Assembly (NCBI RefSeq): GCF_029428675.1
Contig: NZ_JAJNEL010000001.1
Span: 1 to 64,000 of the forward strand
DNA: 64,000 nucleotides
DNA from: Streptomyces sp. JH14
GTDB lineage: Bacteria; Actinomycetota; Actinomycetes; Streptomycetales; Streptomycetaceae
Reading direction: 5' to 3'
The notes beneath the pieces are model-generated. The model worked only from the letters and a program-made list of their open reading frames with translations, was not told where the DNA came from and searched no databases. The translations under genes and the position numbers were made by a program. The first letter of the stretch is position 1, and each line of letters begins with the position of its first letter. Positions 1 to 64,000 of the stretch are shown here, one piece after another.

Positions 1-1
1 G

Positions 2-1384
2 ACAACTGACATACCATCACATGCCCGCTATCGGGAGGTGACGGACCGCAACGGCCGTGTGTACCGGATGGGTGAGTCCGACCGGGACATCATGGGCCGC
101 CCACGCTGGACGATGGTGCTCTTCCCCTGGATGGGCATGCTGGGCATCAGCTCGTCGGAGTACGCGTTCACGTCCGCCGAGGACACGCTGCACGAGGCCC
201 ACTTGTGGGCCAGCGGCCATATCTTCTGGCTGATGGGTGTCTGGATCTTCTTCCAGGCGGCCGTCGCCTTCCCGGCGGGGCAGCTCCGTGAGAGCGGTCG
301 GCTGCCGGCCAGGAGCGCGATGCTTCTCGGGGCGCTGGGCACCCTGCTCGGCTATCTCTCACTGGCGTACGCACCGCATGTCATCGTCGCCTACTTCGGC
401 TTCGGCATGTTCAGCGGTATCGGCGCCGGACTCGTCTACGCGACCTGCGTGAACATGGTCGGCAAGTGGTACCCGGAACGCAAGGGCGGCAAGACCGGCA
501 TGGTCAACGGCGGTTTCGCCTATGGCTCGGTGCCGTTCGTGTTCCTCTTCACCTCGTACATGGACCTGTCCAACTACCAGGGTGTCCTGGTCTCGGTCGG
601 GGTCATCTGCTGTGCGGTCGTCGCGGTCGCCGGCTGGTTCTTCAAGGACCCGCCGAAGAACTGGTGGCCGTCGCACGTCGACCCGCTGAAGGTCTCCGAC
701 GACCCGCGCATCGTGCGGTCGCTGGCCAAGAACCCGCCGGCGGTCAAGCAGTACACCCCGCGCGAGGCGGCCCGGACCCCGGTGCTGTGGATGATGTGGT
801 TCTGTCTGCTGTGCACGGCAGGCATCAACATCTTCGGTATCGCCATGCAGGTGCCGTTCGGCAAGGAAATGGGATTCGCCGGCGGCATCGTGGCCACGGC
901 CATGTCACTCAAGGCGATCGTGAACGGGACCGGCCGGGGAGTCATCGGCTGGATCTCCGACCGGTACGGACGCCGCAACACACTGATCATCGTCTGTCTC
1001 GTCCTGGGATCCGCACAGTTCGGGGTGTTCTTCTCCGGCGACATCGGGTCGATGCCGTTCTTCCTGTTCTGCTCGATGGTCTCCGGCTTCGGTGGCGGCG
1101 CCATCTTCCCGCTGTTCGCGGCGATGACCGCGGACTACTTCGGTGAGAACAACAACGCCTCCAACTACGGAATGGTCTACAGCTCCAAGCTGATCTCCGG
1201 CCTGGTCGGCTCCGGTGTCGGCGCGCTCGTGGTCGGCGCCTGGGGCTACGGCGGGGCCTTCGCCCTGGCAGGCAGCATCGGACTCGCCTCCGCGGTACTG
1301 GCGGTGTTCCTGCGCGCACCGGGCCGGCCGAGCACCAAACACATCGCACCCAACCCGCATCCGATCAGCCGGGAGATCTCCTGA
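2..1384 (+). CDS. OFA-family MFS transporter (oxalate/formate type), 5' end outside window
   Basis: Twelve-helix major facilitator of the oxalate:formate antiporter type, expected in the cytoplasmic membrane. Visible features are the HIFWLMGVWIFFQAAVAF first-repeat helix, the G-rich MFSGIGAGLVYATCVNMVGKWYPERKG loop and the second-half motif GWISDRYGRRN. The frame is already open at base 2 and reads TTDIPSHARYREV into the conserved VTDRNGRVYRMGESDRDIMGR segment. I therefore place the true start just upstream of the window rather than at GTG 38 or ATG 68; GGGAGG directly abuts GTG 38 and is too close to serve it. It converges on the next gene across a strong hairpin. The substrate cannot be told from sequence; formate or oxalate is a family inference, mildly supported by fdhD 23 kb away. 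Confidence 0.85.
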   Translation, partial: TTDIPSHARYREVTDRNGRVYRMGESDRDIMGRPRWTMVLFPWMGMLGISSSEYAFTSAEDTLHEAHLWASGHIFWLMGVWIFFQAAVAFPAGQLRESGRLPARSAMLLGALGTLLGYLSLAYAPHVIVAYFGFGMFSGIGAGLVYATCVNMVGKWYPERKGGKTGMVNGGFAYGSVPFVFLFTSYMDLSNYQGVLVSVGVICCAVVAVAGWFFKDPPKNWWPSHVDPLKVSDDPRIVRSLAKNPPAVKQYTPREAARTPVLWMMWFCLLCTAGINIFGIAMQVPFGKEMGFAGGIVATAMSLKAIVNGTGRGVIGWISDRYGRRNTLIIVCLVLGSAQFGVFFSGDIGSMPFFLFCSMVSGFGGGAIFPLFAAMTADYFGENNNASNYGMVYSSKLISGLVGSGVGALVVGAWGYGGAFALAGSIGLASAVLAVFLRAPGRPSTKHIAPNPHPISREIS

Positions 1385-1535
1385 CATGACGCCGGACCGC
1401 ACCTGACCCAGTCCGCGCCGGCCACCCGGGCCGGCGCGGACTCCCACGCAATCACCGACGCCCCCCGCCACGTCCACCCCATCCGCCAGACCGACCGACA
1501 GATTCCCGGCCGCCCGCGCGGTTCCGGAAGCCGGA

Positions 1536-1582
1536 CAGGGACCGTACGCTCCTGGTAACAGCCTTGGAGCGTACGGTCCCTG
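1536..1582. terminator. Bidirectional hairpin terminator
   Basis: Perfect 17-bp inverted repeat (1536-1552 with 1566-1582) around a 13-base loop, core GGGACCGTACGCTCC. It lies between the convergent MFS gene and the minus-strand TIM-barrel gene, so it can end both transcripts. Confidence 0.8.
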
Positions 1583-1668
1583 ACGTCATCGGGCGGGCGT
1601 TCGCGCTGCTCCCCGGTGTCAGGAGCCCGGGGTGAGGCACGGACCGCCCGTCCGGTGCCGTCTCGGTC

Positions 1669-2829
1669 CTACTTGCGCAGCGCCGCCAGGTTGTCGTAGC
1701 CGATCCGCGCATGCTTCAGGGACTGCGCGAGGTCGGTCGAGCTCGGTGCGTTGTCCTGCTCGACCATCGGGTTGCGGTAGTTCTTCTGCCCGACGCGGCT
1801 GAGGAACGTCCGGTAGTCGATGACCCCGGTACCGAAGGGGACCATGTCGTAGCCCTGTCCGCTGGTTGTGTTGACGACGCCGTCCTTGGCGTGGAACAGC
1901 GGGTAGCGCTTGTTGTTGCGGCGGACCAGTGCCGCGGGGTCGAAGATGTTCTCCTGCTGCGATCCGTCGTGCGCGGTGTAGGTGTGGAACTTGTACTGGG
2001 CGACGTGCGCCCAGAAGATGTCCATCTCCAGCCATACGGTCTTCGGGTCGGTGACCGTGAGGAAGTACTCGAGCTTGCGGATGCCGGAGCTGCGGGTCGG
2101 CCGGCCCTGTGCGTCCAGCGGACCGCCGTCGAGCAGGAAGCCGTAGGCCGCATCGTGGTTGTGGGTGTACAGCTTGATGCCCGCACGATGAGCGATCTGC
2201 CCCAGGGCGTTCCACTTGTCGGCGGCCACGTCCCAGTCGGCACGGTAGGCGCTGCCGGTGGGGTCGCCACCGGTGCCCATGTGGTCCATGCCGAGGATGT
2301 TCGCGATTTCGAGCGTCCGCTTGAACTGGTCCAGGTCGCTCTGGCTCAGCGGCCAGGACGACGGGATGAAGCCGTGGTTGCCCTGGGCGCGCAGACCGTA
2401 TTCGTCCAGCCACGAGCGCAGCAGCTTCGCACCCTCCACCGTTTCGAGGTTGCTTCCGCCGGGTGCATTGGCGTGCTGGCCGTACCCGGCGAACTCGACC
2501 TGCTTGTAGCCGTAGCGGGCCAGCTCCTTGAAGACCTCGCGGAAGCCCGAGGGAAGGTCGGTGCTGAGCGGATCCCGGCCCGTGGCGTCACGCACGGTGT
2601 ACAGGATGATTCCGCGCTTCGACGCCGGGACCAGATCCTGGCCGTGGCCGTGGTCGTCGTGCCCCTGGTGGGGTGCGGGCTGGGCGAAGGCCGGCGACGC
2701 GCCGAAGGCGGGCGCGGCGATCGCCGTTGCCGCAGCGGCGGTGCAGGTGCTGAGAAAGCGGCGGCGACTGACGCCGAGGCTGCGGCGCAGGGCGCCGTCC
2801 GTTCCGGATTCGTCGTTGTACACGGTCAC
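1669..2829 (-). CDS. TAT-exported sugar phosphate isomerase/epimerase-like TIM-barrel protein
   Basis: Xylose-isomerase-like TIM barrel (AP endonuclease 2 family), about 386 residues. The N-terminus has a twin-arginine signal, SRRRFLST, followed by an alanine-rich hydrophobic stretch ending near PAFGASPAFAQ, so the enzyme is predicted to be exported folded. Candidate metal and substrate segments include KLYTHNHDAAYGFLL, VWLEMDIFWAHVAQ and PLFHAKDG. I chose GTG 2829 because a GAGAGAG purine run precedes it; GTG 2823 is equally in frame, and the longer frame from 2895 lacks a ribosome site. An exported isomerase is unusual for the fold. Its position beside a secreted ThuA/3-keto-disaccharide-hydrolase protein suggests a role on oxidised sugars outside the cell (inference). 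Confidence 0.8.
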   Translation of the reverse strand: MTVYNDESGTDGALRRSLGVSRRRFLSTCTAAAATAIAAPAFGASPAFAQPAPHQGHDDHGHGQDLVPASKRGIILYTVRDATGRDPLSTDLPSGFREVFKELARYGYKQVEFAGYGQHANAPGGSNLETVEGAKLLRSWLDEYGLRAQGNHGFIPSSWPLSQSDLDQFKRTLEIANILGMDHMGTGGDPTGSAYRADWDVAADKWNALGQIAHRAGIKLYTHNHDAAYGFLLDGGPLDAQGRPTRSSGIRKLEYFLTVTDPKTVWLEMDIFWAHVAQYKFHTYTAHDGSQQENIFDPAALVRRNNKRYPLFHAKDGVVNTTSGQGYDMVPFGTGVIDYRTFLSRVGQKNYRNPMVEQDNAPSSTDLAQSLKHARIGYDNLAALRK

Positions 2830-2878
2830 GGTCTCTCTCTTTCTCGAAGATGCTCGCAACGCTGTGCGCGGACCGAAC

Positions 2879-4288
2879 TCATGCGAGGCCGGCAAGCGTG
2901 AGGAGCAGGGACTTCACTTCGGTGGCCCGGACAGGTCCGGTGAACGCGTGGGGGGTGGAGCAGAGGATGAGCGGACCTTCTTCGTCGCTCATGGGGAGGC
3001 GGCCGTGGCTGCCTCGAATGGGTGAGGGGTCGAGGGGCACGACTGCCATGCGGTAGCGCATGCCGAGCTTCTTGCGGGCCACGGCGGTGGCCGCCTTGAC
3101 CCGTACGTACGGGTCCTGGGGGTCCAGGAAGAGTTCGACCGGGTCGTAGCCGGGTTTGCGGTGGATCTCGACGAGCTGCGCGAAGTCGGGGGCGCGCGCG
3201 TCGTCGAGCCAGTAGTAGTACGTGAACCAGGCGTCCGGCTCGGCGACGGCGACGAGTTCGCCGGAGCGCGGGTGGTCGAGGCCGTGTGCCTTCTTGCCCT
3301 CGTCGTCGAGGAGCTGCTCGATGCCCTGGACGTCCTGGAGAGCTTCACGGGTGACATCGAGGTCCTCGGGGCGGCGTACGTAGACGTGGGCGAGCTGGTG
3401 GTCGGCGACGGCGAAGGCCCGGGACGCCATCGGGTCCAGGTACTCCATGCCGTCCTGGGTGTGGACCTCCAGCAGTCCGGCGCGGCGCAGGGCCCGGTTG
3501 ATGTCGACCGGGCGGTCGACGCGGGTGATGCCGTATTCGGAGAGCGCCACGACGGTGCGGCCCTCGCGGCGGGCGTCGTCCAGGAGCGGGGCCATGGCCC
3601 GGTCGAGGTCGGCGGCGGCGCGGTAGGAGCGGGGGTCGTCGGGGCCGTAGCGCTGGAGGTCGTAGTCGAGGTGCGGGAGGTAGCACAGGGCCAGGTCGGG
3701 GCGGCGGGTGTCGAGGATGTGCCGGGTCGCGTCGATGATCCACTGCGAGGAGACCAGGTCGGCGCCGGGGCCCCAGAAGTGGAAGAGGGGGAACGTGCCG
3801 AACTTCTCGGTGAGTTCGTCGTGGAGGGCGGGCGGCCGGGTGTAGCAGTCGGGTTCCTTGCGCCCGTCCGCGTAGTAGACGGGGCGCGGGGTGACGGTGA
3901 TGTCGGTGTCGGCGCCCATGGCGTACCACCAGCAGATGTTGGCGACGGTGTAGCCGGGGTGGACACGGCGGGCGGCGTCCCAGAGCTTGTCGCCGGCGAC
4001 CAGGCCGTTGTGCTGACGCCACAGCAGGACGTCGCCGAGCTCGCGGAAGTACCAGCCGTTGGCGACGATGCCGTGCTCGGCGGGGGTGGTGCCGGTGAGG
4101 AAGGTGGACTGGGCGGCGCAGGTGACGGCGGGCAGCACCGTGCCCAGGGGGGCGTGGGTGCCGGACCGCCCGAGGGACTTGAGGTGCGGCATGTGGTCGA
4201 GGAGCCGGGGGGTGAGCCCGACGACGTCGAGGACGAGAAGCGGGGTGGGGGTGGAGTCCGGGGACGTACCCGTTTCGGCTGCGGTCAT
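2879..4288 (-). CDS. EboF-like nucleotide pyrophosphatase/phosphodiesterase (alkaline phosphatase superfamily)
   Basis: A 469-residue member of the type I phosphodiesterase/nucleotide pyrophosphatase family. The metal-binding start LVLDVVGL, the nucleophile region PAVTCAAQSTFLTG (threonine nucleophile) and the GIVANGWYF segment fit the superfamily, as do later Asp/His ligands around LPHLDYDLQRYGPDDP, ALSEYG and DHQLAHVYV. No signal peptide is seen. ATG 4288 overlaps the stop of EboE (ATGA) and has AAGGAG upstream; the longer open frame upstream is antisense-type noise. It is the last gene of the seven-gene operon. Phosphodiesterases of this kind are a standard member of Ebo clusters; the substrate is not known. 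It probably releases phosphate or a nucleotide from the pathway intermediate (inference). Confidence 0.85.
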   Translation of the reverse strand: MTAAETGTSPDSTPTPLLVLDVVGLTPRLLDHMPHLKSLGRSGTHAPLGTVLPAVTCAAQSTFLTGTTPAEHGIVANGWYFRELGDVLLWRQHNGLVAGDKLWDAARRVHPGYTVANICWWYAMGADTDITVTPRPVYYADGRKEPDCYTRPPALHDELTEKFGTFPLFHFWGPGADLVSSQWIIDATRHILDTRRPDLALCYLPHLDYDLQRYGPDDPRSYRAAADLDRAMAPLLDDARREGRTVVALSEYGITRVDRPVDINRALRRAGLLEVHTQDGMEYLDPMASRAFAVADHQLAHVYVRRPEDLDVTREALQDVQGIEQLLDDEGKKAHGLDHPRSGELVAVAEPDAWFTYYYWLDDARAPDFAQLVEIHRKPGYDPVELFLDPQDPYVRVKAATAVARKKLGMRYRMAVVPLDPSPIRGSHGRLPMSDEEGPLILCSTPHAFTGPVRATEVKSLLLTLAGLA

Positions 4289-5460
4289 GGGAGCTCCTTG
4301 AGGCCGAGGTCGACCAGGAGGTCGCGGGCGAGGGTGAGTTCGGCGGCTATGCCGTCGGCGAGCTGGGCGCGGGTACGGGGGCGCAGCTCGGCGGGGAGCG
4401 CCTGCCAGGTGTACGTCTCGACCTCCAGGTGACGGGTCAGCGGGTGGGCACCGCCGACCAGGCGGGTCAGCGCGGCCCCGAGCACCGGGAGGGTGGAGGT
4501 GAGCGGTGGGGCGGGTGGTGCGTGCAGCGGCACATGGAAGTGGGCTCGCCACGGGGTGCCGTCGGGCAGGGCCCGGCCGCTGACGGCTTCCTCGAGGTCG
4601 TCGGTGCCGCGCAGTCCGTGGGTGGTGAGCGTGCGGGTCTGGTGGAGGAAGCGCGGTTCGGCGAAGGCGGCGAGTGCGGCGCGCACCTCCGGCAGGTGCG
4701 GGTGTTCGGCGTGGAGCGCGGCGGAGAGCTGGGTCTTGGCGACGGGGATGCCCGCTGCGGCGAGCGCGTCGAGGGCGGTGCCGGGGTCCTCGAAGGAGGT
4801 GGCGAGGTGGCAGGTGTCGACGCAGATGCCGATGCGGTGGTGTCCGACGGCGGTGAGCGGGGCGATCGCGTCGGCGGTGGTCTCGATCGTGCAGCCCGGT
4901 TCGGGTTCGAGGCCGATCCGGATGGACTTGCCGGTCAGCTCGGCCAGGGCGTCGAGGCGTTCGGCGAGGGTGACGAGGGCGGTGTGCGCGGTGCGGGCGG
5001 CCTCGGGGTCCTCGGCGTACGGGGTGCGCCAGGCGATCGGGAGGGTGGAGACGGTGCCTTCGGTGACGTCCTCGGGGAGCAGGGTGGCGAGCAGCCGGGC
5101 GAGATCGGTGGTGTGGGCGAGCCGTTCGGGGTCCGCCCAGTCCGGCTTGTACACCCGGTACTTGACCTCTTCGGCCCCGAAGCCCTCGTACGGGAAGCCG
5201 TTGAGGGTGACGACCTCCAGACCGCGCCGGTCGAGTTCCCCGCGCAGGGAACGCAGCTGGGCGGGGTCGTTGATCAGGGTGTTCGCGGCGTCCTTGGCGA
5301 GCCAGAGGCCGATGCCGAGGCGGTCGCGGCCGAGGCGCTTGCGGACGGGCTCGCAGTGGTCGCGCAGCTGGGCGCGGACACCGTCCAGCGTCTCGGCGGG
5401 GTGCACGTTGGTGCAGTACGCGAGGTGGACGGTGGATCCGTCGGGGTGGCGGAAGCGCAT
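4285..5460 (-). CDS. eboE: EboE-like TIM-barrel protein (metabolite traffic protein EboE)
   Basis: 391 residues with a xylose-isomerase-like TIM barrel. The N-terminus RHPDGSTVHLAYCTNVHPAET is the family signature. Barrel residues appear in EVVTLNGFPYEGFG, GLEPEPGCTIE (glutamate ligand), CVDTCHLATSFED and AHFHVPLHAPPA, giving the Glu/Asp/His ligand set of a divalent-metal isomerase. ATG 5460 has GGAGGGGAG upstream and sits 4 bases after the TatD-like gene; the 3' end overlaps the phosphodiesterase by 4 bases. Translation is therefore coupled through the operon. Ebo genes are known to be needed for moving a metabolite precursor across the membrane in cyanobacterial scytonemin synthesis; the biochemical reaction of EboE is not established. 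Confidence 0.85.
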   Translation of the reverse strand: MRFRHPDGSTVHLAYCTNVHPAETLDGVRAQLRDHCEPVRKRLGRDRLGIGLWLAKDAANTLINDPAQLRSLRGELDRRGLEVVTLNGFPYEGFGAEEVKYRVYKPDWADPERLAHTTDLARLLATLLPEDVTEGTVSTLPIAWRTPYAEDPEAARTAHTALVTLAERLDALAELTGKSIRIGLEPEPGCTIETTADAIAPLTAVGHHRIGICVDTCHLATSFEDPGTALDALAAAGIPVAKTQLSAALHAEHPHLPEVRAALAAFAEPRFLHQTRTLTTHGLRGTDDLEEAVSGRALPDGTPWRAHFHVPLHAPPAPPLTSTLPVLGAALTRLVGGAHPLTRHLEVETYTWQALPAELRPRTRAQLADGIAAELTLARDLLVDLGLKELP

Positions 5461-5464
5461 CGGA

Positions 5465-6313
5465 TCACTCCCCTCCGCGGAGGATGGAGTTCCCCTCGTG
5501 GAGCGGATCGGGGGTGGTGAGGTCGAGTCGGAGTCGGCCGCTCTGGCCGTAGAAGGCGACGGGGTTGCGCCAGAGCACCTGGTCGACGTCGTCGTCGCTG
5601 AACCCGGCGGCGAGCATGGCGTCGCCGACCCCGCGGGTCTTGAGGGGATCGCTCTTGCCCCAGTCCGCGGCCGAGTTGACCAGGATCTTCTCGGTGCCGT
5701 AGGTCCTCAGGACCGCGACCATGCGGTCCTCGTCCATCTTGGTGTCGGGGTAGATGGAGAAGCCGGCCCAGCAGCCGCTGTCAACGGCGTCCTTCACGGT
5801 CGTCTCGTTGAGGTGATCGAGCACGACCCGTTCCGGGGCGAGGTGGGACTCGCGGATGACGTCGATGGTGCGCTGCAGACCGGCGAGCTTGTCGCGGTGC
5901 GGGGTGTGGACGAGGGCGGGGAGCCCGTGGTCGGCGGCGAGCTGGAGCTGGGCGGCGAGGGCGGTGTCCTCGGCGGGGGTCATGGAGTCGTAGCCGATCT
6001 CGCCGACGGCGACGACCGAGTCCTTGACGAGATAGCGCGGCAGGGCGTCCAGCACCGGAGTGCAGCGGGGGTCGTTCGCCTCCTTGGGGTTGAGGGCGAG
6101 CGTGCAGTGGTGGGCGATGCCGTACTGGGCGGCACGGAAGGGTTCCCAGCCGAGCAGGGCGTCGAAGTAGTCGATGAAGCTGGCGGGCGAGGTCCGGGGC
6201 TGGCCGAGCCAGAAGGAGGGTTCGACGAGGGCACGGACACCTGCGTCGTACATCGCCTGGTAGTCGTCCGTGGTGCGGGAGGTCATATGGATGTGCGGGT
6301 CGAAGATGCGCAT
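5465..6313 (-). CDS. eboB: EboB-like TatD-family metal-dependent hydrolase
   Basis: 282-residue amidohydrolase-fold protein of the TatD family. The HxH motif is in IFDPHIHMTSRT at the N-terminus. Further ligands sit in EIGYDSM, ALVHTPHRDK, VLDHLNE and NSAADWGKSDP, matching the usual His/Glu/His/Asp order. ATG 6313 shares one base with the stop of the EboA gene (TGATG) and follows GGAGGAG, so the much longer frame running upstream is spurious. Cytoplasmic; substrate unknown. It belongs to the Ebo operon between eboA and eboE, the neighbourhood in which this TatD subgroup is usually found. Confidence 0.87.
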   Translation of the reverse strand: MRIFDPHIHMTSRTTDDYQAMYDAGVRALVEPSFWLGQPRTSPASFIDYFDALLGWEPFRAAQYGIAHHCTLALNPKEANDPRCTPVLDALPRYLVKDSVVAVGEIGYDSMTPAEDTALAAQLQLAADHGLPALVHTPHRDKLAGLQRTIDVIRESHLAPERVVLDHLNETTVKDAVDSGCWAGFSIYPDTKMDEDRMVAVLRTYGTEKILVNSAADWGKSDPLKTRGVGDAMLAAGFSDDDVDQVLWRNPVAFYGQSGRLRLDLTTPDPLHEGNSILRGGE

Positions 6314-7002
6314 CAGGACTCCTCCGTGGGGGGTTGGGCGCTCCCCTGCTCGAGTTCGTTCGAGGGTTCGGGGAAGGGGGCGGGGGCCGTGAGGGCGAGG
6401 ACCCGGCGCAGGTCGTCGGGGACGGTGCGGCCGGCAGCGGTGCGCTCGGCCGCGAAGTCGCCGAGCATGCGGGCGAGTTCGGCGTCGCCTCGCGCGCGCC
6501 GCGCCAGTCCGTCGACGGCATCTACGGGGACACCGGTGAAGAGGCACTTGAGGATGGCGTGCCGCCATTGGTGCGCGTCGAGATGGGCGGCGGCGTACGG
6601 GCCGACGGCGGCGGCGACCAGCCGGGTGTCGTTGGTACGCAGGGCGTCCTCGACGAGCGCGAGAGCGGTGGGGCCGAGGTCCAGCCGGTGCAGGGTGAGG
6701 AGGACGGCGCGGCGTTCGGCGGCGGTGCCGTGTTCGTAGAGCCTGGTCGCGACGGGCAGACCGGCGCGGGCTTCGAGGAGCAGCAGGGCGCGCACGGAGT
6801 CGGCGTGCTCGAGTCCGCAGTGCCGGCCCGCGGCGGCGAATCTGAGCTCCCACGGGGGTACGGCGTAACGGCTGCCGGGTGCGGTGTCCGCGTGGACGGC
6901 GGTGTGGGCGGCCTCGGCGAGGGCCTCGTCGAGCCAGGCGCGTGCGGCACCGCCCAGTTGTGCGTCAAGTTGTTCGCGGGTCACCGGCGGGGTCATCGGC
7001 AT
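6313..7002 (-). CDS. eboA: EboA domain protein
   Basis: 229-residue, all-alpha, alanine- and leucine-rich protein with no signal peptide. Repeated helical pairs (for example REQLDAQLGGAARAWLDEAL, then ARAGLPVATRLYEHG and AAVGPYAAAHLDAHQWRHA) give the HEAT-like pattern typical of the EboA domain. ATG 7002 is preceded by GGGAG with 7-base spacing; the second ATG at 6996 is possible. Its start lies inside the end of the upstream isomerase gene and its stop overlaps eboB, so all three are co-translated. EboA has no known catalytic residues; I regard it as a scaffold or adaptor of the Ebo system (inference). The acidic, Pro-rich C-terminus is probably disordered. Confidence 0.82.
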   Translation of the reverse strand: MPMTPPVTREQLDAQLGGAARAWLDEALAEAAHTAVHADTAPGSRYAVPPWELRFAAAGRHCGLEHADSVRALLLLEARAGLPVATRLYEHGTAAERRAVLLTLHRLDLGPTALALVEDALRTNDTRLVAAAVGPYAAAHLDAHQWRHAILKCLFTGVPVDAVDGLARRARGDAELARMLGDFAAERTAAGRTVPDDLRRVLALTAPAPFPEPSNELEQGSAQPPTEES

Positions 7003-7874
7003 GGTGTCGCTCCCTTCGAGGACATCGACGGGATCCGGGACCGCAGGAACTCGACGGACGTCCTGGCCAGTTCGGGCCCCGCGTGGGAGTGGCGGGGCAG
7101 TTCGACGACGGTGAGGCCGTGGTATCCGGTGTCGCCCAGGGCGTCGAGCGCCTCGAGCACGGGTGGGAAGTCGATCTCGCCGTCGCCGAACGGAAGGTGT
7201 TCGTGGACGCCCCGGCGCATGTCCTCGATCTGCACGTGCCGCAGCCAGGGGGCGGCGGCCCGCACGCAGTCGGCGGGCGCGGCCGGTTCCAGGCACTGGC
7301 AGTGACCGATGTCGAGGGTGAGCCCGAGCGGTTCGGGGTCGCCGCTGAGGACACGGAGATGGTGGAAGTCCGAGAGGGTGGCGAGGAGATGACCGGGTTC
7401 GGGCTCGATGGCGAGCGGGACGCCGGTGCGGGCCGCGGCGTCGAGCACGGGGGCGAGCGCGTCCGTCAGCCGCTGCCAGGCCGTCTCAGGGCAGGTGCCG
7501 GGTGGGGTGATGCCGCTGAAGCAGTGCACGGCGTGGGCGCCGAGGTCGGCGGCGACGTCGACGGCGCGCAGCAGCAGCCGGGTCCGGACGGCGCGGGCCT
7601 CCGGGTCCGGATCGAGGAGGGACGGTCCGTGTTTGCGGCGTGGGTCGAGGACATAGCGGGCCCCCGTCTCGATGGTCACGCCGAGCCCGGACCGGTCGAG
7701 CGCGGCCGCCACGTGCCGGGTGCGTGCGGCGAGGTCCGGGGCGAGAGGGTCGAGGTGCATGTGGTCGAGGGTGAGGCCGACGCCGTCGTAGCCGAGGTCC
7801 GCGAGGAGTTCCAGGGCGTCGTCCAGGCGGAGGTCGGTGAGGCCGTTGGTGCCGTAGCCGAGGCGGATCGTCAT
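6993..7874 (-). CDS. Sugar phosphate isomerase/epimerase-like TIM-barrel protein of the ebo operon
   Basis: 293-residue AP-endonuclease-2-type TIM barrel. Ligand positions are seen in VGLTLDHMHLDPLAP, LAIEPEPGHLLA (Glu), GLTLDIGHCQCL (Asp/His), LRHVQIEDMRRGVHEHLPFGDG (Gln/Glu/His) and VVELPRHSHAG. ATG 7874 overlaps the stop of the UbiA gene by 4 bases; the stop overlaps eboA. Together with eboE it gives two TIM-barrel isomerases in one operon, so at least two carbohydrate or cyclitol rearrangements are likely. The product of the inositol-phosphate synthase encoded at the head of the operon is the obvious starting material (inference). No signal peptide. Confidence 0.82.
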   Translation of the reverse strand: MTIRLGYGTNGLTDLRLDDALELLADLGYDGVGLTLDHMHLDPLAPDLAARTRHVAAALDRSGLGVTIETGARYVLDPRRKHGPSLLDPDPEARAVRTRLLLRAVDVAADLGAHAVHCFSGITPPGTCPETAWQRLTDALAPVLDAAARTGVPLAIEPEPGHLLATLSDFHHLRVLSGDPEPLGLTLDIGHCQCLEPAAPADCVRAAAPWLRHVQIEDMRRGVHEHLPFGDGEIDFPPVLEALDALGDTGYHGLTVVELPRHSHAGPELARTSVEFLRSRIPSMSSKGATPCR

Positions 7875-9199
7875 GTGAGGCTCACCTTCCGGGCGAGGGT
7901 CCGGGCGAGGGGAACCAGCCCCATGACGGCGAGCCCGGTGGCGGCCGCTCCGGCGCGGGCGGCGAGCGCGGCCTGGAGCGGGATCATCGCCCGGATGCCG
8001 CTGCCGACGGCGCGTTGGGTGAGGGGCGCTGACGGATTGAGGGCGGCGTGGAGGAGCGGCTCGGCGGCGGTGCGGAAGTAGGTGGCGGTGAGTGCGGTGA
8101 GGAGGACGCCGGGTGGCGTGGAGGTTCCGGCCCGGGGGCGGTGGTGGTCCCCCGGCCCGTCCCTTCCCGGTAGTCGGGGCAGGCCACCGAGCCCCTGCTG
8201 CCCACGCACCGTGACGGCGCCCAGCGCGGCGACCGCCGCGAGCGCGCCGAGGGGCACGGCGGTGGAACCGCCCTGCGCCTCGTGGCGTGAGACCGCGGTG
8301 ACGGCGTAGGTGTGCGCCCCGAGCAGGGCGGCGGCCGGCACGGCAGCACGAACCGCGGAGTCGACGGGGCTCAGGGTGCGGGTGGTGCCCCGGGGAAGGG
8401 CGGTGCGCCCGGGATGGACGGTGCCGGCCCTGCGTACGGCGCCCGGCGTGCCGGTCGGGCCCTCGGTGCGGGCGATGCCGACCGGGCGGGCAGGGGCCTG
8501 TACGTGCCGGGGCGGCTCCGCGCGGCGGGGTTCGCGATCCGCGGTCGCCGTCGCCACCGCACGGCCGATCCGGCCGAGCAGCCGGGCGACCGGGCCGCCT
8601 CGCCGCTTCCCCGCCACGGACCGGGAGGGGGCGGATGCCCCGACGAAGCCCGTGGCTGTCGCGGACGGAGTGACCGCGCCAGCAGCGGGCGGGGCTGCGG
8701 TGCGTGAGCTCGTCGCACCCGTACCTGCCCCCGCCCCCGCCGTCGCCGTCGCCGTCGCCGTCGCTCCCAGCAGGAGGTCCAGTGCGCGGGCCGCCGCCAT
8801 CGCTGCCGGGCCGGCCTGGGTGTGCTTCAGGCGGAGGTCGTACGCCCAGACCGTTGCCGCGAGGCCCGTGGCCACCGTCAGGGCCGGACGGCCCGCGTGG
8901 GCGGCCAGCGTCAGACCTGCGGCCGTCAGGGCACCGGCTGCAGCCAGGGCCGCGCCGGGAGTGATCTGGCCCGAGGGGATCGGGCGGTGCGGGCGGTCGA
9001 CGGCGTCCTCGTCGCGGTCCGCCCAGTCGTTGAGGGCCATGCCCGCCTCGTAGAGACAGAGGGAGGCCCCGACAGCCAGTGCAGTGCCCCCGTTGGGGCG
9101 CCGGCCGATGGCCGCCGCCCCGGCCAGCGCATCACCGGGGACGGTGAACAGCGCCGATACCCGCAGCAGTTCGGCCCAGGCGCGTACCGCGGCCGTCAT
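7871..9199 (-). CDS. eboC: EboC-like UbiA-family prenyltransferase with long low-complexity insertion
   Basis: 442 residues, longer than the roughly 300 typical for UbiA proteins. The first aspartate-rich motif is in NDWADRDEDAVDRPHRPIPSG, following helix 2, and the conserved YDLRLKHT segment follows helix 4. Between about residues 145 and 290 the protein is a low-complexity stretch of Ala, Thr, Gly, Pro and Arg (for example ATATATATAGAGAGTG) that the family does not need. Hydrophobic helices resume after it. An integral membrane enzyme, it would move a polyprenyl chain onto an acceptor. ATG 9199 overlaps the end of the inositol-phosphate synthase gene (ATGA). The insertion contains a hexanucleotide repeat at DNA level. 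Confidence 0.8.
   Translation of the reverse strand: MTAAVRAWAELLRVSALFTVPGDALAGAAAIGRRPNGGTALAVGASLCLYEAGMALNDWADRDEDAVDRPHRPIPSGQITPGAALAAAGALTAAGLTLAAHAGRPALTVATGLAATVWAYDLRLKHTQAGPAAMAAARALDLLLGATATATATAGAGAGTGATSSRTAAPPAAGAVTPSATATGFVGASAPSRSVAGKRRGGPVARLLGRIGRAVATATADREPRRAEPPRHVQAPARPVGIARTEGPTGTPGAVRRAGTVHPGRTALPRGTTRTLSPVDSAVRAAVPAAALLGAHTYAVTAVSRHEAQGGSTAVPLGALAAVAALGAVTVRGQQGLGGLPRLPGRDGPGDHHRPRAGTSTPPGVLLTALTATYFRTAAEPLLHAALNPSAPLTQRAVGSGIRAMIPLQAALAARAGAAATGLAVMGLVPLARTLARKVSLT
8740..8763. repeat. Hexanucleotide tandem repeat (CCGTCG)x4 inside eboC
   Basis: Four perfect CCGTCG units in the low-complexity part of the prenyltransferase gene. On the coding strand they give alternating Ala-Thr codons. 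Units of six keep the reading frame, so length changes would be tolerated. Confidence 0.8.
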
Positions 9200-10314
9200 T
9201 CCTGCCCCCGCAGCGTTTCGGCGAAGGCCAGCAGCTGCAGATACTGGTCGGAGAGTGCGGCGGGCCCGCCGTCCGGGTCCTTGAAGTAGAAGCCGAGTTC
9301 GGGCCGTGGGCCCACCAGTCCCGCTTCATGGGCGCGGGCGAGCAGCCGCGCCAGGTCCAGGACCAGCGGGGCGGCCAGCGCCGAGTCACACCCCTGCCAT
9401 GTCGTCTGGAGGACCATACGCGCCCCGAGGAATCCGTCGAACGCGATGTGGTCCCAGGCCGTCTTCCAGTCGCCGAGGGCCGGCACGTCGTCGATGTGCA
9501 CCTCGCCCTCGGGAGCGGCGCCCAGGGTGTCGGCGAGAACCCGTTCCTTGCCCGCGTTCTTCGCCGCCGCCGCGGCCGGGTCGGCCAGCGCCGCCCCGTC
9601 CCCGCCGCCCAGCAGATTCGTGCCGGACCAGGCCCGTACGGGCAGGGCGCGCTGCACGAACATCGGGGCGAGTACGGAGCGGAGCAGCGTCTGGCCCGTC
9701 TTGCCGTCGCGGCCTGCGTGAGGAAGTCCGCATTCCGCGACGGCGTCCTGGAGCGCGGGGGTGCGCAGCCCGGTCGAGGGGGTGAAGTTGACGTAGGGGC
9801 AGCCGGCCCGGAGCGCCGCCGCGGCGTAGAGCGAGCTGGCGGGCAGCCGGTGCTGCCCGGGTTCCGGGAGCGGTTCGGTCGAGGCGACGTTCACCACGAC
9901 GGTGCGGGCCAGGTCGTTGCGGCGGCCGAAGTCGGTGAGGTCGGCGGCGAATGCGGCGATGAGCTCTTCGTCGGTGCGGGTGTCGCCGGGCAGCGGCCCA
10001 CCGGGGCGTATCTCCGCGTCGGCCGCGGCGAGTTCGGACCGTACTGCCGAGGGCAGCCCGTGCGGGAGCACTCCCCCGGCGGCCAGGGCCTCGGCCCGCT
10101 TGGGCAGGGGGCAGTCGACGGTGTCGTGTCCGCCGAATACCAGGGAGGTCAGCGCCGGCAGCCCGCTGCCGGCGAAGGGCGCGGTCTCGGTGACCATGCC
10201 CGCCGCCGGGTGGAGCCCCGCCGCGACGGCCGCGCAGCCCGCTGTGGCGGTGGTGGCGACGGAGCCGCGTGCTCCGATGAACCAGACTCCGGTACGAACG
10301 GCATGTGCTGACAC
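9196..10314 (-). CDS. Inositol-3-phosphate synthase (myo-inositol-1-phosphate synthase)
   Basis: 372 residues. An NAD-dependent sugar-phosphate cyclase converting glucose 6-phosphate to inositol 3-phosphate. The Rossmann start WFIGARGSVATTATAGC, the NFTPSTG loop, GRDGKTGQTLLRSVLAPMF (catalytic lysine region), SGTNLLGGGDG, and GDWKTAWDHIAFDGF all fit the family. GTG 10314 is chosen because GGGAGG lies 7 bases upstream. It is the first gene of the Ebo operon and overlaps eboC by 4 bases. Known Ebo clusters carry a dehydroquinate-synthase-like cyclase (EboD); none is present here. This enzyme may take the cyclase place and supply a cyclitol for prenylation (inference). No clear promoter was found between 10315 and 10400. 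Confidence 0.88.
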   Translation of the reverse strand: MSAHAVRTGVWFIGARGSVATTATAGCAAVAAGLHPAAGMVTETAPFAGSGLPALTSLVFGGHDTVDCPLPKRAEALAAGGVLPHGLPSAVRSELAAADAEIRPGGPLPGDTRTDEELIAAFAADLTDFGRRNDLARTVVVNVASTEPLPEPGQHRLPASSLYAAAALRAGCPYVNFTPSTGLRTPALQDAVAECGLPHAGRDGKTGQTLLRSVLAPMFVQRALPVRAWSGTNLLGGGDGAALADPAAAAAKNAGKERVLADTLGAAPEGEVHIDDVPALGDWKTAWDHIAFDGFLGARMVLQTTWQGCDSALAAPLVLDLARLLARAHEAGLVGPRPELGFYFKDPDGGPAALSDQYLQLLAFAETLRGQE

Positions 10315-10400
10315 GGGGCTGCCTCCCTGGCTGGGATCCTGGCTGGGCAGTGCGAAGAGCGCGGCGCTGTTCGGTCGGTGGCGGGCAGGGAAGTGGTGGT

Positions 10401-10439
10401 GACGGCGGGCGGGGTAGGGCCGTCGCCCCGCCCGCCGTC
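10401..10439 (-). terminator. Hairpin terminator of the giant secreted protein gene
   Basis: Perfect 14-bp stem (10401-10414 with 10426-10439) and 11-base loop, core GACGGCGGGCGGGG. It lies just after the stop codon at 10456 on the minus strand and ahead of the Ebo operon, so the two are probably separate transcription units. Confidence 0.75.
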
Positions 10440-10455
10440 GGACTGTGGCTGCCGC

Positions 10456-13400
10456 CTATGCGGCGGGCAGCTCCTTCAACTCGATGTTGCGGAAGGACAC
10501 CTGGTCGTCGGCCCCGTGGTTCTGCAGGCCGATGTAGCCGTCCTTCAGGCTGCGTACGGGATCGGTGTTGGTGAAGTCGTTGATCTTGACTCCGTTGAGG
10601 AAGACCTGGAGCCGTTCACCCTGGACCTTGATCTCGTAGCTGTTCCACTGGCCCGGCGGCCGCAGGACCTGGTCGCGGGCCTTGATGTTCGCCGCCTTGA
10701 AGGTGTAGATGGCGCCCGTGGTGCGGTCGGGGGCGTCGGTGGCGTCGATCTGGACCTCGTAGCCGTTGTTCACCGCGGACCAGGGGTCGTCGGACTCCGG
10801 GAAGCCGACGAAGACACCGGAGTTGTCGTCGCCCGCCAGCTTCCAGTCGAGCTTCAGCGAGTAGGACCCGAGCTCCTTGGGCTGGTAGGTGAGGAGGCCC
10901 AGGCCGCCCTCGGAGCGGAGTTCACCGTCGACGACGTTGAACTTCCCCGGGCCGGCCTGCTTCCAGCCTTCCAGCGTCTTGCCGTTGAAGATCGGCCGGT
11001 AGCCGGTGTCCGGCTTGCAGTCGGCACTGACCTGGCCGGCCGCGTACCGGACACCGCCGAGGAGGAGCTGGCGGAAGGCCGGTTCGGCGTACGACTCCTT
11101 GGTGTGGCCGAGGCCGGTGTAGAAGGAGCGGCCGCCCCCGTAGGACTGGCACCAGGTGATCGGGTGATCGCCCTTCATGGTGCCGCCGGTGTAGGTCGTC
11201 TCGTCGAGCGTGGCGAGGACCTTCACCTTGTCGCGCGGGTTGGTGCGGTAGTTGTACAGCTCATCGGTTCGGACCCAGGCGTCGTCGAGGTGGGCGGTCG
11301 CCGGGTTCTTGTGGTCCTCGACGCGGACGGTGACGGGCTGGATCGCGGGGTGCCCGGCGAAGTACGAGCCGACCAGTCCGCCGTAGAACGCCCAGTCGTA
11401 CTCGGTGTCCGCGGCGGCGTGCACGCCCATGTAGCCGCCACCGCCGGCGATGTAGTTCTCGAACGCCTTCTGCTGGTCGGCGTTGAGAACGTCACCGGTC
11501 GTGGAGAGGAAGACGACGGCGTCGTAGCGGGCCAGGTTGCTGGTGGTGAACTGGCCTGCCTCCTCCGTGGCGTCGACGGTGATGTTGCTGCTCGCGCCGA
11601 GTTCCTTCAGTGCGGCGATGCCCTCGGGAATCGCGTCGTGGCGGAAGCCGGCCGTCTTCGAGAAGACCAGGACCCGCTTGGCGGTCCGGTCGGGGGCGCT
11701 GTTGGAGAGCTCGAAGTCGTCGATGTCGTAGAGCGCACCGTCGCCGCCCTTGAAGACCAGGAAGAGTTCCGTGGCCTGCTTCGGGACGCCGCGCAGCGGT
11801 ACGTCGATGTCCTGGAAGGTCTCCCAGCTGCCGGTCACCGGCACCGGGGCGGAGCCGAGGATCTTGCCGGTCGCGGAGCCGGTCCGTACCTCGAGGAAGC
11901 CACCGGCGCCACCGGACGAGATCCGGGCGGTGAGCTTGGTGGAGTCACCGAGGATGTACGGCTTGAAGGCGATCCAGTCGTCGTTGTTGATGTCGCCGAC
12001 CGTCTTGCCGCCCTCTGCGTTCGCCTTGTCGAACGTCTGGATGCCAGACGACGAGGTGAAGTGCTCGGCCTGCCGGTGGCGGGGCTGGAGCTGCGCCTGG
12101 TCGTGGCCGGAGAGTGCGGCCTGGCCGCCGCCCCCGCCATCGGTGTACGAGGCGTCGATGACTCCGAAGATGTTGGCGTTCGGGTCGTGCCCGCCGTCCA
12201 TCTCGGTCTTGACGGTGCCGGAGCAGCCGTGCTCCGTGGTGATCGGGTGGCCATGGTTGTCATGGCCGAGTACGAAGCTGACCTGGACCTTCGAGCAGTC
12301 GATCGTGCCGTCCTCCGGGTCGGTGACGGTCACCTTGAACGGGATCTCGTCGCCGAAGGTGAACAGCTGCCCGTCACCCGGGAGTTCCAGATTCACCGTG
12401 GGTGCGGTGTTGCCGACGGTCACATGGGCACTTGCCGAACCGGTGCGGCCGGTGGGGTCCTTGGCGGTGACGGTCGCGGTGTAGGTGCCGTTCTTCTTGT
12501 ACGTGTACGTGGGGTTCGCGGCGGTCGACGTACCGCCGTCGCCGAAGTCCCAGGCGTAGGTGAGCGAGTCGTTGTCGGAGTCCGTGGTGCCCGCGGAGGA
12601 GAACTGCACCTTCAGCGGTGCGGTACCGGACGTCTTGTTGGAAGTGGCCTCGGCGATCGGCGAGTGCCCGCCGGTGGCGTTCTCGATGCGGTAGAGCGCG
12701 GAGTGCTCGTCGCCGCCGAACCAGGAGAGGCCGTAGTCCAGGACGTACAGCGCCCCGTCCGGGCCGAAGGCCATGTCCATCACCTGGGTCCCGGACCACG
12801 GGATGTCGTTGATGGACTGAACGGCGCCGTCGCCGTCCTGCTCGATCCGCTTGATCCACTGCCGGCCGAACTCACCGGCGAAGAAGTCCCCGTCGTACGC
12901 CTCGGGGAACTTCACGGGCGAGTCGAGGTTCGGGTCGTAGTGGTAGACGGGGCCGCCCATCGGCGACTCGGAGCCGGTGCCGAACTCGGGCACGGATCCG
13001 CCGTCGTACGGGATCCAGGCGGGCTGCGCCGGGGGAAGGTCGACCAGGCCGGTGTTGTGCGGCGAGGTGTTCTTCGGTGCGGCGCAGTCGAAGGTCGCGC
13101 CGGACGTCTGCGTCGCGAAGTCGTAGTCGACGAAGGGATCGTTGTTCCCGGTGCAGAACGGCCAGCCGAAGTTGGCCGCCTTGGTCACCCGGGCGAACTC
13201 GACCTGTCCGCCGGGTCCGCGCTTCGGGTCGGCCGCGCCCGCGTCGGGACCGTAGTCACCGACGTACGCGATACCGGTGGCCTTGTCGACGCTGAAGCGG
13301 AACGGGTTGCGGAAGCCCATCGCGTAGATCTCGGGCCGCGTCTTGTCCGTGCCCGGGGCGAAGAGGTTGCCCTCGGGGATGGTGTACGAGCCGTCCTCCG

Positions 13401-14181
13401 CGACCTTGATCCGGAGGAGCTTGCCGCGCAGGTCGTTGGTGTTGCCCGCGGAGCGCCGGGCGTCGAACGCTGGGTTCCGGTCCGGGCGCTCGTCGATCGG
13501 TGCGTAACCGTCGGAGGCGAAGGGGTTGGAGTCGTCGCCGGTCGACAGGTACAGGTTGCCCTGCGCGTCGAAGTCGATGTCGCCGCCGACGTGACAGCAG
13601 ATGCCGCGCGACGTCTTGACGTCGAGGACCTTCTTCTCGCTGCTCAGGTCGAGGGTGCCGTCCTCCTTGAGGACGAAGCGGGAGAGCCGGTTGACGCCGT
13701 CGAACTTGGCGAAGTCGGCGGCGGTGCCTGTCTCCGGGGCGTCGCCGGACGGGGTGTCCAGCGGGGGCGCGTAGTAGAGGTAGATCGCCCGGTTCGTGTC
13801 GAAGTCGGGGTCGACGCCTACGCCCTGGAGGCCTTCCTCGTCGTGCGAGTAGACGGGCAGGACACCGGAGACCCTGGTGTTGCCGGCGCTGTCGGTAATC
13901 CGCAGCTCGCCGCTGCGCGAGGTGTGCAGGACGCTGCGGTCCGGGAGGACCGCCAGCGACATGGGTTCGCCGGTTTCGGCGGCACCCTTGGCGAGGGTGA
14001 CCTGCTGGAAGTCCTCGGCCGCCGCGGCATCGGTGGCGGCCGGCGAGGCCGCGGACGCTGCGGAGGCGCCGGGGGTGGCGCCGAGGGCGAGGGTGGCGGC
14101 GGTGAGGAGGCCGCCGGTGAGCAGGGCGAGGGACTTACGGAGCCCGGTCCTGCGTTTGCTTCTGCTTCTGCTTCTGTGCAC
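10456..14181 (-). CDS. Secreted PQQ-type sugar dehydrogenase / PKD / carbohydrate-binding / ThuA / 3-keto-disaccharide hydrolase fusion
   Basis: 1241 residues. The Sec signal has basic RSRSRSKRRTGLRK, then LALLTGGLLTAATLALG and an ASA-type cleavage region. Domains: glucose/sorbosone-dehydrogenase-type beta propeller (about 60-500; CCHVGGDIDFDAQGNLYLST, GFRNPFRFSVD); PKD (about 507-590; YAWDFGDGGTST); CBM6-like module (about 700-825); ThuA glutamine-amidotransferase-like domain (about 834-1050; KTAGFRHDAIPEG, GVHAAADTEYDW); and the DUF1080 3-keto-disaccharide hydrolase domain (about 1057-1241; FNGKTLEGWKQ, DDNSGVFVGFP). GTG 14181 follows GGAGG with good spacing; earlier in-frame codons lack a ribosome site and would bury the signal. 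Oxidation and 3-keto-glycoside cleavage in one extracellular protein is my inference. A dyad operator lies 185 bases upstream. Confidence 0.88.
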   Translation of the reverse strand: MHRSRSRSKRRTGLRKSLALLTGGLLTAATLALGATPGASAASAASPAATDAAAAEDFQQVTLAKGAAETGEPMSLAVLPDRSVLHTSRSGELRITDSAGNTRVSGVLPVYSHDEEGLQGVGVDPDFDTNRAIYLYYAPPLDTPSGDAPETGTAADFAKFDGVNRLSRFVLKEDGTLDLSSEKKVLDVKTSRGICCHVGGDIDFDAQGNLYLSTGDDSNPFASDGYAPIDERPDRNPAFDARRSAGNTNDLRGKLLRIKVAEDGSYTIPEGNLFAPGTDKTRPEIYAMGFRNPFRFSVDKATGIAYVGDYGPDAGAADPKRGPGGQVEFARVTKAANFGWPFCTGNNDPFVDYDFATQTSGATFDCAAPKNTSPHNTGLVDLPPAQPAWIPYDGGSVPEFGTGSESPMGGPVYHYDPNLDSPVKFPEAYDGDFFAGEFGRQWIKRIEQDGDGAVQSINDIPWSGTQVMDMAFGPDGALYVLDYGLSWFGGDEHSALYRIENATGGHSPIAEATSNKTSGTAPLKVQFSSAGTTDSDNDSLTYAWDFGDGGTSTAANPTYTYKKNGTYTATVTAKDPTGRTGSASAHVTVGNTAPTVNLELPGDGQLFTFGDEIPFKVTVTDPEDGTIDCSKVQVSFVLGHDNHGHPITTEHGCSGTVKTEMDGGHDPNANIFGVIDASYTDGGGGGQAALSGHDQAQLQPRHRQAEHFTSSSGIQTFDKANAEGGKTVGDINNDDWIAFKPYILGDSTKLTARISSGGAGGFLEVRTGSATGKILGSAPVPVTGSWETFQDIDVPLRGVPKQATELFLVFKGGDGALYDIDDFELSNSAPDRTAKRVLVFSKTAGFRHDAIPEGIAALKELGASSNITVDATEEAGQFTTSNLARYDAVVFLSTTGDVLNADQQKAFENYIAGGGGYMGVHAAADTEYDWAFYGGLVGSYFAGHPAIQPVTVRVEDHKNPATAHLDDAWVRTDELYNYRTNPRDKVKVLATLDETTYTGGTMKGDHPITWCQSYGGGRSFYTGLGHTKESYAEPAFRQLLLGGVRYAAGQVSADCKPDTGYRPIFNGKTLEGWKQAGPGKFNVVDGELRSEGGLGLLTYQPKELGSYSLKLDWKLAGDDNSGVFVGFPESDDPWSAVNNGYEVQIDATDAPDRTTGAIYTFKAANIKARDQVLRPPGQWNSYEIKVQGERLQVFLNGVKINDFTNTDPVRSLKDGYIGLQNHGADDQVSFRNIELKELPAA

Positions 14182-14623
14182 GAGTGTCCTCCGGAAAGTG
14201 CCGGTTGTACGGGCGGGTAGTGCCGAGCCGTTCCGCGCGGGGACTGCCGCGCAGGTCACATGAGGGCCTGATGGGGCCCCGGTGACGAGAGTTATGTCGT
14301 GTACACCCCATGGACCGTAGACCCGTTCGTCCTGCACGGAAAGCCTTTGCGCAGCAGTTGAGTTGAACTTTTTCCTGCATCAGGACAAAGGCCGGTGAGG
14401 GCATGCGGAATCGCCCCGGGGGTGCGCGGAGTGACGCCGGGCGGGGGCTGTTCCCCCTGCCCGTCCTTCCCGAAACCGGGGCAGTGCCCCGGGCCCCCGG
14501 TCCTCGGACGCCGGGCAGGCCTGGTCGTGCCGGGCAGCACCCAAGGCGCCGCCCGGACGGAGAATCAGGCTTCCCCGGCGATCGAGGAGCGGGGTTCCGG
14601 GGGCCGAGCCCCCGGAAACACCG
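14182..14623. other. Intergenic region, 442 bases
   Basis: Upstream region of the giant secreted protein gene. It holds the 25-bp dyad element (14366-14390) and, downstream of it, AT-richer sequence around 14285-14320 that could carry the promoter (TACGGT and CATAACT on the minus strand). No gene with coding bias was found between 14391 and 14623. Confidence 0.6.
14366..14390. promoter_or_regulatory. Candidate ROK-type operator (dyad), copy 1
   Basis: AACTTTTTCC, 5 bases, CAGGACAAAG. Read on the other strand it is CTTTGTCCTG-ATG-CAGGAAAAAG, a dyad with 9 of 10 arm positions paired. The same spacing and arms recur at 22096-22120 before the ROK regulator gene. Assignment to that regulator is inference. 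Confidence 0.55.
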
Positions 14624-15628
<1,005 letters not shown>

Positions 15629-15640
15629 GCGCGGAACCTC

Positions 15641-16873
15641 CTACGGGGTGTGTACCGGGGTGAGTACGGAGTTCTTCTCGGCGCTCTCCTCCACCGCCGC
15701 GAGCACCCGCTGCACCTGGAGTCCGTCGGCGAACGACGGCACGGGGTCCGCCCCTTCGGCGATCGTCCGGACGAGGTCGCGGGCCTGGTGGATGAAGGTG
15801 TGCTCGTAGCCGAGGGCGTGACCCGGCGGCCACCACGCCTCCAGGTACGGATGCTCGGGCTCCGTGACGAGGATGCGGCGGAACCCCGCGGTGGTGGCGG
15901 GTTCGGTGTGGTCGTGGAAGGACAGCTCGTTCAGTCGCTCCAGGTCGAAGGCGAGCGAGCCGCGCTCCCCGTTGAGCTCCAGCCGCAGCGCGTTCTTGCG
16001 GCCCGCCGCCATACGCGTCGCCTCGAACGAGGCCAGCGCTCCGGAAGCGAGCCTGCCGGTGAACAGAGCCGCGTCGTCGACGGTGACCGCCCCCCGCGCC
16101 TCGCTGTCGGCCGAGCCCGAGAGCCCCGCCGACGCTCCTGCGAGCAGGGGCCTGTCCCGTACGAAGGTCTCGGACATCGCGGACACCCCCACCAGCAGCT
16201 CCCCCGCCAGATACTGCGCGAGGTCGACGATGTGGGCCCCGAGGTCGCCCAGCGCACCGGATCCGGCGCGCTCGCGGTCCAGCCGCCAGGTGAGCGGCGA
16301 CTCGGGATCGACCAGCCAGTCCTGGAGGTAGGTGGCCCGTACGTGCCGCAGGGAGCCGAGCCTGCCGTCGCTGATCATCTTCCGTGCGTAGGCGATCGCC
16401 GGCGCCTTGCGGTAGTTGAAGCCGACCATCGCCACCTGGCCACGGGCCCTGGCCCGTTCCGCGGCCTCGGTCATGGCCTCCGCCTCGGCAACCGTGTTGG
16501 CGAGCGGCTTCTCGCACAGCACGTGCTTGCCGGCCTCCAGGGCGGCGATGGCGATTTCCGCATGGCTGTCGCCGGGAGTGCAGATGTCGACGAGCTGGAC
16601 GTCGTCCCGGGCGATCAGGGCGCGCCAGTCGGTCTCCGCCGCCGCCCAGCCGTGACGCTCGGCGGCGGCGGTGACCGCCGCACGGTCGCGTCCGCAGATC
16701 GCGGCGAGAGCCGGCCGCATCGGCAGGTCGAAAACGTGTCCCACGGTGCGCCACCCCTGGGAGTGGGCGGCGCCCATGAACGCGTATCCGACCATGCCGA
16801 TCCCGAGCGGTCGCTCCGGCTTCCTCGTCGGCGGCGCAGCGGCCTCCTGCTCCGTCTCTTCCCTACGGGCCAT
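15641..16873 (-). CDS. Gfo/Idh/MocA-family NAD(P)-dependent oxidoreductase
   Basis: 410 residues. The Rossmann motif is in IGMVGYAFMGAAHSQGW at about residues 24-40. The dinucleotide-site motif VLCEKPLANTVAEAE contains the conserved EKP lysine, and the C-terminal domain has GDLGAHIVDLAQYL, with the catalytic Asp-x3-His pattern. The N-terminal 20 residues are a charged extension. The ATG at 16873 is taken although its ribosome site is modest. It sits between the ABC importer binding protein and the TIM-barrel isomerase, all on the minus strand. Homologues include inositol dehydrogenases and ThuB-like 3-dehydrogenases. With ThuA next door a ThuB-like role is plausible (inference). Confidence 0.87.
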   Translation of the reverse strand: MARREETEQEAAAPPTRKPERPLGIGMVGYAFMGAAHSQGWRTVGHVFDLPMRPALAAICGRDRAAVTAAAERHGWAAAETDWRALIARDDVQLVDICTPGDSHAEIAIAALEAGKHVLCEKPLANTVAEAEAMTEAAERARARGQVAMVGFNYRKAPAIAYARKMISDGRLGSLRHVRATYLQDWLVDPESPLTWRLDRERAGSGALGDLGAHIVDLAQYLAGELLVGVSAMSETFVRDRPLLAGASAGLSGSADSEARGAVTVDDAALFTGRLASGALASFEATRMAAGRKNALRLELNGERGSLAFDLERLNELSFHDHTEPATTAGFRRILVTEPEHPYLEAWWPPGHALGYEHTFIHQARDLVRTIAEGADPVPSFADGLQVQRVLAAVEESAEKNSVLTPVHTP

Positions 16874-16941
16874 ACGGGCTTCCTCCTCATCGGTGCTTCG
16901 GTGGGGGCTGCAGGAGGGTCAGCACCCTCCCGGACGGCGGA

Positions 16942-17979
16942 TCAGCTGAAGCCCGTCGGCAGGTACTGGTCGATGTTGTCCTTGGTGACGACGGCGGAGT
17001 AGAGGGTGAGGCTGGTCGGGATCTCCAGTTCGGAGAGACCGCCGATGCCCTTGCCCTGGCCGAGCGCACGCGCCAGGTCGATGGCGGACGCCGCCATCGT
17101 CGGCGGGTAGAGGACGGTGGCCTTCAGGACGCTGTTGTCGGCCTTGATGGCGTCCATGGCGGACTTCGCCCCGGCTCCGCCGACCATCAGGAACTCGTCC
17201 CGGCCGGCCTGCTGGATGGCGCGCAGCGCACCGACACCCTGGTCGTCGTCGTGGTTCCACAGTGCGTCGAACTGCTTCTGCGCCTGCAGAAGTTGGGCCA
17301 TCTTCGCCTGGCCGGACTCAACGGTGAACTCGGCGGCCTGCCGCGCGACCAGCTTGACGTTGGGGTAGTTCTTGAGGGCGTCGGCAAATCCCTGGCTGCG
17401 CTGCTTGGTGAGCTCCAGGTTGTCGATACCCGCGAGCTCGACGACCTTGGCGTCCGCCTTGTCCTTGAGCTGCTCGCCGATGAACGTACCGGCATTGAGG
17501 CCCATGCCGTAGTTGTCGCCGCCGACCCAGCAGCGGTAGGCCTGCGGTGAGGCGAAGATGCGGTCCAGGTTGATGACGGGGATGCCCGCCTTCATCGCTT
17601 CCAGACCGACCTGGGTGAGCGCCTTGCCGTCGGCGGGGAGGATGACGAGGACATCGACCTTCTTGTTGATGAGGGTCTTGACCTGGCCGATCTGGGTGGC
17701 GGTGTCGTTGGAGCCCTCGGTGATCTCCAGGGTCACCTCGGAGTACTTCTCCGCCCGCGACTTGGCGTTGTCATTGATGGCGTTGAGCCACCCGTGATCG
17801 GCCTGCGGGCCGGCGAAGCCGATGGTGACCGCCTTGCCGGGCTTGTCGTCGGCGGCCGGCTGATTGGTCTGCGCGGTCTCCGACTTCTTGGGCTCGTTGC
17901 TGGTGCAGGCGGTGAGGAGGGCGCCCGCGGAGACGGCTGCGGTGCCGAAGAGCAGGCCTCTGCGGCTGGTTTCTGGCAT
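16942..17979 (-). CDS. Sugar ABC transporter substrate-binding lipoprotein (ribose type)
   Basis: 345 residues, periplasmic-binding-protein fold 1 (RbsB-like). The N-terminus carries RRGLLFGTAAVSAGALLTAC, a lipoprotein signal with the lipobox cysteine in LTAC, so the protein is anchored outside the membrane. The family pattern follows: VTIGFAGPQADHGWLNAIND, DVLVILPADGKALTQVGLEA, GIPVINLDRIF. I use ATG 17979 rather than the upstream start at 18015, because the latter puts unrelated residues before the signal peptide. It is the last gene of a three-gene importer set after ATPase and permease. Sugar or cyclitol ligand likely; exact ligand unknown. Confidence 0.88.
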   Translation of the reverse strand: MPETSRRGLLFGTAAVSAGALLTACTSNEPKKSETAQTNQPAADDKPGKAVTIGFAGPQADHGWLNAINDNAKSRAEKYSEVTLEITEGSNDTATQIGQVKTLINKKVDVLVILPADGKALTQVGLEAMKAGIPVINLDRIFASPQAYRCWVGGDNYGMGLNAGTFIGEQLKDKADAKVVELAGIDNLELTKQRSQGFADALKNYPNVKLVARQAAEFTVESGQAKMAQLLQAQKQFDALWNHDDDQGVGALRAIQQAGRDEFLMVGGAGAKSAMDAIKADNSVLKATVLYPPTMAASAIDLARALGQGKGIGGLSELEIPTSLTLYSAVVTKDNIDQYLPTGFS

Positions 17980-18078
17980 GGCTGTCGAACCCTTCATCCG
18001 GTACGTGGGTGGCATGCGGAACTGTTGGGTGGGACGGGGTGGGGTGCGGTGAGGGGATATGGGGTGGAGGACCGGGGG

Positions 18079-19128
18079 TCAGGTCTCCCCGTGGGCCGAG
18101 GTTCGGCGCTGGACCAGGACGGCGGCGACGATGATCGCGCCCTTCGCGATCTGCTGGACATCGCTCTGCAGATTGTTGAGCGCGAAGATATTGGTGATGG
18201 TGGTGAAGACGAGGACGCCGAGGACGGAGCCGACGATCGTGCCGCGTCCGCCGCTGAGCAGGGTGCCGCCGATGATCGCGGCGGCGATGGCGTCGAGCTC
18301 GTACAGGTTGCCGTTGGTGTTCTGTCCCGAGCCGGACAGGATGATCAGCATGAAGGCGGCGATACCGCAGCACAGCCCGGAGAGCAGATACAGATAGAGC
18401 CGCTGGCGCCGTACGTCGATCCCGGCGAGCCGGGCCGCTTCCGCGTTGCCGCCGACCGCCACCGTGCGGCGTCCGAAGGTCGTCCGGTTCAGCACCAGCC
18501 AGCCGATGACGGTGACCGCGGCGAACGCCAGCACCAGGGGCGGTATGCCGAGGACGTACGAGTCCGGCAGGCCGAGGTCGAGGACCGACTGGACGGTCAC
18601 GATCTGCGTCTTGCCGTCGGTGATCTGCAGGGCGAGGCCGCGGGCCGAGGCGAGCATGGCCAGCGTCGCGATGAACGGCACCATCCTCCCGTACGCGATC
18701 AGCAGCCCGTTGACGAATCCGGCACCGACACCGACGAGCACCGCGGTGAAGAGGATGCCCGCGAAGCCGTACTCCTGGGTGGCGAGCGTGGTCGCCCAGA
18801 CCGAGGCGAGCGCGACCATCGCACCGACCGACAGGTCGATGCCGCCACTGGTGATGACGAAGGTCATGCCGACGGTGACGACGCCGATGACGGACGACTG
18901 GGTCAGGATCAGCTGCAGATTCCCGGTGTCCAGGAAGGCGTCGGGTTCGGTGAACCCCCCGACGGCGATCAGTACGGCGAGGACGCCGAGCAGCGACAGG
19001 TTGCGCACGTCCATGCGCACCCCGAAGGCGCGCAGTCCACCGCCCTTCGAGGGCGGCAGCGTGGCGGAGGCCGGCGGGGCCGCCTTGTCCGGCCCACCGT
19101 GCTGCGCCGAGGAGACGGGCTGTGTCAT
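18079..19128 (-). CDS. Sugar ABC transporter permease (RbsC type)
   Basis: 349 residues with about nine to ten hydrophobic helices after a 40-residue polar N-terminus. The RbsC/BPD_transp_2 signature is clear: VGMTFVITSGGIDLSVGAMVAL and, near the end, LYELDAIAAAIIGGTLLSGGRGTI, the EAA-like coupling loop. ATG 19128 overlaps the stop of the ATPase gene (ATGA). It forms the membrane channel, presumably as a homodimer, with the ATPase encoded upstream and the lipoprotein encoded 99 bases downstream. Same substrate caveat as the binding protein. Confidence 0.9.
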   Translation of the reverse strand: MTQPVSSAQHGGPDKAAPPASATLPPSKGGGLRAFGVRMDVRNLSLLGVLAVLIAVGGFTEPDAFLDTGNLQLILTQSSVIGVVTVGMTFVITSGGIDLSVGAMVALASVWATTLATQEYGFAGILFTAVLVGVGAGFVNGLLIAYGRMVPFIATLAMLASARGLALQITDGKTQIVTVQSVLDLGLPDSYVLGIPPLVLAFAAVTVIGWLVLNRTTFGRRTVAVGGNAEAARLAGIDVRRQRLYLYLLSGLCCGIAAFMLIILSGSGQNTNGNLYELDAIAAAIIGGTLLSGGRGTIVGSVLGVLVFTTITNIFALNNLQSDVQQIAKGAIIVAAVLVQRRTSAHGET

Positions 19129-20660
19129 GACGTCGGGCTCCCTTCCATCACGAGATCGAGTACGCGGTGCTCGTCGAGCTCCCGGGCGTCCGCCGTATGC
19201 ACGACGCGGCCCTCACGGAGCACCAGCACCCGGTCGGCGAGGCCCAGTACTTCGGGCACTTCGCTGGAGACCAGCAGAACGGCGAGGCCTTCGTCGGCCA
19301 GCCGGCGGATCACGGCGTAGAGCTCGGCGCGAGCGCCGACGTCGACGCCGCGGGTCGGTTCGTCGAGCAGCAGCACCCGGCAGCCGCGCAGCAGCCAGCG
19401 GGCCAGGACGGCCTTCTGCTGGTTGCCGCCGGAGAGGGTGCGGACCGGGGTGTCCGGGTTGTCGGGCCGCAGCGACAGTTCGCGGGTGGCGGCACGGGCC
19501 GCTCGGCGCTCGGCCCCGCGGTCGAGCCAACCCACCCTGGAGAAGCGGGACATGGAGGAGACGGAGACGTTGCGGGTGACGGATTCGAGCATCAGCAGCG
19601 CCTGCGCCTTGCGCTCCTCGGGGGCGAGCCCGATGCCTGCGGCGACGGCGGCTCGGACGCTGCCGGGGCGCAGCGGCCGTCCGTCGACGAGGGCCCGGCC
19701 CGAGCTCGGCCTGCGTGCCCCGTAGACCGTCTCCAGGATCTCGGAGCGCCCGGAGCCGACCAGGCCGGCGAGGCCGACGATCTCGCCGGGCCGCACCTCC
19801 AGGTCGAACGGGGCGAACTCGCCCTCCCTGGACAGCCCTTCGACGGCGAGTACGGGCTCCCGGCGGGCGGTCTCCCCGGCATCCGTGGTCGCGTCGGGGC
19901 GCGGCGGGAAGACGTACTCGACATTGCGGCCGGTCATCAGGGCGACGATGTCCCGTGTCGGGGTGGACTTCGCGGGCAGACCGACCGCGACGGCCCGGCC
20001 GTCCTTCAGTACGGTCACCCGGTCGCCGATCCGGCGGATCTCCTCCAGCCGGTGGGAGATGTAGACGACGGCGACACCGTCGGCGGTGAGTGCGGCGACG
20101 ATACGGAAGAGGTTGTCGACCTCGTCGGGGTCGAGGGCCGCTGACGGCTCGTCCATGACGATGAGCCGCACCTCGTGGGAGAGGGCCCTGGCCATGGAGA
20201 CGATCTGCTGCTGGGCTGCGGAGAGCGCACCGACCGGGCGGGCGGGATCGATCTCGGGGTGACCGAGTCGCTTCAGCAGTGCGGCGGCCGCCGTACGGCC
20301 CTCGCGGGTACGGACGACGAAGCGGGCGGTGGTGGGTTCGTGTCCGAGGAAGATGTTCTCGGCGACCGAGAGACCCTCGACCAGGTCGAGTTCCTGGTAG
20401 ATGGTGGCGACACCGAGGCGCATGGCGGCGATCGGAGACTTCAGTGCGACGGGTGCGCCGCGCCAGGTGATTTCGCCGTCGTCGGGCTGGTGGGCGCCGG
20501 CGAGCACCTTGATGAGCGTGGACTTGCCGGCGCCGTTCTGCCCGAGCAGGCAGTGGACTTCGCCGGCCTGGACCTCCAGGTCCACGCCGTCGAGGGCGCG
20601 CACGCCGGGGAACGACTTGGTGATGCCGGACATCGTGAGCAGGGGTGGTTCTGGTGCCAT
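19125..20660 (-). CDS. Sugar ABC transporter ATP-binding protein (RbsA type, two ATPase domains)
   Basis: 511 residues with two nucleotide-binding domains. Domain 1 has Walker A GQNGAGKST, signature LSAAQQQIVSMARAL and Walker B LIVMDEPSAALD. Domain 2 has a degenerate Walker A (GLVGSGRSE), signature LSGGNQQKAVLARWL and Walker B VLLLDEPTRGVD, as usual for monosaccharide importers. Start ATG 20660 (MAPEPPLLTMSG) follows AGGGGA. The longer open frame from 20738 has no ribosome site. It is the first gene of the importer operon. The ROK regulator gene lies upstream on the same strand, 145 bases away. Confidence 0.92.
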   Translation of the reverse strand: MAPEPPLLTMSGITKSFPGVRALDGVDLEVQAGEVHCLLGQNGAGKSTLIKVLAGAHQPDDGEITWRGAPVALKSPIAAMRLGVATIYQELDLVEGLSVAENIFLGHEPTTARFVVRTREGRTAAAALLKRLGHPEIDPARPVGALSAAQQQIVSMARALSHEVRLIVMDEPSAALDPDEVDNLFRIVAALTADGVAVVYISHRLEEIRRIGDRVTVLKDGRAVAVGLPAKSTPTRDIVALMTGRNVEYVFPPRPDATTDAGETARREPVLAVEGLSREGEFAPFDLEVRPGEIVGLAGLVGSGRSEILETVYGARRPSSGRALVDGRPLRPGSVRAAVAAGIGLAPEERKAQALLMLESVTRNVSVSSMSRFSRVGWLDRGAERRAARAATRELSLRPDNPDTPVRTLSGGNQQKAVLARWLLRGCRVLLLDEPTRGVDVGARAELYAVIRRLADEGLAVLLVSSEVPEVLGLADRVLVLREGRVVHTADARELDEHRVLDLVMEGSPTS

Positions 20661-20685
20661 GACAAATCCCCTCGGCGAAACGAGG

Positions 20686-20720
20686 TCTCCCCTGCTCGAG
20701 CGAAGCCGAGAGCGTGGGAA
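20686..20720. repeat. Intergenic hairpin resembling a dispersed Streptomyces repeat
   Basis: Imperfect inverted repeat with CTCCCCTGCTCG in the left arm and CCGAGAGCGTGGG in the right arm around GAGCGAAG. Elements with the same core recur between genes in Streptomyces genomes (recollection, not checked). It sits in the leader of the ABC importer operon. Confidence 0.4.
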
Positions 20721-20805
20721 GGGCCGGTGAGCGGGCAAGGCTGTGCCAGGTACGGGTGGTGCTCGGTTTCCGATATCTCGCTGGTGACGTGCAGCCGGCC
20801 GGTGA

Positions 20806-21996
20806 TCAGGCCGGTGAGAACAGGTGGTCGCTGATGAGCCGGGCGGCGCCGATCACTCCTGCGGCCGGTCCCAACTCACCCAGCACAATGGGGAGATTGC
20901 CGGTGGCCAGCGGCAGGGACTGCCGGTAGACCTGGGTCCGGACGCTGGCCAGAAGCGTGTGGCCGAGGCCGGTCACACCACCGCCGATCACCACCAGTCC
21001 GGGGTTGAAGAAGCTGACGAGTCCGGCGATGACCTGACCGACCCGGTTGCCGCCTTCGCGGATCAGATCGAGCGAGGTCTCGTCTCCGGCCGCGGCCGCC
21101 GCGGCGACATCGGCGGCGGTGAGCCGACCGGCCGCCTCCAGCCGGGCCGCGAGCTCCGGCGACTGTCCGGACCGTGCCGCCTCCTCGGCGTCGTGGGCGA
21201 GCGCCGCGCCGCTGAAGTGGGCTTCCAGGCAACCCCGGTTGCCGCAGGCGCAGGCACGCCCGTCGGGCTCGACCTGAATATGGCCGATGTCGCCCGCGCT
21301 GCCCGTCGTACCGCGGTAGACGTCGCCGCCGACGACGATTCCGCAGCCGATGCCGGTACCGATCTTGACGCAGAGGAAGTCGCCCACGGAGCGTGCGACG
21401 CCCGCGTGCTGCTCCCCCATCGCCATCAGGTTCACGTCGTTGTCGACCATGACGGGGCAGCCCAGTTCCTGACTGAGCGCCTCGCGGACCGGGAAGCCGT
21501 CCCAGCCGGGCATGATCGGGGGTGCGACCGGTACGCCTTCGGGGAAGCGGACCGGTCCGGGTACGCCGATGCCCGCGCCGTCGAAGCCCTCCGCGAGCCC
21601 GGAGGCCCGGAGCTTGGCAGCCAGGGACAGCACCTGCTCGAAGACCGCGACGGGCCCCTCGCGTACGTCCATGGGGTGGTTGAGGTGACCGAGGACCTCC
21701 AGCTCCGCGTTGGTGACTGCCACATCGATCGATGTGGCACCGATGTCGACGCCGAGGAAGCGCAGTGCGGGAGCGAGCCGGATGTTGTGCGAACGGCGGC
21801 CGCCACGGGAGGCGGCGAGTCCGTCGGCCACGACAAGTCCGGTCTCCAGCAGCCGGTCCACTTCGACGGCGAGCTTGGAACGGGAGAGGTCGACCTGATC
21901 CCCCAGCTGCGCCCGCGAGTTGGGCCCGCCGTCGCGCAACAGCCGCAGTAGCCGCGCCTGATGCGCATTCGCGGGTCGTGCCGTCATACGTCTCAC
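20806..21996 (-). CDS. ROK-family transcriptional regulator
   Basis: 396 residues. The N-terminal winged helix (about 8-60; RLLRLLRDGGPNSRAQLGDQVDLSRSKL) is followed by a ROK sugar-kinase-like domain. The ATPase-like start is FLGVDIGATSIDVAV; the ROK zinc motif is GRACACGNRGCLEAH; and GTGIGCGIVVGGDVY and VVIGGGVTGLG fit. GTG 21996 has GGAGG at 5-base spacing; ATG 21987 would be too far from it. The long frame from 22179 is rejected for lack of a start signal. It precedes the sugar ABC operon on the same strand and probably represses it until a sugar binds. A dyad element about 100 bases upstream suggests autoregulation. Confidence 0.88.
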   Translation of the reverse strand: MRRMTARPANAHQARLLRLLRDGGPNSRAQLGDQVDLSRSKLAVEVDRLLETGLVVADGLAASRGGRRSHNIRLAPALRFLGVDIGATSIDVAVTNAELEVLGHLNHPMDVREGPVAVFEQVLSLAAKLRASGLAEGFDGAGIGVPGPVRFPEGVPVAPPIMPGWDGFPVREALSQELGCPVMVDNDVNLMAMGEQHAGVARSVGDFLCVKIGTGIGCGIVVGGDVYRGTTGSAGDIGHIQVEPDGRACACGNRGCLEAHFSGAALAHDAEEAARSGQSPELAARLEAAGRLTAADVAAAAAAGDETSLDLIREGGNRVGQVIAGLVSFFNPGLVVIGGGVTGLGHTLLASVRTQVYRQSLPLATGNLPIVLGELGPAAGVIGAARLISDHLFSPA

Positions 21997-22095
21997 GCGC
22001 CCCTCCCCGCCGCGTCGGCCTTGTCCGTCGGGCTTTCGAGTGGAACGTAGCAGCGCTTGCCCGGAGTGGGAAGAAGTTGAGCAGGAATCCGCTCC

Positions 22096-22120
22096 AACTT
22101 TCTCCACCCGCAGGACAAAG
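22096..22120. promoter_or_regulatory. Candidate ROK-type operator, copy 2
   Basis: AACTTTCTCC, 5 bases, CAGGACAAAG, about 100 bases before the ROK regulator start. 19 of the 20 arm bases match the element at 14366-14390 and the spacer length is identical. The dyad itself is weaker here (7 of 10). A further partly symmetric GTTGAGC/GCTCCAAC pair lies just to its left. Confidence 0.55.
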
Positions 22121-22186
22121 ACGTACGCCTTCGCCGACACGAGGTCCCCGCGACGCGGGGACGGTCGCGCGGCGGGCAACGCAGAA

Positions 22187-22213
22187 AGGGCCGGGGCGCC
22201 ACGCCCCGGCCCT
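22187..22213 (-). terminator. Hairpin terminator of the GntR gene
   Basis: Perfect 12-bp stem (22187-22198 with 22202-22213) and 3-base loop, core AGGGCCGGGGCG. On the minus strand the stem is followed by TTTCTGC, so it fits an intrinsic terminator for the gene ending at 22231. Confidence 0.8.
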
Positions 22214-22230
22214 GATCCGAACGTAAGGCT

Positions 22231-22908
22231 CTAGCCCTCTTCGCGCTGGTGGTAGGTCCTGCGGGTGTGCTCCGTGTGAGCCCGCATGACCTCCGTGGCG
22301 CGCTGTTCGTCGCGCGAGGAGATCGCCGAGATCAGGGCGCGGTGCTCGATCCAGGACTGGGTGCCACGCTGGCGGGCCACCGGCGTGTAGTACCAGCGGA
22401 CCCGGCGGTCGACCTGTCCGGCGAGTTCGGCGAGGACGACATTGCCCGCCAGCTCCATGACCTTGGCATGGAACTCCGCATTGGTGGCAACGGCGAGATC
22501 CACATCGTCGGCGGCGACGGCCTGCTCACCCTTGGCGCAGAGCTCCTCCAGCGCGGCAATGCCGGCCGTGCCCGAATTGGCCGCGGCCAGCCGGGCGGCC
22601 TCCGCCTCCAGGAGCGTACGGACCGAGAGCAGCTGGTCCGCCTCCTCCTCGGTGGGTTCGTGGACGAACGCACCCTGCGCGGGCCGCAGATCGACCCAGC
22701 CCTCGGTGTTCAACCGCTGCAACGCCTCGCGCACTGGCTGGCGGGACACACCGAGGTGCCCCGCGAGCTCGCTCTCGACCAGATGCTGGCCGGGGCGGAG
22801 CGCACGCGTGGTGATCAGTTCGAGCAGCGCCTCATAGACGCGCTCGCGCAGCGGACCGGGCCGTTCCAGCTTCGGCACGGCCCCTTGCGGCAGTCCTGTG
22901 GACAACAT
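22231..22908 (-). CDS. GntR-family transcriptional regulator with FCD domain
   Basis: 225 residues. The winged-helix DNA-binding region is LRPGQHLVESELAGHLGVSRQPVREALQRL at about 30-70. The C-terminal FCD domain (about 85-215) shows the all-helical pattern and metal-ligand histidines expected (NAEFHAKVM, SWIEHRALISAI, AHTEHTRRTYH). ATG 22908 (MLSTGLPQG) has GGAGGGGG upstream. The earlier start at 22935 lacks a site. Just upstream is a TCTACAGT-type box (22942-22953) that recurs at 24067 before the formate-dehydrogenase remnant, so this protein may control itself and the fdhD operon (inference). Ligand unknown. Confidence 0.87.
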   Translation of the reverse strand: MLSTGLPQGAVPKLERPGPLRERVYEALLELITTRALRPGQHLVESELAGHLGVSRQPVREALQRLNTEGWVDLRPAQGAFVHEPTEEEADQLLSVRTLLEAEAARLAAANSGTAGIAALEELCAKGEQAVAADDVDLAVATNAEFHAKVMELAGNVVLAELAGQVDRRVRWYYTPVARQRGTQSWIEHRALISAISSRDEQRATEVMRAHTEHTRRTYHQREEG

Positions 22909-22941
22909 CGCGGTCCCCCTCCGGGCGACGAGCAATTGCTT

Positions 22942-22953
22942 ATCGTCTACAGT
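22942..22953. promoter_or_regulatory. Candidate FCD-GntR operator, copy 1
   Basis: ATCGTCTACAGT, 34 bases upstream of the GntR start. Its reverse complement ACTGTAGACGAT matches ACTGTAGACAAT at 24067-24078 in 11 of 12 positions. TGTAGAC-type boxes fit FadR-family operators. Confidence 0.45.
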
Positions 22954-22972
22954 CTACCGAGCGCAATGGGGC

Positions 22973-23929
22973 TCAGGGACAGAGGATCACCTGACCCGCG
23001 TACGAGAGATTCCCGCCGAATCCGAAAAGGAGCGCCGGGGCGCCGCTCTCGACCTCGCCACGTTCGATCAGCTTGGACAGGGCCATCGGGATCGAGGCCG
23101 CGGATGTATTGCCCGAATCCACCACATCCCGGGCGATGACCGCGTTGACCGCACCGATCTTCTTGGCAACCGGTTCGATGATCCGCAAGTTGGCCTGATG
23201 CAGTACCACCGCGCCGAGGTCCTCGGGGGCGACACCGGCCCTTTCGCACACCTCGCGCGCGATGGGCGGCAGCTGGGTGGTGGCCCAGCGGTAGACGGAC
23301 TGCCCCTCCTGGGCGAAGCGCGGCGGCGTCCCCTCGATCCGTACCGCACGGCCCATCTCCGGCACCGAGCCCCACAGCACGGGCCCGATTCCGGGCGCGG
23401 CGTCGCCGCCTCCCTGCGGGTCCGCGACCACGACCGCGGCGCCCGCGCCGTCGCCGAGGAGGACACAGCTGGAGCGGTCGGTCCAGTCGGCGACATCACC
23501 CATCTTGTCGGCACCGATCACCAGCGCCCGGGTGGCGGCGCCCGCCCGGATGGCGTGGTCAGCGGTGGCCAGGGCGTGGGTGAAGCCGGAGCAGACGACG
23601 TTGATGTCCATCACGGCCGGCGAACCCATACCGAGGCGGGCGGCGACCCGAGCCGACATGCTCGGCGAACGGTCGATTGCGGTGGAGGTCGCGACGAGGA
23701 CCAGATCGATATCCGCAGGGAGCAGACCGGCCGTGGCCAGCGCCTTGGCCGCCGCGTGCGCGGCCAGCTCGTCCACCGGCTCGTCAGGACCTCCCACATG
23801 GCGGGTCCTGATCCCGACACGGCTGGTGATCCACTCGTCGCTGGTGTCGACCATGGCGGCCAGATCGTCGTTGGTGAGCACCCTGGCGGGCTGATAGTGG
23901 CCGAGCGCCACTACACGTGAGCCGGTCAT
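22973..23929 (-). CDS. Beta-ketoacyl-ACP synthase III family protein (FabH-like)
   Basis: 318 residues of the thiolase fold. The catalytic triad is complete: Cys in MDINVVCSGFTHAL (about 110), His in AVVLHQANLRII (about 240) and Asn in DSGNTSAASIP (about 270). The N-terminal SDEWITSRVGIRTRH is the standard KAS III start. It would catalyse the first condensation of an acyl-CoA with malonyl-ACP or a related acyl transfer. No ACP or other fatty acid gene is next to it, so it is probably not the housekeeping fabH. ATG 23929 follows AGGGGA. Its 3' end lies close to the GntR promoter region, 19 bases from the putative operator. Confidence 0.87.
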   Translation of the reverse strand: MTGSRVVALGHYQPARVLTNDDLAAMVDTSDEWITSRVGIRTRHVGGPDEPVDELAAHAAAKALATAGLLPADIDLVLVATSTAIDRSPSMSARVAARLGMGSPAVMDINVVCSGFTHALATADHAIRAGAATRALVIGADKMGDVADWTDRSSCVLLGDGAGAAVVVADPQGGGDAAPGIGPVLWGSVPEMGRAVRIEGTPPRFAQEGQSVYRWATTQLPPIAREVCERAGVAPEDLGAVVLHQANLRIIEPVAKKIGAVNAVIARDVVDSGNTSAASIPMALSKLIERGEVESGAPALLFGFGGNLSYAGQVILCP

Positions 23930-24066
23930 GTACGGGTCCCCTCGCTACGTATGGCAGGAACTATCCAGTCTTGGTGGCTACCGCCCGGTACGGGGGCACG
24001 TGATCCCACAGGATTACCGGCCGGGGGTTGGAGGCTTGACGACAGCCTTGACCCCCCTCTCCGCAT

Positions 24067-24078
24067 ACTGTAGACAAT
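24067..24078 (+). promoter_or_regulatory. Candidate FCD-GntR operator, copy 2
   Basis: ACTGTAGACAAT, 63 bases before the PanE/FdhA remnant. AT-rich sequence next to it (ATATTCT) may be the -10 region of the fdhD transcript. It matches the box before the GntR gene in 11 of 12 positions. Confidence 0.45.
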
Positions 24079-24141
24079 ATTCTGTCGACTTGACGTCGTC
24101 TCCTGTTCCCTCGCTCGGTCCCTTACCGAACGGAGAGCCCC

Positions 24142-24480
24142 GTGAAAGTCACAGTTGTCGGCGCCGGTGCGATCGGCGCCCATGCCGGGGCCGCCCTGCA
24201 CCACGCCGACGCCGAGGTCAGTCTCATCGCCCGCGGGCGGCCGAATGGATTCGCCGTCGCGGGCCGCGGCTTCGACGCCCGCATCTCCACGGAGCACGAG
24301 GCGCCGCTCACCGACTCGGCGTGTGTCCACTGCGGTGTCGGACGCAACGTCACCCTCCATGTGCAGGACAATGAGATCGCCAAGGTCACCTCACCGCACG
24401 ACAACCCGGTGACCCACGGCCATGGCAATCTCTGCATCAAGGGCCGTTTCGGCTTCCAACACGTACAGAATCGGGTTTAA
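24142..24480 (+). pseudogene. Chimeric remnant: ketopantoate-reductase N-terminus fused to formate dehydrogenase alpha-subunit fragment
   Basis: 112 codons from GTG 24142 (CGGAGAG upstream). Residues 1-38 (VTVVGAGAIGAHAGAALHHA and SLIARG) are the Rossmann start of a PanE/ApbA reductase. Residues about 46 on (GFDARISTEHEAPLTDSACVHCG and HVQDNEIAKVTSPHDNPVTHG, ending CIKGRFGFQHVQNR) come from the iron-sulfur N-terminal part of a formate dehydrogenase alpha subunit. Compared with the family, the stretch between the two CxxCG motifs is lost, the next cysteine is Arg (CGVGRN), two residues (HG) are duplicated in THGHGNLC, and the whole molybdopterin domain is missing. It cannot be an active enzyme. 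Still in frame and translated-looking; fdhD follows after 5 bases. Confidence 0.7.
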
Positions 24481-24485
24481 CCGCC

Positions 24486-25334
24486 ATGGGACGGGTCACC
24501 GAGCGCCGCCGCACCATCCGCATCCGGGACGGAGTGGTCTCCGCCCGCCCCGACACCCTTGTCGCCGAGGAGCCCCTGGAGATCCGGCTGAACGGCCGGC
24601 CGCTGGCCATCACGATGCGCACGCCCGGCGACGACTTCGCGCTGGCCGCGGGGTTCCTCGTCAGCGAGGGCGTGATCGGCGACGGGTCCGAAGTGCAGTC
24701 GATCGTGTACTGCGCAGGGGCGACGGCGGACGGCGTGAACACGTACAACGTGGTGGATGTGAAGCTCGCACCCGGCGTGGAGGTCCCCGACATCACGCTC
24801 GAGCGCAACGTCTACACGACGTCGTCCTGCGGGCTGTGCGGCAAGGCGAGCCTCGACGCGGTCCGCACCACCACCCGGCACCCCATCGCAGACACTCCCC
24901 CGGTCCGGGTCGAGCCCGCGCTGCTCTCGGCCCTCCCCGACCGGCTGCGCGAGTCGCAGCGGGTCTTCGACCGGACCGGGGGTCTGCACGCGGCGGCACT
25001 GTTCTCCGAGACGGGGGAACTGCTCGACATCCGGGAGGACGTCGGCCGGCACAACGCGGTCGACAAGCTCGTGGGCCGGGCGCTGACCGACGGCCGGCTG
25101 CCGCTGTCCCGGGCGATCCTGCTGGTGTCGGGACGGGCCTCGTTCGAACTGGCCCAGAAGGCGGTGATGGCCGGGATCCCGGTGCTCGCCGCCGTCTCGG
25201 CACCGTCGTCGCTCGCCGTCGATCTGGCGGCCGAGACCGGACTGACCCTGGTCGGCTTTCTGCGGGGTCCGTCCATGAACGTGTACGCGGGTGACCACCG
25301 CATCGCCCTGGAGGCGACGGTCGGCACGGGCTGA
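24486..25334 (+). CDS. fdhD: FdhD, sulfurtransferase for formate dehydrogenase maturation
   Basis: 282 residues. FdhD passes sulfur from a cysteine desulfurase to the molybdenum cofactor before insertion into formate dehydrogenase; it acts in the cytoplasm. The family features are present: EEPLEIRLNGRPLAITMRTP, GDDFALAAGFLVSEG, the persulfide-carrying CxxC in TSSCGLCGK (about 118), and GRHNAVDKL and LLVSGRASFELAQKA in the C-terminal half. ATG 24486 begins 5 bases after the chimeric remnant and should be co-transcribed with it. No intact formate dehydrogenase gene lies in the window, so its client must be encoded elsewhere or has been lost. Confidence 0.93.
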   Translation: MGRVTERRRTIRIRDGVVSARPDTLVAEEPLEIRLNGRPLAITMRTPGDDFALAAGFLVSEGVIGDGSEVQSIVYCAGATADGVNTYNVVDVKLAPGVEVPDITLERNVYTTSSCGLCGKASLDAVRTTTRHPIADTPPVRVEPALLSALPDRLRESQRVFDRTGGLHAAALFSETGELLDIREDVGRHNAVDKLVGRALTDGRLPLSRAILLVSGRASFELAQKAVMAGIPVLAAVSAPSSLAVDLAAETGLTLVGFLRGPSMNVYAGDHRIALEATVGTG

Positions 25335-25466
25335 GCCGCCCGGCCCGCGACACGGGTCAGGGGTCCGGCCGGCGGGGAGCGCCCCCTGCGCCGGCCGGTC
25401 CCTCCCCCCTGAGTGCATCGTCGAACGACGCCGCACACGGTCCACGCAACCCCGCGGGCGGGCGCA

Positions 25467-26522
25467 TCAGCCCACCGCGACCGGCTCCTCCGCCATCCGG
25501 CCGCCGGCCGGAGCCGTCGGCCGCTCCCGGAACTCCTCCTCCGGGTCGCGCGAGCGACGCTTCGCGATCACCGCGCACACCATCAGCTGCATCTGGTGGA
25601 AGAGCATCAGCGGCAGCACGGCCAGGCTCGCCTGCGCCCCGAAGAGCACGCTCGCCATCGGCAGGCCCGAGGCCAGGCTCTTCTTCGAACCGGCGAACTG
25701 AATGGCGATCCGGTCCCCCCGGTCGAAGCCGAGCCGCTTCGCCCCGTACCAGGTCAATGCCAGCATCAGCGCGAGCAGCGCCGCTTCGGCGACGAGCAGC
25801 GCGCCGAGCCGGACCGGGGTGACCTGGTGCCAGATACCGGCGACCATGCCCTCGCTGAACGCGGTGTAGACGACCAGCAGGATCGATCCCCGGTCGACAT
25901 AGCCGAGCACCTTCTTGTGCCGGGTGAGGAAACCGCCGATCCAGCGGCGCAGCAACTGCCCGGCAGCGAACGGCAGCAGCAGCTGGACCCCGATCTTCAG
26001 CAGCGCGTCCGCGGAGAATCCGCCGCCGCTGTTGCCGAGCAGTGCGGCGGCGAGCAGCGGCGTGACGAAGATGCCGGCGAGCGAGGAGAAGGAGCCCGCG
26101 CAGATCGCCGCGGGCACGTTGCCGCGGGCGATCGAGGTGAAGGCGATCGACGACTGGATCGTCGACGGGACGAGGCAGAGGAAGAGGAAGCCGCTGTAGA
26201 GCTCTGGTGTCAGGACGTACGGAACGAGGCCCTCACCCGCCAGCCCCAGCAGCGGGAACGCGACGAACGTGCAGGCCAGGACCGTCAGATGGAGCCGCCA
26301 GTGCCTGAGGCCGTCGAGCGCCTCGGCGGTCGAGAGGCGGGCGCCGTACAGGAAGAAGAGGAGGGCGACCGCTCCGGTGGAGACGCCGCCCGCCACATCG
26401 GCGGCGGCGCCCGACGCGGGCAGCAGCGCCGCAAGCACGACGGTGCCGATCAACGCGAGGATGTAGGGGTCGATCGGCAGCCAGGACGGCAGCTTCATTG
26501 TGCGGCGGCTCATGTGCTCCAC
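25467..26522 (-). CDS. Bile acid:sodium symporter family protein (SBF-like)
   Basis: 351 residues with about nine to ten membrane helices. The family hallmarks are FFLYGARLSTAEALDGLRHWRLHL, LVPSTIQSSIAFTSIARGNVPAAICAGSFSSLAGIFVTPLL and ALTWYGAKRLGFDRGDRIAIQFAGSKKSLASGLP, characteristic of the SBF-like (PF13593 type) group. These move organic anions with sodium; the substrate is unknown. The start is uncertain: GTG 26522, ATG 26513 and ATG 26498 are in frame. GTG 26522 has GAGAGA upstream. It is divergent from a LysR regulator, the usual arrangement for a controlled transporter gene. The C-terminus is a polar tail rich in Arg and Glu. Confidence 0.83.
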   Translation of the reverse strand: MEHMSRRTMKLPSWLPIDPYILALIGTVVLAALLPASGAAADVAGGVSTGAVALLFFLYGARLSTAEALDGLRHWRLHLTVLACTFVAFPLLGLAGEGLVPYVLTPELYSGFLFLCLVPSTIQSSIAFTSIARGNVPAAICAGSFSSLAGIFVTPLLAAALLGNSGGGFSADALLKIGVQLLLPFAAGQLLRRWIGGFLTRHKKVLGYVDRGSILLVVYTAFSEGMVAGIWHQVTPVRLGALLVAEAALLALMLALTWYGAKRLGFDRGDRIAIQFAGSKKSLASGLPMASVLFGAQASLAVLPLMLFHQMQLMVCAVIAKRRSRDPEEEFRERPTAPAGGRMAEEPVAVG

Positions 26523-26630
26523 GTGTCTCTCGTTCAGGTCGTGCCCTCTCCATCCTGCTCTTGATCACCGCAATCGGGAATCCCATATACCACTCTCACT
26601 GTCATCACGCTTCGCGATAGCCTGGGCGCT

Positions 26631-27533
26631 ATGTACGACCCTGCGCAGCTGCGTACCTTTCTCGCCGTCGCCCAGACGCTGAGTTTCACCCAGGCCGCCC
26701 GCCGGCTGGGTGTGCAGCAGTCGACGGTCAGCCAGCATGTGCGGCGGCTGGAGGATGCGACGGGACGGCAGTTGTTCACCCGGGACACGCACCGGGTCGA
26801 TCTCACCGTGGACGGTGAGGCGATGCTCGGCTTCGCGCGGACGATCCTGCAGGCCCACGAGCGGGCTGCGGCGTTCTTCACCGGGACGCGGCTGCGCGGC
26901 CGACTGCGGTTCGGGGCCTCCGAGGATTTCGTACTGACCCGGCTGCCGGAGATCCTCGAGGCGTTCCGCCGCGACCACCCGGACGTCGAGCTGGAGCTGA
27001 CCGTGGAGCTGTCCGGCACGCTGCACCAGCAGCTGGCGGCGGGCCGGCTCGATCTGGTGCTCGCCAAGCGGCGGGCCGGCGACACGCACGGCGAGCTGGT
27101 CTGGCAGGACGCGCTGACCTGGATCGGTGCACCGCATGTGCGGGTCGATCCGGACCGCCCGGTTCCGTTGGTCCTCTTCCCGCCGCCGGGCATCACCCGC
27201 GCCCGCGCTCTGGAGGTGCTGGAGGAGCACGGCAGGTCCTGGCGGGTCGCCTGCACGAGCACGAGTCTGAGCGGACTGATCGCGGCCGCCCACGCCGGGC
27301 TGGGCGTCATGGCGCACACCCGCGGCCTCATCCCGCCGGGACTGGCCCCGGTGCCGGCCAGGGCGGGTCTGCCGGAACTCGGCGATGTGGACTTCGTCCT
27401 GCTGCACGGCCGACGCCGGGACGCGGCGCAGGAGGCCGCGGATGCTCTTGCGGCGGCGATCCTGGCGGGGGGCGACCGGCTCATCCGTTCCGTCGGGGGG
27501 ATCAACGCGATCGGCGGACGCGACGGCGCGTGA
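26631..27533 (+). CDS. LysR-family transcriptional regulator
   Basis: 300 residues. The N-terminal helix-turn-helix is QLRTFLAVAQTLSFTQAARRLGVQQSTVSQHVRRLEDATGRQLF; the effector domain starts at GRLRFGASEDFVLTRLPEILEAF. It is divergent from the SBF-like transporter gene with a 108-base gap, so it most likely controls that gene. The gap holds a GGGAATCCC dyad at about 26576-26584. The start codon ATG 26631 has no Shine-Dalgarno site but follows TAGCCT (26618-26623) by 7 bases, which suggests a leaderless transcript. Confidence 0.87.
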   Translation: MYDPAQLRTFLAVAQTLSFTQAARRLGVQQSTVSQHVRRLEDATGRQLFTRDTHRVDLTVDGEAMLGFARTILQAHERAAAFFTGTRLRGRLRFGASEDFVLTRLPEILEAFRRDHPDVELELTVELSGTLHQQLAAGRLDLVLAKRRAGDTHGELVWQDALTWIGAPHVRVDPDRPVPLVLFPPPGITRARALEVLEEHGRSWRVACTSTSLSGLIAAAHAGLGVMAHTRGLIPPGLAPVPARAGLPELGDVDFVLLHGRRRDAAQEAADALAAAILAGGDRLIRSVGGINAIGGRDGA

Positions 27534-27737
27534 CCGTGGCGTACAGATTCGGTGGAGATTCCCGCGCGAGCTGCATACTCCTCCGGCAGAAGCGCGCCCG
27601 AGCCTTGCCCATCTGGCCGGATATCTGTGGCTGACCTGTGCATATCCCACACTGTCCGCCGCTTCGGGGCTCTCCCGCTGCGCCGTCCGATCGGGTAGCG
27701 TCACGGCGCTGTGCGGAGCGCCACAAGGAGCAGTTCA

Positions 27738-29561
27738 TTGCGCGAGTTCACGGTCCCACCCATGGCGGCCGCGCCCCATGTCGGCGGGCTGGCTGATGCC
27801 GTCTTCGACTACGCGGAGGAGGATCCGCACCGGGTCGCGCTCGGCCGGAAGGACGCGGCCGGACAGTGGCGCGATGTCACCGCGGCCACGTTCCGCGACG
27901 AGGTGCTCGCGCTCGCCAAGGGGCTGATCGCCCATGGAGTCCGGTTCGGTGACCGGGTCGCCCTGATGTCCCGCACCCGCTACGAGTGGACCCTCTTCGA
28001 CTTCGCACTGTGGACGGTCGGCGCGCAGTCCGTCCCCGTCTATCCGACGTCCTCGGCGGAGCAGGTCTTCTGGATGCTGCACGACGCCGAGGTGTCCGCC
28101 GTCATGGTCGAGCACGAGGACCATGCGATGACGATCGCCTCGGTGATCGACCGGCTGCCGCTGCTGAGACGGCTGTGGCAGCTGGACGCCGACGCGGTGG
28201 CCGAGCTCGTCGACGCGGGCGCCCATGTCGAGGACGAGGTCGTGCACCGGCACCGGCGGGCGGTGACGCCCGAGTCCGTGGCGACCGTGATCTACACCTC
28301 GGGGACGACGGGCCGCCCCAAGGGCTGTGTGATCACCCACGCCAACTTCATGTTCGAGACGGACACCATGGCCTCGCGCTGGGAGCCGGTCTTCCACTCC
28401 AAACCGGGCGACGAGGCCGCGACGCTCCTCTTCCTGCCGCTGGCGCACGTCTTCGGCCGTATGGTGGAGATCACGGCGATCCGCGGCCGGGTGAAGCTGG
28501 GCCATCAGCCGGAGCTGTCGGCGAAGGCACTGATGCCGGACCTGGTGACGTTCCGGCCGACCTTCATCCTGGCGGTGCCGTACATCTTCGAGAAGGTCTT
28601 CAACGGGGCCCGGCGCAAGGCCGAGGCCGAGGGCAAGCTCGGGCCGTTCGACAAGGCCTTCGACGTCGCGGTGAAGTACGCGGAGGCGATGGAGCACAAG
28701 GCGTTCGGCACCGGCCCCGGCCCGTCGCCGGGGCTGCGGATGCAGCACCAGTTCTTCGACAAGGTCGTGTACAAGAAGGTCCGCGACGCGATGGGCGGCC
28801 GGGTGCGGCACGCCATGTCGGGCGGCTCCGGCATGGAGCGGCAGCTCGGCCTGTTCTTCGAGGGCGCGGGCATCACGGTCTACGAGGGGTACGGGCTGAC
28901 CGAGTCGACGGCGGCAGCCACCGCCAATCCGCCGGAGCGCACCCGGTACGGCACGGTCGGGCAGCCGATCCCCGGCACCACCGTGCACATCGCCGACGAC
29001 GGCGAGGTGTGGGTGTACGGCGGCAATGTCTTCGGCGGCTATCTGGGCGACCCGAAGTCCACCGACGCGGTGCTGCACGACGGCTGGCTGGCCACCGGCG
29101 ACCTGGGCGCGCTCGACGAGGACGGCTATCTGACCATCACCGGGCGGAAGAAGGAGATCCTGGTGACGTCGGGCGGCAAGAGTGTGTCGCCGGCCGGCCT
29201 GGAGGAGCGGGTCCGGGCGCATCCGCTGGTCGCGCAGTGCATCGTGGTGGGCAACGACCGGCCGTACATCGCGGCGCTGGTGACTGTGGACCAGGAGTCC
29301 GTCGACCACTGGCTCTCGATGCAGGGGCGGCCGCCGATGAACGCGGCGAACCTGGTGCGCGACCCGGATCTGGAGATGGAGGTCCGGCGGGCGGTGGTGG
29401 CCGCCAATACGGCGGTGTCGCAGGCCGAGTCGATCCGTACGTTCCGGATTCTGGCGCATCAGTTCACCGAGGAGCACGGCATGCTGACCCCGTCGCTGAA
29501 ACTGAAGCGGAAGGCGATCGAGACGGCGTACGCGACCGAGGTCGACGCGCTGTACGGCTGA
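27738..29561 (+). CDS. Long-chain acyl-CoA synthetase (AMP-dependent ligase)
   Basis: 607 residues. Activates a fatty acid to acyl-AMP and then acyl-CoA. The AMP-binding P-loop is YTSGTTGRPKGCVITH (about 192), followed by the VYEGYGLTESTAAAT adenine loop, ATGDLGALDEDGYL and the hinge TGRKKEILVTSGGKSVSP. The gatekeeper linker and C-terminal subdomain are complete. The start is TTG 27738 (LREFTVPP): AGGAG lies 7 bases upstream, and the family begins with (M)REF. The ATG-type start at 27711 has no site. It follows the LysR gene by 204 bases on the same strand. Cytoplasmic or membrane-associated, FadD15-like. Confidence 0.9.
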   Translation: MREFTVPPMAAAPHVGGLADAVFDYAEEDPHRVALGRKDAAGQWRDVTAATFRDEVLALAKGLIAHGVRFGDRVALMSRTRYEWTLFDFALWTVGAQSVPVYPTSSAEQVFWMLHDAEVSAVMVEHEDHAMTIASVIDRLPLLRRLWQLDADAVAELVDAGAHVEDEVVHRHRRAVTPESVATVIYTSGTTGRPKGCVITHANFMFETDTMASRWEPVFHSKPGDEAATLLFLPLAHVFGRMVEITAIRGRVKLGHQPELSAKALMPDLVTFRPTFILAVPYIFEKVFNGARRKAEAEGKLGPFDKAFDVAVKYAEAMEHKAFGTGPGPSPGLRMQHQFFDKVVYKKVRDAMGGRVRHAMSGGSGMERQLGLFFEGAGITVYEGYGLTESTAAATANPPERTRYGTVGQPIPGTTVHIADDGEVWVYGGNVFGGYLGDPKSTDAVLHDGWLATGDLGALDEDGYLTITGRKKEILVTSGGKSVSPAGLEERVRAHPLVAQCIVVGNDRPYIAALVTVDQESVDHWLSMQGRPPMNAANLVRDPDLEMEVRRAVVAANTAVSQAESIRTFRILAHQFTEEHGMLTPSLKLKRKAIETAYATEVDALYG

Positions 29562-29672
29562 GGTGCCGCCCGCGGGGAGCAGTCCTGAAATGCCTCTCGC
29601 AGGGGAATGCATCACGGCCCTTGATCGTTGACCATGGGAGTACGAAACCGACGACGTAAGGATCGACCGCTC

Positions 29673-30509
29673 GTGAGCAAGGTCCCCTCCCTCACCCTCA
29701 ACAACGGCATCGAGATGCCGCAGCTCGGGTTCGGTGTCTGGCAGGTGCCGGACAGCGAGGCCGCGGAGGCGGTCACGACGGCCATCGAGTCCGGGTACCG
29801 GAGCATCGACACCGCCGCGATCTACGAGAACGAGAAGGGCACCGGCGAGGCCGTCGCCGCCTCCGGTGTCGCCCGCGAAGAGCTGTTCATCACCACAAAG
29901 CTGTGGAACAGCGAACAGGGCTACGACTCCACGCTCCGCGCCTTCGACGCCTCGCTGGAGAAGCTGGGTCTCGACTATGTCGACCTGTACCTGATCCACT
30001 GGCCGGTGCCGGCCAAGGACGCGTACATCGACACCTACAAGGCCTTCGAGAGGATCTACGCGGACGGGCGCGCGAAGGCCATCGGTGTCTCGAACTTCCT
30101 GCCCGAGCACCTGGAGCGCCTGCTCGGCGAGACCTCCGTGGTCCCCGTGATCAACCAGATCGAACTGCACCCGCAGCTCCAGCAGGCCGAGTCGCGCGCC
30201 TTCCACGCCAAGCACGGCATCGCGACCGAGGCCTGGTCGCCGCTGGGTTCGGGCCGGGGTCTCCTGGAGGTTCCGACGGTCGTCGCGATCGCCCGGAAGC
30301 ACGGTCGCACGCCCGCGCAGGTGGTACTCCGCTGGCACCTCCAGACGGGCAATGTGGTGATTCCGAAGTCCGTGACGCCGTCGCGGATCGCTGAGAACAT
30401 CGATCTGTTCGACTTCGAGCTGGACGCCGACGACCTCGCCGCGTTCGCCGCGCTGGACGAGGACAGGCGTCTCGGCCCCAACCCGGGCGAGTTCAACGCA
30501 GGCGCCTGA
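29673..30509 (+). CDS. Aldo/keto reductase (2,5-diketogluconate reductase type)
   Basis: 278 residues, TIM-barrel NADPH-dependent carbonyl reductase. The tetrad is visible: Asp and Tyr in SIDTAAIYENE, Lys in FITTKLWN and His in LYLIHWPVP. The GVSNFLPEHLERLL and NQIELHPQLQQ motifs and the C-terminal IPKSVTPSRIAENIDLF cofactor loop are in place. The start GTG 29673 (VSKVPSLTLNNG) follows AAGGA; the ATG at 29634 would add an Arg-rich leader not seen in the family. A strong hairpin closes the unit. Single-gene transcription is likely. Substrate range of the family is broad. Confidence 0.9.
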   Translation: MSKVPSLTLNNGIEMPQLGFGVWQVPDSEAAEAVTTAIESGYRSIDTAAIYENEKGTGEAVAASGVAREELFITTKLWNSEQGYDSTLRAFDASLEKLGLDYVDLYLIHWPVPAKDAYIDTYKAFERIYADGRAKAIGVSNFLPEHLERLLGETSVVPVINQIELHPQLQQAESRAFHAKHGIATEAWSPLGSGRGLLEVPTVVAIARKHGRTPAQVVLRWHLQTGNVVIPKSVTPSRIAENIDLFDFELDADDLAAFAALDEDRRLGPNPGEFNAGA

Positions 30510-30538
30510 GCCCTGCCGCTCCACCACCGCATCGCGCA

Positions 30539-30573
30539 CGACCGCCGCCCGGCCTCCCGCCGGGCGGCGGTCG
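30539..30573 (+). terminator. Hairpin terminator
   Basis: Perfect 15-bp stem (30539-30553 with 30559-30573) and CTCCC loop, core ACCGCCGCCCGGC. It lies between the aldo/keto reductase and the lectin gene, 26 bases before the lectin start. Confidence 0.8.
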
Positions 30574-30598
30574 CATGCCTGACCCTGGAGGACCGCAC

Positions 30599-31072
30599 AT
30601 GAGCGGCGAGACCGCGCCCGTCGTCGCAGCCGGTCCGTACCGGCTGCGCAATGTCGGCAGCGGGCTGCTGCTGGAGGTCCACGGCTCCGCCAGGGGCAGT
30701 GGCGCGAATGTGCAGCAGGGCAGGGAGAGGGAGGACGGGGCGGGCGCCCAGCAGTGGCAGCTCTCCCCCGTGCACGAGGGCGCCGCCCTCTACCACCTGA
30801 CCAACGTCCACAGCGGCAAACGACTGGACGTCGCCAACGCCTCCACGGAGAACGGCGCCAACGTCCAGCAGTGGAAAGCCAACAACTACGGCGCCCAGGA
30901 GTGGCTGATCGAACAGCACCTGGAGGCATCGGGCACCGTGACGCTGGTCAGCTTCATCAGCGGCCTCGTCCTCGAAGTGGCCGACGGCAGTACGGCGGAC
31001 GGCGCCAACGTCCAGCAGGGGGAGGACACCGACTCCCCCGGCCAGTGGTGGCAGTTGGAGCCGGTCGTCTGA
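30599..31072 (+). CDS. Ricin-type beta-trefoil lectin (RICIN domain protein)
   Basis: 157 residues made only of one beta-trefoil. Three repeats are visible: YRLRNVGSGLLLEVHG with AQQWQLSP; YHLTNVHSGKRLDVAN with AQEWLIEQ; and TLVSFISGLVLEVADG with GQWWQLEP. Each has a GANVQQ segment and a QxW-type closing motif. There is no signal peptide or membrane helix, which is odd for a carbohydrate-binding module and suggests a cytoplasmic or non-classically released lectin. ATG 30599 follows GGAGGACC. The gene stands alone after a strong terminator, so it should have its own promoter or depend on read-through. Confidence 0.87.
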   Translation: MSGETAPVVAAGPYRLRNVGSGLLLEVHGSARGSGANVQQGREREDGAGAQQWQLSPVHEGAALYHLTNVHSGKRLDVANASTENGANVQQWKANNYGAQEWLIEQHLEASGTVTLVSFISGLVLEVADGSTADGANVQQGEDTDSPGQWWQLEPVV

Positions 31073-31123
31073 GGACTGTCCTGTCGCGCTGCACTCCGCC
31101 ACCGGGCCTTCACGCAGACATGG

Positions 31124-31555
31124 TCACGGCGTCGGCGGGAGACCGTTCGGGCACACGCACGGAGCCGTGACGCACCTGCAGTTGCCCAGCCCCGTCGAAG
31201 GCGTCAGCACGGGAGGCGGGTTCGTGGGACGGATCCGGATCCCGCCCTCCGGGTTCTGCCCCCTGCCCACCTCCAGCAGCAGGGTGCTCGACGTGCCCGG
31301 CCCCTGTGGCTGCTCCAGCCGATTGTTCGGCCTGCCCTGCCCCCGCTCCACATTTCCTGGCTGCATACCCGAGGGATGCTCGGGACAGATCGGTGGCTCC
31401 GTCTGGAGGCAGATATGCGTGCCCGGCGCCGCGGCCGTGGCCAGGCCCTGCGGCGCTGCCGCGGCGCTCACCGCGCCCGTCCCGCCGACGATCATCGTGA
31501 CCAGGCACGATGCGCCTATCAGAGAAGCTTTTCGGTGCCGGATTCTTCTCACCAT
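31124..31555 (-). CDS. Small secreted protein, Pro/Gly-rich with C-terminal cysteines
   Basis: 143 residues. A Sec signal peptide is clear: basic VRRIRHRKAS, hydrophobic LIGASCLVTMIVGG and an alanine cleavage region. The mature part is rich in Pro, Gly, Gln and Asn with no recognised domain. Cysteines occur in HICLQTEPPICPEH and in the C-terminal CRCVTAPCVCPNG, which may form disulfides. ATG 31555 has AAGGA upstream; the longer frame to 31606 lacks a site and would bury the signal. It faces the lectin gene convergently with 51 bases between them. Function unknown. Confidence 0.65.
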   Translation of the reverse strand: MVRRIRHRKASLIGASCLVTMIVGGTGAVSAAAAPQGLATAAAPGTHICLQTEPPICPEHPSGMQPGNVERGQGRPNNRLEQPQGPGTSSTLLLEVGRGQNPEGGIRIRPTNPPPVLTPSTGLGNCRCVTAPCVCPNGLPPTP

Positions 31556-31934
31556 GACAGTGTCCTTGCTTGCGAAGGTGGGATGCGCCTGCCCCGTACC
31601 GGCCATCGTGGAACGGGGGGCATTGCCGTGGTGTGACGCCGGCGTGACCGGGCTCGGGATCTCACTGCGCGGGGGCTCGTGCTCAGCCGCAGTGGCGCAG
31701 ACGGACGCGGCGAATCCGTCTCCGTCTGCTGATCCCCGTGGAGTGGACTGTGGTCCGGGCCGTGCCGCGTGGAGCCCCGATGATCAGCGCCATCCTCCCT
31801 GCCGGACGTCCGGCGCCAGGGCTCAGTGCCCCCTTCGATCGATTCATGGTGAGCAAGCAGCCCCGGTTCTCGGCTGCCGCGACACCACCGGGCCTCGCGG
31901 CCGCCGCCCGCACGAGAGACCGCCTTCTGCCTGG
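31556..31934. other. Intergenic region, 379 bases
   Basis: Region between the small secreted protein and a methyltransferase gene, both on the minus strand. I see no ORF with convincing codon bias, no strong hairpin and no repeat; it presumably contains the promoter of the secreted protein gene. Confidence 0.5.
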
Positions 31935-32864
31935 TCAGGTGTGCCGACCCAGGTGGACCGTGCGCACCGTGAGCAGGAATACGTCCGGGCGCCGGCGCAG
32001 CCCCGCCGGGTCGTCGGGGTCGAGCAGCCGGTCGAGTACGGCGAGGTCGTCGTCCTCGAGCGCGTCGACGTACGTCTCTCGCCGCCGGGCGAATTCGGCG
32101 ATGACAGGGTCGCGGGCCCGGTCGGGGAGCGGTGCGGGAAGGTCGAGGAGGAAACTGCGGGTGCCCTGCGGCGACAGCCCCACTGCGGCGAACAGGGCGC
32201 TCCAGTCCTCGATCTCCCGCTTGGCCTCCGGCAGGGCCGCCCGCATACCCTCGAACCAGTCCGCGGTCACCGCATCGAGCCTGGCCTCCAGACCCGGCCG
32301 GCCCATCCCGATGTCGCGCGGCAGCTGACGGGGCTGCAGCCCGCCCTCGACGAGGGCGACGGTGCCCCCGGGGCGCAGCAGACCGGCGAACCCGGCGAGG
32401 GCGGCGCGCTGGTCACCCATATGGTGCAGCGCGTTGCCCGCCCAGACGATGTCCGCGGCCCCCAGCGTGGCCAGCTCGTCAGGGAGTTCGGCGTGCAGGG
32501 TGCGGACGCGATCGCCGAGACCCAGCCGTTCGGCGCGGGCCCGGGTGCGCTCCAGGAGCGCCGGGGTGCCGTCCACGGCAACGACTTCGGCCTCGGGGAA
32601 CATCTCGGCGAGCAGACACGTGACCACGCCGGGACCGCTGCCGATGTCGAGGACCCGGCGTACCCGCGGGGCGTTCGGCAGACTCGCGATCCATTGGGCG
32701 GCCTCTCGGTACTGCGCGCTGCTGAGCTCGGCGTTCTTCTCCAGAACCGGGGCCATGACGTCCCAGTCCAAGTCGGCGCTGTCGTGGTGGTGACGGTGCG
32801 CGGCGCGGTCGTGGGGGCCGCGGGCGGCGTCGTGGTGAGGTCCGTGACCGGCGTGGCTGTCCAT
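31935..32864 (-). CDS. Class I SAM-dependent methyltransferase with histidine-rich N-terminus
   Basis: 309 residues. The SAM-binding core is VLDIGSGPGVVTCLLAE (motif I, about 77), VVAVDGTPALLERTRAR and DIVWAGNALHHMG. The first 35 residues are unusual: ten or more histidines interspersed with Asp and Gly (HAGHGPHHDAARGPHDR, HRHHHDS), a possible metal-binding tail. The start is ATG 32864, in front of the His-rich tail; the frame to 32921 has no ribosome site. The acceptor substrate is unknown. A perfect 17-base palindrome lies 42 bases upstream of the start and may be an operator. The next methyltransferase gene upstream is not overlapping and has its own promoter. Confidence 0.82.
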   Translation of the reverse strand: MDSHAGHGPHHDAARGPHDRAAHRHHHDSADLDWDVMAPVLEKNAELSSAQYREAAQWIASLPNAPRVRRVLDIGSGPGVVTCLLAEMFPEAEVVAVDGTPALLERTRARAERLGLGDRVRTLHAELPDELATLGAADIVWAGNALHHMGDQRAALAGFAGLLRPGGTVALVEGGLQPRQLPRDIGMGRPGLEARLDAVTADWFEGMRAALPEAKREIEDWSALFAAVGLSPQGTRSFLLDLPAPLPDRARDPVIAEFARRRETYVDALEDDDLAVLDRLLDPDDPAGLRRRPDVFLLTVRTVHLGRHT

Positions 32865-32905
32865 GCGCACAACATTCCCTGCGCATCGGACGTCCGGCAA
32901 ACTTT

Positions 32906-32922
32906 GTTGCCGATTCGGCAAC
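32906..32922. promoter_or_regulatory. 17-base palindrome upstream of the His-rich methyltransferase
   Basis: GTTGCCGATTCGGCAAC, a perfect dyad around a central base. It lies 42-58 bases before the start codon, where a repressor would block the promoter. The regulator is unknown. Confidence 0.5.
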
Positions 32923-32999
32923 CGGCCGTCGCTCCGGTGGTCCCGAAAGGACCCGGCCGGCGCTGCGGGAAGGGCCGGACCGGCAGGTACCGGCCCGGC

Positions 33000-33743
33000 T
33001 CAGCCCCGGCGCCGGAACACCACCAGCCGGTACTCGGGATCGGGGCGCGGCCGGTCCTGGTCGGGCAGGCCCAGCAGCGCCGCCGCCAGCTGTTCGGCCG
33101 CCTCCCCCGGCAGCTCCAGGCGCGAGACGAAGTCGCCCTTGCGCACCGCGCGCGCCGCCGACCGCGGCGTCCGCCCCTGGCCGTGGCCGAGGAAGCGGGC
33201 CTCTCCCATGACGTCGAGCCCGGCCTCCGCCCCGTAGCCGACGACCAGCTCCTCGCGGTCGGACGGCCTCGGCCTCAGATACGGGGCGAACGCCTCGTCG
33301 ATGTCGCTGCCCACGTCGTGCGCCGCGTCCTTGTCGACCGTGGTGACGAACACCCCGCCGGGCCGCAGTACCCGGGCCGCTTCGGACACCACCGCCCGCA
33401 CGTCCCCCGCTCCTCGCAGCAGATGCAGCAGCCAGATCGCCCCGACCGCATCGACCGCGCCGTCAGCCAGCGGCAGCCGCCGCGCGTCGGCGAGCGCCAC
33501 CGCGCCGATCCGCTGCCGGGCGAACCTCGCCATGCCGTACGAGGCGTCGGTACCGAACACCTTCAATCCGGGCCGAGCGAGCACGATCCGTTCGCCGACG
33601 AGCCCCGTACCGCAACCGATGTCCAGCAGCGTGCGGGCGGATTCCGGGACCAGGTCCAGCACGGCGCGGGCTGCGGATTCGGCCCTGGGCACGCCGCCGC
33701 GGGTCGCGTCGTAGACAGCCGCTTCGGTGTTGTAGTCCAACAT
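33000..33743 (-). CDS. Class I SAM-dependent methyltransferase
   Basis: 247 residues of the UbiE/Coq5-like methyltransferase type. Motif I is TLLDIGCGTGLVGERI at about 37; then VFGTDASYGMARFAR, ADARRLPLADGAVDAVGAIWLLHLL and ARVLRPGGVFVTT follow the usual order. The C-terminal third is probably the substrate lid. ATG 33743 has no Shine-Dalgarno site but TACAGT ends 7 bases before it, so the mRNA is probably leaderless. Neighbours give no substrate clue. Confidence 0.85.
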   Translation of the reverse strand: MLDYNTEAAVYDATRGGVPRAESAARAVLDLVPESARTLLDIGCGTGLVGERIVLARPGLKVFGTDASYGMARFARQRIGAVALADARRLPLADGAVDAVGAIWLLHLLRGAGDVRAVVSEAARVLRPGGVFVTTVDKDAAHDVGSDIDEAFAPYLRPRPSDREELVVGYGAEAGLDVMGEARFLGHGQGRTPRSAARAVRKGDFVSRLELPGEAAEQLAAALLGLPDQDRPRPDPEYRLVVFRRRG

Positions 33744-33820
33744 GCGTGCGACTGTAGGTCACCGGGCCGAATCCCGGATGGGGAAAGCCGGGAACGCGTG
33801 GATGCGGGCGAAGTCCGGGC

Positions 33821-34594
33821 CTACGACCGGCGGCGGGGCTTGCCGCGCTTGGCGCCCTTGGAGCCGCCGGATCCGGCGGACCCGCCCCGCGGACTCCTGC
33901 CCGCCGACTTGCCGGCTGCGGGCTTGCGCCGTGCGTCGCCCCCGTCGGGGCGCTTGCGCTCCTTCGGCTGTGGCGCAGTGGCGGTGCGCCCCCGGGAACT
34001 GTTCACGGTGCGGCCGCGGACGATCCCGATGAAGTCCTCCACCATGTCGGTGGTCGCATCCTCCGGCCACGACAGCGCGACGCGCGACTCGGGGACACCG
34101 GTGACCGGCCGGTACGTGAGGTCCTTGCGATGGTGCAGACGGGCCAGGGACTGCGGGACGACGAGAAGACCCACCCCGGCCGCCACCAGTTCGATGGCAT
34201 CCGCAGTCGTGGCGGGGCGCTCGTTCGCGGACTGTCCCGGCGGACGCTCCCAGTCGAGGGTGTCGTCGAGGGGATGCAGCACGATGTCGTCGGCCAGATC
34301 GTCCACGGACACCTCCTCGACCGCCGCGATCAGGTGGTCCTTCGGGACCACGACCACCGTCGTCTCGGTGTAGAGAGGGATCGCGCTGAGGTCCGTCCGG
34401 TCCATCGGCAACCGCACGAAACCCGCGTCGGCACCACCGGCCCGCAACACGTCCGGGGCCTCGGCAGGAGTCACCGCGACGAGGGCCAGCGGGATGTCCG
34501 GCAGCCGCTCGTTCCAGATACGCACCCACTTCGTCGGCGTCACGCCCGGTACATAAGCGAGCCGGAAAGAAGGGGGTACCTGGGAGCCTGTCAC
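33821..34594 (-). CDS. LysR-type substrate-binding domain protein without HTH, basic C-terminal tail
   Basis: 257 residues. The first about 190 follow a LysR effector domain: SFRLAYVPGVTPTKWVRIWNERLPDIPLALV, VLRAGGADAGFVRLP, VVVVPKDH and AIELVAAGVGLLVVPQSLARL. No helix-turn-helix precedes it. From about 195 to the end the protein is a strongly basic, low-complexity tail rich in Lys, Arg, Gly and Ser (RKPAAGKSAGRSPRGGS, then KGAKRGKPRRRS), which may bind nucleic acid. GTG 34594 follows TAACCT by 6 bases, suggesting leaderless expression. It is divergent from the DUF5997 gene with only 58 bases between them, a pairing that points to a joint role. Confidence 0.8.
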   Translation of the reverse strand: MTGSQVPPSFRLAYVPGVTPTKWVRIWNERLPDIPLALVAVTPAEAPDVLRAGGADAGFVRLPMDRTDLSAIPLYTETTVVVVPKDHLIAAVEEVSVDDLADDIVLHPLDDTLDWERPPGQSANERPATTADAIELVAAGVGLLVVPQSLARLHHRKDLTYRPVTGVPESRVALSWPEDATTDMVEDFIGIVRGRTVNSSRGRTATAPQPKERKRPDGGDARRKPAAGKSAGRSPRGGSAGSGGSKGAKRGKPRRRS

Positions 34595-34652
34595 CCCGCC
34601 AGGTTACCGGTCGTGGTCGGAGGTATCGCACACGCTCGCTACTCTTGACACC

Positions 34653-35057
34653 ATGACGTCCCACCAGACCACCCAGACGATGAAGCCCGCGACCGCGGCA
34701 AAGAAGCTGGGTGTGTACCTCGAGGCCACCCCCGCCGAGTTCCAGGAGGGTGTCGTCTCGCGCAGCGAGCTGAACGCGCTGCAGGCCGATCCGCCCGAGT
34801 GGCTGCAGGAGCTGCGCCGCAACGGCCCGCACCCGCGCCCGGTGGTCGCGGCGAAGCTCGGCATCTCCATCTCGGGTCTGGCCCGGGGCGGAATCACGGA
34901 CGCCCTCACCACGGAGCAGATCGACGCGCTGAAGAAGGACCTCCCCGAGTGGCTGCAGAAGGAACGCGCCACCCAGGCCGAGGTCCGGAAGGAAGCAGTG
35001 CGCATCAAGGAGAAGAACGCGGAGCGGAGCGAGCAGGCCGACCGTCCTCGTTCCTGA
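34653..35057 (+). CDS. DUF5997 family protein
   Basis: 134 residues, no signal or membrane segment. The family core is present: MKPATAAKKLGVYLEATPAEFQ, ISRSEL-type segment VSRSELNALQADPPEWLQELRRNGPHPRPVVAAKLGISISGLARGG, and a charged C-terminus. The pattern AKLGISISGLARGGITDALT resembles a helix-turn-helix, so DNA binding is possible (inference). ATG 34653 lies exactly 7 bases after TACTCT and has no ribosome site, typical for a leaderless mRNA. It shares its short promoter region with the divergent LysR-domain gene and ends in a strong terminator hairpin. Confidence 0.82.
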   Translation: MTSHQTTQTMKPATAAKKLGVYLEATPAEFQEGVVSRSELNALQADPPEWLQELRRNGPHPRPVVAAKLGISISGLARGGITDALTTEQIDALKKDLPEWLQKERATQAEVRKEAVRIKEKNAERSEQADRPRS

Positions 35058-35073
35058 CCGCCGCACACGCACA

Positions 35074-35107
35074 ACGCCTCCGGCTCCGTACGCAGAGCCG
35101 GAGGCGT
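35074..35107 (+). terminator. Hairpin terminator after DUF5997 gene
   Basis: Perfect 13-bp stem (35074-35086 with 35095-35107), 8-base loop, core ACGCCTCCGGCTC. It sits between convergent genes and can serve both. Confidence 0.8.
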
Positions 35108-35199
35108 CGGCGTAGGCCCACCCTCCGATGCGCTGCGCCCGGCCACGGCACGCTGAGGCGCTGCAAGATCGTCCCGCGGCGGGTCTTCCGGCGCATCTC

Positions 35200-35796
35200 T
35201 CAGGCCGATTCGCCGGGCCTCAGATACCGGTAGCCGCTGTCGGTCTCCTGGGCGAGCCACCCGTTGAGGCTGCTGAGGCCGCGCTCGTTGATCTGGGCAT
35301 CGTGGATTGCGAAGGCCCGCTGCGGTTCGATCGCCTTGACGAAGTCGATCGCCTCCGCCGTCTTCATCCACGAGCCGTGGGCCGGGACCAGGAGCGTCTC
35401 GATCGGCTGGTCGGGCACGTGCAGCGAGTCACCGGGGTGGTAGAGCGCCTCGTCGACGATGTAACCGAGGTTCGCACAGTCCGGTTGGTCACCGTAGATG
35501 AACGCGTGACGGCCGCCGACCGCCCGTACACGGAAGCCGGCGGCGGTGAACGTATCGCCGGTGGACACCCCGGTGACCTGCAGCCGTGGAATGTCCGCTT
35601 CGGCGGGGGCGTGGACCGGCACACCGAGTCCCGCCAGGCGAAGGGCGTCGATGTGGTCGGCGTGTTCGTGAGTCACCAGCACGGCGTCGGCACCGGTCAG
35701 GGCGGCAGGCTCGCTCCACGTCCCGGGATCGATGACGAGCACTCGGCCTTCGTGTTCAAGCCGTACACATGCGTGGGTGTATTTCGTGATCCGCAT
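35200..35796 (-). CDS. MBL-fold metallo-hydrolase (UlaG-like)
   Basis: 198 residues of the metallo-beta-lactamase fold. The zinc motif HxHxDH is in AVLVTHEHADHIDAL; the distal ligands are in LYHPGDSLHVP and IHDAQINERG. The N-terminus MRITKYTHACVRLEHEGRVLVIDPG is the standard UlaG-like first hairpin, so ATG 35796 is the start; the longer frame to 35847 is not needed. Likely a single-domain hydrolase with unknown substrate. It converges with the DUF5997 gene. Confidence 0.88.
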   Translation of the reverse strand: MRITKYTHACVRLEHEGRVLVIDPGTWSEPAALTGADAVLVTHEHADHIDALRLAGLGVPVHAPAEADIPRLQVTGVSTGDTFTAAGFRVRAVGGRHAFIYGDQPDCANLGYIVDEALYHPGDSLHVPDQPIETLLVPAHGSWMKTAEAIDFVKAIEPQRAFAIHDAQINERGLSSLNGWLAQETDSGYRYLRPGESA

Positions 35797-35946
35797 GGCG
35801 CACAGACGTACCCAGGCCACGGCACCCCGAACCGCTGGGACGGACACGCGGGCCGTGCCGGGCCACGCTCCCGCCGGCGCGTGTCATGGCCCGCGCCCTG
35901 ACGAGCGCGGGCACCCCGTTCCTCCTGTGCGCGGCGTCCCCCTCCG

Positions 35947-36252
35947 TCAGTGCGCCCCGTGCCCCGGAGCGATCGCCTCCAGCCGCGCCGCCAGCGTCAT
36001 GTCCTTCTCGGTGACCACGCCGCCCGCGTCGTGCGTGTGCACCGCCAGGGAGACGGTGTTGTAGCCGAGTGTCAGATCCGAGTGGTGGTTCAGCTCGTCC
36101 TGGATCTGGGCGACATGGACGGTCAGCGCGGCGGCGGCGAAGTGCGAGGCGAGCCGGTACGTGCGGGTGATCCGGTCTCCCTCCAGCGCCCAGCCGGGCA
36201 GCTCGCGCAGCCGGTCCTCGATCTCTTTCTGCGACAGCGGTTCGGTGGGCAC
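35947..36252 (-). CDS. 4a-hydroxytetrahydrobiopterin dehydratase (pterin-4a-carbinolamine dehydratase)
   Basis: 101 residues. Dehydrates the 4a-hydroxy pterin formed by aromatic amino acid hydroxylases, or acts in related pterin recycling. The core is LPGWALEGDRITRTYRL, then AQIQDELNHHSDLTLGYNTVSLAVHTHDAGG with the conserved histidine pair, as in actinobacterial members. GTG 36252 has GAGGGAG 7 bases upstream. No aromatic hydroxylase gene is close by. It is divergent from the XRE regulator with about 60 bases between the starts. Confidence 0.9.
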   Translation of the reverse strand: MPTEPLSQKEIEDRLRELPGWALEGDRITRTYRLASHFAAAALTVHVAQIQDELNHHSDLTLGYNTVSLAVHTHDAGGVVTEKDMTLAARLEAIAPGHGAH

Positions 36253-36314
36253 GGGGCGGCTCCCTCACGAGGTCGGTCGGTGATGGGCGGTGGCGGTGAC
36301 GTTACGGTCTCCGT

Positions 36315-37127
36315 ATGACAACTGTCGCGCCTGACACGGGGGTAGGGCCACTACTGCGCAGCTGGCGGGAGCAGCGCCGGATCAGTCAGCTGGAGCTGGC
36401 CCTGCGCGCCGACTCCTCGGCCCGCCACATCTCGTTCATCGAGACGGGGCGTTCCCGCCCCAGCGAAGAGATGATCCTGCGGCTGGCCGAGCACCTCGAC
36501 ATACCGGTCCGGGAACGCAACACCCTTCTGCTCGTGGGCGGTTACGCGCCCCGGTACGCCGAGACCGCCTTCGACGACCCGGCGATGGGCGCGCTGCGCG
36601 ACGGCATGGAGCAGCTGTTGCAGGGGTACGACCCGTATCCGGCACTCGTCGTCGACGGCACGTACACCGTGGTGGCCGCCAATCGGGGTATCGCGATGCT
36701 GTTGGACGGGGTGGCGGAGCATCTGCTAACGCCGCCGCTGAACGCCATGCGGCTCACCCTCCATCCGCAGGGTCTGGCACCGCGCATCCGCAATCTGCGC
36801 GAGTGGCGGGCCGATCTGCTGGCACAGATGGAGCGTCAGATCGCGTTGGTCCGGTCGGCGGAGCTGCGCGAGCTGTACGAGGAGGTCGCCGCCTATCCGC
36901 TCCCCGAGGAGTTCTCCGGCGGTCGGGACGAGCCGGCGCGGCCGCTTTCGGCGCTGTCGTTCGCGCTGCCGCTGGTGATCGAGCACGACGGTCGGGTGCT
37001 GTCCTTCGTCTCCTCCATCGCGACGTTCAATACGCCGATGGACGTGACGGTGTCCGAGCTGGCGATCGAGACGTTTCTGCCCGCCGATCAGGAAACCGCC
37101 GCGTATCTGCGGTCACTCGCACCGTGA
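36315..37127 (+). CDS. XRE-family transcriptional regulator with MmyB-type ligand-binding domain
   Basis: 270 residues. HTH at about 11-70 (LLRSWREQRRISQLELALRADSSARHISFIETGRSRPS), followed by a PAS-like MmyB domain (GGYAPRYAETAFDDPAM, YPALVVDGTYTVVAANRG, RIRNLREWRADLL). This family binds fatty acid-like ligands and is widespread in actinomycetes. ATG 36315 follows TACGGT by 6 bases without a ribosome site, so a leaderless transcript is likely. The target is not obvious; the divergent dehydratase gene is a candidate. Confidence 0.9.
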   Translation: MTTVAPDTGVGPLLRSWREQRRISQLELALRADSSARHISFIETGRSRPSEEMILRLAEHLDIPVRERNTLLLVGGYAPRYAETAFDDPAMGALRDGMEQLLQGYDPYPALVVDGTYTVVAANRGIAMLLDGVAEHLLTPPLNAMRLTLHPQGLAPRIRNLREWRADLLAQMERQIALVRSAELRELYEEVAAYPLPEEFSGGRDEPARPLSALSFALPLVIEHDGRVLSFVSSIATFNTPMDVTVSELAIETFLPADQETAAYLRSLAP

Positions 37128-37169
37128 CCGCCGGGCGTCAGGTCCTGCCCCGTCGGGCCCGACGGCGTG

Positions 37170-37916
37170 TCAGTTCTTGGCGAGCGGGCGGATCCACGGG
37201 GCATCGGCGCGCGCCAGTACGGTTGCGGCCGCAGTCACCCCGGCCAGGATGATCAGAGCGAAGAGCAGCGGCAGCGCCGGGTGTCCGTGCAGGAAGGCGA
37301 AGGTGCCGGCGACGGCGCCGAGCAGCATGGCGCAGGCGGAGAGCACCCGTCGCCCTGCCTTGCTGCCCGTCCCTCCGACGAGGCGGCTGTCGGCGGCGAT
37401 GCCGGTGATGGTGAGGGTCAGCACGGTGGTCATGAGGTCGGGGACCGCGAGGGCACGCGCGGCGGCGTTCTGCACGCCGAGGCCCAGGGCGAGCAGCACG
37501 ATGAGGGTGAAGCGGACCTCGCCGACGTACGGGCTGCCGGACGTCTGGGTGACGATCACGGCGGCCGTGAAGCACAGGGTTTCGGCCAGGAGCGCGTACT
37601 GGAGCATCTTGCCCCGGTGGGCGTGACGGTGCACGAGCAGGCCACTGAGCACCGCACCGGCGATGAACGAGACGAGCGCCACGAGCGAGGCGGTGACCGA
37701 GAAGCCCGGGGCTCCGGCCACCGCGAAGCCGGAGAAGACCACATTGCCGGTCATGTTGGCGACGAAGACCCGGCCGAGCTGCAGAAAGCTCACCGCGTCG
37801 ACCAGTCCGGTGACGACGGTCAGGGCGAGCATCATGGGCGGCAACGGCCCGTGCCGGTCGGTCATGTCCGGTACGAGGGTGGCCCATGCCTCACGAAACA
37901 GGACGGGCATGGGCAC
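37170..37916 (-). CDS. DUF1275 (YoaK-like) membrane protein
   Basis: 248 residues with six to seven hydrophobic helices. The family start is LALTVVTGLVDAVSFLQLGRVFVANMTGNVVFSGF, with the conserved Asp and the NMTGN motif; VQNAAARALAVPDLMTTVLTLTITG follows. Function is unknown; an inner-membrane transporter-like role is assumed. ATG 37916 has GGAG at 7 bases; ATG 37865 is an alternative that starts closer to the conserved core. It converges with the XRE gene, with 42 bases between the stops. Confidence 0.87.
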   Translation of the reverse strand: MPMPVLFREAWATLVPDMTDRHGPLPPMMLALTVVTGLVDAVSFLQLGRVFVANMTGNVVFSGFAVAGAPGFSVTASLVALVSFIAGAVLSGLLVHRHAHRGKMLQYALLAETLCFTAAVIVTQTSGSPYVGEVRFTLIVLLALGLGVQNAAARALAVPDLMTTVLTLTITGIAADSRLVGGTGSKAGRRVLSACAMLLGAVAGTFAFLHGHPALPLLFALIILAGVTAAATVLARADAPWIRPLAKN

Positions 37917-37980
37917 GCTCCAATCACCAGGACGGAATCAGGATTGTGCCGTGATCGGGGTGCGGAACGGAGGACCGCCG

Positions 37981-38026
37981 CAGCGTGTGCCGCCCCCGCA
38001 CCGCTGGGTGGGGGCGGCACACGCTG
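37981..38026. terminator. Strong 17-bp hairpin abutting the IS5-type element
   Basis: Perfect stem 37981-37997 with 38010-38026, 12-base loop, arm GCGTGTGCCGCCCCC. It ends 2 bases before the left inverted repeat of the IS element at 38029. No gene reads into it from the left on the plus strand, so it may be a displaced terminator of the small secreted protein locus or an insertion target. Confidence 0.6.
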
Positions 38027-38084
38027 TGTAAGAGCGTCCGCCGGTAGGGAAAAGGTGTTGCCCCCGGCAGTGGGCGGGACGATC

Positions 38085-38855
38085 ATGACAAAGATGTCGG
38101 ATCTGCTTGAGCGCGTGACCGCCTTCCGCGCCGCCTTCGCCCGCCGCCAGGCCTCTGAGACCGTCGAGCTGCCCGGGGCCTTCGCCGTCCGCGACTCGGA
38201 CTTCCCCCAATCCCAGGAGCACAACCAACTGATCGTCCACGCCTCAGACGCCGACCCGGCCGCACTGCCCGAACTGGCTGCGCAGGGCCTCGGACCGCGC
38301 CAGCAGTACCGGATCACGGTGCTGGACGAGGCGCTCGGGGAGCGGGCCACCCCGGTGCTGGCGGCGGCCGGCTACGACCGGGACACCGAGCTGATACTGG
38401 CCCGGGAGACAGCTGGCTGCGCGCTGCCCGAACCTGCCGCGCACCCGGTCGAGCTGGCCGAGCTGCGAGCGGCGGTGTTCCGCCAGCAGCTGGACTGGGG
38501 CTTGGACGAGGATCTCGCTCGACAGCTCACCGAGCGCCGTACCGCCCGCCTGCGCGGCGCCGAGAAGGTGTCCTTCCTGGCCGCCCGGACACCGGATGGG
38601 GAGGTCGCGGCCTGGGCCGACCTCTACCTCGACCGAACCGCCGGGCTGGCTCAGCTGGAGGACCTCGTCACCGCTGTGCTGCACCGTAAGCAGGGCCACG
38701 GAGACACCTTGCTCGCCACAGGGCTGGCGTTGGCCGCCTCTGCCGGGATCCCGCAGCTCTTCCTCGTCGCGGACGCGACCGACTGGCCGCGCGAGTGGTA
38801 CTCCTGCCGCGGCTTCACCGAGCTCGGCCGCAGCTACTCCTTCCTCAACCGCTGA
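38085..38855 (+). CDS. GNAT-family N-acetyltransferase inside IS5-type element
   Basis: 256 residues. The acetyl-CoA-binding part is C-terminal: VSFLAARTPDGEVAAWADLYLD, then LVTAVLHRKQGHGDTLLATGLALA (QxxGxG-type loop) and the final GFTELGRSYSFLNR strand. The N-terminal half (about 1-120) is another, more diverged GNAT-like domain or linker. ATG 38085 is taken; ATG 38094 is possible, and both have only GGGAC as a ribosome site. It starts 37 bases after the left inverted repeat and precedes the transposase by 154 bases in the same direction. Substrate unknown; resistance-type acetylation is possible. Confidence 0.78.
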   Translation: MTKMSDLLERVTAFRAAFARRQASETVELPGAFAVRDSDFPQSQEHNQLIVHASDADPAALPELAAQGLGPRQQYRITVLDEALGERATPVLAAAGYDRDTELILARETAGCALPEPAAHPVELAELRAAVFRQQLDWGLDEDLARQLTERRTARLRGAEKVSFLAARTPDGEVAAWADLYLDRTAGLAQLEDLVTAVLHRKQGHGDTLLATGLALAASAGIPQLFLVADATDWPREWYSCRGFTELGRSYSFLNR

Positions 38856-39009
38856 CGGCGGGGATGAACCGGTGCCCACTGCTGCCGAGCACCCTGAGCC
38901 CGGGTTCGGCTGCAAACCAGCGACAGTGCGCCAACTTCCCCAAGGTGTATGCGAGTAGGCGATAGCAGGGCAGACACGGTTCGCCCGATCATGGAGCTCT
39001 CTATGCTTC

Positions 39010-39879
39010 ATGATCACCGGGGGATCCGTGCCTGCTGTCCCATCATGCATTCTCGCCCCGATCCGCGACCAGTTCCTCGCGCTGCTGCCCGTGCGCGAGG
39101 ACCGGCACCCGCTGGGCTGCCACAACCCGAGGATCAGCGATGCGCTCGTCTTCGACCGCCTGGTACAGGTCCTGGTCTTCGGCTGCGGATACGAACGTGC
39201 CGCCGACGAGCACTGCTCGGCCACCACCTTGCGCCGGCGCCGCGACGAGTGGATCGCCGCTGGCGTGATGGAGACCTTGCGGCTGATCGCGCTCTCCGCC
39301 TACGACCGCATGATCGGCCTCGAACTCGACCGCCTGAGCGCCGATGGCTGCATCACCAAGGCGCCCTCTGGTGGCGAGTGCGCCGGCAGGAGCCCGGTCG
39401 ACCGAGCCAAACTCGGCATGAAACGCTCGCAGTTGACCGACGGTACCGGTATACCGCTGGTCACCGAGCCCGCACCGGCCAACGCCCGCGACCACACCCT
39501 GCTGCCCGCTACCCTCGACCGCTTCACCGCCCTGGAGCCGACCCTCGGGCCGCTGCCCAAGCACCCGCGCCTTGCCCTGGATGCCGGATACGACTACCAG
39601 ATGGTCCACGACGACCTGGCCGCCCGCGGGATCGATGCGCGCATCGCCGCGCGCGGCGCGAAGACCCCGATCCAGACCGGCGGCCGTTGGGTGGTAGAGC
39701 GCACGAACTCCTGGATGAACAACTTCGGCAAACTCCGACGCTGCACCGAACGTCGGAGAGCGGCCATCGAGTTCTTCCTCGCCCTGGCCGCCGCCATCAT
39801 CACCGTCCGCTGCCTGATCCGACGCTCCTGGCCCCTCTACCGCTGGAACACCCGACCCCGAAACCCACGCATCCGATGA
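39010..39879 (+). CDS. IS5-family transposase (DDE type)
   Basis: 289 residues. The catalytic acidic residues can be placed: Asp in LSADGCITKAPSGGE, Asp in LALDAGYDYQMVHDDL and Glu in GGRWVVERTNSWMNNFGKLRRC, with the YREK-like R/E/K spacing of the IS4/IS5 superfamily. The N-terminal helical domain (RISDALVFDRLVQVLVFGCGYERAA) is present. No frameshift or internal stop was seen, so it may be active. ATG 39010 is the first plausible start; the segment before RDQFLALLP is not conserved. The stop codon TGA abuts the right inverted repeat. Confidence 0.88.
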   Translation: MITGGSVPAVPSCILAPIRDQFLALLPVREDRHPLGCHNPRISDALVFDRLVQVLVFGCGYERAADEHCSATTLRRRRDEWIAAGVMETLRLIALSAYDRMIGLELDRLSADGCITKAPSGGECAGRSPVDRAKLGMKRSQLTDGTGIPLVTEPAPANARDHTLLPATLDRFTALEPTLGPLPKHPRLALDAGYDYQMVHDDLAARGIDARIAARGAKTPIQTGGRWVVERTNSWMNNFGKLRRCTERRRAAIEFFLALAAAIITVRCLIRRSWPLYRWNTRPRNPRIR

Positions 39880-39951
39880 CCTACTGGCGGACGCTCTTAG
39901 TGGCGTACGTATCTCGGTGTAAACGTGATGTTGCAGCATGCTCGCGCGGGA

Positions 39952-39980
39952 GCGCCCCGCGGCGCGTGGCTGCGGGGCGC
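39952..39980 (-). terminator. Hairpin terminator of the small secreted protein gene
   Basis: 9-bp stem (39952-39960 with 39972-39980), arm GCGCCCCGC, 11 bases after the stop of the minus-strand gene at 39991. Confidence 0.55.
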
Positions 39981-39990
39981 CCAGTGGGCG

Positions 39991-40206
39991 TTAGTCGACC
40001 ATCTGCCCGTCGCCCGTACCGCCGACGCACTTCATCCCGACCACCTTTCCGCCGCCGTCCACGCACTCACCCGGGGTGAGGCTTTCGGTGGGGGCGGTGG
40101 CGGTGGCGTTATGGGTGGCGGCCGTGGCGGTGACGGCACCTGTGAGGCCGAGTCCGGCGAGGGCTGCCGTGGCGGTGACGGCGGCGAGAGTTCGTCGAAT
40201 GCGCAT
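39991..40206 (-). CDS. Small secreted protein (71 aa)
   Basis: 71 residues. Signal peptide: MRIRRTLAAVTATAALAGLGLTG followed by AVTATA, a clear Sec signal with Ala-x-Ala cleavage near residue 29. The mature peptide of about 40 residues is Thr/Ala-rich and then contains SLTPGECVDGGGKVVGMKCVGG, with two cysteines that could form one disulfide. ATG 40206 has AAAGGGAAA upstream. Short secreted peptides of this design are common in streptomycetes and mostly uncharacterised. It lies between two insertion elements. Confidence 0.7.
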   Translation of the reverse strand: MRIRRTLAAVTATAALAGLGLTGAVTATAATHNATATAPTESLTPGECVDGGGKVVGMKCVGGTGDGQMVD

Positions 40207-40777
40207 GTGGTTTCCCTTTCACGGATTGCCTCGGTTGGGGCACTACTCAGCTTGATCTTCACCCATGTGGGTGGCGCGTTTGGTTACTCCATTCGAGTGA
40301 CACCTGCCGGGAGTGGGCCACCGGCGACGCAGGGACGGATGGCCGGTGCCGCAACCCGCCGGAGAGGCCCTGAGGGCCGTGCTCGCATTCAAGTACGCAG
40401 GTATCACCAGTACGACAATCCTTAGAGCCGGCGCCAGCAGATGAGGCTGCAGGCGAGGGAGACGAAGGCGTCGTGGAGTTCGGTGCGGCGTTCCCAGCGG
40501 ACGGCGAGTCGTTTGAACTGGTGGAGCAGGGCGAAGGTCTGCTCGACGACGTAGCGGAGCTTGCCCATGTCATTGATGTTCGGGCAGCCCTTGCGGGAGA
40601 TGACGGGCAGGATCCGGCGTTTGCGCAGCTCATCGCGGTTCGGGTTCGAGTCGTAGCCCTTGTCGCCGAGCAGGGCTTCTGGGCGTCGGCGGGGCCGGCC
40701 GGGCCTGCCCGCGACGGGCGGGATGCCGTCGACCAGGGCGAGGGTCTGGGTGACGTCGTTGACGTTCGCTGCAGACC

Positions 40778-42222
40778 GGATTCAACCGGTCGTTGCAACA
40801 CCAGCTTGTTGAAGTAACTGTAGCTGCTCGTTGAACGCCTCGGCGGGCGTCTTCCAACCGAGCGTCTTGCGGGGTCTGCTGTTGAGAGTGTGAGCGACGG
40901 CCTCGACTTCCTCGGCGGACCATCTCGAGAGATCAGTGCCTTTCGGGAAGTACTGGCGCAAGAGTCCATTGGTGTTCTCGTTTGTGCCGCGCTGCCACGG
41001 ACTATGCGGATCGGCGAAGAACACGGGAATGCCCGTCTCGACTCTGAATTGCGCATGGGCCGACATCTCCTTGCCACGATCCCAGGTCAGCGACTGTGCC
41101 AGCTGTTCGGGCAGCGTCGACATCGTATTGGCGAGGGCGGCCTTCATCGTGATCGCCCCATAACCGGCCAGCGCAGGACCATTCTTGACCGATTGCTTGT
41201 GCCGGTACCCTTCCTCGCGCGGCAGGTAAACCAACATCGTGAATCGAGTTGACCGCTCGACGACAGTGCCGATCGCGGACCGCTCCAGCCCGATGATCAG
41301 GTCGCCTTCCCAGTGGCCAGGAACGGCACGGTCCTCGACTTCGGCAGGCCGTTCACTGATCAGCGCTTCGGGCGTCACATGCGCCCAGGTCTTACGGCGC
41401 GAACGAGCGCGCGGGGCACGCAGCGCGCGGCCCGTGCGAAGGCACAAGATCAGCTCCCGCTTCAGCGCCCCGCGGCCCTGAACGTAGAGAGCCTGGTAGA
41501 TCGCCTCGTGGCTGATGCGCATGGACTCATCATCCGGGAAATCAACCTTGATCCGGTTCGCGATCTGCTCCGGACTCCACGCCTGCACCCACGCGCGGTC
41601 CTTGCGGTGCGGCTTGTTCCGCCCCGTCCACGCGCCTGTCGAAGGTCCTGCGATCGCCCCGCCGCCAGGCGTGCTGATCTTTCCGGACAGCCGCTCCTGG
41701 ACGTACGCGTGCAACCGCGGATTGGCGACCAGCTTCGATGTCTTCGGACGGCGGGCGGCCATGTCCGACTTCCATTGCGCGACCGAGGCCCGGTAATCGA
41801 GCTTCCCACCCCTGGTGGCCGCGTTGCGCCGCAACTCACGGGAAATCGTCCCCGGATCACGGCCGACTTGCCGAGCGATTTCACGAACGCCCATGCCTTG
41901 GGCGTTGAGGAGCGCGATCTCCTCCCGCTCAGAGAACGACAGGTACCTGCCCGAATGCGGCTTCGGATCGAACGGTCGCATGCCGCCACACTGCCGAAAC
42001 CAGCGCGTGGCCACCGCCGGCGCCACGCCGATAACCCCGGCCGCTTCCTCCGCGAGGAGACCCATGGCGATTGCATCCCAGAACGCCGCTTCGATATGAC
42101 GCTGAAATTTCGGATGCCCCGGAGACCTCAACTTTGGCCGAATCGCCCGATCAGCTGCCTGCTGACGACGAACCATCCCACACCTCGCTGATCACGAGGT
42201 GTTGCGACGACCGATTGAATCC
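40778..42222 (-). mobile_element. IS30-family insertion sequence, complete, with 3-bp target duplication
   Basis: 1445 bases. Inverted repeats of 25 bases: 40778-40802 (GGATTCAACCGGTCG start) and 42198-42222, with two mismatches. ACC flanks both ends (40775-40777 and 42223-42225), a 3-bp target duplication. It is inserted in a degraded IS5-family transposase gene and encodes one intact transposase. Confidence 0.92.
40782..42176 (-). CDS. IS30-family transposase
   Basis: 464 residues. The N-terminal HTH of the family is visible (FSEREEIALLNAQGMGVREIARQVGRDPGTISRELRRN, about 80-117). The DDE triad is in VPGHWEGDLIIGLE (Asp), SLTWDRGKEMSAHAQF (Asp) and WQRGTNENTNGLLRQYFPKGTDL (Glu). An extra N-terminal segment (residues 1-70) with a second helical motif (AAGVIGVAPAVATRWF) is as in actinobacterial members. 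The 3' end runs into the left inverted repeat. No internal stop or frameshift, so the element may be mobile. Confidence 0.95.
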   Translation of the reverse strand: MVRRQQAADRAIRPKLRSPGHPKFQRHIEAAFWDAIAMGLLAEEAAGVIGVAPAVATRWFRQCGGMRPFDPKPHSGRYLSFSEREEIALLNAQGMGVREIARQVGRDPGTISRELRRNAATRGGKLDYRASVAQWKSDMAARRPKTSKLVANPRLHAYVQERLSGKISTPGGGAIAGPSTGAWTGRNKPHRKDRAWVQAWSPEQIANRIKVDFPDDESMRISHEAIYQALYVQGRGALKRELILCLRTGRALRAPRARSRRKTWAHVTPEALISERPAEVEDRAVPGHWEGDLIIGLERSAIGTVVERSTRFTMLVYLPREEGYRHKQSVKNGPALAGYGAITMKAALANTMSTLPEQLAQSLTWDRGKEMSAHAQFRVETGIPVFFADPHSPWQRGTNENTNGLLRQYFPKGTDLSRWSAEEVEAVAHTLNSRPRKTLGWKTPAEAFNEQLQLLQQAGVATTG

Positions 42223-42443
42223 ACCCAGTGGTGATGACCTTGAGTGGAGTGCCGCGTCCGTCGCAGATCAGGTGGTGTTTGCTGCCCGTCTTCCGCCGGT
42301 CGACCGGCGACGGACCGGTGTCGGCGCCCCCTTTTCGCGCGGATGTGGGAGCCATCCACGCAGGCCCGGGACCAGTCGAGCTGGCCGGCTGCATTGAGCT
42401 CGGCGAGCAGGATGCGGTGGAGCTGGTCGAAGACGCCGGCCTC

Positions 42444-42611
42444 TAAGGGCTGTCCCCCGTCATCCCTGGTGGATCAGCGCGCGGCGTCAGATGTGGTGCA
42501 TCGCAAGGCGGAGGAGCGTCCTCATACTGTGTGTATTCGGGCGTTCCGACAACGCGGCGAGGTGCCGCAGCTGTCGTCGTGCGCCCGCCAAGGATGACGG
42601 GACAGCCCTTA
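42444..42611. mobile_element. MITE-like repeat, copy A (168 bases)
   Basis: Non-coding unit with terminal inverted repeats TAAGGGCTGTCCC/GGGACAGCCCTTA, extended to CGTCATCC/GGATGACG with one extra C on the left. A second copy (60352-60514) shares most of the interior in the same order, for example GTGGATCAGCGCGCGGCGTC and GGGCGTTCCGACAACGC. Its terminal TTA (42609-42611) supplies the TAA stop of the minus-strand gene beside it. Confidence 0.82.
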
Positions 42612-43277
42612 GGCGCCGGCTGCGCGGTTGATCTCCGGGCTGTGCAGGATGTGTTCGCCGGAGCCCTTCCGTCCGACGACGGCGATCATGGCGCGCCCCA
42701 GGTCGTCGGTGGTCGTCACGTGGCTCGGCATGATCCGCCGGAGCACCGGATACAGCCAGGAGACGCCCCGGTACATCCAGCGGTACAAGGAGGTCTTGGA
42801 CGTGGCGCCGTGCAGCGGCTGGATGTAGCCCGGCCGGAACATGTACGCGTGGAAGTCCATCGCGAGCAGCTCGTTCTCCGTGCGCCCCTTGACCCGCGCC
42901 CACACAGAGCGGCCCTTCTCGGTGCTGTCCGTGCCTTCTCCGGAGACGTACGTGAAGGTCAGCCCCGGGTTGTGGGCGGCGACCGCGCGGGCCGCGGCCA
43001 GGGTGTACGTGTAGGTGATGCGGGTGTACTCCTCCTCGCCGATACCCGTGGAGGTGACGCCCAGGCAGTAGAAGCACGCGTCGAGACTGGTGAGTTCGGC
43101 GTCGATCGCGGAGAAGTCCTTGAAGTCGCCGTGGAGGACCTCACGGACCTTGGGGTGCCGCACGCCGGACGTCGTACGGCCGACGATCAGGACGCTCTCG
43201 ACCCGGTCGTCGAGCAGACAGGCCCGCAGCACGCCCTGGCCCACCATCCCGGTGGCGCCGAAAATGATCACTCTCAC
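42609..43277 (-). CDS. NAD(P)H-binding protein (short-chain/NmrA-like epimerase family)
   Basis: 222 residues, single Rossmann domain. The motif is VRVIIFGATGMVGQGVLRACL; then LIVGRTTS, DACFYCLGVTSTG, TFTYVSGEGTD and MFRPGYIQPLHG follow the extended or atypical SDR pattern. GTG 43277 follows GGAGCAGCAGCT; the longer frame to 43361 overlaps the ABC-F gene and has no start signal. No catalytic YxxxK is obvious, so it may be a binding or oxidoreductase-like protein. Its TAA stop codon lies in the terminal inverted repeat of the MITE, so the insertion just spared or re-created the stop. Confidence 0.83.
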   Translation of the reverse strand: MRVIIFGATGMVGQGVLRACLLDDRVESVLIVGRTTSGVRHPKVREVLHGDFKDFSAIDAELTSLDACFYCLGVTSTGIGEEEYTRITYTYTLAAARAVAAHNPGLTFTYVSGEGTDSTEKGRSVWARVKGRTENELLAMDFHAYMFRPGYIQPLHGATSKTSLYRWMYRGVSWLYPVLRRIMPSHVTTTDDLGRAMIAVVGRKGSGEHILHSPEINRAAGA

Positions 43278-43326
43278 AGCTGCTGCTCCGGGTGTCTCGA
43301 ATCGCGTCGCTGGTGCGGCACGCACT

Positions 43327-44976
<1,650 letters not shown>

Positions 44977-45081
44977 GGGTGGGTGGCTTCCCTGAGACGA
45001 GGTGCCCCGGACGACGCGCGGAAGGGCGCTGCGGGGCGGGGTCCGGACGGGCGGAAAGGGGAGGGAGCGGCACGCGCGGGA

Positions 45082-45099
45082 GCGACCCGTACGGGTCGC
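45082..45099 (-). promoter_or_regulatory. Perfect palindromic hairpin in the ABC-F leader
   Basis: GCGACCCGTACGGGTCGC, an 18-base perfect palindrome between the leader ORF and the ABC-F gene. It could be the terminator or anti-terminator arm of an attenuator; other GC-rich inverted segments (GCGCCGCC-type) flank it. Confidence 0.5.
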
Positions 45100-45141
45100 A
45101 CGGCGGCGCTCAGCGGCGCGTGGCGGCGCCTCTGCCCGGAG

Positions 45142-45168
45142 TCAGCGGAAGAAGTAGTACGAACCCAT
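45142..45168 (-). CDS. Leader peptide of the ABC-F gene (MGSYYFFR)
   Basis: A nine-codon ORF, ATG 45168 to TGA 45142, encoding MGSYYFFR. It lies 165 bases before the ABC-F coding sequence. TAGACT (45176-45181 on the minus strand) ends 7 bases before its ATG, so the transcript would begin at the leader codon itself, as in other leaderless genes of this window. Aromatic, bulky residues followed by Arg fit a drug-stalled nascent peptide. Known ABC-F genes are often controlled this way; function here is inference. Confidence 0.55.
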   Translation of the reverse strand: MGSYYFFR

Positions 45169-45411
45169 GACGCTCAGTCTAACCACGGCATGCGGCCGCG
45201 AGTCCTGATGACGCTTGCGGCCGGAGGATCCTGTCCGGGATCTGCACCCGGTCCGCATCGAGAGCCCGGGCAGGGACCCGATACTCCCCGGCTCACCACG
45301 GGCTGCGCTCGCACGCCTGCCGGCCGTGGCGCGCCGCGCGCCGTACGGACTCGCTGCCGCGCGTTCCGGCTCACCGCGGACGCTCCGGCCTGCACTCCAG
45401 CCGGTGCGGAT

Positions 45412-46351
45412 TCAGCGCTGCGGACTCTCGCCCTGCGCCACCTCGATGCTGGTGTGCAGATCATGCGTCGCATCGATCGCGGCCGCTCCGGACAGGGCCA
45501 TGCAGGCCAGCAGCGCCGCCGCGGCCGCACGGCCTGCGCGGGGGCGGGGAGCCGCGCCGCCGAGGAGTGCCGCGACCCGGCGCGGCACCGGCCCGGCCGC
45601 TGCGGCGAGCGCCACGCGGGGGCGCGCCTGCCCCCCCTTCGGCGGCCCGTGCGGCGAGCGCGGCGCGGCCGATCGCGCGCGCTGCGACCCGCCGGTCGCC
45701 GATCGCCGCGGCAGCCGCCTCGTCGGCGCAGCGCTCCAGCGCGTAGCCCATGGGGGCGCGCAGGGAGCGCAGCGCGGGATGGCAGAGGGCAGCCAGTTCG
45801 GCTGCGGCGTGGAGGAGATGGTGTCGGCCCGCGAGATGGGCGCGTTCGTGGGCGAGCAGGGCGTCGCGTTCGACGGGGTCCAGGGCGCGCAGCATGCCCG
45901 TGGTCACGACGATCCGGCCCCGGCTGCCCGGGAGACCGGGCAGTGCATAGGCGTCCGGACGGCTGTCGCGCACGACGGCGAGTTCGCCGTCCGAACCGTC
46001 GGTGGCCTCGACTGCGCGGTGCAGCTCCTTCCAGTGCCGGCGGGTGGAACGCACCACTGCGGCGGCGCAGCCGGCCAGCACCGCCAGGGCGGCGCATGCG
46101 AGCGGGACGGCCACCGCGGGCGCGGCGGCGAGCGGCTTCACGAACTCGCCGACCGCGGCCACGGCGGTCAGCCGGGTCGCGCCGGGCACCACCAGCAGGA
46201 CCAGGGCGATCGTGCTGCACAGGGCGAGACCGACGGCCGCCGAGGCGAGCAGTCTCGCGGCCTGCCGAGGTGACAGGGCGTCCGCCAGGCGGCGGGCGGC
46301 GGGAACCGTGACGAACGGCATGAGCAGCGGAACCCACACGGCGTAGATCAT
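45412..46351 (-). pseudogene. M56-family metallopeptidase (BlaR1-like), frameshifted
   Basis: Membrane metallopeptidase partner of a BlaI-type repressor. The N-terminal helices (residues 1-95) and the zinc motif HExxH in LLAHERAHLAGRHHLLHA (about 163) are intact, as is ALERCADEAAAAAIGDRRVAARAIG. After RAAEGG the frame changes in a 7-G run (plus-strand C7, about 45634-45640): the next residues are Pro/Arg noise. In the other frame the natural C-terminus continues: RVALAAAAGPVPRRVAALL ... DATHDLHTSIEVAQG, stop 45412. Removing one base restores about 312 residues. Either a sequencing error or a real truncation. ATG 46351 overlaps the blaI-type gene. Confidence 0.8.
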
Positions 46352-46809
46352 CGGGCGTCTCCGTCGAGCAGCCGGCGGAGCAGCTGCTCGTCCTCGTCGG
46401 TGAGCTGTGAGACGAACCGGGCCAGCACGGTGCTGCGGTCCTCCTCCTTCTGCAGCTCGCTGTGCATCCGGCGGGCGGTGAGTCCGGGCGCGTCCTCGGT
46501 GGGGGTGTACGCGAAGCCGCGCCCCGACCGGGTACGGCTGACCGTGCCCTTCTCGTACAGCCTGGTCAGGATCGTGGTGACGGTGGTGCGCGCCAGCGGC
46601 GCGCCGAGGGAGCCCTGCACCTGGCCGGGGGTGAGCGGGGCGTCGGCCGCCCAGAGGGCCGCGAGAACGGTGGATTCCAGCTCGCCGGCCGGACGCCGCT
46701 CCGGCACCGCACCGTGTTCCGGGCCCGGCCCGCTGTGCGGCCGGGGACTCGGCTCGCCGGCCGCGCGAGGGTCCGGATCGCTGCTGGATATCCCCTGCAC
46801 CTCGGGCAT
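46348..46809 (-). CDS. BlaI/MecI/CopY-type transcriptional repressor
   Basis: 153 residues. After a Pro/Gly-rich, probably disordered 38-residue N-terminus comes the winged helix: ELESTVLAALWAADAPLTPGQVQGSLGAPLARTTVTTILTRLYEKGTVSRTRSGRGFAYTP, followed by the dimerisation helices (RRMHSELQKEEDRSTVLARFVSQLTDEDEQLLRRLL). In the family, the repressor is inactivated through proteolysis signalled by the M56 partner encoded next to it (ATGA overlap). A strong TACA/TGTA double dyad lies just upstream (46836-46868), in the gap to the divergent DedA gene; it probably regulates both directions. Confidence 0.9.
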   Translation of the reverse strand: MPEVQGISSSDPDPRAAGEPSPRPHSGPGPEHGAVPERRPAGELESTVLAALWAADAPLTPGQVQGSLGAPLARTTVTTILTRLYEKGTVSRTRSGRGFAYTPTEDAPGLTARRMHSELQKEEDRSTVLARFVSQLTDEDEQLLRRLLDGDAR

Positions 46810-46835
46810 GGGAACTCTCCTCCCGCTTCGAGCGT

Positions 46836-46868
46836 CTACAGTGATGTAGACCGTCTACATCACTGTAG
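46836..46868. promoter_or_regulatory. BlaI-type double operator between blaI-like gene and DedA operon
   Basis: CTACAGTGATGTAG (46836-46849) and its exact reverse complement CTACATCACTGTAG (46855-46868) with 5 bases between. Each half also contains TACA-N4-TGTA, the core seen in BlaI/MecI sites. Position 27 bases before the repressor start and 54 before the DedA start fits control of both. Confidence 0.75.
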
Positions 46869-46922
46869 TCAGTAGGGCGCCCTGCCGATGCGCCCGCTCA
46901 CCATTATGGGAGGCCCTCCGCC

Positions 46923-47591
46923 GTGTCCGTATCCTCACTGGCGGCCGCGCCACAAGCGGTGAACCTGCTCGACGCGGGATCACTGCTCGCCGCTTTCGGC
47001 GCGCTCGGCATCGCCGCCGTGCTGTTCGCCGAGACGGGGCTGCTCGTCGGCTTCTTCCTCCCCGGCGACTCCCTGCTCTTCACGGCGGGTCTGTTCAGCG
47101 TGCCGGGCACTCACGGGCCGGTCCACCTCTCGCTGGCCCAGGTGCTGATCGCCTCCGTGTCCGGAGCGCTGCTCGGCGCGCAGACCGGATACGCGATCGG
47201 GCGTCGTGGCGGTCGCGCGCTGCTGTCCCGGAGCCGGGCCAAGCGGCTGCACGAGGGCGCGGCCCGCGCGGAGGAGCTGCTCGGCAGATACGGCCATGCG
47301 CGGGCGATCGTGCTGGCGCGCTTCGTCCCCGTGGTGCGTACGGTGCTCAACCCGCTGGCCGGGGCGCTCAACGTACCGGCCCGGCTGTTCACGCTATGGC
47401 AGATCGTCGGCGGCACGATCTGGACGGTCGGGCTGGTGCTCGCGGGGTACGGGCTGGGGTCGTCGGTGCCGAATGTCGACCGCTATCTGCTGCCGATCGT
47501 CGCCGTCGTGGTCGTCGTGTCCCTCATCCCCCTCGCCGCCGAACTGCTGCGCTCGCGCGACCGGCATGCCGTCGAAGGAGACCGGACCTGA
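46923..47591 (+). CDS. DedA-family membrane protein
   Basis: 222 residues. The DedA (SNARE-associated/VTT) core is clear: LFAETGLLVGFFLPGDSLLFTAGLFS with the membrane-re-entrant acidic residue, GALLGAQTGYAIGRRGG, and RYGHARAIVLARFVPVVRTVLNPLAGALNVPARLF with the conserved arginines. Members of this family recycle undecaprenyl phosphate across the membrane. GTG 46923 follows GGGAGG. The stop overlaps the next gene (TGATG). It begins a three-gene operon with two PAP2 phosphatases and shares its promoter region with the BlaI-type repressor. Confidence 0.9.
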   Translation: MSVSSLAAAPQAVNLLDAGSLLAAFGALGIAAVLFAETGLLVGFFLPGDSLLFTAGLFSVPGTHGPVHLSLAQVLIASVSGALLGAQTGYAIGRRGGRALLSRSRAKRLHEGAARAEELLGRYGHARAIVLARFVPVVRTVLNPLAGALNVPARLFTLWQIVGGTIWTVGLVLAGYGLGSSVPNVDRYLLPIVAVVVVVSLIPLAAELLRSRDRHAVEGDRT

Positions 47592-48193
47592 TGCCGCTCG
47601 CCTCTGCCGCCACCTCGCTCGACGGTGGCCTGTACACCTGGATCACCGGGCTGGCCGAGCGCGCCCCCGTCACTCTCGACACCGCGGTGCGCGTCTGGTC
47701 CGACTTCGGTCTCGGGCTCTTCGCCCTGCTGATGCTCGCGGCCTGGTGGCGGTCCCGTTCCTCGGCCCCCGCACGGGCGGCCATGGCACTCTGCGCGCCG
47801 CTGGTCGTGGTGGCCTCTTACACGGTCAACGACCTGCTGAAGATTGCCGTCCATGAGCAGCGGCCCTGCCAGACGCTGCACGCGGTCACGCTGGAGTCGT
47901 GCCCGCCGCTCGGCGACTGGTCCTTCCCCAGCAATCACGCCGCGATCGCGGCAGCGGCGGCGGTCGCCCTTGTGCTGACCGACCGCCGGCTCGGTGCCAT
48001 CGCCATACCTGCGGCGCTGCTGATGGCTGCGTCCCGGGTCTGGATCGGTGTGCACTATCCACACGATGCGCTGACCGGTCTGGCCACCGGTGCGCTCGTC
48101 GGCTGGCCGCTGACGGTCGCCGCGCGGCGCTGCGCTCCCGCGGTGGAGCGGCTGCGCGACAGCCGGTTGCGCCCGCTGGTGGCGGCGCGGTGA
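47591..48193 (+). CDS. PAP2-family phosphatase (first of two)
   Basis: 200 residues with about five membrane helices. The phosphatase motifs are KIAVHEQRPCQ (motif C1, K-x6-RP), WSFPSNHAAI (C2, PSxH) and ASRVWIGVHYPHDAL (C3, SR-x5-H-x3-D). They face the outer side of the membrane. A likely substrate is undecaprenyl pyrophosphate or phosphatidate; the neighbour DedA favours the former. ATG 47591 shares one base with the DedA stop; the 3' end overlaps the second PAP2 gene by 4 bases (GTGA). Confidence 0.9.
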   Translation: MPLASAATSLDGGLYTWITGLAERAPVTLDTAVRVWSDFGLGLFALLMLAAWWRSRSSAPARAAMALCAPLVVVASYTVNDLLKIAVHEQRPCQTLHAVTLESCPPLGDWSFPSNHAAIAAAAAVALVLTDRRLGAIAIPAALLMAASRVWIGVHYPHDALTGLATGALVGWPLTVAARRCAPAVERLRDSRLRPLVAAR

Positions 48194-48891
48194 CCGACAA
48201 GGCGCGGGTGACGGCGCGCACCCAGTTCGCGGACAGCCCGATGGTCCTCCGACTCGGTGCGGCGCTCGGGGCCGCACTGACCGGGGCGTGTGGCCTCCTC
48301 GGCCTGACGGTGCTGGTCCTCACGGCCGGGCACGGGTCCGTACTGCCGATCGACCGAGCCGCACACACATGGTCGATGCACCATCGGCCCGGCTCGCTCG
48401 TCACGGTGGCCGGGGTCGTCACGGCAACGGGGACGGGTGTGTTCCCTTACGCCGCCGCGGTGGCGGCCGGGCTGATCGCCGGCCGGGACATACGCCGCCG
48501 CCTGGGGTTCGCGCTCGGAGCCCTGGCCTTCCTGCTGCTCGGGCAGGCGCTGCGCTACGGGCTGATGGAGGCGATCGGCCGGTCCCGCCCGCCGGTGGGT
48601 GACTGGGCGACGCACGCCTCGGGGTTCGCGTTCCCGTCCGGGCACGCAACGACATCCACGCTGATGGCGGGCCTGCTGGTGGCGGCGATCGGCCACCGGG
48701 CGCGCGGGAGCGGAGTCGGAAGCATCGCGGCCGTACTGCTCGGCTGCTGGGCCGCGGCCGTCGGACTGAGCCGGATTCTGCTCGGGGTGCACTGGGCGAC
48801 AGACGTCGTGGCCGGCTGGCTGTTCGCCGCATGCTGGCTGGGGCTCGGGGCCGCGCTGGTACGGATGGCACTGCCCGAGCGCCCCGGTTGA
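48190..48891 (+). CDS. PAP2-family phosphatase (second of two)
   Basis: 233 residues, six hydrophobic helices. Motifs: GLMEAIGRSRPPVGDW (C1), FAFPSGHATTSTL (C2, PSGH) and GLSRILLGVHWATDVV (C3). GTG 48190 overlaps the stop of the first PAP2 gene. The protein is not a simple copy of its neighbour: its N-terminal 40 residues and loop lengths differ, so the two probably have different substrates (for example undecaprenyl pyrophosphate and phosphatidylglycerol phosphate). Last gene of the DedA operon. Confidence 0.9.
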   Translation: MTDKARVTARTQFADSPMVLRLGAALGAALTGACGLLGLTVLVLTAGHGSVLPIDRAAHTWSMHHRPGSLVTVAGVVTATGTGVFPYAAAVAAGLIAGRDIRRRLGFALGALAFLLLGQALRYGLMEAIGRSRPPVGDWATHASGFAFPSGHATTSTLMAGLLVAAIGHRARGSGVGSIAAVLLGCWAAAVGLSRILLGVHWATDVVAGWLFAACWLGLGAALVRMALPERPG

Positions 48892-48963
48892 CCTGCCGGT
48901 GCCGGTCCCACCCTCACGGAGGTCCCGCACGATGCCCCGTCCGCCGGTCGCGCCTCCGCGCGC

Positions 48964-49293
48964 TCACGCCGCGGGAGGAAGTCGCCGCGGTGAGCGAATG
49001 ACGGCGCGGCCGGCGTCGAGGTCGACGGTGGTGCGGTTCGGCGGGGCGCCGTCCTCCTCGTCGTCGCGGAGCAGCAGGGCGCTCTGGCGCTCCTTGAGTT
49101 CACTCTGCTTGCCCGGCGAGAAGCTCGCGTGCAGCTGCTCGAAACCGGTCGCCGACACCTGGCCCTGCCGCGCGCCGTTGCGCCACGGCAGCATCCCGGC
49201 GCGTCCGGCCCGCAGCATCAACTGGTCGACAAACGCGACCAGAGTCAGGCCGATCACCAGTCCGGGCAGCGTCATCAGCGCGACGAATTCCAT
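48964..49293 (-). CDS. Small membrane-anchored protein (DUF6191-like)
   Basis: 109 residues. One N-terminal membrane helix (EFVALMTLPGLVIGLTLVAFVDQLML) followed by a cytoplasmic, charged tail: GARQGQVSATGFEQLHASFSPGKQSELKERQ, LLRDDEEDGAPPNRTTVDLDAGRAVI. The segment SATGFEQLHASFSPGK is the recognisable conserved block; I recall it as DUF6191, with moderate certainty. ATG 49293 is the natural start; the longer frame overlaps the phosphatase gene. Converges with the second PAP2 gene. Function unknown. Confidence 0.75.
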   Translation of the reverse strand: MEFVALMTLPGLVIGLTLVAFVDQLMLRAGRAGMLPWRNGARQGQVSATGFEQLHASFSPGKQSELKERQSALLLRDDEEDGAPPNRTTVDLDAGRAVIRSPRRLPPAA

Positions 49294-49367
49294 CCGTCCA
49301 GTGTCGACGGAGTGCCGTGCCGTGGGTATCGGTCCGGAGCACGAGATTGCGGGCCGGCGCGCAGGGG

Positions 49368-49384
49368 CGACGGGACAGCCCTTA
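49368..49384. repeat. Solitary terminal repeat of the MITE family (copy C)
   Basis: CGACGGGACAGCCCTTA, identical over 16 bases to the right end of MITE copy A. No partner end was found within 2 kb upstream. Its TTA provides the TAA stop of the PP2C gene on the minus strand. Confidence 0.7.
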
Positions 49385-50584
49385 GCTGAACGCCTGCGCG
49401 GACCGCCGCGCACCCCCGCCGGACGCCACGGGTCGGCGGCTGCCGACCGGCGCTCCGCGCAGGGCGAGCACGGCGATGTCGTCGCGTCGTACTCCGCCGG
49501 TGAAGGCAACGAGGTCCCGGTGGAGAGCGTCCAGGAGCTCGCGGGGCCCGTTCCCGGCCCAGCGGCCGAGGCGGGTGTCCAGCGGGTAGAAGATGCCATC
49601 GGCGTCGCGGGCTTCGGTCACTCCGTCGGTGAACGCCAGCAGCGTCGCGCCGACCGGCAGGCGGAACTCTTCCGCGACGCGTCCCTCGCTGCTGAGTTCG
49701 GCCATGCCGAGCGGGACGGAGGCGTGCCGCAGCGGCACCGCGACCGCCGTGCCTTCGTGCAGCAGCCGGGGCGGCAGGTGGCCGCAGTTGACGACCTGCA
49801 CCTGGGTGCCGCCGTCGAAGCCCAGGATCAGGGCGGTCACGAACCGTTCGGTCTCGCCGGTCTGGGCGGAGAAGGTGTTGTGGCGTACGACCGCGTCCTC
49901 CAGGGCGTCCGCCACCCCGGTCAGCATGGGCTCGCGGATGGCCGCCTCGCGGAACGCCCCGAGCGCGGCGAACCCCGCTCCGATCGCGGCGATCCCCTTG
50001 CCCTGGACGTCGCCGATGATCACCCGCGTTCCGTACGGCGACTCGACGACCTCGTAGATGTCACCGCCGACCAGCCGGTCCTCCTCGATCGGGGCGTAGA
50101 CCCCGTGGGCGACGACCTGCCCGGTCAGGACGGGAAGAGGGCGCAGGATCTGCCGCTGGAGCGCGACGGCCGCGGTGCGCAGTCTGGCGATCTCGGTGGC
50201 GCGCCGGATCCGCATCGAACAGGAACCGACACCCAGGCCGCAGGCCAGAACCGTGAAGCCGACACCGCTGGCGAGATCCCAGAACGTGCCGCCGGACACG
50301 AGCCGGGAGGCGACGACGACGGCCATGATCCAGGCAGCGACGCCCACCGTCTGCCGAATGGTGCCGAAGACCGAGACGAGTGCGGGCACGACGACCAGGA
50401 GGGGAACGAGGCGCAGGCCCTCCCCGGTCTTCATGTCGAGGACGACGATCGCGAAGGTCAGCAGCACCAGTCCGCCGAACAGCGCGGTGTTCCCGACCCT
50501 GGGTGCGGAGGCCTCGGCCTCCGCACAGGCGCCCGGCAGCGCCGCCCTGGACTCGGTTGCGGAGCGCTGGAGCCCGATGGTCAC
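49382..50584 (-). CDS. PP2C-family (SpoIIE-type) serine phosphatase, membrane-anchored
   Basis: 400 residues. Helices in the first about 130 residues (TALFGGLVLLTFAIVVLDM, LVPLLVVVPALVSVFG, VAAWIMAVVVASRLV, VGFTVLACGLGVG) anchor it; then a short coiled segment and the PP2C/SpoIIE domain (about 165-385): EEDRLVGGDIYEVVESPYGTRVIIGDVQGKG with metal Asp residues, VNCGHLPPRLL, LLAFTDGVTEARD, DDIAVLALRG. Such proteins regulate anti-sigma factors. GTG 50584 follows GGAGGAGG; the longer frame to 51214 is spurious. The TAA stop lies in a solitary MITE end, so the C-terminal few residues may be altered. Confidence 0.88.
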   Translation of the reverse strand: MTIGLQRSATESRAALPGACAEAEASAPRVGNTALFGGLVLLTFAIVVLDMKTGEGLRLVPLLVVVPALVSVFGTIRQTVGVAAWIMAVVVASRLVSGGTFWDLASGVGFTVLACGLGVGSCSMRIRRATEIARLRTAAVALQRQILRPLPVLTGQVVAHGVYAPIEEDRLVGGDIYEVVESPYGTRVIIGDVQGKGIAAIGAGFAALGAFREAAIREPMLTGVADALEDAVVRHNTFSAQTGETERFVTALILGFDGGTQVQVVNCGHLPPRLLHEGTAVAVPLRHASVPLGMAELSSEGRVAEEFRLPVGATLLAFTDGVTEARDADGIFYPLDTRLGRWAGNGPRELLDALHRDLVAFTGGVRRDDIAVLALRGAPVGSRRPVASGGGARRSAQAFS

Positions 50585-50735
50585 TGCGCTGCCTCCTCCG
50601 GCAGGCGCCGGTCCCGTACCGGCACTCACCCACCAAGTCCACTCGGACCGGGCTGCCGGCGCACGAGGCTTACGGCCTGATGGGCCGTGCCGAAGGTCCC
50701 GGGCCGGGGAGAACCGGCTGGATTCGGGCCGGAAG

Positions 50736-50764
50736 TCCCGGGCCGAAAGTCCTTCGGCCCGGGA
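50736..50764 (-). terminator. Hairpin terminator after the GNAT gene
   Basis: Perfect 12-bp stem (50736-50747 with 50753-50764), AGTCC loop, arm TCCCGGGCCGAA. It lies 23 bases after the stop of the minus-strand GNAT gene. Confidence 0.75.
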
Positions 50765-50786
50765 GGGGAGGAGACGGCGCCCGGCG

Positions 50787-51557
50787 TCAGCGCACAGCCG
50801 CGGCCTGCGCCTCGTCCACGCCGCGCGCGCCGCTGCGGTCGCCCGCAGGCAGGTCGTGCGGTACGACGACGGAGAGGAACGACGTCCGGCGGCGGAGCCG
50901 GAAGCCCAGCGATTCGTAGAGCCGGATGGCGTTGGTGTTGGCCGCAGCCGCGTGCAGGAACGGCGTCTCCCCACGCTCCCTGACCTCGTGGGCGACGGCG
51001 CGGACGAGCCGGCCGGCGAGCCCCTGGCCGCGCACCGTTTCGTCCGTGCAGACGCCGCTGATCTCGCTCCAGCCGGACGGGCGCAGCCGTTCCCCGGCCA
51101 TGGCGACGAGGGCCCCGCCGCGGCGGACCCCGAGGTAGGTTCCGAGCTCGACGGTGCGCGGCAGGAACGGTCCGGGGCGGGTGCGGGCGACCAGCTCGAG
51201 CATGTCCGGCACATCGGCCGGCCCGAGGCGTACGGCTTCCGCGTCCGGGGCCGCCGCCACCCCGTCGTCGACGAGCTGGACCCCCTCCGCCTGGAAGGTG
51301 ACCTCCCAGTCGCCGAGCGGCGGCTCGCGCAGCCCGATCACAGTGACGGACCCTCCGGGGCCGGCCAGCGCGGCGACATCGGCCCAGTCGTCGGCGTCCG
51401 GGGAATCCGGCAACGCGAACCAGGGCGAGACATCCGTCGGGTAGCGCAGGACGCGGCCCCGGCGCTCGGCAAAGTGGGCGTGCGTTCCGGTCAGCGAGGC
51501 GCGGGCCGGGTTGTCGAGCGGATGCGCCGCAGGGGTGGTGTGGTGCGGGGCACTCAT
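50787..51557 (-). CDS. GNAT-family N-acetyltransferase (FR47-like)
   Basis: 256 residues. The C-terminal GNAT domain is well defined: YLGVRRGGALVAMAGERLRPSGWSEISGVCTDETVRGQGLAGRLVRAVAHEVRERGETPFLHAA, with the RGQGLAG acetyl-CoA loop (about 175), then NAIRLYESLGFRLRRR. The N-terminal half is a second, degenerate domain typical of FR47-like members. ATG 51557 overlaps the end of the oxidoreductase gene (ATGA), so both are one operon ended by the hairpin at 50736. Substrate unknown. Confidence 0.87.
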   Translation of the reverse strand: MSAPHHTTPAAHPLDNPARASLTGTHAHFAERRGRVLRYPTDVSPWFALPDSPDADDWADVAALAGPGGSVTVIGLREPPLGDWEVTFQAEGVQLVDDGVAAAPDAEAVRLGPADVPDMLELVARTRPGPFLPRTVELGTYLGVRRGGALVAMAGERLRPSGWSEISGVCTDETVRGQGLAGRLVRAVAHEVRERGETPFLHAAAANTNAIRLYESLGFRLRRRTSFLSVVVPHDLPAGDRSGARGVDEAQAAAVR

Positions 51558-52477
51558 GCGCCGGCCACCTCGATCACGATCTTTCCTCGGGTGTGCCCGC
51601 TCTCCACGGCTCGCAGGGCTGCGGCCGCGTCGGAGAGCGTGAAGGTCTGTGTCACGTACGTGCTGAGGGCGCCGCTGACAGCGAGGCGGGCCACTTCGTC
51701 GAGGACTGCGGCGTTACGGAGCCGTTCGACGGCCGCTCCTCCCAGTTCGACGGCGAGCGGCTTGCCTCCGGCACTGATCAGCCGCTTCCGGTCGGTGACG
51801 AGCTCGGCGACGGCCCGCAGGGCGTCACCGCCGACCAGGTCGTAGACGGCGTCGACACCGTCCGGGGCCACTGCCCGTACGCGGTCGGCGACGCCGGGCC
51901 CCGACGGTACGTGCACGGCGCCGAGCGATTCGACGAAGTCCTTCTTGGCCGCGCTCGACGTGCCGATGACCCGGACCCCGAAGTGACGTGCGATCTGCAC
52001 GGCGGCCACACCGACGCCGCCTCCGGCCCCGTTGACCAGCAAGGTCGACCCGGGTGCGGGGTCCAGCTGCCGGATGCCGTCGTACGCGGTGGCCGCCGCG
52101 ACCGGCAGGACGGCCGCGTCGGCGAACGACAGGCCCGCCGGCTTGTGCGCGGTGACCGCCACGGGCAGCAGGGTGTATTCGGCGTACCCGCCGGTCAGTG
52201 GGTTGCCGAAGACCGCGTCCCCGACCTCGAACCCTTCGACACCGGGACCGACGCGCTCGACCACCCCGGCGGCCTCACTGCCGAACACGGCGGGAAACTG
52301 CGGCGGCGTGCTGCCGGGCCTGGTGTATCCGTTGCGCAGCTTCCAGTCGACCGGATTGACCCCGGCCGCCCGCACCGCGACGAGCAGCTCCCCCGGCCCG
52401 GGCGTGGGCACCTCCTGCTCGACGAGGGCTTCCACCTCCGGTCCGCCGCTGCGGGTGAATACGTACGCCTTGGGCAT
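51554..52477 (-). CDS. NADP-dependent quinone oxidoreductase (zeta-crystallin-type MDR)
   Basis: 307 residues of the zinc-free medium-chain dehydrogenase family. The N-terminal catalytic fold is PKAYVFTRSGGPEVEALVEQEVPTPGPGELLVAVRAAGVNPVDWKLRNG; the cofactor site is TLLVNGAGGGVGVAAVQIARHFG; GHTRGKIVIEV closes it. ATG 52477 follows GGGAGCAC; the long frame upstream to 53731 is spurious. It overlaps the GNAT gene and is divergent from the decayed XRE-cupin regulator, which may once have controlled it. Confidence 0.9.
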   Translation of the reverse strand: MPKAYVFTRSGGPEVEALVEQEVPTPGPGELLVAVRAAGVNPVDWKLRNGYTRPGSTPPQFPAVFGSEAAGVVERVGPGVEGFEVGDAVFGNPLTGGYAEYTLLPVAVTAHKPAGLSFADAAVLPVAAATAYDGIRQLDPAPGSTLLVNGAGGGVGVAAVQIARHFGVRVIGTSSAAKKDFVESLGAVHVPSGPGVADRVRAVAPDGVDAVYDLVGGDALRAVAELVTDRKRLISAGGKPLAVELGGAAVERLRNAAVLDEVARLAVSGALSTYVTQTFTLSDAAAALRAVESGHTRGKIVIEVAGA

Positions 52478-52599
52478 GTGCTCCCTCGCTCCGGATCGTG
52501 GCATCGGCTGCCGCGGCAGCCCGCGCCGGCTACACCCATCAAAAGCCGACTGCAACATGCACGTATTCCCGGACGGAGGACTGTTCACAGGGCCGCAAC

Positions 52600-53167
52600 G
52601 AATCCGGACCGGTGCGCCGGTGCACGCCGGTCGGCCCGGCGCGACCGCCGCCGCCCGTCGACCCGTCTGGCCCGTGGTGGGGAGTCTGCGCGACCCGCCC
52701 TCGGCACGACCGACGTCAGCAAAGGGCTGCTGTCCCAGATCGAGCGCGCCGAAGCCCATCCGACCGTAGATGTGCTGGTACCGATCGCCGGTGCTCTGGA
52801 TACCAGTTGCACGGATCTTTTGCGCCAGCCGCTGCTCCGGCCGGAGATCATCCGCGCCTCGTCGCCGGACGAGCCCGATGACGAGACTTCGGTCAATCTG
52901 CTGTCCGCCGGCCACGAGCAGGGCCGTATCGAGATCTACCGCGCCCGTCTGCACCCGCACGCACCGCGCCGGATCAGCTCGCACGGTGCGGCCTCGGTGG
53001 AGCATGTGCTGATGAAGTCCGGCCAGGTGACGCTGGGGGTGGACGTCGTGCCGCAGGTGCTGGAGACGGGAGACACGGCCCGCTTCCCGGGGCTCAGCAG
53101 TCACCATTACACGACGAAGAAGTCCCCCGCCGTCACACACGCGATCGTGGGATACCCGCGCGACTGA
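52600..53167 (+). pseudogene. XRE-cupin transcriptional regulator, N-terminus degenerate
   Basis: The frame ending at 53167 reads TTDVSKGLLSQIERAEAHPTVDVLVPIAGALDTSCTDLL (recognition helix and rest of the HTH), then a cupin (SAGHEQGRIEIYRARLHPHAPRR, SSHGAASVEHVLMKSGQ, GVDVVPQVLETGDTARFPG, SHHYTTKKSPAVTHAIVGYP). The first helix of the HTH (about residues 1-25) is not recognisable and no start codon with a ribosome site is found between 52540 and 52720. I read it as a decayed regulator. It might still use a start that I cannot see. Start coordinate is approximate. Confidence 0.65.
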
Positions 53168-53267
53168 CCGGATCCGGTACCCGGTCCGGGAGCGATTTCG
53201 ACTCAACCACCACGGATGCCCGCCGGTCGGTCCCCATTCGGCCGCCGCCTGTGGCAGTCTGGTGCCG

Positions 53268-53304
53268 ACCGCCCCACCGGGCTCCCCCGTACCGGTGGGG
53301 CGGT
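53268..53304. terminator. Hairpin after the XRE-cupin remnant
   Basis: Perfect 13-bp stem (53268-53280 with 53292-53304), 11-base loop, arm ACCGCCCCACCGG. About 100 bases after the stop at 53167. Confidence 0.7.
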
Positions 53305-53420
53305 TCTGCGCGCTGCCTCTCCTTCCGGACACGGAAGGAGGGCGCGGGCCCCGCCGCCGCACCTGCCCGCAGGTCGGCCCGACGACATCCGCCGCGTGCC
53401 GGGCTCCCGTGCCGCACGCC

Positions 53421-53499
53421 CGCCGTCCGTCGCCCACATCGCGTTCATCGCATGCGCGCCCCGCCGTCCGTCGCCCGCACCGCCTTCGTCGCATGCGCG
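53421..53499. repeat. Tandem 38-base direct repeat
   Basis: Copies 53421-53458 and 53462-53499 agree at 34 of 38 positions (start CGCCGTCCGTCGCCC, end CGCATGCGCG). They lie in the 388-base gap between the XRE-cupin remnant and the SnoaL-like gene, which otherwise holds only the hairpin at 53268. Confidence 0.7.
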
Positions 53500-53555
53500 G
53501 GCGGCCGGAGGAAATGCCCTGGCACGCGCGCCGCACGGGCTGGTAGGACTGCGGG

Positions 53556-54083
53556 ATGACGATCAACTCCGCTGTCACACCGGACCCGTTGGACCTGCTG
53601 CTCGCCGAGCGGGCCTGCGGGCGTCTCGTCATCGAGTTCGTCCGCCGTCTCGACCTCGGCGAACCGGGCACGGTCGCCGAGCTGTTCACCTCCGACGGCA
53701 CCTGGGATTGGCCCGCGGGCGGGCGTCGCATCGCGGGACGCGAGGCGCTGCGGGACTATTTCGGCGGCCGCCCGGCGGACCGTCTCTCGCGGCGGATGTG
53801 TACGAACATCCTCGTCACCGTGGACTCGGCGACGAGGGCCTCGTCGACGACCTACTTCGCGACCTACCGGGTCGACGGCAGGAGCGACAGCCTGCCCCAG
53901 CCCCGGCTGCCCGCCAATGTCGGGCACTACGAGGACACGTTCCGCAAGGTCGACGGGGTCTGGCTGCTGGCCTCACGCACCACGTTCCTGGCGTTCGGCG
54001 GGGCCACGGAACGCGTGGCCCCCGCTCCCGCTGCGGCCGGAGACGGTCAGTCGCCGTCCTTCTCCGCCGGACGGCCCGCGTAG
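53556..54083 (+). CDS. Nuclear transport factor 2-like (SnoaL-type) protein
   Basis: 175 residues with the cone-shaped NTF2 fold: LLAERACGRLVIEFVRRLDLGEPGTVAELFTSDGTWDWPAGGRRIAGREALRDYF, then a beta sheet ending HYEDTFRKVDGVWLLASRTTFLAFGG. Catalytic residues are not assignable; members include dehydratases, isomerases and polyketide cyclases. The C-terminal about 20 residues (ATERVAPAPAAAGDGQS) are disordered and overlap the convergent reductase gene by 37 bases. The start ATG 53556 lies after a GGACTGCGGG segment. Function unknown. Confidence 0.82.
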   Translation: MTINSAVTPDPLDLLLAERACGRLVIEFVRRLDLGEPGTVAELFTSDGTWDWPAGGRRIAGREALRDYFGGRPADRLSRRMCTNILVTVDSATRASSTTYFATYRVDGRSDSLPQPRLPANVGHYEDTFRKVDGVWLLASRTTFLAFGGATERVAPAPAAAGDGQSPSFSAGRPA

Positions 54084-54955
54084 TAGGTGGCGATCATGTC
54101 CTCTTCGCCGTGACCGGCCGCTTCCGCACGCTCGAACCGTTTTGCCGACGCGGCCACCAAGTCCAGTGTCACCCCGGACCGTTGGGCTGCCTCGAGGATG
54201 AGGCGGGTGTCCTTGAGTGCGGTGGACAGGGCGAAGCTGGGGGTGAGGTCGCCGGAGAGGACCGCCGCGGACTTGCCCTGGAGATAGGCGGAGTCGAGCG
54301 GGCCGCCCTTCATCACGTCGAGGAACGACTGCGGGTCGACGGACAGCCCCTCCGCGAGGTTGAGGCATTCCGCGATGCCGCCCACCAGGTTGATGACCCA
54401 GGTGTTGACCACGAGCTTCAGCCGGGAGGCGGCACCCGGTGCTTCGTCGACCCAGACCGTGCGCTGCCCGATCGCGTCCAGCACCGGCCCCACCGACGGC
54501 CGGGCAGCGGACGGTCCGGCGACGAAGACCGTCAACGCGCCCTGCTCCGCAGGCTGCTTGGTTCCGGAAACCGGAGCATCGAGATAGACGAGTCCCAAAT
54601 CAGCGGCTCGCTGGGCGAGTTCGGTGGTGGCGTCGATTCCGACGGTGGAGCACTGCAGCAGAATCTGCCCGCGACGCACTCCTGACGAGGCGGCGGTGAG
54701 CGCGGCGGCGACGGATAGGCCGTCGTTGAGCATCGTCACGATGACATCGGCGCCGCGTACGGCTTCGTCCGCCGTTTCGGTGACTGTGGCGCCGTCGGCG
54801 GCCAGAGGGGCCGCCTTGGCCTGCGTACGGTTCCAGGCGCGGACGTCGAGTCCCGCCCGGAGCAGGCTCCGCGTCATCCCTGATCCCATGATCCCGGTGC
54901 CGAGGACGGCCACGGTCGGCCGCTCGGGGGTGGCGTGGACAGGTGTGGACGTCAT
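54047..54955 (-). CDS. NAD(P)-dependent 3-hydroxyisobutyrate dehydrogenase-type reductase
   Basis: 302 residues of the beta-hydroxyacid dehydrogenase family. The Rossmann motif is VAVLGTGIMGSGMTRSLLRAG, the second signature is YLDAPVSGTKQPAEQGALTVFVAG, and the catalytic lysine is in SRLKLVVNTWVINLVGGIAECLNLAEGLSVDP (GxxxK-type, about 175). The C-terminal helical domain is complete. ATG 54955 starts with MTSTPVHATPERPT. Overlaps the SnoaL-like gene tail to tail by 37 bases. The substrate may be any small 2-methyl or 3-hydroxy acid. Confidence 0.9.
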   Translation of the reverse strand: MTSTPVHATPERPTVAVLGTGIMGSGMTRSLLRAGLDVRAWNRTQAKAAPLAADGATVTETADEAVRGADVIVTMLNDGLSVAAALTAASSGVRRGQILLQCSTVGIDATTELAQRAADLGLVYLDAPVSGTKQPAEQGALTVFVAGPSAARPSVGPVLDAIGQRTVWVDEAPGAASRLKLVVNTWVINLVGGIAECLNLAEGLSVDPQSFLDVMKGGPLDSAYLQGKSAAVLSGDLTPSFALSTALKDTRLILEAAQRSGVTLDLVAASAKRFERAEAAGHGEEDMIATYYAGRPAEKDGD

Positions 54956-55166
54956 GAGAGCGTGGTCCCTTCGTCGGCCGCGCCCCGCGCCGGCGCGGGG
55001 CGGTGAGAGGTCAAGGGTGCCGCAGTGCGCCGTCGGGCGCGGCACGGCGCCCGGCTCTGGCGAGTCGCGATCCCCGCCACGGGCGCGGACCACGAACGGC
55101 TCGGCCGCGGCCCCGGGTCCGTGTGCAGGTTCGGGTGAGGCGGTGCACACGGTGTCCCGCAGGGCC

Positions 55167-56444
55167 TCAGCCCTCGGCGGAACCCGTACCGGGGCGGAGC
55201 CGTACGGGCAGTGTCCGCACGCTGTTGCCCACGAAGCTGGCATGGCGCACCAGTTCGTCGTCGGGAACGACGACGTCCAGTGCCGGGAAGCGGCGGAACA
55301 GCTGCTCCAGCGCGATCGTCGCCTCCATCCTGGCGAGTGGCGCTCCCAGGCAGTAGTGCGGGCCGTGGCCGAGGGAGAGGTGGCGGGCCGCCGATGTCCT
55401 GGACGGGCGGGTGACGTCGAAGCGGTCGGCGTCGGGCCCGTGTGCGGACGTGTCGCGTCCGGCGGCGGAGTACCCCGCAAGTACGGGGGTGCCTTTCGGA
55501 ATGACGGTCCCGTCGAGGGTCAGGTCGCGGGTCGGGTAGCGGAACGGGAAGTAGCTGACCGGACTGTCCCAGCGCAGCGTCTCCTCCACGACATCGGCCC
55601 ACGCGGCACCGCCCGTGGTGACCAGGTCGAGCTGGTCCCGGTGGGTGCACAGGGCGCGTACGGCGTTGGTGACGAGATTCAGCGTGGTCTCATGACCGGC
55701 GATGATCATCAGGAGCAGGGTGCCGATGAGTTCGTGGGGGCCGAGGCGGTCACCGCCGCCGTCGCGGGCGGCGATCAGCGCGCTGGTCAGGTCGTCGCCG
55801 GGCTGCTCGGCGCGGGCTGCGGCGACAGCGCTCAGCAGTTCCACCAGCTCCCGGTTGGCGGCCATGGCCTCCGCGGGCCCGATGTCTGTGGCAACGATCT
55901 GGTTCGACAGATGGTGCAGGCGATCCTGATGCCGTTCGTCCACCCCGAGAAGCTCGCAGATGACGCCCATCGGCAGGGGCATCGCGAACCCGGCACGCAG
56001 ATCCACCGTCCCGCCCCCTGCCGCGGCCGCGGTTTCGAGCCGGTCGAGCAGGTCTGCGGCGAGGGATTCGATGCGTGGCCGGAGTGCCTCCACCCGCCGG
56101 GGGGTGAACGCCGAGCTCACCAGGGTACGCAGCCGCCGGTGGTCCGCGTCGTCGGCGGTGGTCATGCCCTGCACGGTGGCGAACGTCCGCAGCGGCCAGC
56201 CGTCGGGGATGCGTCCGTCGGTCAGCGCGGTGAAGTGGCGTGCGTCCTTCGCCACATCGGGATGGGCGAGAAACTCCTTCAGGGCCTCGTGCCCGAGCAC
56301 CGCCATCCCCGGCACCTCGCCGGGCAGCACCACGGATGCCACGGCGCCCCGGGCGAGCAGCCGGGCGTTGTCGGCGTGCGGGCACCGGCCGGCCGGGTCC
56401 ATGCGGTGGGCGGTGGCCTGGCCGTGTTCGGGCGGGGTGTTCAA
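55167..56444 (-). CDS. Cytochrome P450 (CYP105/107-like bacterial type)
   Basis: 425 residues, soluble bacterial type. Motifs: I-helix LMIIAGHETTLNLV (oxygen-binding AGxET), ExxR in VEETLRWDSPV, and the heme loop HLSLGHGPHYCLGAPLARME with the axial Cys (about 372). The start is TTG 56444 (LNTPPEHGQ): AGGAG is 7 bases upstream; other in-frame starts lack a site. A TAGGAT -10-like box overlaps an AGGAT-N4-ATCCT dyad 72-85 bases upstream. No ferredoxin gene is adjacent, so redox partners come from elsewhere. Substrate unknown. Confidence 0.9.
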   Translation of the reverse strand: MNTPPEHGQATAHRMDPAGRCPHADNARLLARGAVASVVLPGEVPGMAVLGHEALKEFLAHPDVAKDARHFTALTDGRIPDGWPLRTFATVQGMTTADDADHRRLRTLVSSAFTPRRVEALRPRIESLAADLLDRLETAAAAGGGTVDLRAGFAMPLPMGVICELLGVDERHQDRLHHLSNQIVATDIGPAEAMAANRELVELLSAVAAARAEQPGDDLTSALIAARDGGGDRLGPHELIGTLLLMIIAGHETTLNLVTNAVRALCTHRDQLDLVTTGGAAWADVVEETLRWDSPVSYFPFRYPTRDLTLDGTVIPKGTPVLAGYSAAGRDTSAHGPDADRFDVTRPSRTSAARHLSLGHGPHYCLGAPLARMEATIALEQLFRRFPALDVVVPDDELVRHASFVGNSVRTLPVRLRPGTGSAEG

Positions 56445-56515
56445 CGGGTCTCTCCTGGCGGTCGTCGGCTCCGGACCGGCGGCGAACGGCGCTGCCGGAC
56501 GGGGCTGCGGGTGAC

Positions 56516-56529
56516 AGGATGCAAATCCT
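56516..56529 (-). promoter_or_regulatory. Dyad overlapping the probable P450 -10 box
   Basis: AGGAT-N4-ATCCT (56516-56529). On the minus strand TAGGAT fits a -10 hexamer 72 bases before the TTG start. The rest of the 421-base gap (56445-56865) shows no gene or repeat. Confidence 0.35.
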
Positions 56530-56865
56530 ACGGTCAACGCGCCTGGCACGAGGGATGGTTGACCGGGGGCCGATGAGGCGCCGGTACGGGCCGGACCGCC
56601 GGACCGCCGGGGCACGCCCCGTGCAGAGCGCCTCCGGCTGCCGGCCCGCGAAGGGAGGTCATCACAGCCCGAGGGTCCCCTCACCCGAATGGCCCAGCGT
56701 TCCGGCGGGACTTCCGCCGGTGCGGCGGGCCGCCGTTGAGGCGCGGCGGGCCGCCCTTTCCGGGCGGGGCGGTTGCACCGTCCATCAGGGTGGGGCGCGA
56801 TGGAATCCGGACATGCTTGCCGTGGTGGAACCGCGGCAGGGCGCCCGGGCGAGGAGGAACCGGTC

Positions 56866-57210
56866 ATGACGGCCGCTGAGGGTTTTACGGATCCCGCCGA
56901 ACTCGACGGTCTGACGGTGTACGACATCGCGGGCGAGAAGGTCGGCAGCGTGGGGCGGGTGTACGTGGACGACGAGACCCGCCTGCCGGACTGGATCACG
57001 GTGAAGACCGGTCTGTTCGGCTTGAAGGAGAGTTTCGTGCCGCTCCTCGGCGCCCGCAAGGTGTGCTCCGACCTGCACATCGCGCATCCGAAGGACCGGG
57101 TCAGGGACGCTCCCCGGGTGGACGCGGACGCGCATCTCTCCGTGGCCGAGGAGGAGGAGCTCTACCGGCACTACGGCCTCACCAGGAAGTTCCGCGGCCC
57201 CGGCCGGTGA
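56866..57210 (+). CDS. PRC-barrel domain protein
   Basis: 114 residues. The PRC barrel (about 10-80) reads LDGLTVYDIAGEKVGSVGRVYVDDETRLPDWITVKTGLFGLKESFVPLLGARKV, a beta-barrel found in photosynthetic reaction centre H and RimM-like proteins. Then a charged tail PKDRVRDAPRVDADAHLSVAEEEELYRHYGL. No signal or membrane helix. ATG 56866 follows GAGGAGGAA by 7-8 bases. In Streptomyces such proteins are common stress or general-purpose proteins; the exact role is unknown. Confidence 0.88.
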   Translation: MTAAEGFTDPAELDGLTVYDIAGEKVGSVGRVYVDDETRLPDWITVKTGLFGLKESFVPLLGARKVCSDLHIAHPKDRVRDAPRVDADAHLSVAEEEELYRHYGLTRKFRGPGR

Positions 57211-57215
57211 CCCGT

Positions 57216-57467
57216 CGACGGCGGCGAGGGCGCGCGGGTCGGCAGCGGTCCTGGCGGCGCTGTCGAGGGTGTTGTTGAGGAGTCTCACTCGCTCGTACGC
57301 AAGGGCGAGGCGCTCGTCTGGGGTGTGGTCGGCCTGGCGTCGGAACGGTTCTGTGGAGATCAGCCGGCGCCAGGTCCGTGCTCCCGGCGGAAGTCGCCAC
57401 CGAAGAGCACGCCTTGGAGGACCTCCGCGGTGAGCTGCGTGGCAGTGCTGTCGATCGTTGCGGTCAT
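57216..57467 (-). pseudogene. Acyl-CoA oxidase/dehydrogenase N-terminal remnant, frameshifted
   Basis: Starting at ATG 57467, the minus strand reads MTATIDSTATQLTAEVLQGVLFGGDFRREHG; a one-base loss follows (about 57365-57375) and the next frame continues WRRLISTEPFRRQADHTPDERLALAYERVRLLNN, then TLDSAARTAADPRALAAV. That order resembles the N-terminus of an actinobacterial acyl-CoA oxidase or dehydrogenase. After about 82 residues it stops abruptly 5 bases from the PRC-barrel stop. It lacks the FAD and catalytic domains, so it is a dead fragment. It fills the 334-base gap between PRC and KAS II genes. Identification rests on recollection of the family start. Confidence 0.45.
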
Positions 57468-57544
57468 GCATACGAGAACGATCAAGGATCGGCGAGGACA
57501 CACTCCTTCCTCCCTCGCCATGCGTTGCACATCGGTACATGCGG

Positions 57545-58774
57545 TCAGGCGCGCTCGAAGGCCAGCGCCACGTTGTGTCCGCCGAAGCCGAAGGAGTGGC
57601 TGACGGCCCGCTCGACGTCCTGCCGGCGCGGCTCCTTGGTCACGCAGTCGAGACCGAATCCGTCCGGCAGCGCGTCCAGGTTGGCGATCGGCGGCACGAC
57701 GCCGTGCTCCAGCGTCAGTACGGTCGCCACCGCCTCGATCGCACCGGCGGCGGCGAGAGTGTGCCCGAGTACCCCCTTCGGGGCGGTGACCGAGGGCCGG
57801 TGCGGGAAGAGCCGGGAGACCAGCGCGGTCTCCATCGCATCGTTCAGTGGAGTGGATGTGCCGTGCGCATTGATGTGATCGACCTCGCGGGGCGCCCAGC
57901 CCGCCTGGTCCAGCGCCGCTTCCACCGCCTGCTGTGCGCCACGGCCGTCGGGCTCCGGAGCGGTGGGGTGGCGGGCGTCCGTACTGGAACCCGCACCGGC
58001 CAGCAGCGCCCTCGGCCGCCCGCCGCGAGCCCGGGCGTCGGCCGTGCGCTCCAGTACGAGCATGGCGGCGCCCTCGCCCATGACGAACCCGTCACGGTCC
58101 GCGGCGAACGGCCGCGACGCGCCCGCCGGATCGGCGGTGCGGGTGGAGAGCGCGCCCAGCTTCGCGAACGCCGCCACCACCAGCGGCGTCAGTACGGCCT
58201 CCGCCCCGCCCGCGACAGCGATGTCGCAGCGGCCGCTCGTCAGCAGGTCACGCGCGACGGCGATCGCGGTGGCCCCGGAGGCGCAGGCGGTGGCGGTCGC
58301 GAGGCTGGGCCCGTGGGCGCGCAGCGCAATCGCGACCTCCCCGGCCGCCGCGTTCGGGATCATCATCGGTACCAGGAGCGGTGAGATCGCCTCCGGTCCT
58401 GCGTCGTCCAGCTTGCGGAGGTTGTCGATGAGCACGGACACGCCGCCGACGCCGACACCCAGCACCACACCGACCCTGGAGCCGTCCCAGCCCGCCGGGG
58501 AGAGCCCGGCATCCGCCACGGCCTGCCGGGCGGCGATCACGGCCAGTTTCACGAACCGTGCCATCCGCCACACCGTGCGCTCGCCCACCGCCTGGTCCAG
58601 GTCGATCCCGTCGATCCGACAGGCGAAGTCGACCGGCAGCCCGGCGAGTTCGTCGATGCTCCGCGCCACGGAACGTCCCGCGCACAGTCCCGCCCAGAAG
58701 GTGGGCTCGTCGGCCCCCGCGGGAGTCACCAGCCCCATTCCCGTCACCGCGACCCCGGTGTCATCCTGCGTCAT
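57545..58774 (-). CDS. Beta-ketoacyl-ACP synthase II family protein (FabF-like)
   Basis: 409 residues, thiolase fold. The catalytic triad is complete: Cys in ATATACASGATAIA (about 163), His in INAHGTSTPLNDAMET and His in GVLGHTLAAAGAIEAVAT. The KAS start VAVTGMGLVTPAGADEPTFWAGLCAGRS is normal. ATG 58774 follows GGAGGGAATGGGAC. No ACP or other fatty acid gene lies nearby, so it is likely a stand-alone or secondary-metabolite-type condensing enzyme. The upstream membrane protein gene is divergent. Confidence 0.92.
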   Translation of the reverse strand: MTQDDTGVAVTGMGLVTPAGADEPTFWAGLCAGRSVARSIDELAGLPVDFACRIDGIDLDQAVGERTVWRMARFVKLAVIAARQAVADAGLSPAGWDGSRVGVVLGVGVGGVSVLIDNLRKLDDAGPEAISPLLVPMMIPNAAAGEVAIALRAHGPSLATATACASGATAIAVARDLLTSGRCDIAVAGGAEAVLTPLVVAAFAKLGALSTRTADPAGASRPFAADRDGFVMGEGAAMLVLERTADARARGGRPRALLAGAGSSTDARHPTAPEPDGRGAQQAVEAALDQAGWAPREVDHINAHGTSTPLNDAMETALVSRLFPHRPSVTAPKGVLGHTLAAAGAIEAVATVLTLEHGVVPPIANLDALPDGFGLDCVTKEPRRQDVERAVSHSFGFGGHNVALAFERA

Positions 58775-59052
58775 GTCCCATTCCCTCCGTCGGGCACCGT
58801 GCGTGTTCGTGCGCGGCCCGCCCGGCGCAGCGCCGCGGGCCCCGGGGCCGGAACGCCGTCGAAGGCGGTGACCAGCGCGCGGTTGTCGGCTGTCGAACGG
58901 CGGTCACCCCCGCGAGGATGCGTGCACTGCGCCGAACGGGCGCACGTGCGGTCCGGGGGCGTGAACGGCCATACCTCCCGCGAACACCCCGTGCTCACCC
59001 GTACGCAGCAGCCCGCCGCGCTGCGCGGGCGTGCAGAGCATCCCCTGGAGTC

Positions 59053-60354
59053 ATGGCATCACCGGACCCCGGCCGCTCGGATTCCTCCGCCTCCCGTGGC
59101 GATCTCGATGCGCTGCGCGCACGGGTGGCGCAGTTGGAGGCGCGTGCTCCGGCGCGGTCCCGGCACCGGATCCGGCCGTTCTTCGCCGTCCTGCTGATCC
59201 TCGTCGCGGCCGTCCTGACCCCGCTGAGCGTGGTCGCCGCCTGGGCCAGGGACGACATCGGTGACACCGACCGCTATGTGGCGATGGTGAGACCCCTGGC
59301 CTCCGACCCCGACGTGCAGGCCGCGGTGTCGAAGCGGGTCACCGATGTCGTGATGACCCATCTGGACGTCCACTCCCTCCTCGAACAGGTGGCCCCCGCG
59401 GACCGGCCGGTCGTCGACAAGGCGCTGGGGCGGCTGAGCGGCCCGATCACCACGGGGGTCTCGAACTTCGTGCGCGAGACGGTGGACAGGTTCGTGACGT
59501 CGGACGCCTTCGAGAAGGTGTGGGTCGATCTCAACCGGGATGCCCACGCAGCCGTGGTGAAGGCGCTCTCGGGCAGCGGCGGCGGCGCGGTGAAACTCAC
59601 CAATGACACGGTGGTCATCGACCTTGCTCCGGTCATCGACCGGGTGAAACAGCGCCTCGTCGACCGGGGGCTGACGATCGCGGCGAAGATCCCCGAGATC
59701 CACACCGACTTCACCGTGCTGACGTCCGACGCGATCGGCAAGGCCAAGAAAGGGTTCCGGCTGCTGCAGATCGTCGGATTCTGGTTGCCGGTGCTGACCC
59801 TCGTGCTCGCCGCCGTCGGGGTGCTGCTCGCCGTGCGCCGACGTCGCGCGCTGATCACTGCGGCCCTCGCGGTCGCGGTGGGCGCCGCGGTGCTCGGCCT
59901 GGCGCTCTGGGTCTTCCGCGCGTTCTATCTGGACAGTCTTCCGGCGGCGGTGTCGCAGCCGGCGGCCGGTTCGGTCTTCGACGCCCTGGTCGGATATCTC
60001 CGCGCCGGGGTCCGGATGGTGATCACGCTCGGCGTGGTGGTGGCGCTCGCCGCCTGGCTCACGGGTGAGGGCCGCGCCGCCGCCCGGGTCAAGGCCATGT
60101 GGGGCGGCGGCATCGGTGCCGTGCGCGATGCGGCGGGTCTCACCGGTGGCCCGGTCGGCGCCTGGGTACACCGGGCGAAGACCCCGCTGAACTGGACGGT
60201 CGTCGTGGTGGCCGCTGTGGTGCTGATCGTGTGGAACCGCCCGACGGCGCTGGTCACCGTATGGATCGCGATCGCGGCGCTGTTCGCCCTCGCGGTCGTG
60301 GAGTTCCTCGACGACGACAGCACACCGCATCTGACTCCGGCTCCGCACGGGTAG
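59053..60354 (+). CDS. Multi-spanning membrane protein of unknown function
   Basis: 433 residues. One helix after a charged, coiled N-terminus (DLDALRARVAQLEARAPARSR, then FFAVLLILVAAVLTPLSVVAAWA), a long extracellular region (about 65-235: DTDRYVAMVRPLASDPDVQAAVSKRVTDVVM and VVIDLAPVIDRVKQRLVDRG) and then four or five helices from QIVGFWLPVLTLVLAAVGVLL to the end. The family is frequent in Streptomyces and has no assigned function. ATG 59053 follows GGAG. Its stop codon TAG is the first three bases of MITE copy B, so the repeat begins exactly where the gene ends. Confidence 0.85.
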   Translation: MASPDPGRSDSSASRGDLDALRARVAQLEARAPARSRHRIRPFFAVLLILVAAVLTPLSVVAAWARDDIGDTDRYVAMVRPLASDPDVQAAVSKRVTDVVMTHLDVHSLLEQVAPADRPVVDKALGRLSGPITTGVSNFVRETVDRFVTSDAFEKVWVDLNRDAHAAVVKALSGSGGGAVKLTNDTVVIDLAPVIDRVKQRLVDRGLTIAAKIPEIHTDFTVLTSDAIGKAKKGFRLLQIVGFWLPVLTLVLAAVGVLLAVRRRRALITAALAVAVGAAVLGLALWVFRAFYLDSLPAAVSQPAAGSVFDALVGYLRAGVRMVITLGVVVALAAWLTGEGRAAARVKAMWGGGIGAVRDAAGLTGGPVGAWVHRAKTPLNWTVVVVAAVVLIVWNRPTALVTVWIAIAALFALAVVEFLDDDSTPHLTPAPHG

Positions 60355-60514
60355 AGGCTGTCCCGTCATCCTGGTGGATCAGCGCGCGGCGTCGGATGTG
60401 GTGCCTCGCACGGCGGAGGGGCGTCCTCAAACGGGCGTATGCGGGCGTTCCGACAACGCAGCGAGGTGCCTCAGATGTCGGCGTGCGCCCGCCAGGGACT
60501 ACGGGACGGTTCTT
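60352..60514. mobile_element. MITE-like repeat, copy B (about 163 bases)
   Basis: Left end TAGAGGCTGTCCCGTCATCC; right end ACGGGACGGTTCTTGG, more diverged. The interior follows copy A (42444-42611) in the same order with the blocks GTGGATCAGCGCGCGGCGTC and GGGCGTTCCGACAACGC. No protein-coding capacity. Its first bases are the TAG stop of the membrane protein gene. Confidence 0.78.
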
Positions 60515-60566
60515 GGCCGTGGCGCCCGGGGCCACCGCCGCCGGGAGGGCGATGACCCGGCCGTGT

Positions 60567-61529
60567 TCAGGCGTGGGCCAGTGCCGCCCGCAGCTCCGGC
60601 TCGTCGGGCGGGTTCGCCCCGGCCCGTGCGACGGTGAGCGCCGCGGAGGCCGCCGCGTGCCGGAGTACGTCGGTCACGGTCGCCGGGGCGATGGCGCGCA
60701 GCCGTTCGCGTCCGGTGGCGCCCAGCAACTCGTGTGCGGCAAGGGCGTGCAGCGTGCCCGACATGAACGCGTCGCCTGCGCCCACGGTGTCGACGACCTC
60801 GGTGGCGGGTGCGTCGACGGTGGCCCGCCCGCCCGGAGTGAAGGCAAGTGCACCGTCGGCGCCGCGGGTGACCAGGACGAGGGCGGGACCGCCCGTGCCG
60901 AGCCAGCGTGCGGCGACGGACTCCGGGGACTGCCCCGGGTACAGCCAGTCCAGGTCCTCGTCGCTGGCCTTGACGACGTCGCTGAGTGCGACGCAGTGCT
61001 CCACCCGGCGGACGGCCCCGTCGTGGTCGCCCATCAGTGCCGCCCGCACATTGGGGTCGTAGCTGACGGTCGCGGAGGTACGCAGCGACTCGACGGCGGC
61101 GAGGACGGTGGCCGCGCCGGGCTCCATCACCGTCGCGATCGAGCCGGTGTGCACATGGTCCGGCGACCGCTTGGGCACCACCGGGGACAGCGTCCAGGTG
61201 ATGTCGAAGGTGTACGCGGCGTGGCCGCCGTCGTCCAGCGCCACCGCTGCCGTCGGGGTGGGTGCCGTGGAGCCGTCAGTACGCAGGACGACCCCGGCCG
61301 ACGTCAGATGGTCCGCGATCAGCCGGCCCTCGTCGTCCGGGCCCAGCTGGGTGAGCAAAGTGCTGGACCGGCCCAGCCGGGCCAGGCCGTACGCCACATT
61401 GGCCGGGCTGCCGCCGGGGTGCACCTGGTCGGCCGCGCCGGGCAGCCGGACGATGTCGGCGACGCATTCACCGATGACCAGGAAGCCGGGCGAGTCCGGT
61501 GAGTCGAGGAGGTCGGCCGTGTCGGGCAT
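60567..61529 (-). CDS. PfkB-family carbohydrate kinase (fructokinase-like)
   Basis: 320 residues, ribokinase fold. N-terminal motif GGSPANVAYGLARLG (about 39), C-terminal motif DTVGAGDAFMSGTLHALA with the catalytic Asp and anion hole. The substrate lid FLVIGECVADIVRL is in front. ATG 61529 follows GGAGAC. It would phosphorylate a hexose such as fructose. It stands alone; no transporter or regulator is adjacent. The stop lies 53 bases from MITE copy B. Confidence 0.9.
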   Translation of the reverse strand: MPDTADLLDSPDSPGFLVIGECVADIVRLPGAADQVHPGGSPANVAYGLARLGRSSTLLTQLGPDDEGRLIADHLTSAGVVLRTDGSTAPTPTAAVALDDGGHAAYTFDITWTLSPVVPKRSPDHVHTGSIATVMEPGAATVLAAVESLRTSATVSYDPNVRAALMGDHDGAVRRVEHCVALSDVVKASDEDLDWLYPGQSPESVAARWLGTGGPALVLVTRGADGALAFTPGGRATVDAPATEVVDTVGAGDAFMSGTLHALAAHELLGATGRERLRAIAPATVTDVLRHAAASAALTVARAGANPPDEPELRAALAHA

Positions 61530-61813
61530 GGGCGGGATGTCTCCTTGCGTGCGCGTACGTACGTGTGGCGGCCGGCGGCGCGGCCGCCGAACCCGTCGGG
61601 TCCGATCCTGCCCTGCCCGCGCGGAATGCCGGACGGCGGATACCCGTCACGGCGGTGGGCCGGCCGGCCGTCGGCGTGTCCGGGGACCGTCGACGACGGA
61701 GGGGGCTCCTGAACGGCCGCACGCGCAGGAGCCGTTCGCCGCCGGTGGCGCCGGCGAGGCGGCGTGCGGCGCTGCGCCGGCCCGGCCGACCGGAGGTGTC
61801 CGGAGGTGAACGG

Positions 61814-61858
61814 CCGGAGTCCCCCGGCCGGCCGTGGGGCGCACGCGGGGGACTCCGG
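61814..61858 (-). terminator. Hairpin terminator of the L31 gene
   Basis: 12-bp perfect stem (61814-61825 with 61847-61858), arm CCGGAGTCCCCC, 13 bases after the L31 stop. A second, weaker inverted pair GGCTCCTG/CAGGAGCC (61704-61711, 61726-61733) lies further on. Otherwise the 341-base gap 61530-61870 holds no gene that I can support. Confidence 0.75.
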
Positions 61859-61870
61859 AGGCGGGTGGGG

Positions 61871-62134
61871 TCAGGAGGCGTCCTCGCGCCCCTCCTCCCC
61901 GTACCGACGCTCGAACTTGGCGACCTGCCCCTCGGTGTCGACCACGCGGGCCTTGCCGGTGAAGAAGGGATGGCTCTCGGCGGAAATCTCCACGTCGATG
62001 ACGGGATAGGTGTTGCCGTCGTCCCAGTCGATGGTCTGGTCGCTGGACGCGGTGGACCGGGTCAGAAAGGCATAGCCCGCGGAGCGGTCGCGGAAGACGA
62101 CGGGCCGGTATGAAGGGTGCTTGTCCTGCTGCAT
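61871..62134 (-). CDS. rpmE2: Ribosomal protein L31, type B (zinc-independent)
   Basis: 87 residues. The L31 fold is clear: [79 protein letters not shown]. There is no CxxC zinc pair, so it is the zinc-independent paralogue (C-minus, YkgM-type) that replaces the zinc form in zinc starvation. ATG 62134 follows AGGAG. In Streptomyces this gene is usually repressed by Zur, but I find no good Zur box (TGAAAATGATTTTCA type) in the 180 bases upstream. Confidence 0.95.
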
Positions 62135-62314
62135 GCCTGCTCCTGGGGAGGTACGGACGGACTCGGCTCCAGCCCAGCCTCGCGAACGGAGCGGGTGGGC
62201 GCGATCGCAGACGGTCCGTACGGGGGGCCGTGCCGTGCCCCCGGTGCCGTGCGGGGCCGGTCCGGCGTCCGAGGACGGCCGCTCGGCCCCGCGGGCTTCG
62301 GCATGCCGGGCAGA

Positions 62315-63199
62315 TCACCGGCAGCCCATGTGCTCCTTCACGGCGGGCCATGCCTCCACCCCGTCCGGGGTGCGGACATAGACCCTGGACGTGTCGTCCG
62401 TCAGCCACAGTTCCCAATCGTCCAGGTGGTAGCCCGTGGACCGCGCATCGGCGGGCATCGTCACGTCCCCGTCGTACGCCGAGGTGAGCATGCCCGAGGG
62501 GAGTACGCCCTTCGGATCACGCGCGTACACCTTCCGGCCGGCCGGTCCCTCCCCCGAACCCGCGCCCCGTTCAAGGAAGTTCGCCTCCTGCCAGTCGCAG
62601 TGCGCCGAGCCTGCCGAGCTGCTCAGCTCGGCCACGGGCACCCGGTGGCCGTCCTTGTCCGTCCAGACCCGGTACGGCTGCTTGTCCGTATAGCTCGACG
62701 GCAGCTCCGCCGGGTCGCACGAGGCGGCGGTCTCCGGTCCCCAGCCCGGGCGCCCCTCGCCGTCCTTGGCGACGATGACGGCGATCTTCGTCCTGCCGTC
62801 CACGTCGAACGAGTACAGGACCCGGTCCGCTTCCCTGCGCTCCACGCGGTAGCCGTACTGCGGAAGATCCGGCTGCTCGATCTCGAAGTGCAGCTTGAGC
62901 CCTTCCTCGGGCCTCGCCCCGCCGTCGCCCTTGCTCCAGGGTTCACTGCCGCCTCCGGAGTAGATGACCCCGTCGCACTCCAGAGCGCGGCCGGCCGCAC
63001 CCGATTCCGTCATCCTGGCCTGCGCGGTGTCGGCCTCGACCTTCGGGTGCGGCAGGTGGAGCGGGCCGCTGTAGGGCGCGGCCGGCGGGGTCCCCTCGAT
63101 CACGAGGTCCTCGGATCCGCTCCCGCACGCCACCGCCGCCAGCGCGGTCACCAGGACACCCGCGACCGCTGCACCCAACCTGACTCCGACTCTGTTCAT
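62315..63199 (-). CDS. Hypothetical lipoprotein
   Basis: 294 residues. Lipoprotein signal: VGVRLGAAVAGVLVTALAAVACGSG with the lipobox cysteine in AVAC, so it is anchored on the outer face. The mature protein has three further cysteine sites (LECDGV, ASCDPAEL, AHCDWQE, and the C-terminal MGC), consistent with disulfides. Beta-rich with LHFEIEQPDLPQYGYRVERREADRV and DGRTKIAVIVAKDG. No domain recognised. ATG 63199 has GGGGTGGGG upstream. Single-gene unit followed by a 26-base tandem duplication upstream. Function unknown. Confidence 0.78.
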   Translation of the reverse strand: MNRVGVRLGAAVAGVLVTALAAVACGSGSEDLVIEGTPPAAPYSGPLHLPHPKVEADTAQARMTESGAAGRALECDGVIYSGGGSEPWSKGDGGARPEEGLKLHFEIEQPDLPQYGYRVERREADRVLYSFDVDGRTKIAVIVAKDGEGRPGWGPETAASCDPAELPSSYTDKQPYRVWTDKDGHRVPVAELSSSAGSAHCDWQEANFLERGAGSGEGPAGRKVYARDPKGVLPSGMLTSAYDGDVTMPADARSTGYHLDDWELWLTDDTSRVYVRTPDGVEAWPAVKEHMGCR

Positions 63200-63244
63200 G
63201 CCCCACCCCTGTCCGTCCCCGGCCCTTGTTGCCCGCCGGTCGGA

Positions 63245-63296
63245 CGTACGGTGCGATGCGGCGGTTCCGCCGTACGGTGCGATGCGGCGGCTCCGC
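63245..63296. repeat. 26-base tandem duplication upstream of the lipoprotein gene
   Basis: Copies 63245-63270 and 63271-63296 differ at one base (start CGTACGGTGCGATGCGGCGG). They lie between the lipoprotein start and the stop of the binding-protein gene. Confidence 0.8.
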
Positions 63297-63302
63297 CGCG
63301 CC

Positions 63303-64000
63303 CTACCGCCGCTGCGCCGCCTCCACCGCGTCCGCCACGAGCGCCAGGAACCGGGCATGGGCCTGAGGACTGCACACCGGCTCCGGATTCCACGGCACCA
63401 CCGCGGCCGCCCCGTCCGGCGCCGCCCACAGCGCGTTCGGCCCGAGTGCGTCCAGGGGGGTCGCGTTGGACCGGATGTCGGTGAGCAGGATCCCGGGCCG
63501 GAGGGCCGTCGCTTCCGCCCATCCGACGGTGGACCAGTTGGACCCGGGCCCGGCGGCCGGTTCGACGACGTCGACGCCGAGCTCCAGCAGCACGCGAAGC
63601 TCCGGCCACATGCGCGGGCGGGCGAGATGCGCCTGGTCCTGCCCGGCCGGCGACAGGGCGAGCACCCGGGGCCCGGACGGACCGGTGGCGAGGCTGCGCA
63701 GCCGGTCCCGGGCGGCGTCCAGGTCCTGCGTCGCGGCCGGGGTCTCCTCGGCCCCGAGCGAGCGGGCCAGCTCGGCGAACCGGTCACCGATGTCGGCGAG
63801 CGTGCGCGCCTGTCCCACGTCGATGACGACGACCGGGACGTGCTCCTCCACGTGTTTGGCGGTCTCGGGGGCAAGCCCGTAGACACGGCCTCCCCCGTAG
63901 CTGACGGCGACCACGAGGTCCGGCTCGCCTCGCAACAGCGTGTCCGCGTCGAGGGCGCTGCCCGCGCCGAGGTACTCGACGGCAGCCGACGGCAGGGATC
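63303..64000 (-). CDS. Siderophore-type ABC transporter substrate-binding protein, 5' end outside window
   Basis: At least 231 residues; the N-terminus is off the right edge. The frame is open through base 64000 and reads SLPSAAVEYLGAGSALDADTLL before RGEPDLVVAVSYGGGRVYGL. Class III binding-protein features follow: PVVVIDVGQARTLADIGDRFAELARSLGAEE, RVLALSPAGQDQAHLAR, LLELGVDVVEPA, GILLTDIRS and VVPWNPEPVCSPQAHARFLALVADAVEAA. The type binds ferric siderophores or cobalamin. No permease or ATPase gene is seen within the window; they may lie beyond 64000. The upstream (left) lipoprotein is transcribed the same way. Confidence 0.83.
   Translation of the reverse strand, partial: SLPSAAVEYLGAGSALDADTLLRGEPDLVVAVSYGGGRVYGLAPETAKHVEEHVPVVVIDVGQARTLADIGDRFAELARSLGAEETPAATQDLDAARDRLRSLATGPSGPRVLALSPAGQDQAHLARPRMWPELRVLLELGVDVVEPAAGPGSNWSTVGWAEATALRPGILLTDIRSNATPLDALGPNALWAAPDGAAAVVPWNPEPVCSPQAHARFLALVADAVEAAQRR

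Follow-up and report, generated by a model that had tools for sequence, protein, structure and literature searches.

The ebo operon (eboABCDEF) has been described in eustigmatophyte plastids, Bacteroidota and Cyanobacteria (PMC5133447, PMC6282210). The Ebo system occurs in many phyla and is tied to scytonemin export. Its cyclase EboD has been guessed to use sedoheptulose-7-phosphate, and EboD-type cyclases release phosphate (PMC5133447). The same paper notes that clusters without eboD occur in a few taxa, and that in Actinobacteria an EboA is fused to a xylose-isomerase-like protein. We found no report of an inositol-phosphate synthase (INO1) in an ebo cluster, and neither PMC5133447 nor PMC6282210 uses the word "inositol" in its main text.

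The seven-gene operon and its predicted inositol-phosphate synthase

The window (the whole 64,000-nucleotide stretch of Streptomyces sp. JH14 DNA analysed here) contains at positions 2879-10314 a minus-strand operon of seven overlapping genes (Table 1), whose coordinates and order, first given by a sequence-only reading of this DNA, were confirmed. Adjacent genes share about 4 nt or lie almost end to end (INO1/EboC, 9196-9199; EboC/TIMx, 7871-7874; TIMx/EboA, 6993-6996). All seven families also stand together in 24 of the 28 other actinobacterial loci fetched (in one of which, L055, INO1 is a fragment), so that their grouping is not due to chance. The operon is present twice in the assembly, as it lies within a perfect terminal inverted repeat of 39.9 kb.

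Table 1. Features of the operon and its neighbour, with positions in the window and the family models that they match.
Feature	Position	Strand	Evidence
INO1, Ebo-type inositol-3-phosphate synthase, first gene of the operon	9196..10314	-	PF01658 103.6 bits and PF07994 111.2 bits, both above cut-off
UbiA-type prenyltransferase, SCO3242 family, EboC counterpart	7871..9199	-	NF045897 (SCO3242_trans) 369 bits, cut-off 260
TIMx, epimerase/isomerase-like TIM barrel	6993..7874	-	PF01261 146 bits
EboA-domain protein	6313..6996	-	NF035938 156 bits, cut-off 50; start codon inferred from ATGA overlap with TIMx
EboB, TatD-like metal hydrolase	5465..6313	-	PF01026 49 bits, cut-off 27; Ebo-seed profile 477 bits; start inferred
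EboE, TIM-barrel "metabolite traffic" protein	4285..5460	-	NF035939 424 bits, cut-off 250
EboF-like type I phosphodiesterase/nucleotide pyrophosphatase	2879..4288	-	PF01663 229 bits, above cut-off; Ebo-seed profile 756 bits; start inferred
1293-aa neighbour, non-core	10456..14337	-	Pfam domains: glucose/sorbosone dehydrogenase, PKD, CBM6, ThuA, 3-keto-disaccharide hydrolase

The EboA protein does not reach the narrower family model NF035937 (52.5 bits, cut-off 320), and a profile search found no solved relative of EboE at E 0.01. The combination of 3-keto-hydrolase, ThuA and sorbosone dehydrogenase domains in the neighbouring protein found no match in the literature. The sequence-only reading had named the second gene EboC. 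It does encode a UbiA prenyltransferase, with an Asp-rich NDWADRDED motif and a long low-complexity insert, and falls in a family close to EboC: the SCO3242 family scores above its cut-off, and the EboC model (NF035940, prenyl_rel_EboC), the second-best family, reaches 113.8 bits, below its cut-off of 250.

No EboD was detected in either the operon, as the sequence-only reading had noted, or the assembly with PF01761 and NF004852. PF01761 has three matches in this genome. Just one of them is above cut-off, in an open frame that combines AroK-like and AroB parts (361.7 bits with TIGR01357, cut-off 305), and the EboD model NF004852 scores at best 176 bits (cut-off 333). The operon is therefore an INO1-type variant and not a canonical Ebo operon. 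Because the assembly is rated 81% complete, wider tests on multiple genomes weigh more. PF01761 was searched in the window genome and seven others, and NF004852 in 32 genomes. EboD exceeded the NF004852 cut-off (333) in none of 26 INO1-type genomes (best score, 202.5 bits), and all three EboD controls passed at 563-571 bits. We therefore rejected an EboD located elsewhere in these genomes, since the INO1-type ones give only sub-cut-off, AroB-like scores.

The best solved relative of the operon INO1 is the Archaeoglobus fulgidus enzyme mIPS (PDB 1u1i, E 1.6e-58). Four lysines (K252, K256, K284 and K345), invariant in our alignment A3, align with those of 1u1i and, like N233, D203, D239 and D310, are invariant across 16 aligned INO1s. 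These invariant residues include the K-x-x-x-K pair named in PMC5614600, and the roles of the active-site lysines have been discussed (PMC5614600, PMC11348189). INO1 starts from glucose-6-phosphate and retains the phosphate (PMC5614600), and the operon enzyme is likewise predicted to convert glucose-6-phosphate into inositol-1-phosphate. It does not reach the mycothiol-type model TIGR03450 (26.6 bits, cut-off 638). As the genome has a separate, mycothiol-type INO1 (725 bits with TIGR03450), the operon INO1 is an extra copy. We rejected the idea that it is a displaced ordinary mycothiol INO1, since it belongs to a deep clade of its own and the mycothiol-type copy is present in the genome as well.

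Distribution of INO1, TIMx and EboD across Ebo clusters

The proposal of the sequence-only reading that INO1 stands in for EboD passed the genomic tests named there. First, as noted above, none of the 26 INO1-type genomes carries an eboD elsewhere. Second, no cluster holds both enzymes among 101 Ebo clusters, a sample including related genomes, which comprise 64 with EboD, 31 with INO1 and six with neither. In other bacteria, the predicted ring-forming enzyme of most clusters surveyed is EboD. From this mutual exclusion of EboD and INO1, the Ebo pathway likely needs a cyclitol that can be obtained in two ways. TIMx occurs in 30 of the 31 INO1 clusters versus none of the 64 EboD clusters, and among 36 genomes searched (with scoring in the larger ones confined to the 69 best candidates from a first look) it was found in all five ebo genomes without EboD and in none of the 26 with EboD. 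In two of these five (G400 and G407), TIMx lies outside the ebo cluster. TIMx also has INO1 close by in a YcaO cluster unrelated to ebo. As TIMx is exchanged along with INO1, the swap is one of two genes for one. The sequence-only reading did not mention this joint exchange.

Several loci depart from this pattern. The INO1 cluster L060 lacks TIMx. Neither enzyme lies beside the Rhodospirillales clusters L087 and L104; INO1 and TIMx are found elsewhere in their genomes, in that of L104 within a YcaO/glycosyltransferase/PIG-L cluster, and these clusters were consequently scored as having neither and rejected as a third INO1 swap.

The INO1 swap arose at least twice. In a tree of EboB, EboE and EboF from 38 loci, the INO1 and TIMx cluster of a Gemmatirosa plasmid nests within EboD-type clusters, its surroundings being EboD clusters of Deinococcus, Acidobacteriota, Verrucomicrobiota and one actinobacterium. 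A single INO1 clade was rejected on this tree by the AU test (p-AU 8.3e-5, 198 log units), and with it a single ancient swap behind all INO1 clusters. The second swap has a single plasmid (L046) as its basis; 12 of 48 plasmid matches were opened, and the best 80 relatives from a GTDB scan for relatives of the Gemmatirosa EboE were used. The case for INO1 as a stand-in for EboD gains weight from this second, independent swap. The reverse case is an actinobacterium from another family (L057/G301), which carries EboD.

In Streptomyces the variant is common: the EboE marker and a predicted Ebo-type INO1 occur together in about two thirds of the genomes sampled. Among 151 genomes of the genus, EboE was found in 106 and Ebo-type INO1 in 104, as counted with the A3 profile, which includes three non-ebo INO1 rows; 103 genomes have both, three EboE only, one INO1 only and 44 neither. 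Two genomes (G439 and G490) have EboE and TIMx with no Ebo-type INO1 at E 1e-50. Several genomes possess a second ebo cluster without INO1, and for all eight such clusters opened an Ebo-type INO1 was found elsewhere in the same genome.

Possible role of INO1 and TIMx

We propose, with about an even chance of being right, that the predicted INO1 and TIMx proteins hold the genomic place of EboD and supply, by another route, the cyclitol used downstream. INO1 would convert glucose-6-phosphate into inositol-1-phosphate, as its conserved active site predicts, and TIMx, judging from its fold and co-occurrence, may alter the stereochemistry of inositol-1-phosphate or act on its keto form. The EboC counterpart, for which the top-scoring model outside Ebo is a prenyltransferase acting on a glycerol-phosphate lipid precursor, would then join a prenyl chain to the cyclitol or cyclitol phosphate, and EboB, EboE and EboF might trim or modify the resulting prenyl-cyclitol. 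The product would be a membrane-held prenyl-cyclitol with a part in the transmembrane movement of a metabolite, on the model put forward for scytonemin in Nostoc. As the sequence-only reading suggested, cyclitol formation would be the conserved step, and the product of the INO1-type operon a prenylated or otherwise lipid-linked, membrane-bound molecule derived from inositol. A broader and more tentative view, possible but rather unlikely, is that the Ebo system in general makes a membrane-held prenyl-cyclitol carrier exporting metabolites. EboD would build the cyclitol head of this carrier from a heptose, and INO1 with TIMx would build it from glucose-6-phosphate. On this view, an inositol-derived prenyl lipid that has yet to be described would be made by most Streptomyces, through an enzyme analogous to one of archaeal ether-lipid synthesis.

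We counted against our proposal the single plasmid behind the second swap, G439 and G490, the second clusters without INO1, and the loci L055, L060, L087 and L104. The quinoline acceptor of EboC, the sub-cut-off resemblance of the prenyltransferase to a glycerol-phosphate enzyme, and the fate of the phosphate were counted likewise: as INO1 keeps the phosphate and EboD-type cyclases release it, the two cannot yield an identical molecule at this step.

This last difference, together with the use of glucose-6-phosphate (PMC5614600) and not the sedoheptulose-7-phosphate guessed for EboD (PMC5133447), fits the alternative that survives best, though we consider it unlikely: INO1 and TIMx would feed an extra branch, e.g., inositol for a head group or a secreted glycoside, instead of doing the job of EboD, the EboD step having been lost because the actinobacterial product differs. 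INO1-type clusters do have neighbours of their own (relatives of the glucose/sorbosone dehydrogenase, GSDH, occur in 18 of 29 INO1-type loci versus none of 72 EboD-type loci), and TIMx and INO1 also occur close together in the YcaO cluster mentioned above. However, both independent losses of EboD coincide with INO1 and TIMx, and INO1 was never added beside a retained EboD in the 101 clusters.

It is still less probable that the INO1 homologue makes another cyclitol phosphate, perhaps nearer to the product of EboD, like the five-membered-cyclitol-phosphate synthase PDB 6k96 of the same superfamily. The residue preceding K284 does vary: it is W in eight of the 13 ebo-cluster INO1s aligned, whereas A. 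fulgidus and L183 have N there and L203 and L192 have A. Nevertheless, the archaeal mIPS is by far the closest solved relative (E 1.3e-9 for 6k96), the eight active-site residues listed above are invariant, and all eight INO1-less second clusters opened belong to genomes with an Ebo-type INO1 elsewhere.

Finally, it is very improbable that the prenyl acceptor is aromatic (quinoline-like), as for UbiA-297, with EboD or INO1 making a precursor aromatised or joined later: in membrane assays, 8-hydroxyquinoline-2-carboxylic acid (8-HQA) is farnesylated by EboC enzymes from Maribacter, Zobellia and Algoriphagus, but the set described in PMC9235831 consisted of 14 aromatic acceptors, six of them accepted, with no polyol or cyclitol phosphate that we found reported, and the INO1-type operon has no known aromatising enzyme family.

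Comparison with known systems

For EboD the substrate is a guess, whereas INO1 enzymes have an established substrate and product. The replacement of EboD by INO1 and a TIM-barrel protein at least twice is a natural experiment suggesting that the shared intermediate is a cyclitol, and it lets labelled inositol serve as a tracer for Ebo chemistry. Streptomyces coelicolor should allow testing: its SCO3242 ("putative transferase") and SCO3243 ("myo-inositol phosphate synthase") have so far been listed within the CDA antibiotic cluster (PMC3610822). They bear consecutive locus tags, and SCO3242 names the family of the window prenyltransferase; the rest of the Ebo operon is presumably present beside them.

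As compared to the relatives of its individual proteins, the operon INO1 shows near full-length homology to A. fulgidus mIPS with the catalytic lysines kept, but belongs to an ebo operon and is distinct from the mycothiol-type INO1 of its host. The best non-Ebo model of the prenyltransferase is the archaeal geranylgeranylglycerol-phosphate geranylgeranyltransferase, which prenylates a polyol phosphate, but the window protein (55.5 bits) is far under the 296-bit cut-off. Like the window prenyltransferase, UbiA-297, the EboC of Maribacter, is a UbiA prenyltransferase within an ebo cluster, but that cluster is described with eboD and the acceptors tested were aromatic (PMC9235831). This quinoline acid farnesylation, which does not concern a cyclitol, is the only published EboC assay we found.

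Similarly to the known ebo operon, the window operon combines an EboA domain, a TatD-like EboB, a UbiA-type EboC counterpart, an EboE above the curated cut-off and an EboF-like phosphodiesterase. It differs by having INO1 and TIMx instead of EboD, and a prenyltransferase of the SCO3242 family below the EboC cut-off. The actinobacterial fusion of a xylose-isomerase-like protein to EboA (PMC5133447) is probably TIMx-EboA.

INO1 and EboD across Ebo clusters

Using profiles for INO1 (the predicted inositol-3-phosphate synthase), TIMx (the epimerase/isomerase-like TIM barrel) and EboA-F, made from annotated loci, we scanned 122 loci: the window, 12 of 48 plasmid matches, 28 loci of 26 further genomes (EboE occurs in 27 of 396 genomes, the window's own included), one Terrabacter locus and 80 GTDB loci, these being the best 80 relatives of the Gemmatirosa EboE among the matches listed. 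An Ebo cluster was counted where EboE occurred with at least two of EboB, EboC and EboF (101 of the 122 loci). These clusters carried EboD, the predicted sugar-phosphate cyclase of usual Ebo clusters (64), INO1 (31) or neither (6, see the table), and never both, in agreement with the sequence-only reading that INO1 stands in for EboD. The INO1 of one locus, L055, is only a fragment. The remaining 21 partial or orphan loci had EboD (8) or neither enzyme (13). In loci L102, L108, L115, L116, L118, L136, L143, L146 and L157, from Proteobacteria, Actinobacteria and Verrucomicrobia, an EboE-like gene is unaccompanied by any other ebo gene within the stretch examined.

A separate eboD elsewhere in the genome, which would speak against the substitution, was found in none of the 26 INO1-type genomes searched with the EboD model NF004852 (best 202.5 bits versus a cut-off of 333). 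This cut-off was exceeded in all three EboD genomes serving as positive controls, and in none of three other genomes (G244, G400, G407).

Among 151 Streptomyces genomes, EboE was present in 106 and Ebo-type INO1 (E <= 1e-50) in 104; 103 had both, 44 neither, three EboE only (G439, G490, G563) and one INO1 only (G552). We inspected ten places where EboE had no INO1 close by (L204-L213). In G563 (L206) the contig stops within EboC, and G490 and G439 (L204, L205) are true exceptions, which retain TIMx without an Ebo-type INO1. L207-L212 are six second clusters with TIMx and no INO1, and L213 (G486) is a merged array with TIMx and no INO1 within the stretch. Seven loci (L205, L207-L210, L212 and L050) share three extra genes 5' of EboC, assigned by Pfam in the L205 copies to FAD amine-oxidase-like, inositol-monophosphatase-family and gamma-glutamyltranspeptidase proteins; all are INO1-less, being six second clusters and the sole ebo cluster of G439.

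The operon and its predicted inositol-phosphate synthase

Neighbouring operon genes share about four bases or have next to no gap between them, and EboE and the EboA domain score over the curated cut-offs of their models. The prenyltransferase belongs to the NCBIfam 'SCO3242 family' (369 bits, cut-off 260), the EboC model being the runner-up with a score below its own cut-off. It carries a long low-complexity insert, and since several relatives hit the profile as two pieces, such inserts may be common in this enzyme. A 39.9-kb terminal inverted repeat encloses the operon; it recurs inverted and with zero mismatches at the opposite end of the contig (C1; 6,580,952 bases), so that the assembly holds two operon copies.

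The nearest solved relative of the operon INO1 is the Archaeoglobus fulgidus mIPS (E 1.6e-58). Eight residues, K252, K256, K284, K345, N233, D203, D239 and D310, are invariant across 16 aligned INO1s and correspond, as counted along the alignment, to K274, K278, K306, K367, N255, D225, D261 and D332 of the A. fulgidus enzyme. Catalytic roles have been ascribed to the K-x-x-x-K pair and to the lysine network (PMC5614600, PMC11348189). The genome encodes a second INO1 (TIGR03450, 725 bits; operon INO1, only 26.6 bits), a different protein from a distant clade of the INO1 tree. The operon INO1 is an extra copy of the enzyme and, judging from its sequence, likely active.

Features of the operon and of related loci
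Feature	Position	Remarks
Seven-gene operon	window 2879-10314	minus strand; INO1, UbiA prenyltransferase, TIMx, EboA, EboB, EboE, EboF-like phosphodiesterase
Prenyltransferase	window 7871-9199	low-complexity insert
Operon flanks	window 10456-16873, 1669-2895	GSDH-PKD-CBM6-ThuA-3-keto-hydrolase protein, two more TIM barrels, Gfo/Idh/MocA oxidoreductase
Terminal inverted repeat	window 33-39,897	contains the operon
Second INO1	C1:3536119	
Upstream trio	L205 13294-17935	
YcaO/INO1/TIMx cluster	L183 11003-19657; L203 6777-16518; L202 9764-10576	INO1, methyltransferase, Gfo/Idh/MocA, YcaO, TIMx, glycosyltransferase, PIG-L
Neither INO1 nor EboD: L050		second cluster; genome also has a complete one
Neither: L076		broken
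Neither: L080		short contig
Neither: L133		Nostoc; four PF01761 matches elsewhere in genome
Neither: L087, L104		

Recurrence of the swap and neighbouring genes

INO1 and TIMx took the genomic place of EboD at least two times, the second case being known from a single record, the Gemmatirosa plasmid cluster L046, which has INO1 and TIMx and no EboA match. First, in EboB+EboE+EboF trees (a quick one of 94 loci and a careful one of 38 of them), the actinobacterial INO1 clusters form one group, and L046 is nested within EboD clusters of Deinococcus, Acidobacteriota, Verrucomicrobiota and the actinobacterium G301. Second, constraining all 12 INO1 rows of the careful tree to one clade was 198 log units worse (p-AU 8.3e-5). 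Third, in the INO1 tree the Gemmatirosa INO1 groups with relatives, several of them named Gemmatimonadota, apart from the actinobacterial Ebo INO1s.

Relatives of the operon-flanking genes also flank many INO1-type loci. A GSDH neighbour occurs at 18 of 29 INO1-type loci, all 18 actinobacterial, versus 0 of 72 EboD-type loci; the presence of this exported-looking glucose/sorbosone dehydrogenase-ThuA-3-keto-hydrolase protein beside the clusters may point to a connection with extracytoplasmic oxidised sugars. A separate conserved cluster, the YcaO/INO1/TIMx cluster of the table, is present in an actinobacterium and a Rhodospirillales MAG and resembles a natural product pathway built on inositol.

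Proposed chemistry and earlier records

We propose that a cyclitol (phosphate) would be the intermediate common to both cluster types, that INO1 with TIMx and EboD would be its alternative suppliers, and that EboC would add a prenyl group to it. The top non-Ebo model for the window prenyltransferase is PRK12882, a geranylgeranylglycerol-phosphate geranylgeranyltransferase (55.5 bits, far below the cut-off of 296), an activity that prenylates a polyol phosphate. As INO1 keeps the phosphate that EboD-type enzymes expel, either the later steps would have to differ or EboF would have to remove it.

A hybrid isoprenoid-cyclitol product of EboD and EboC has been proposed (PMC5133447). An observation that speaks against a cyclitol acceptor is the farnesylation of quinoline acids by EboC of Maribacter and by two other EboC enzymes in membrane assays, no polyol being among the acceptors in the portion of that paper covered (PMC9235831). 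Nostoc punctiforme lost scytonemin when its cluster was deleted; in-frame deletion mutants were also made one gene at a time for eboA, eboB, eboC, eboE and eboF, leaving out eboD, and the Ebo products were proposed to cooperate in transferring the monomer of scytonemin to the periplasm, possibly via a prenylated carrier (PMC6282210).

No paper that recognisably describes an ebo cluster with INO1 turned up in the literature searched, many subscription papers lying outside its coverage. The Streptomyces coelicolor genes SCO3242 ('putative transferase') and SCO3243 ('myo-inositol phosphate synthase') were assigned to the CDA antibiotic cluster (PMC3610822), and from this placement the INO1-type Ebo operon has probably been seen before without being recognised.
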